From assembly GCA_021802375.1 (NCBI GenBank), contig JAKAAL010000239.1, positions 1 to 6,599 on the forward strand: DNA of 6,599 nt, in the 5' to 3' direction. A model generated the notes under the pieces. The model saw only the letters and a program-made list of their open reading frames with translations. It ran no database searches and had not been told where the DNA came from. Shown here piece after piece: positions 1-6,599 of this stretch. The stretch comes from Bacillota bacterium (GTDB lineage Bacteria > Bacillota_E > Sulfobacillia > Sulfobacillales > Sulfobacillaceae). Positions within the stretch are counted from its first letter, which is position 1, and each line of letters begins with the position of its first letter. A program made the position numbers and the translations under genes.

Positions 1-48
1 GATCCATTGGTATTAAACGATGGAATGAGGGTGAGAGGAGGTTCTATT

Positions 49-147
49 ATGGCCTTTGTGGAGACCGTGTTCTTGACCGCAGTCCCACTCTTTGTGGCAG
101 TCGTCGTCATATTGGCGGTAACGCTTTTGAAGGATTATTCCTTTTGA
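49..147 (+). CDS. 32-residue single-helix membrane protein
   Basis: This small gene is seen directly in the sequence. It has an ATG at 49, a perfect AGGAGGT ribosome binding site at 36-42 with a 6-base spacer, and a TGA stop at 145-147. The product is 32 residues: a short start (MAFVETVF), one hydrophobic helix covering roughly residues 8-27, and a short polar end (KDYSF). I do not recognise a family. Tiny one-helix proteins often accompany terminal oxidases (CydX- or CcoQ-like subunits, for example), and the neighbouring oxidase operon makes that kind of role possible, but this is inference only. It converges on the minus-strand gene at 151-258 with only three bases between the stop codons. 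The strong ribosome binding site is the main reason to believe it is real. Confidence 0.6.
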   Translation: MAFVETVFLTAVPLFVAVVVILAVTLLKDYSF

Positions 148-150
148 TCA

Positions 151-258
151 TTAGTCGTCGTCACGCGCATGTCCCTTTTTACGCTCGCCAATTCCGACAA
201 TAGTCACGAGGATTAGGGCAGCTACGAAGATTAGGGCGGAAATGAGCGTGAAGTTCAT
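151..258 (-). CDS. 35-residue single-helix membrane protein
   Basis: The gene reads on the minus strand from an ATG at 258-256 to a TAA at 153-151. An AAGGAGG site occupies 272-266 with a 7-base spacer, which favours this short start over the longer open frame that continues upstream to 570 through the antisense of another gene. The product is 35 residues: MNFT, then a hydrophobic helix at about residues 5-23, then a very charged tail (GERKKGHARDDD). This layout suggests a single-pass protein with a cytoplasmic tail. No family is recognised. It is divergent from the 353-586 gene and convergent with the 49-147 gene. A role as an accessory peptide of a membrane complex is possible but unproven. 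Confidence 0.55.
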   Translation of the reverse strand: MNFTLISALIFVAALILVTIVGIGERKKGHARDDD

Positions 259-305
259 GAAGGGCCCTCCTTTTGACAAAAAACGAATGATGGCATGCGT
301 ACGAT

Positions 306-334
306 ATTGTAGCGTAAAGGGTGGCCGGTGACGA
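306..334 (-). promoter_or_regulatory. possible promoter for the 35-residue gene
   Basis: On the minus strand there is TCGTCA at 334-329 (4 of 6 matches to the -35 consensus), a 17-base spacer, and TACAAT at 311-306 (5 of 6 matches to the -10 consensus). Transcription would start near 299, giving a leader of about 40 bases before the ATG at 258. The call rests on consensus matching alone. Confidence 0.3.
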
Positions 335-352
335 GACATAAAGGGGCTTGTC

Positions 353-586
353 ATGAGTGATTTGGTATGGACATATCTGGGGTTACTGGCGTCTTCAGTT
401 AGTGGTGCTTTTTTATTTTTCGGGTTCGCGCTATTTGGTCCCCCCAAGCGCCGACCAGGTAAGTCTGGCGCTGTAACGCTGCCACGAAAAACCTTGCCAT
501 TTCGATGGGTCAGCCTGCATGTGATCTTGGCGACCGTTACCTTGGGGCTTTTCACGATGACCGTGATCACGATGCCGGGCCACTAG
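353..586 (+). CDS. 77-residue two-helix membrane protein
   Basis: ATG at 353 follows AAAGGGG at 340-346 with a 6-base spacer; the stop is TAG at 584-586. The product has two hydrophobic segments, about residues 5-29 and 52-74, joined by a basic loop containing KRRP (32-35) and several more Lys and Arg residues. By the positive-inside rule the loop should be cytoplasmic and both ends external. His56 sits at the start of helix 2 in an LH motif. The next gene (665-979) has the same plan: an aromatic W-x-Y near the N-terminus, a KRRP loop, and R....LH leading into helix 2, so the two look like divergent tandem copies. No known family is recognised. It begins the + strand run that leads to the oxidase operon, so a role in the respiratory membrane is possible but not shown. 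Confidence 0.6.
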   Translation: MSDLVWTYLGLLASSVSGAFLFFGFALFGPPKRRPGKSGAVTLPRKTLPFRWVSLHVILATVTLGLFTMTVITMPGH

Positions 587-664
587 GCTTGGGATCCGTT
601 GCCTGCGTCTAAATCTTTCCCGTTGCACCCTCGGCTCGGTGTTCGAAAGGAAGCGCTCTTTCTC

Positions 665-979
665 ATGACGTACTGGATTTACGTGGCTTATGGAACATAT
701 CTGGTGACCTATTTAACGGGGTTAAGTTTTTATTTCCGGTTTGATGCGAAAAGGCGTCCCTTGCGTCGTCGATTGTTGGGGCTACACCTTGTCATGGCCG
801 TGCTAACCTTTATTACGTTGACTTCTGCGATGGCGATTTATGCCTTTCCAAGTGCCACCTCGCGACCGCAAACCAGCCGTCGCTCGACCATGTGGTACGA
901 TGCACGACAACATCGCGCTGAGCTCAAGCAATATCAGGCAACCCACTCCGGTAACTTGCCTACCGGACTCGGGCAGTGA
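665..979 (+). CDS. 104-residue two-helix membrane protein, relative of the preceding gene
   Basis: I place the start at ATG 665, where the protein begins MTYWIYVAYG and lines up with the N-terminus of the 353-586 product. AAAGGAA at 646-652 is the nearest Shine-Dalgarno-like sequence, although its spacing is long. A TTG at 599 in the same frame would add 22 residues without hydrophobic character. The product has helix 1 at about residues 4-24, a basic loop with KRRP (29-32) followed by an Arg cluster, and helix 2 at about 38-60 beginning with LGLH (His41). A polar tail of about 40 residues, with several Arg and Gln, is absent from the shorter relative. The paired histidines entering helix 2 could bind a cofactor, but that is speculation. 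No family is recognised. The gap to the next gene is 30 bases, so the two are probably co-transcribed. Confidence 0.6.
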   Translation: MTYWIYVAYGTYLVTYLTGLSFYFRFDAKRRPLRRRLLGLHLVMAVLTFITLTSAMAIYAFPSATSRPQTSRRSTMWYDARQHRAELKQYQATHSGNLPTGLGQ

Positions 980-1009
980 GATAGATGAAGGCAGGCGGGG
1001 AGATGTTTT

Positions 1010-1789
1010 ATGACTAAACTCTGGACAGAATCGTGGGAGCGTTCATGGACCTATTGGCAAAGTGCTTGGAAAAAGAACTGGCTGGTACCCATGGGCGTCG
1101 CCGCAATCGCTTTGGCGTTGTGGTCTCTTGTAAATCCGGCCGTGGTCCCGTTTCTATTCTTTCGGATCCAACCGATTAACGATCCGATTATTGGGATCGC
1201 ATTTAACCATAATCTATGGGCTCTCTCGGCCTCATGGGGACGGATCCTCGTTAGCAGTGTGGTGTTAATGGGCGTCGGAATCTGGATCAGTCAGCGTATC
1301 GTTGGCAGTACGCTTACGTCTCGGGTCCGTGCCTCGGCGAGTATTATGGCCGGTTTTCTGTTGATGCTGTCGTGGGCCGCGCTGGCGATTATGGGGGTGC
1401 CGATTTTTCCTGGAAAGGGGCATCCCGGACTAAATATAGGGATTACGGGCCTGTTGGTGATTGCGATTTTACCGATGATGTTTTGGTGGTGGCCATGGCG
1501 GGTAGAAAATCCAACAGGATCCGTCAGAGATTTCTTTGGATGGTTCGGCACCTTTCTACTTGAAAAACTGCTGATGGCATGGGCGTGGTTGTTAGGGATA
1601 GCGGTCGCCGAGATGTTAGCAGCAGGAATGGCATGGACCACATTTTCACCGTTCGTCGGCATGGTTGTGCTATCCGGGATATCGATAGGGTTATGCGGGT
1701 TTATGTGGAAGACGGCTCGTTTCTACGTTTCTGGCGTCCGGGATGAACAACCGGTGAAGCCGGCACGTGACACGGTAATCCTGGACTGA
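1010..1789 (+). CDS. 259-residue six-helix membrane protein of unknown function
   Basis: ATG at 1010 has GGGGAG at 997-1002 with a 7-base spacer; the stop ends at 1789. The protein opens with a Trp-rich amphipathic stretch (residues 5-24), then about six membrane segments near 24-50, 78-97, 108-130, 143-162, 183-206 and 213-234. It ends in a polar tail of about 25 residues. Conspicuous features are a run of Trp before residue 164 (FWWWPWR, 158-164) and a loop holding GKGHPG (135-140). There are no CXXCH, iron-sulfur or nucleotide-binding motifs. I do not recognise a family. Its place between the two small membrane proteins and the cupredoxin suggests an accessory, assembly or transport role for the respiratory chain, but nothing in the sequence fixes that. 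About 100 bases without a gene separate it from the cupredoxin. Confidence 0.65.
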   Translation: MTKLWTESWERSWTYWQSAWKKNWLVPMGVAAIALALWSLVNPAVVPFLFFRIQPINDPIIGIAFNHNLWALSASWGRILVSSVVLMGVGIWISQRIVGSTLTSRVRASASIMAGFLLMLSWAALAIMGVPIFPGKGHPGLNIGITGLLVIAILPMMFWWWPWRVENPTGSVRDFFGWFGTFLLEKLLMAWAWLLGIAVAEMLAAGMAWTTFSPFVGMVVLSGISIGLCGFMWKTARFYVSGVRDEQPVKPARDTVILD

Positions 1790-1820
1790 ATCCGAGCTCG
1801 AAGAAAAAAGTGGGGATTTT

Positions 1821-1872
1821 GGAAGGATATTGTGAAGTGTTGTCGAAGTCTATTATGGTTTTCAATATTTCC
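1821..1872 (+). promoter_or_regulatory. possible promoter or operator upstream of the cupredoxin gene
   Basis: The 101-base gap before the cupredoxin contains TATTAT at 1851-1856 (5 of 6 to the -10 consensus). A weak TTGTGA at 1830-1835 lies 15 bases upstream, shorter than the ideal spacing. An imperfect inverted repeat brackets this: GGAAGGATATTGTGAA at 1821-1836 against TTTTCAATATTTCC at 1859-1872. It could be an operator or a leader hairpin. There is no T-run, so it does not look like an intrinsic terminator. The call is tentative. Confidence 0.25.
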
Positions 1873-1890
1873 TGAGAGGAGGTAGAATCG

Positions 1891-2532
1891 TTGGACGAGC
1901 GGCAGGATTCGCGCCAAGATGAATCATCGGTAGCATTGCCTAACTGGAGTCGCCGGAAATTTATCCTAGGAAGTACCGGGATTGCGGTGGCAGGCATGGC
2001 CGCATTATGGGCTCGTACGCCAATTGTCAGTGCGGCACGCGGGGTATTTGGATCTCCTGTGGACACCGGACTTATTCATGTCTACCAAGAAGATTTTTAC
2101 TTTGTGCCAAATTACATGACATGGCAAGTGGGAAACAAGATGACCATGCGGCTACATAACATGAGCACAACGCGGTGGCACGAGATGCAAATTGGCCGCC
2201 ATGTGAGTCACGAGAACACGGTATTTGGAACGTTGACGGCCGATGGTTTTACCGAGGACTTCTGGGCTGGCGTACCGGTAACCTTCAGTAATCCGTACAA
2301 AATCGACAACTTAGTGTACAACAAGGCGATTCCGACCTTTATTGGACCCAAGTCCGAATACAAGTTGACGACCGGGGGTTCTTTTAGCCCGACACTTAAA
2401 CCCGGCGGGCATATTGATATTACGTTCGTGGTGCCTGACAAGCCCGGCATTTGGCAATACGGGTGTTTCGTGCAAAACGCCGCGCATTGGCGGTTTGGGA
2501 TGCGCGGTACGCTGAATGTGATCAAGGCCTAG
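1891..2532 (+). CDS. Tat-exported cupredoxin-like blue copper protein
   Basis: The start is TTG at 1891, chosen because AGGAGGT lies at 1877-1883 with a 7-base spacer. The 213-residue product opens with a twin-arginine signal: SRRKFIL at 20-26, a hydrophobic stretch to about 41, and a likely cleavage region near SAA (47-49). The mature part looks like a single cupredoxin domain. Candidate type 1 copper ligands are His97 (in WHEM), Cys192, His199 and Met204, giving C-x6-H-x4-M near the C-terminus. About 95 residues lie between the first His and the Cys, more than in plastocyanin-size proteins and more like the larger rusticyanin or sulfocyanin class, though I cannot assign a subfamily. Tat export implies that it folds, possibly with its metal, before crossing the membrane. 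Directly upstream of a CuA oxidase with no heme c proteins nearby, it is a plausible electron donor to subunit II. Another cupredoxin role, such as copper delivery, cannot be excluded. Confidence 0.75.
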   Translation: MDERQDSRQDESSVALPNWSRRKFILGSTGIAVAGMAALWARTPIVSAARGVFGSPVDTGLIHVYQEDFYFVPNYMTWQVGNKMTMRLHNMSTTRWHEMQIGRHVSHENTVFGTLTADGFTEDFWAGVPVTFSNPYKIDNLVYNKAIPTFIGPKSEYKLTTGGSFSPTLKPGGHIDITFVVPDKPGIWQYGCFVQNAAHWRFGMRGTLNVIKA

Positions 2533-2600
2533 GGGTGTCTCACGTGGGGCATTTCCAGGCTTTAGTACACTAAATGTTCGAAGAAAGGAGGCGATTCCTC

Positions 2601-3422
2601 ATGGGAAGCCTTGTGGTGTTTGGAATACTATGGGTGGTGGGCTCATTGCTGGGCGAATGGGGAGCCACCGCTTGGATTAATTCCGCGCCAAACGGCGCGG
2701 GGCCTTATTTCGGAACAGCGTCCAACCTCGGGATAGTCGGCGTGCACGCCTTCGACTTTTTAGTATGGGTGGCCGTCCCGATTTTTGTCTTTGTAGTACT
2801 CATGATCGTGTTTGCGATGGTGAAATTTCGCGCCGGTCGGGGCGAGAAGCTGACTGAGGCTCCGTCTCAAGTGCGAAACAATAAAGTCTTTGTCGGAACC
2901 TGGATCCTCATTAGTATCCTGTTGAACATCCTGATTTGGCTACACCCCAATGCGAGTGGCTTAGAGCAGGTATTTGCCGCGCAATTGCCGTCCAATAACC
3001 AAAAGCCTCTGGTGGTGGATGTGACTGCGCGCCAATGGGAGTGGATCTTCAGCTATCCTCAGTATCACATCACGCAATCGTTGAATGCGAATGGACAAGA
3101 CACCTTGTACATGCCGGTCAATCGGCCGGTTGAGTTTGTCTTGCGATCGTATGATCCGTTTCACAGTTATGCACATCAGGTCGATGTCATCCATGGCTTT
3201 TGGATTCCGGCATTTGGCGTGAAGATGGATGTCATTCCCGGCGAAACCCGGGTTCTTTATCTCACCGCCACCCAGTTGCTTTCCACCGAAAGTAATCCAA
3301 TGGCGCGCGTCCAGTGCTCTGAGGTCTGTGGACCGGGTCATCCGTACATGGAGGCCAACTTGCACGTCGTGACCGGATCCCAATTTGCTGCGTGGGCTAA
3401 AGCGCAGGCTGCAAATGGGTAA
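2601..3422 (+). CDS. ctaC: Cytochrome c oxidase subunit II (CuA)
   Basis: This is the oxidase subunit that takes electrons from the external donor through the binuclear CuA centre and passes them to heme a in subunit I. I use ATG 2601, because AAGGAGG at 2585-2591 sits 9 bases before it; an ATG at 2574 in frame lies upstream of that site and has none of its own. The 273-residue product has an N-terminal hydrophobic segment (2-20; signal or anchor), two membrane helices (about 54-78 and 96-115), then an external CuA domain. The aromatic electron-entry patch is QWEW (145-148). CuA ligands are all present: His198 (VIHGFWIP), Cys239, Glu241 (backbone), Cys243, His247 and Met250 in CSEVCGPGHPYM. 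The protein ends shortly afterwards, so it lacks the fused cytochrome c domain of Bacillus caa3 enzymes and needs a separate donor. ctaD follows after 51 bases. Confidence 0.95.
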   Translation: MGSLVVFGILWVVGSLLGEWGATAWINSAPNGAGPYFGTASNLGIVGVHAFDFLVWVAVPIFVFVVLMIVFAMVKFRAGRGEKLTEAPSQVRNNKVFVGTWILISILLNILIWLHPNASGLEQVFAAQLPSNNQKPLVVDVTARQWEWIFSYPQYHITQSLNANGQDTLYMPVNRPVEFVLRSYDPFHSYAHQVDVIHGFWIPAFGVKMDVIPGETRVLYLTATQLLSTESNPMARVQCSEVCGPGHPYMEANLHVVTGSQFAAWAKAQAANG

Positions 3423-3473
3423 CGACCGCGCGATTTATGTCCAAAATAAGGTGTTTTAGAGGAGGTTACAGTC

Positions 3474-5357
3474 ATGGCACAACCCTTAACCAAGGGCGAG
3501 TCGGCACCGAAGCCGAGACCAGTGGCACCTTTGCCTCCGGTATTGCGTGGGTTCCTGTGGGCGGCGATCGGATTCGTTCTGCTTGCAGCGATGGCGGCAT
3601 GGCTCGATCCGAGCCCTGTCAGTCCCTATCTTACGGCGGTCGGTGCCATAGCAGGCTGGTTCGGAGCCGTCATTGGTTGGCTTTTGGGTATCGGCGGATA
3701 CGAGCATATCGTCAAGCCTATGATGGGATTTCCAGCGCCTCCGGTGAGGACCTCGGGCTGGCGCCGATACTACGAATATGCGCTGGATCATAAGGTGATT
3801 GGCCTTCAATATCTTGGGGCCTCAACCGGAACATTTTTTATCGCGGGTCTCATCGCGATGGCGATGCGCTTTCAGTTGATGAGCTATCGGCCGACCCTGT
3901 TCCATTACCCGCAAGACTATCTCAATGCGGTGGGCATCCATGGGACCTTAATGATGTTTACCGTGGCGACGGTTGCCATGGTCGGGGGGCTCGGCAACTA
4001 TTTTGTGCCGCTGATGATCGGTACGCGGGAGACCATGTTTCCAAAGGCCTCCGGACTATCGGTGTGGCTCGTGCCGTTAGGCGTGTTGACCGTGGCGATG
4101 TCCCCGTTGTTGGGACAATGGACGACCGGATGGCGGGGCTATGAGCCGCTGGCCGCTTCGGATGGCAGTGGACTACTTTATTACTACATGGGAGTCTTTG
4201 CGCTGACCACGTCGTCCTTGATTGTGGCCATCAATTTGACGGCCACGATTCTCTTTAAGCGGACCAAAGGCATGACCTGGAATCGCCTTCCCTTATTTGC
4301 CTGGGGGATTCTTACGGTCTCTCTTTTGAACATCATCTGGCTTCCAGAGATTCAAACGACGTTTGTTTTAGGAATGTTAGACAAAGTTATGCCGCTTAAT
4401 CTCTTTAACGTGTTTGGACAACCTCTGGGATATGAGTATTTGTTCTGGTTGTTTGGACATCCCGAGGTTTACATCGTTGTATTGCCCGCCTTGGCGATCT
4501 GGAGCGAGATCATTCCGGTGATGGGAAGAAAGTCGCTATTTGCCCGACCGATTGCTGTACTTGGGCTAGTGTTTGTGATGTTGTTGTCCGGAATGGTGTG
4601 GGCCCATCACATGTTTACCATGATGCGCTACAGTGAGATGTTGCCGTTTTCGTTCTTCACGGAAATGATTTCAATTCCCACCGGATTTGCTTACCTGGCC
4701 GTGATCGGGACGCTGTGGAACTCGCGGCTACGCCTGACAACGCCGACGCTCTTGGTTTTAATGAGCATGTTCAACTTCCTAATTGGCGGATTAACCGGAC
4801 TCTTTTTGGCAGACGTTCCCGCCAACCTTCAATTACACAACACCTTCTTTGTGGTGGGGCATTTTCATTACACCATCATTGGGGGCATGGTGTTCAGTTG
4901 GATGGCTGCCATGTACTATTGGCTACCGAAGTTCTCGGGGCGAACATACAGCGAGTTCTGGGGTAAATTTGGGGCGATTTGGGTCTTTGTGGCCTTTAAT
5001 GCGACCTTCCTCAACTTCTTTATCCTCGGGCTCCACGGTATGAACCGATGGGTCAGTGCCTATCCGAAGTACCTGCAACCGGAAAACTTTTGGACGTCCA
5101 TTGCAGCGTTCCTTCTGGGTGCGGGGTTTGCCATCAACACGATCCATATTATTTGGGCATGGGTCAAGGGTCCCAAAGTTCGAGAGAATCCATGGGATGC
5201 CAAGACGTTGGAATGGCGGACTTCATCTCCCCCGCCCACCAAAAACTTCGACACGCTACCGGTCGTTGTGGGTAGTTTTTATACCTACGGGGAAGGCGTG
5301 CCGGATCCGGTTGAAGTTCCAGTTGCTGGGATAGATACCAAAGACTCTCGCGGCTAA
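3474..5357 (+). CDS. ctaD: Cytochrome c oxidase subunit I, aa3-type, with atypical proton-channel residues
   Basis: This is the catalytic subunit, which reduces O2 to water at heme a3-CuB and pumps protons. ATG 3474 has AGGAGGT at 3460-3466, 7 bases away. The product is 627 residues. Metal ligands are complete: heme a His156 (GIHGTLMMF) and His465, heme a3 His463 (GHFHY), CuB His329, His378 and His379. Tyr333 in GHPEVY is the cross-linked tyrosine, and Glu331 marks an A1-type D-pathway. The C-terminal LEW..SSPPP signature (579-588) is also typical. Unusual points, by alignment from memory with Rhodobacter aa3: Ala406 replaces the K-channel Lys (PTGIK becomes PTGFA), Glu186 replaces the D-channel entrance Asp, Ser193 a conserved Asn, Asn451 and Asn456 two Asp near the propionates and Mg, and Trp526 the second Arg of the RR pair. 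Residues 1-95 add two extra membrane helices (about 24-44 and 54-74) before canonical helix I. There are no cysteines. Confidence 0.95.
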   Translation: MAQPLTKGESAPKPRPVAPLPPVLRGFLWAAIGFVLLAAMAAWLDPSPVSPYLTAVGAIAGWFGAVIGWLLGIGGYEHIVKPMMGFPAPPVRTSGWRRYYEYALDHKVIGLQYLGASTGTFFIAGLIAMAMRFQLMSYRPTLFHYPQDYLNAVGIHGTLMMFTVATVAMVGGLGNYFVPLMIGTRETMFPKASGLSVWLVPLGVLTVAMSPLLGQWTTGWRGYEPLAASDGSGLLYYYMGVFALTTSSLIVAINLTATILFKRTKGMTWNRLPLFAWGILTVSLLNIIWLPEIQTTFVLGMLDKVMPLNLFNVFGQPLGYEYLFWLFGHPEVYIVVLPALAIWSEIIPVMGRKSLFARPIAVLGLVFVMLLSGMVWAHHMFTMMRYSEMLPFSFFTEMISIPTGFAYLAVIGTLWNSRLRLTTPTLLVLMSMFNFLIGGLTGLFLADVPANLQLHNTFFVVGHFHYTIIGGMVFSWMAAMYYWLPKFSGRTYSEFWGKFGAIWVFVAFNATFLNFFILGLHGMNRWVSAYPKYLQPENFWTSIAAFLLGAGFAINTIHIIWAWVKGPKVRENPWDAKTLEWRTSSPPPTKNFDTLPVVVGSFYTYGEGVPDPVEVPVAGIDTKDSRG

Positions 5358-5393
5358 CGGCCTCGGAATGTTTGCCGAAAGGAGCAGTATAGG

Positions 5394-5780
5394 ATGTCCG
5401 TGAAAAATCCCTCACCAGCCCAAGAAAATGGCCTCGAAATTAAACACTATCGGGCGGGGTTTTCGTTGTTTTTGATTAGCCAGGGAGTGGTGTTCCTGGT
5501 ATTGATTGCCGTGCGTTATCTCATCGCCGGTTCGAAGGTCGGCCCCTATAGCCAGTGGTTGGGGGCCGCAGTGACCATCGTCATGTTATGGAGTGCGATC
5601 CATAATTTGATCGATGTCTCGGTCGTACCACATGTTCACGGCATGAGCGCCGCCCGCCGAAACCGCCAGACCGCCAAGCGTCCACAATGTCACGCCCCAG
5701 GGAGGGACCCCATGCGAGGCCACCACCATCGCGCAATAGGCCGTAATCATCAGCCATACCACGATGCCGGGCTTGGTTAG
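5394..5780 (+). CDS. ctaE: Cytochrome c oxidase subunit III, N-terminal part, broken by a fold-back junction
   Basis: ATG 5394 has AAAGGAG at 5378-5384, 9 bases upstream, and lies 36 bases after ctaD. Residues 1-69 (5394-5599) are authentic subunit III: a polar start, helix 1 at about 21-44 and helix 2 at about 53-68. At 5599 the sequence switches to the antisense of ctaB. Everything after residue 69 up to the stop at 5780 is therefore a nonsense tail rich in Arg, His and Pro with no membrane character. The missing remainder is present on the minus strand at 6146-6506. Joining 5394-5599 to it gives an uninterrupted 188-residue, five-helix protein of normal length for the short bacterial CtaE type. 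The break is a rearrangement or artefact, not gradual decay, because both halves keep open frames. Confidence 0.85.
   Translation: MSVKNPSPAQENGLEIKHYRAGFSLFLISQGVVFLVLIAVRYLIAGSKVGPYSQWLGAAVTIVMLWSAIHNLIDVSVVPHVHGMSAARRNRQTAKRPQCHAPGRDPMRGHHHRAIGRNHQPYHDAGLG
5507..5599 (+). repeat. 93-bp perfect inverted repeat, left copy (within ctaE)
   Basis: These bases are the exact reverse complement of 6507-6599, base for base by direct comparison. Identity stops at 5600 (C here, T in the complement of 6506). The repeat encodes subunit III residues 39-69. The two copies are separated by 907 bases. Confidence 0.97.
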
Positions 5781-5870
5781 GGCCAAGTAATCGCGCCCTA
5801 CTTCAATCCACCGCTGGGGCGTACTAAGCGCGAACGCTGTTTCATTATCGCCCGAAGGCAGGTTTTGCAT
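5586..5870 (-). CDS. ctaB: Protoheme IX farnesyltransferase (heme O synthase), N-terminal part, truncated
   Basis: CtaB/CyoE is a UbiA-family membrane prenyltransferase that attaches a farnesyl group to heme b to make heme O, the precursor of heme A needed by this oxidase. The ATG at 5870 is 17 bases after the stop of the 72-residue gene, with only a weak G-rich Shine-Dalgarno. Residues 27-36 (DYLALTKPGI) match the LTKP start of the first helix. Helices follow at about 36-52 and 60-78. The prenyl-diphosphate Mg motif NxxxDxxxD is Asn79, Asp83 and Asp87, followed by MDRT (90-93). The frame then gives one Pro and a stop, which come from inverted ctaE DNA. Full-length family members run to roughly 280-310 residues, so about two-thirds is missing. 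The cut is at the same fold-back junction that breaks ctaE, so the gene is probably intact in the organism. Confidence 0.88.
   Translation of the reverse strand: MQNLPSGDNETAFALSTPQRWIEVGRDYLALTKPGIVVWLMITAYCAMVVASHGVPPWGVTLWTLGGLAVSAGGAHAVNMWYDRDIDQIMDRTP
5592..5600. other. Fold-back junction between ctaE and inverted ctaB
   Basis: The + strand reads as ctaE up to 5599, and the minus strand reads as ctaB down to about 5592, where the conserved Asp-Arg-Thr codons (gat cgc act) lie. The bases at about 5592-5599 (AGTGCGAT) fit both genes, indicating a short shared sequence of 7-8 bases at the crossover. This is typical of template-switch chimeras and of microhomology-mediated inversions. Confidence 0.85.
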
Positions 5871-5887
5871 CCCGTATTCCCTACCCC

Positions 5888-6106
5888 CTATCCGGATATT
5901 CCTGGCCCTTGTGGTTGCGTCTGCTTGACGGGGCGATCCATCGGCTTTTGGTATTCGCGGTCAAACGATAGCGCCCAATGACGAAGCAGCAAGACCATCG
6001 TGGTCATGACAACGAGTTGGAAAATCCACCAGAAAATATCCCACCAATGGGAGATACCCGGGGAATGAGGGATGCGGAAGGGAAGAGTCGGAAAAAAGTG
6101 ATGCAT
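5888..6106 (-). CDS. 72-residue single-helix protein of the oxidase operon
   Basis: The minus-strand ATG at 6106-6104 is preceded by AAAGGAGA (6120-6113) with a 6-base spacer; the stop is TAG at 5890-5888. The product starts with a His-, Phe- and Pro-rich segment (MHHFFPTLPF), has one hydrophobic helix at about residues 22-42 rich in Trp (WWDIFWW), and ends in a charged, Pro- and Gln-rich tail. In restored operon order it lies between ctaE (39-base gap) and ctaB (17-base gap). That is where small subunit IV-like or assembly proteins often occur. I see no clear similarity to CtaF, CtaG or SURF1, so the function is left open. It lies entirely inside the inverted segment and is itself intact. 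Confidence 0.65.
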   Translation of the reverse strand: MHHFFPTLPFRIPHSPGISHWWDIFWWIFQLVVMTTMVLLLRHWALSFDREYQKPMDRPVKQTQPQGPGISG

Positions 6107-6145
6107 GGTTAATCTCCTTTCTCTTGCCGATTTAGCAAAGTCGAG

Positions 6146-6598
6146 CTAGATTAAGAAAAACGCAATCCAAAGTGCCACCCATCCCATCGCCACGAGTGAC
6201 CAAAAGCGTGAACTCGCTTCCAAGTCCCAATGACTTTCGGGTGAATAACCCACCCGCATCCCGCGCGACCGCGCGGCGAATAGTACAAAGAGCCCCAATA
6301 GGTCGTAAAATAGCCAAAATCCCGTAGCCGCCCAGAAAACTTCGAGCGATGGCATCTTGATGGGATACCCACCTGCCCGAACGCCAATCCACGTAAGAAT
6401 AACCAAGACAAAGGCTAACGCCCCAAGCCAAAAAGCTCCGTGTAGTCGCTTTAGTATGGCTTCATGGTCTCCCTGTTCAGCCGCCATATTGGCACGCTTG
6501 GCCTGAATCGCACTCCATAACATGACGATGGTCACTGCGGCCCCCAACCACTGGCTATAGGGGCCGACCTTCGAACCGGCGATGAGATAACGCACGGC
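6146..6598 (-). CDS. ctaE: Cytochrome c oxidase subunit III, residues 39-188, cut by the window edge
   Basis: This minus-strand frame is open at the right edge and stops with TAG at 6148-6146. Its first 31 codons duplicate residues 39-69 of the ctaE copy starting at 5394; the rest is the part missing there. A GTG at 6595 looks like a start but is internal Val40. With full-length numbering there are helices at about 92-112, 126-148 and 168-187, in addition to the first two. The C-terminal pattern HWDLEASSRFW matches the COX3 signature HW..EAA..YWH, but with Ser where the His is usually found. Subunit III stabilises subunit I and supports proton uptake at the D-channel entrance, which is notable given the altered entrance in this subunit I. 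I call it CtaE from the C-terminal motif, the helix count and the operon position. Confidence 0.85.
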   Translation of the reverse strand, partial: AVRYLIAGSKVGPYSQWLGAAVTIVMLWSAIQAKRANMAAEQGDHEAILKRLHGAFWLGALAFVLVILTWIGVRAGGYPIKMPSLEVFWAATGFWLFYDLLGLFVLFAARSRGMRVGYSPESHWDLEASSRFWSLVAMGWVALWIAFFLI

Positions 6599-6599
6599 A
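6507..6599 (-). repeat. 93-bp perfect inverted repeat, right copy (window edge)
   Basis: This is the exact reverse complement of 5507-5599, ending at the last base of the window. The repeat may extend beyond the edge. If it does, the sequence would continue as a large palindrome back through ctaE and ctaD. Confidence 0.97.

Follow-up and report, generated by a model that had tools for sequence, protein, structure and literature searches.

Does a bacterium related to the acid-loving Sulfobacillus carry a cytochrome c oxidase operon that folds back on itself, or was the fold made in vitro? The window analysed here, the whole stretch of 6,599 bp, ends in an oxidase operon whose last part is reversed behind a long inverted repeat. 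A sequence-only reading had preferred a fold-back chimera or misassembly, and had set against it an invertible switch of subunit III and a real inverted duplication. Our analysis indicates that the end of the window is very probably an in vitro fold-back (template-switch) chimera, stopped short by a de Bruijn assembler. The feature is most likely an artefact, with nothing new in biology.

The inverted repeat and the reversed loop

Bases 5507–5599 (+) and 6507–6599 (−) are exact reverse complements over 93 of 93 bases, just as had been claimed. The left arm occupies its normal position in ctaE. Because the window is an entire contig, the right arm stops at the contig end; in a protein collection, the sole contig behind P0006, the window's own chimeric 128-aa open reading frame, is likewise 6,599 bp long. 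A repeat finder lengthened the arms to 96 bp at 99%, with the first mismatch lying immediately inside the exact arms (C at 5600, T in the second copy). Elsewhere in the window, exact inverted matches reach 12 bp at most. In each of 36 related loci (28 genomes in all, with overlap between some loci), the maximum lies between 10 and 26 bp. The 93-bp repeat is therefore far above chance expectation. A natural 93-bp repeat element was also considered and rejected, as the ctaE–ctaB region of four related loci (L001–L004, described below) holds no comparable repeat.

Between the arms lies a 907-bp loop (5600–6506, −) that carries the rest of ctaE, a small gene and the start of ctaB, and that corresponds to the native downstream stretch written backwards, with reverse matches to L001 (75%) and L002 (73%). 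The ctaE gene, encoding cytochrome c oxidase subunit III, is split by this arrangement. Its 5′ part (5394–5599, +) runs up to the chimeric junction within a blastn alignment to L001 (1868–5602, 82% identity) and opens a 188-codon frame. Its 3′ part, together with the second copy of the arm, forms a 150-residue open frame (6146–6599, −) that shows 89% identity to P0001 along the entire piece (100%) and matches COX3 (PF00510) with E = 6.8e-5 and 23.3 bits, slightly below the Pfam cut-off of 23.8. Flipping 5600–6506 joins both parts into the single continuous 188-codon ctaE that the sequence-only reading had predicted. The restored protein needs no gaps to align with P0001–P0004 (171, 166, 154 and 125 of 188 residues identical, respectively) and a single one for P0005 (126 of 189 columns). 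A search for a native near-identical ctaE in a clustered protein database gave 89% as the best match besides P0006, in clusters at 90% that could hide a closer copy; in the corresponding ctaD search, 93% was the best among the matches listed.

The small gene (5888–6106, −) is an open reading frame of 72 aa whose product has no family match in Pfam or NCBIfam. It sits between ctaE and ctaB in all four of the relatives L001–L004, at 68–79% identity. At 8613–8840 of L001, a stop falls within the stretch aligned to the 72-aa protein, meaning either that the L001 protein is shorter or that its MAG contains an error.

Native gene order and the truncated ctaB

A scan of genome contigs yielded the four related loci, one from a Sulfobacillus MAG (L001) and three from Bacillota MAGs (L002–L004). 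Window positions 1–1730 and 1868–5602 are collinear with L001 at 76% and 82% identity, with 1731–1867 outside both alignments, and 5592–6599 matches the next kilobase of L001 in reverse at 75% identity. The window shares the gene content of the cytochrome c oxidase operon of its Sulfobacillus relatives L001–L004 (subunit II, ctaD, ctaE, small gene, ctaB). Once the loop is read in its native direction, its gene order is also theirs, which bears out the earlier claim that a flip gives normal oxidase-operon order. Unlike the operons of these four relatives, the window has a ctaB that stops at codon 93; that of L001 is complete, at 304 aa.

Comparison with related genomes, which had been suggested as a check, extended this picture. 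In the family of the L001 genome, 34 genomes were searched and 28 matched. By tblastn, ctaE and ctaB were both present on the fetched locus in 14 of the 28, on the same strand and in the order ctaE–ctaB in every case (14/14), with ctaD upstream as well in 13 of these 14. The remaining 14 genomes were represented by short loci, 11 with ctaB and no ctaE and three with ctaE and ctaD and no ctaB; such one-gene loci carry no information on order, and for some genomes a weaker second match existed, which the counts leave out. The real genome most likely holds an ordinary ctaD–ctaE–small gene–ctaB operon. Outside cellular genomes, a search of viral contigs with the ctaE alignment returned 32 pattern-matching stretches, none of which encodes a relative, and a plasmid collection gave a single irrelevant 76-bp Streptomyces match.

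The ctaB fragment (5592–5870, −) comprises the first 93 codons of a heme O synthase gene. It matches UbiA (PF01040) with E = 5.3e-14 over profile positions 1–55 of 250, and TIGR01473 with E = 1.1e-18, under the family cut-off, as expected for a fragment. Past residue 93 (...MDRT), the frame enters ctaE antisense and ends in P-stop. This happens in both orientations of the loop, exactly as the sequence-only reading had it.

Is this ctaB naturally short? An intact counterpart, the 304-aa CtaB protein P0008, is encoded on a different contig of 10,777 bp. It is identical to the window's CtaB over residues 1–93 (93/93), the runner-up among the compared proteins being P0007 at 76%, and continues with KNRPVASGR where the window has P-stop. 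With the L001 CtaB as query, P0008 was among the best 120 of 7,999 scored proteins, and the motif MxRTxxRP, which runs across the truncation point, is present in 120 of these 120. Since P0008 continues normally and the motif is universal in this set, the window's ctaB was most likely cut by the junction, and appears not to be naturally short. Judged solely by the 93 CtaB residues, the source of P0008 may be nearly identical to the window organism.

Junction microhomology and assembly of a proposed fold-back molecule

At the junction lies an 8-bp microhomology, AGTGCGAT at 5592–5599 (+), or ATCGCACT on the other strand, which is common to ctaE and to the ctaB of L001 and is the likely point of template switching. 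Read in the sense of ctaB, the window's junction runs ATTATGG and then ATCGCACTCCATAAC, while the corresponding ctaB sequence of L001 is ATTATGGATCGCACTAAGAACC. The bases ATCGCACT fit both L001 ctaB and the window's ctaE antisense, and the two readings diverge directly after these eight. L001 ctaB carries all 8 of 8 bases, and the ctaB genes of L002–L004 each differ at one or more. From its closest relative, L001, and from residues MDRT of P0008, we infer that the 8-mer is also present in the ctaB of the window organism itself. The two 8-mers would then lie 907 bp apart on the native operon. Were the junction blunt, the chance probability of a match over eight bases would be roughly 4^−8.

Only 5592–5600 is a non-native junction. 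Position 6506/6507 is normal ctaE sequence read backwards, and no molecule need therefore have carried an inverted loop. The earlier description of a reversed 907-bp segment, which had named both 5599/5600 and 6506/6507 as places to check, is refined in this respect.

A fold-back would account for this product as follows. A growing strand whose free 3′ end lay at the 8-mer of either ctaE or ctaB (the product would be the same) would anneal to the complementary 8-mer of the partner gene, 907 bp off, and be extended. The resulting molecule would read ctaD–ctaE up to 5599, then backwards through ctaB and on past ctaE. Represented as an assembly graph, it would branch at the 93-mer 5507–5599, from where the 907-bp loop leads back to the reverse complement of that 93-mer. 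The assembler would take the loop once and be obliged to halt at the shared 93-mer, leaving, by that halt, a repeat as long as the k-mer.

This behavior was reproduced in a toy de Bruijn graph, built from a fold-back molecule that used the window sequence alone, without the native ctaB continuation. At eight of eight k values (55, 77, 85, 89, 93, 97, 101 and 127), the self-complementary terminal arm of the loop unitig was exactly k. At k = 93, the upstream unitig plus one pass of the loop gave the window's end to the last base, including the right arm, in exact length and letters; at the other seven values, smaller k gave a shorter piece of the window and larger k a contig longer than the window. 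Two ways of joining the loop, equal in length, were open to the assembly: one yields the window, the other the same loop in its native direction. The model shows that the arm equals k, not that k was 93. The window's 93-bp arm fits the terminal repeat expected at k = 93 from a loop leading back to its reverse complement, and 93 bp is probably the assembler's k-mer, such that we infer an assembly at this k. The earlier description of a repeat-limited contig end agrees with this, in both the position at which the repeat stops and the length of the arm. In one JGI metagenome pipeline (PMC3764933), SOAPdenovo was run with k = 85, 89, 93, 97, 101 and 105.

The junction can be compared with published chimeras from multiple-displacement amplification (MDA). 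In PMC1855051, 406 of 475 chimeras from a single E. coli cell were inverted, 337 of them joining segments less than 10 kb apart, and 76.8% of junctions had complementarity of at least 2 bp, up to 21. A larger re-analysis (PMC4595205) places overlaps mostly at 5–8 nt with a peak at 6; the joined segments lay between 0 and about 5,000 nt apart, with the distribution peaking at 250–300 nt. The window's 8 nt and 907 bp fall within both of these ranges, at a distance off the 250–300 nt peak. As in the phi29 inverted chimeras of PMC1855051, the second segment of the window is inverted (reverse relative to both L001 and L002), comes from less than 10 kb away (907 bp) and shows short junction complementarity, with 8 of 8 bases on the ctaB of L001 lying inside the 2–21 nt span; unlike those chimeras, the window is known as an assembled contig and not as a read. 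The switch therein would have occurred in vitro, during amplification or library preparation. Its source may be MDA or another template switch, as fold-backs from library preparation would look alike; if the sample was unamplified, template switching in library preparation is likelier than MDA.

Alternative origins and neighboring genes

Three other origins were weighed against the fold-back chimera. An invertible switch would use the 93-bp repeats to toggle subunit III, and the layout invites such a reading, with an inverted repeat flanking the segment and one orientation restoring ctaE. Such a switch should leave neighboring genes whole, yet ctaB is truncated whichever way the segment lies, and collinearity holds in all 14 of the genomes whose locus carries both genes. 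In the ctaE–ctaB region (7800–10000) of L001, L002, L003 and L004, inverted pairs of at least 16 nt numbered 0, 3, 0 and 1, the longest of 22 nt and none perfect, and the repeats are not conserved in these relatives. Among the nine proteins of this contig scanned against Pfam and NCBIfam, none matched a recombinase family, and a literature search found no paper on an invertible cytochrome oxidase or a ctaE switch. A genuine oxidase-subunit switch would have been of interest for how respiration is controlled. With ctaB cut either way and the relatives collinear and devoid of comparable repeats, the evidence is against it and we give it a negligible probability; the truncated ctaB, which the sequence-only reading had itself raised as an argument against a functional switch, keeps its force.

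A pure assembler or gap-filling error, in which software made the join with no chimeric read at all, is improbable, if the least so of the three. It is in keeping with a repeat that stops at the contig end, and PMC3764933 attests to pipelines that merge several assemblies; however, the native similarity at the junction, about 8 bp, is too little for joining by k-mers or by the 80-bp overlaps required there. Some reads therefore probably carried the junction. More improbable again is a real fold-back inverted duplication, arising by template switching in vivo in part of a Sulfobacillus-like population and breaking that copy of ctaB. Fold-back events in vivo likewise use short inverted homologies, and as a rare variant such a duplication is compatible with everything observed here. 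Against it, the event would interrupt ctaB, another contig encodes an intact CtaB that shares the first 93 residues, and an inversion is seen in none of the 14 genomes that have both genes on the locus. If it were real, one copy of the heme O synthase gene would be interrupted and the oxidase possibly disabled in those cells. The fold-back chimera or misassembly favored at the outset is supported by the collinear relatives, the intact CtaB with the same 93 residues, the 8-bp microhomology seen with L001 and an arm length matching that expected from a de Bruijn assembler at k = 93.

For the fold-back chimera, the practical consequence is one of database hygiene. The frame at 5394–5780 (+) is a chimeric 128-aa ORF that appears in a protein collection as P0006, and the contig thereby feeds a false fused ctaE protein into such collections. 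A perfect inverted repeat at a contig end, of odd length plausible as a k value and with microhomology at its inner end, may serve as a diagnostic of fold-back chimeras.

The remainder of the window lies upstream of the fold. A gene at 1891–2532 (+), immediately preceding that of oxidase subunit II in the window and in L001 too, encodes a 213-aa protein with a likely signal, SRRKFI, that we take to be a twin-arginine motif. The protein has no Pfam or NCBIfam match. Among solved structures, it is similar in sequence to AcoP (7z3b, E = 2.8e-18, best stretch residues 164–212), presumably a cupredoxin, and could act as an electron carrier for the window's oxidase. Further upstream of the oxidase genes, at 353–1789 (+), lie three ORFs of 77, 126 and 259 aa that have no Pfam or NCBIfam match and look by eye like membrane proteins; their L001 counterparts are 77, 104 and 264 aa long.
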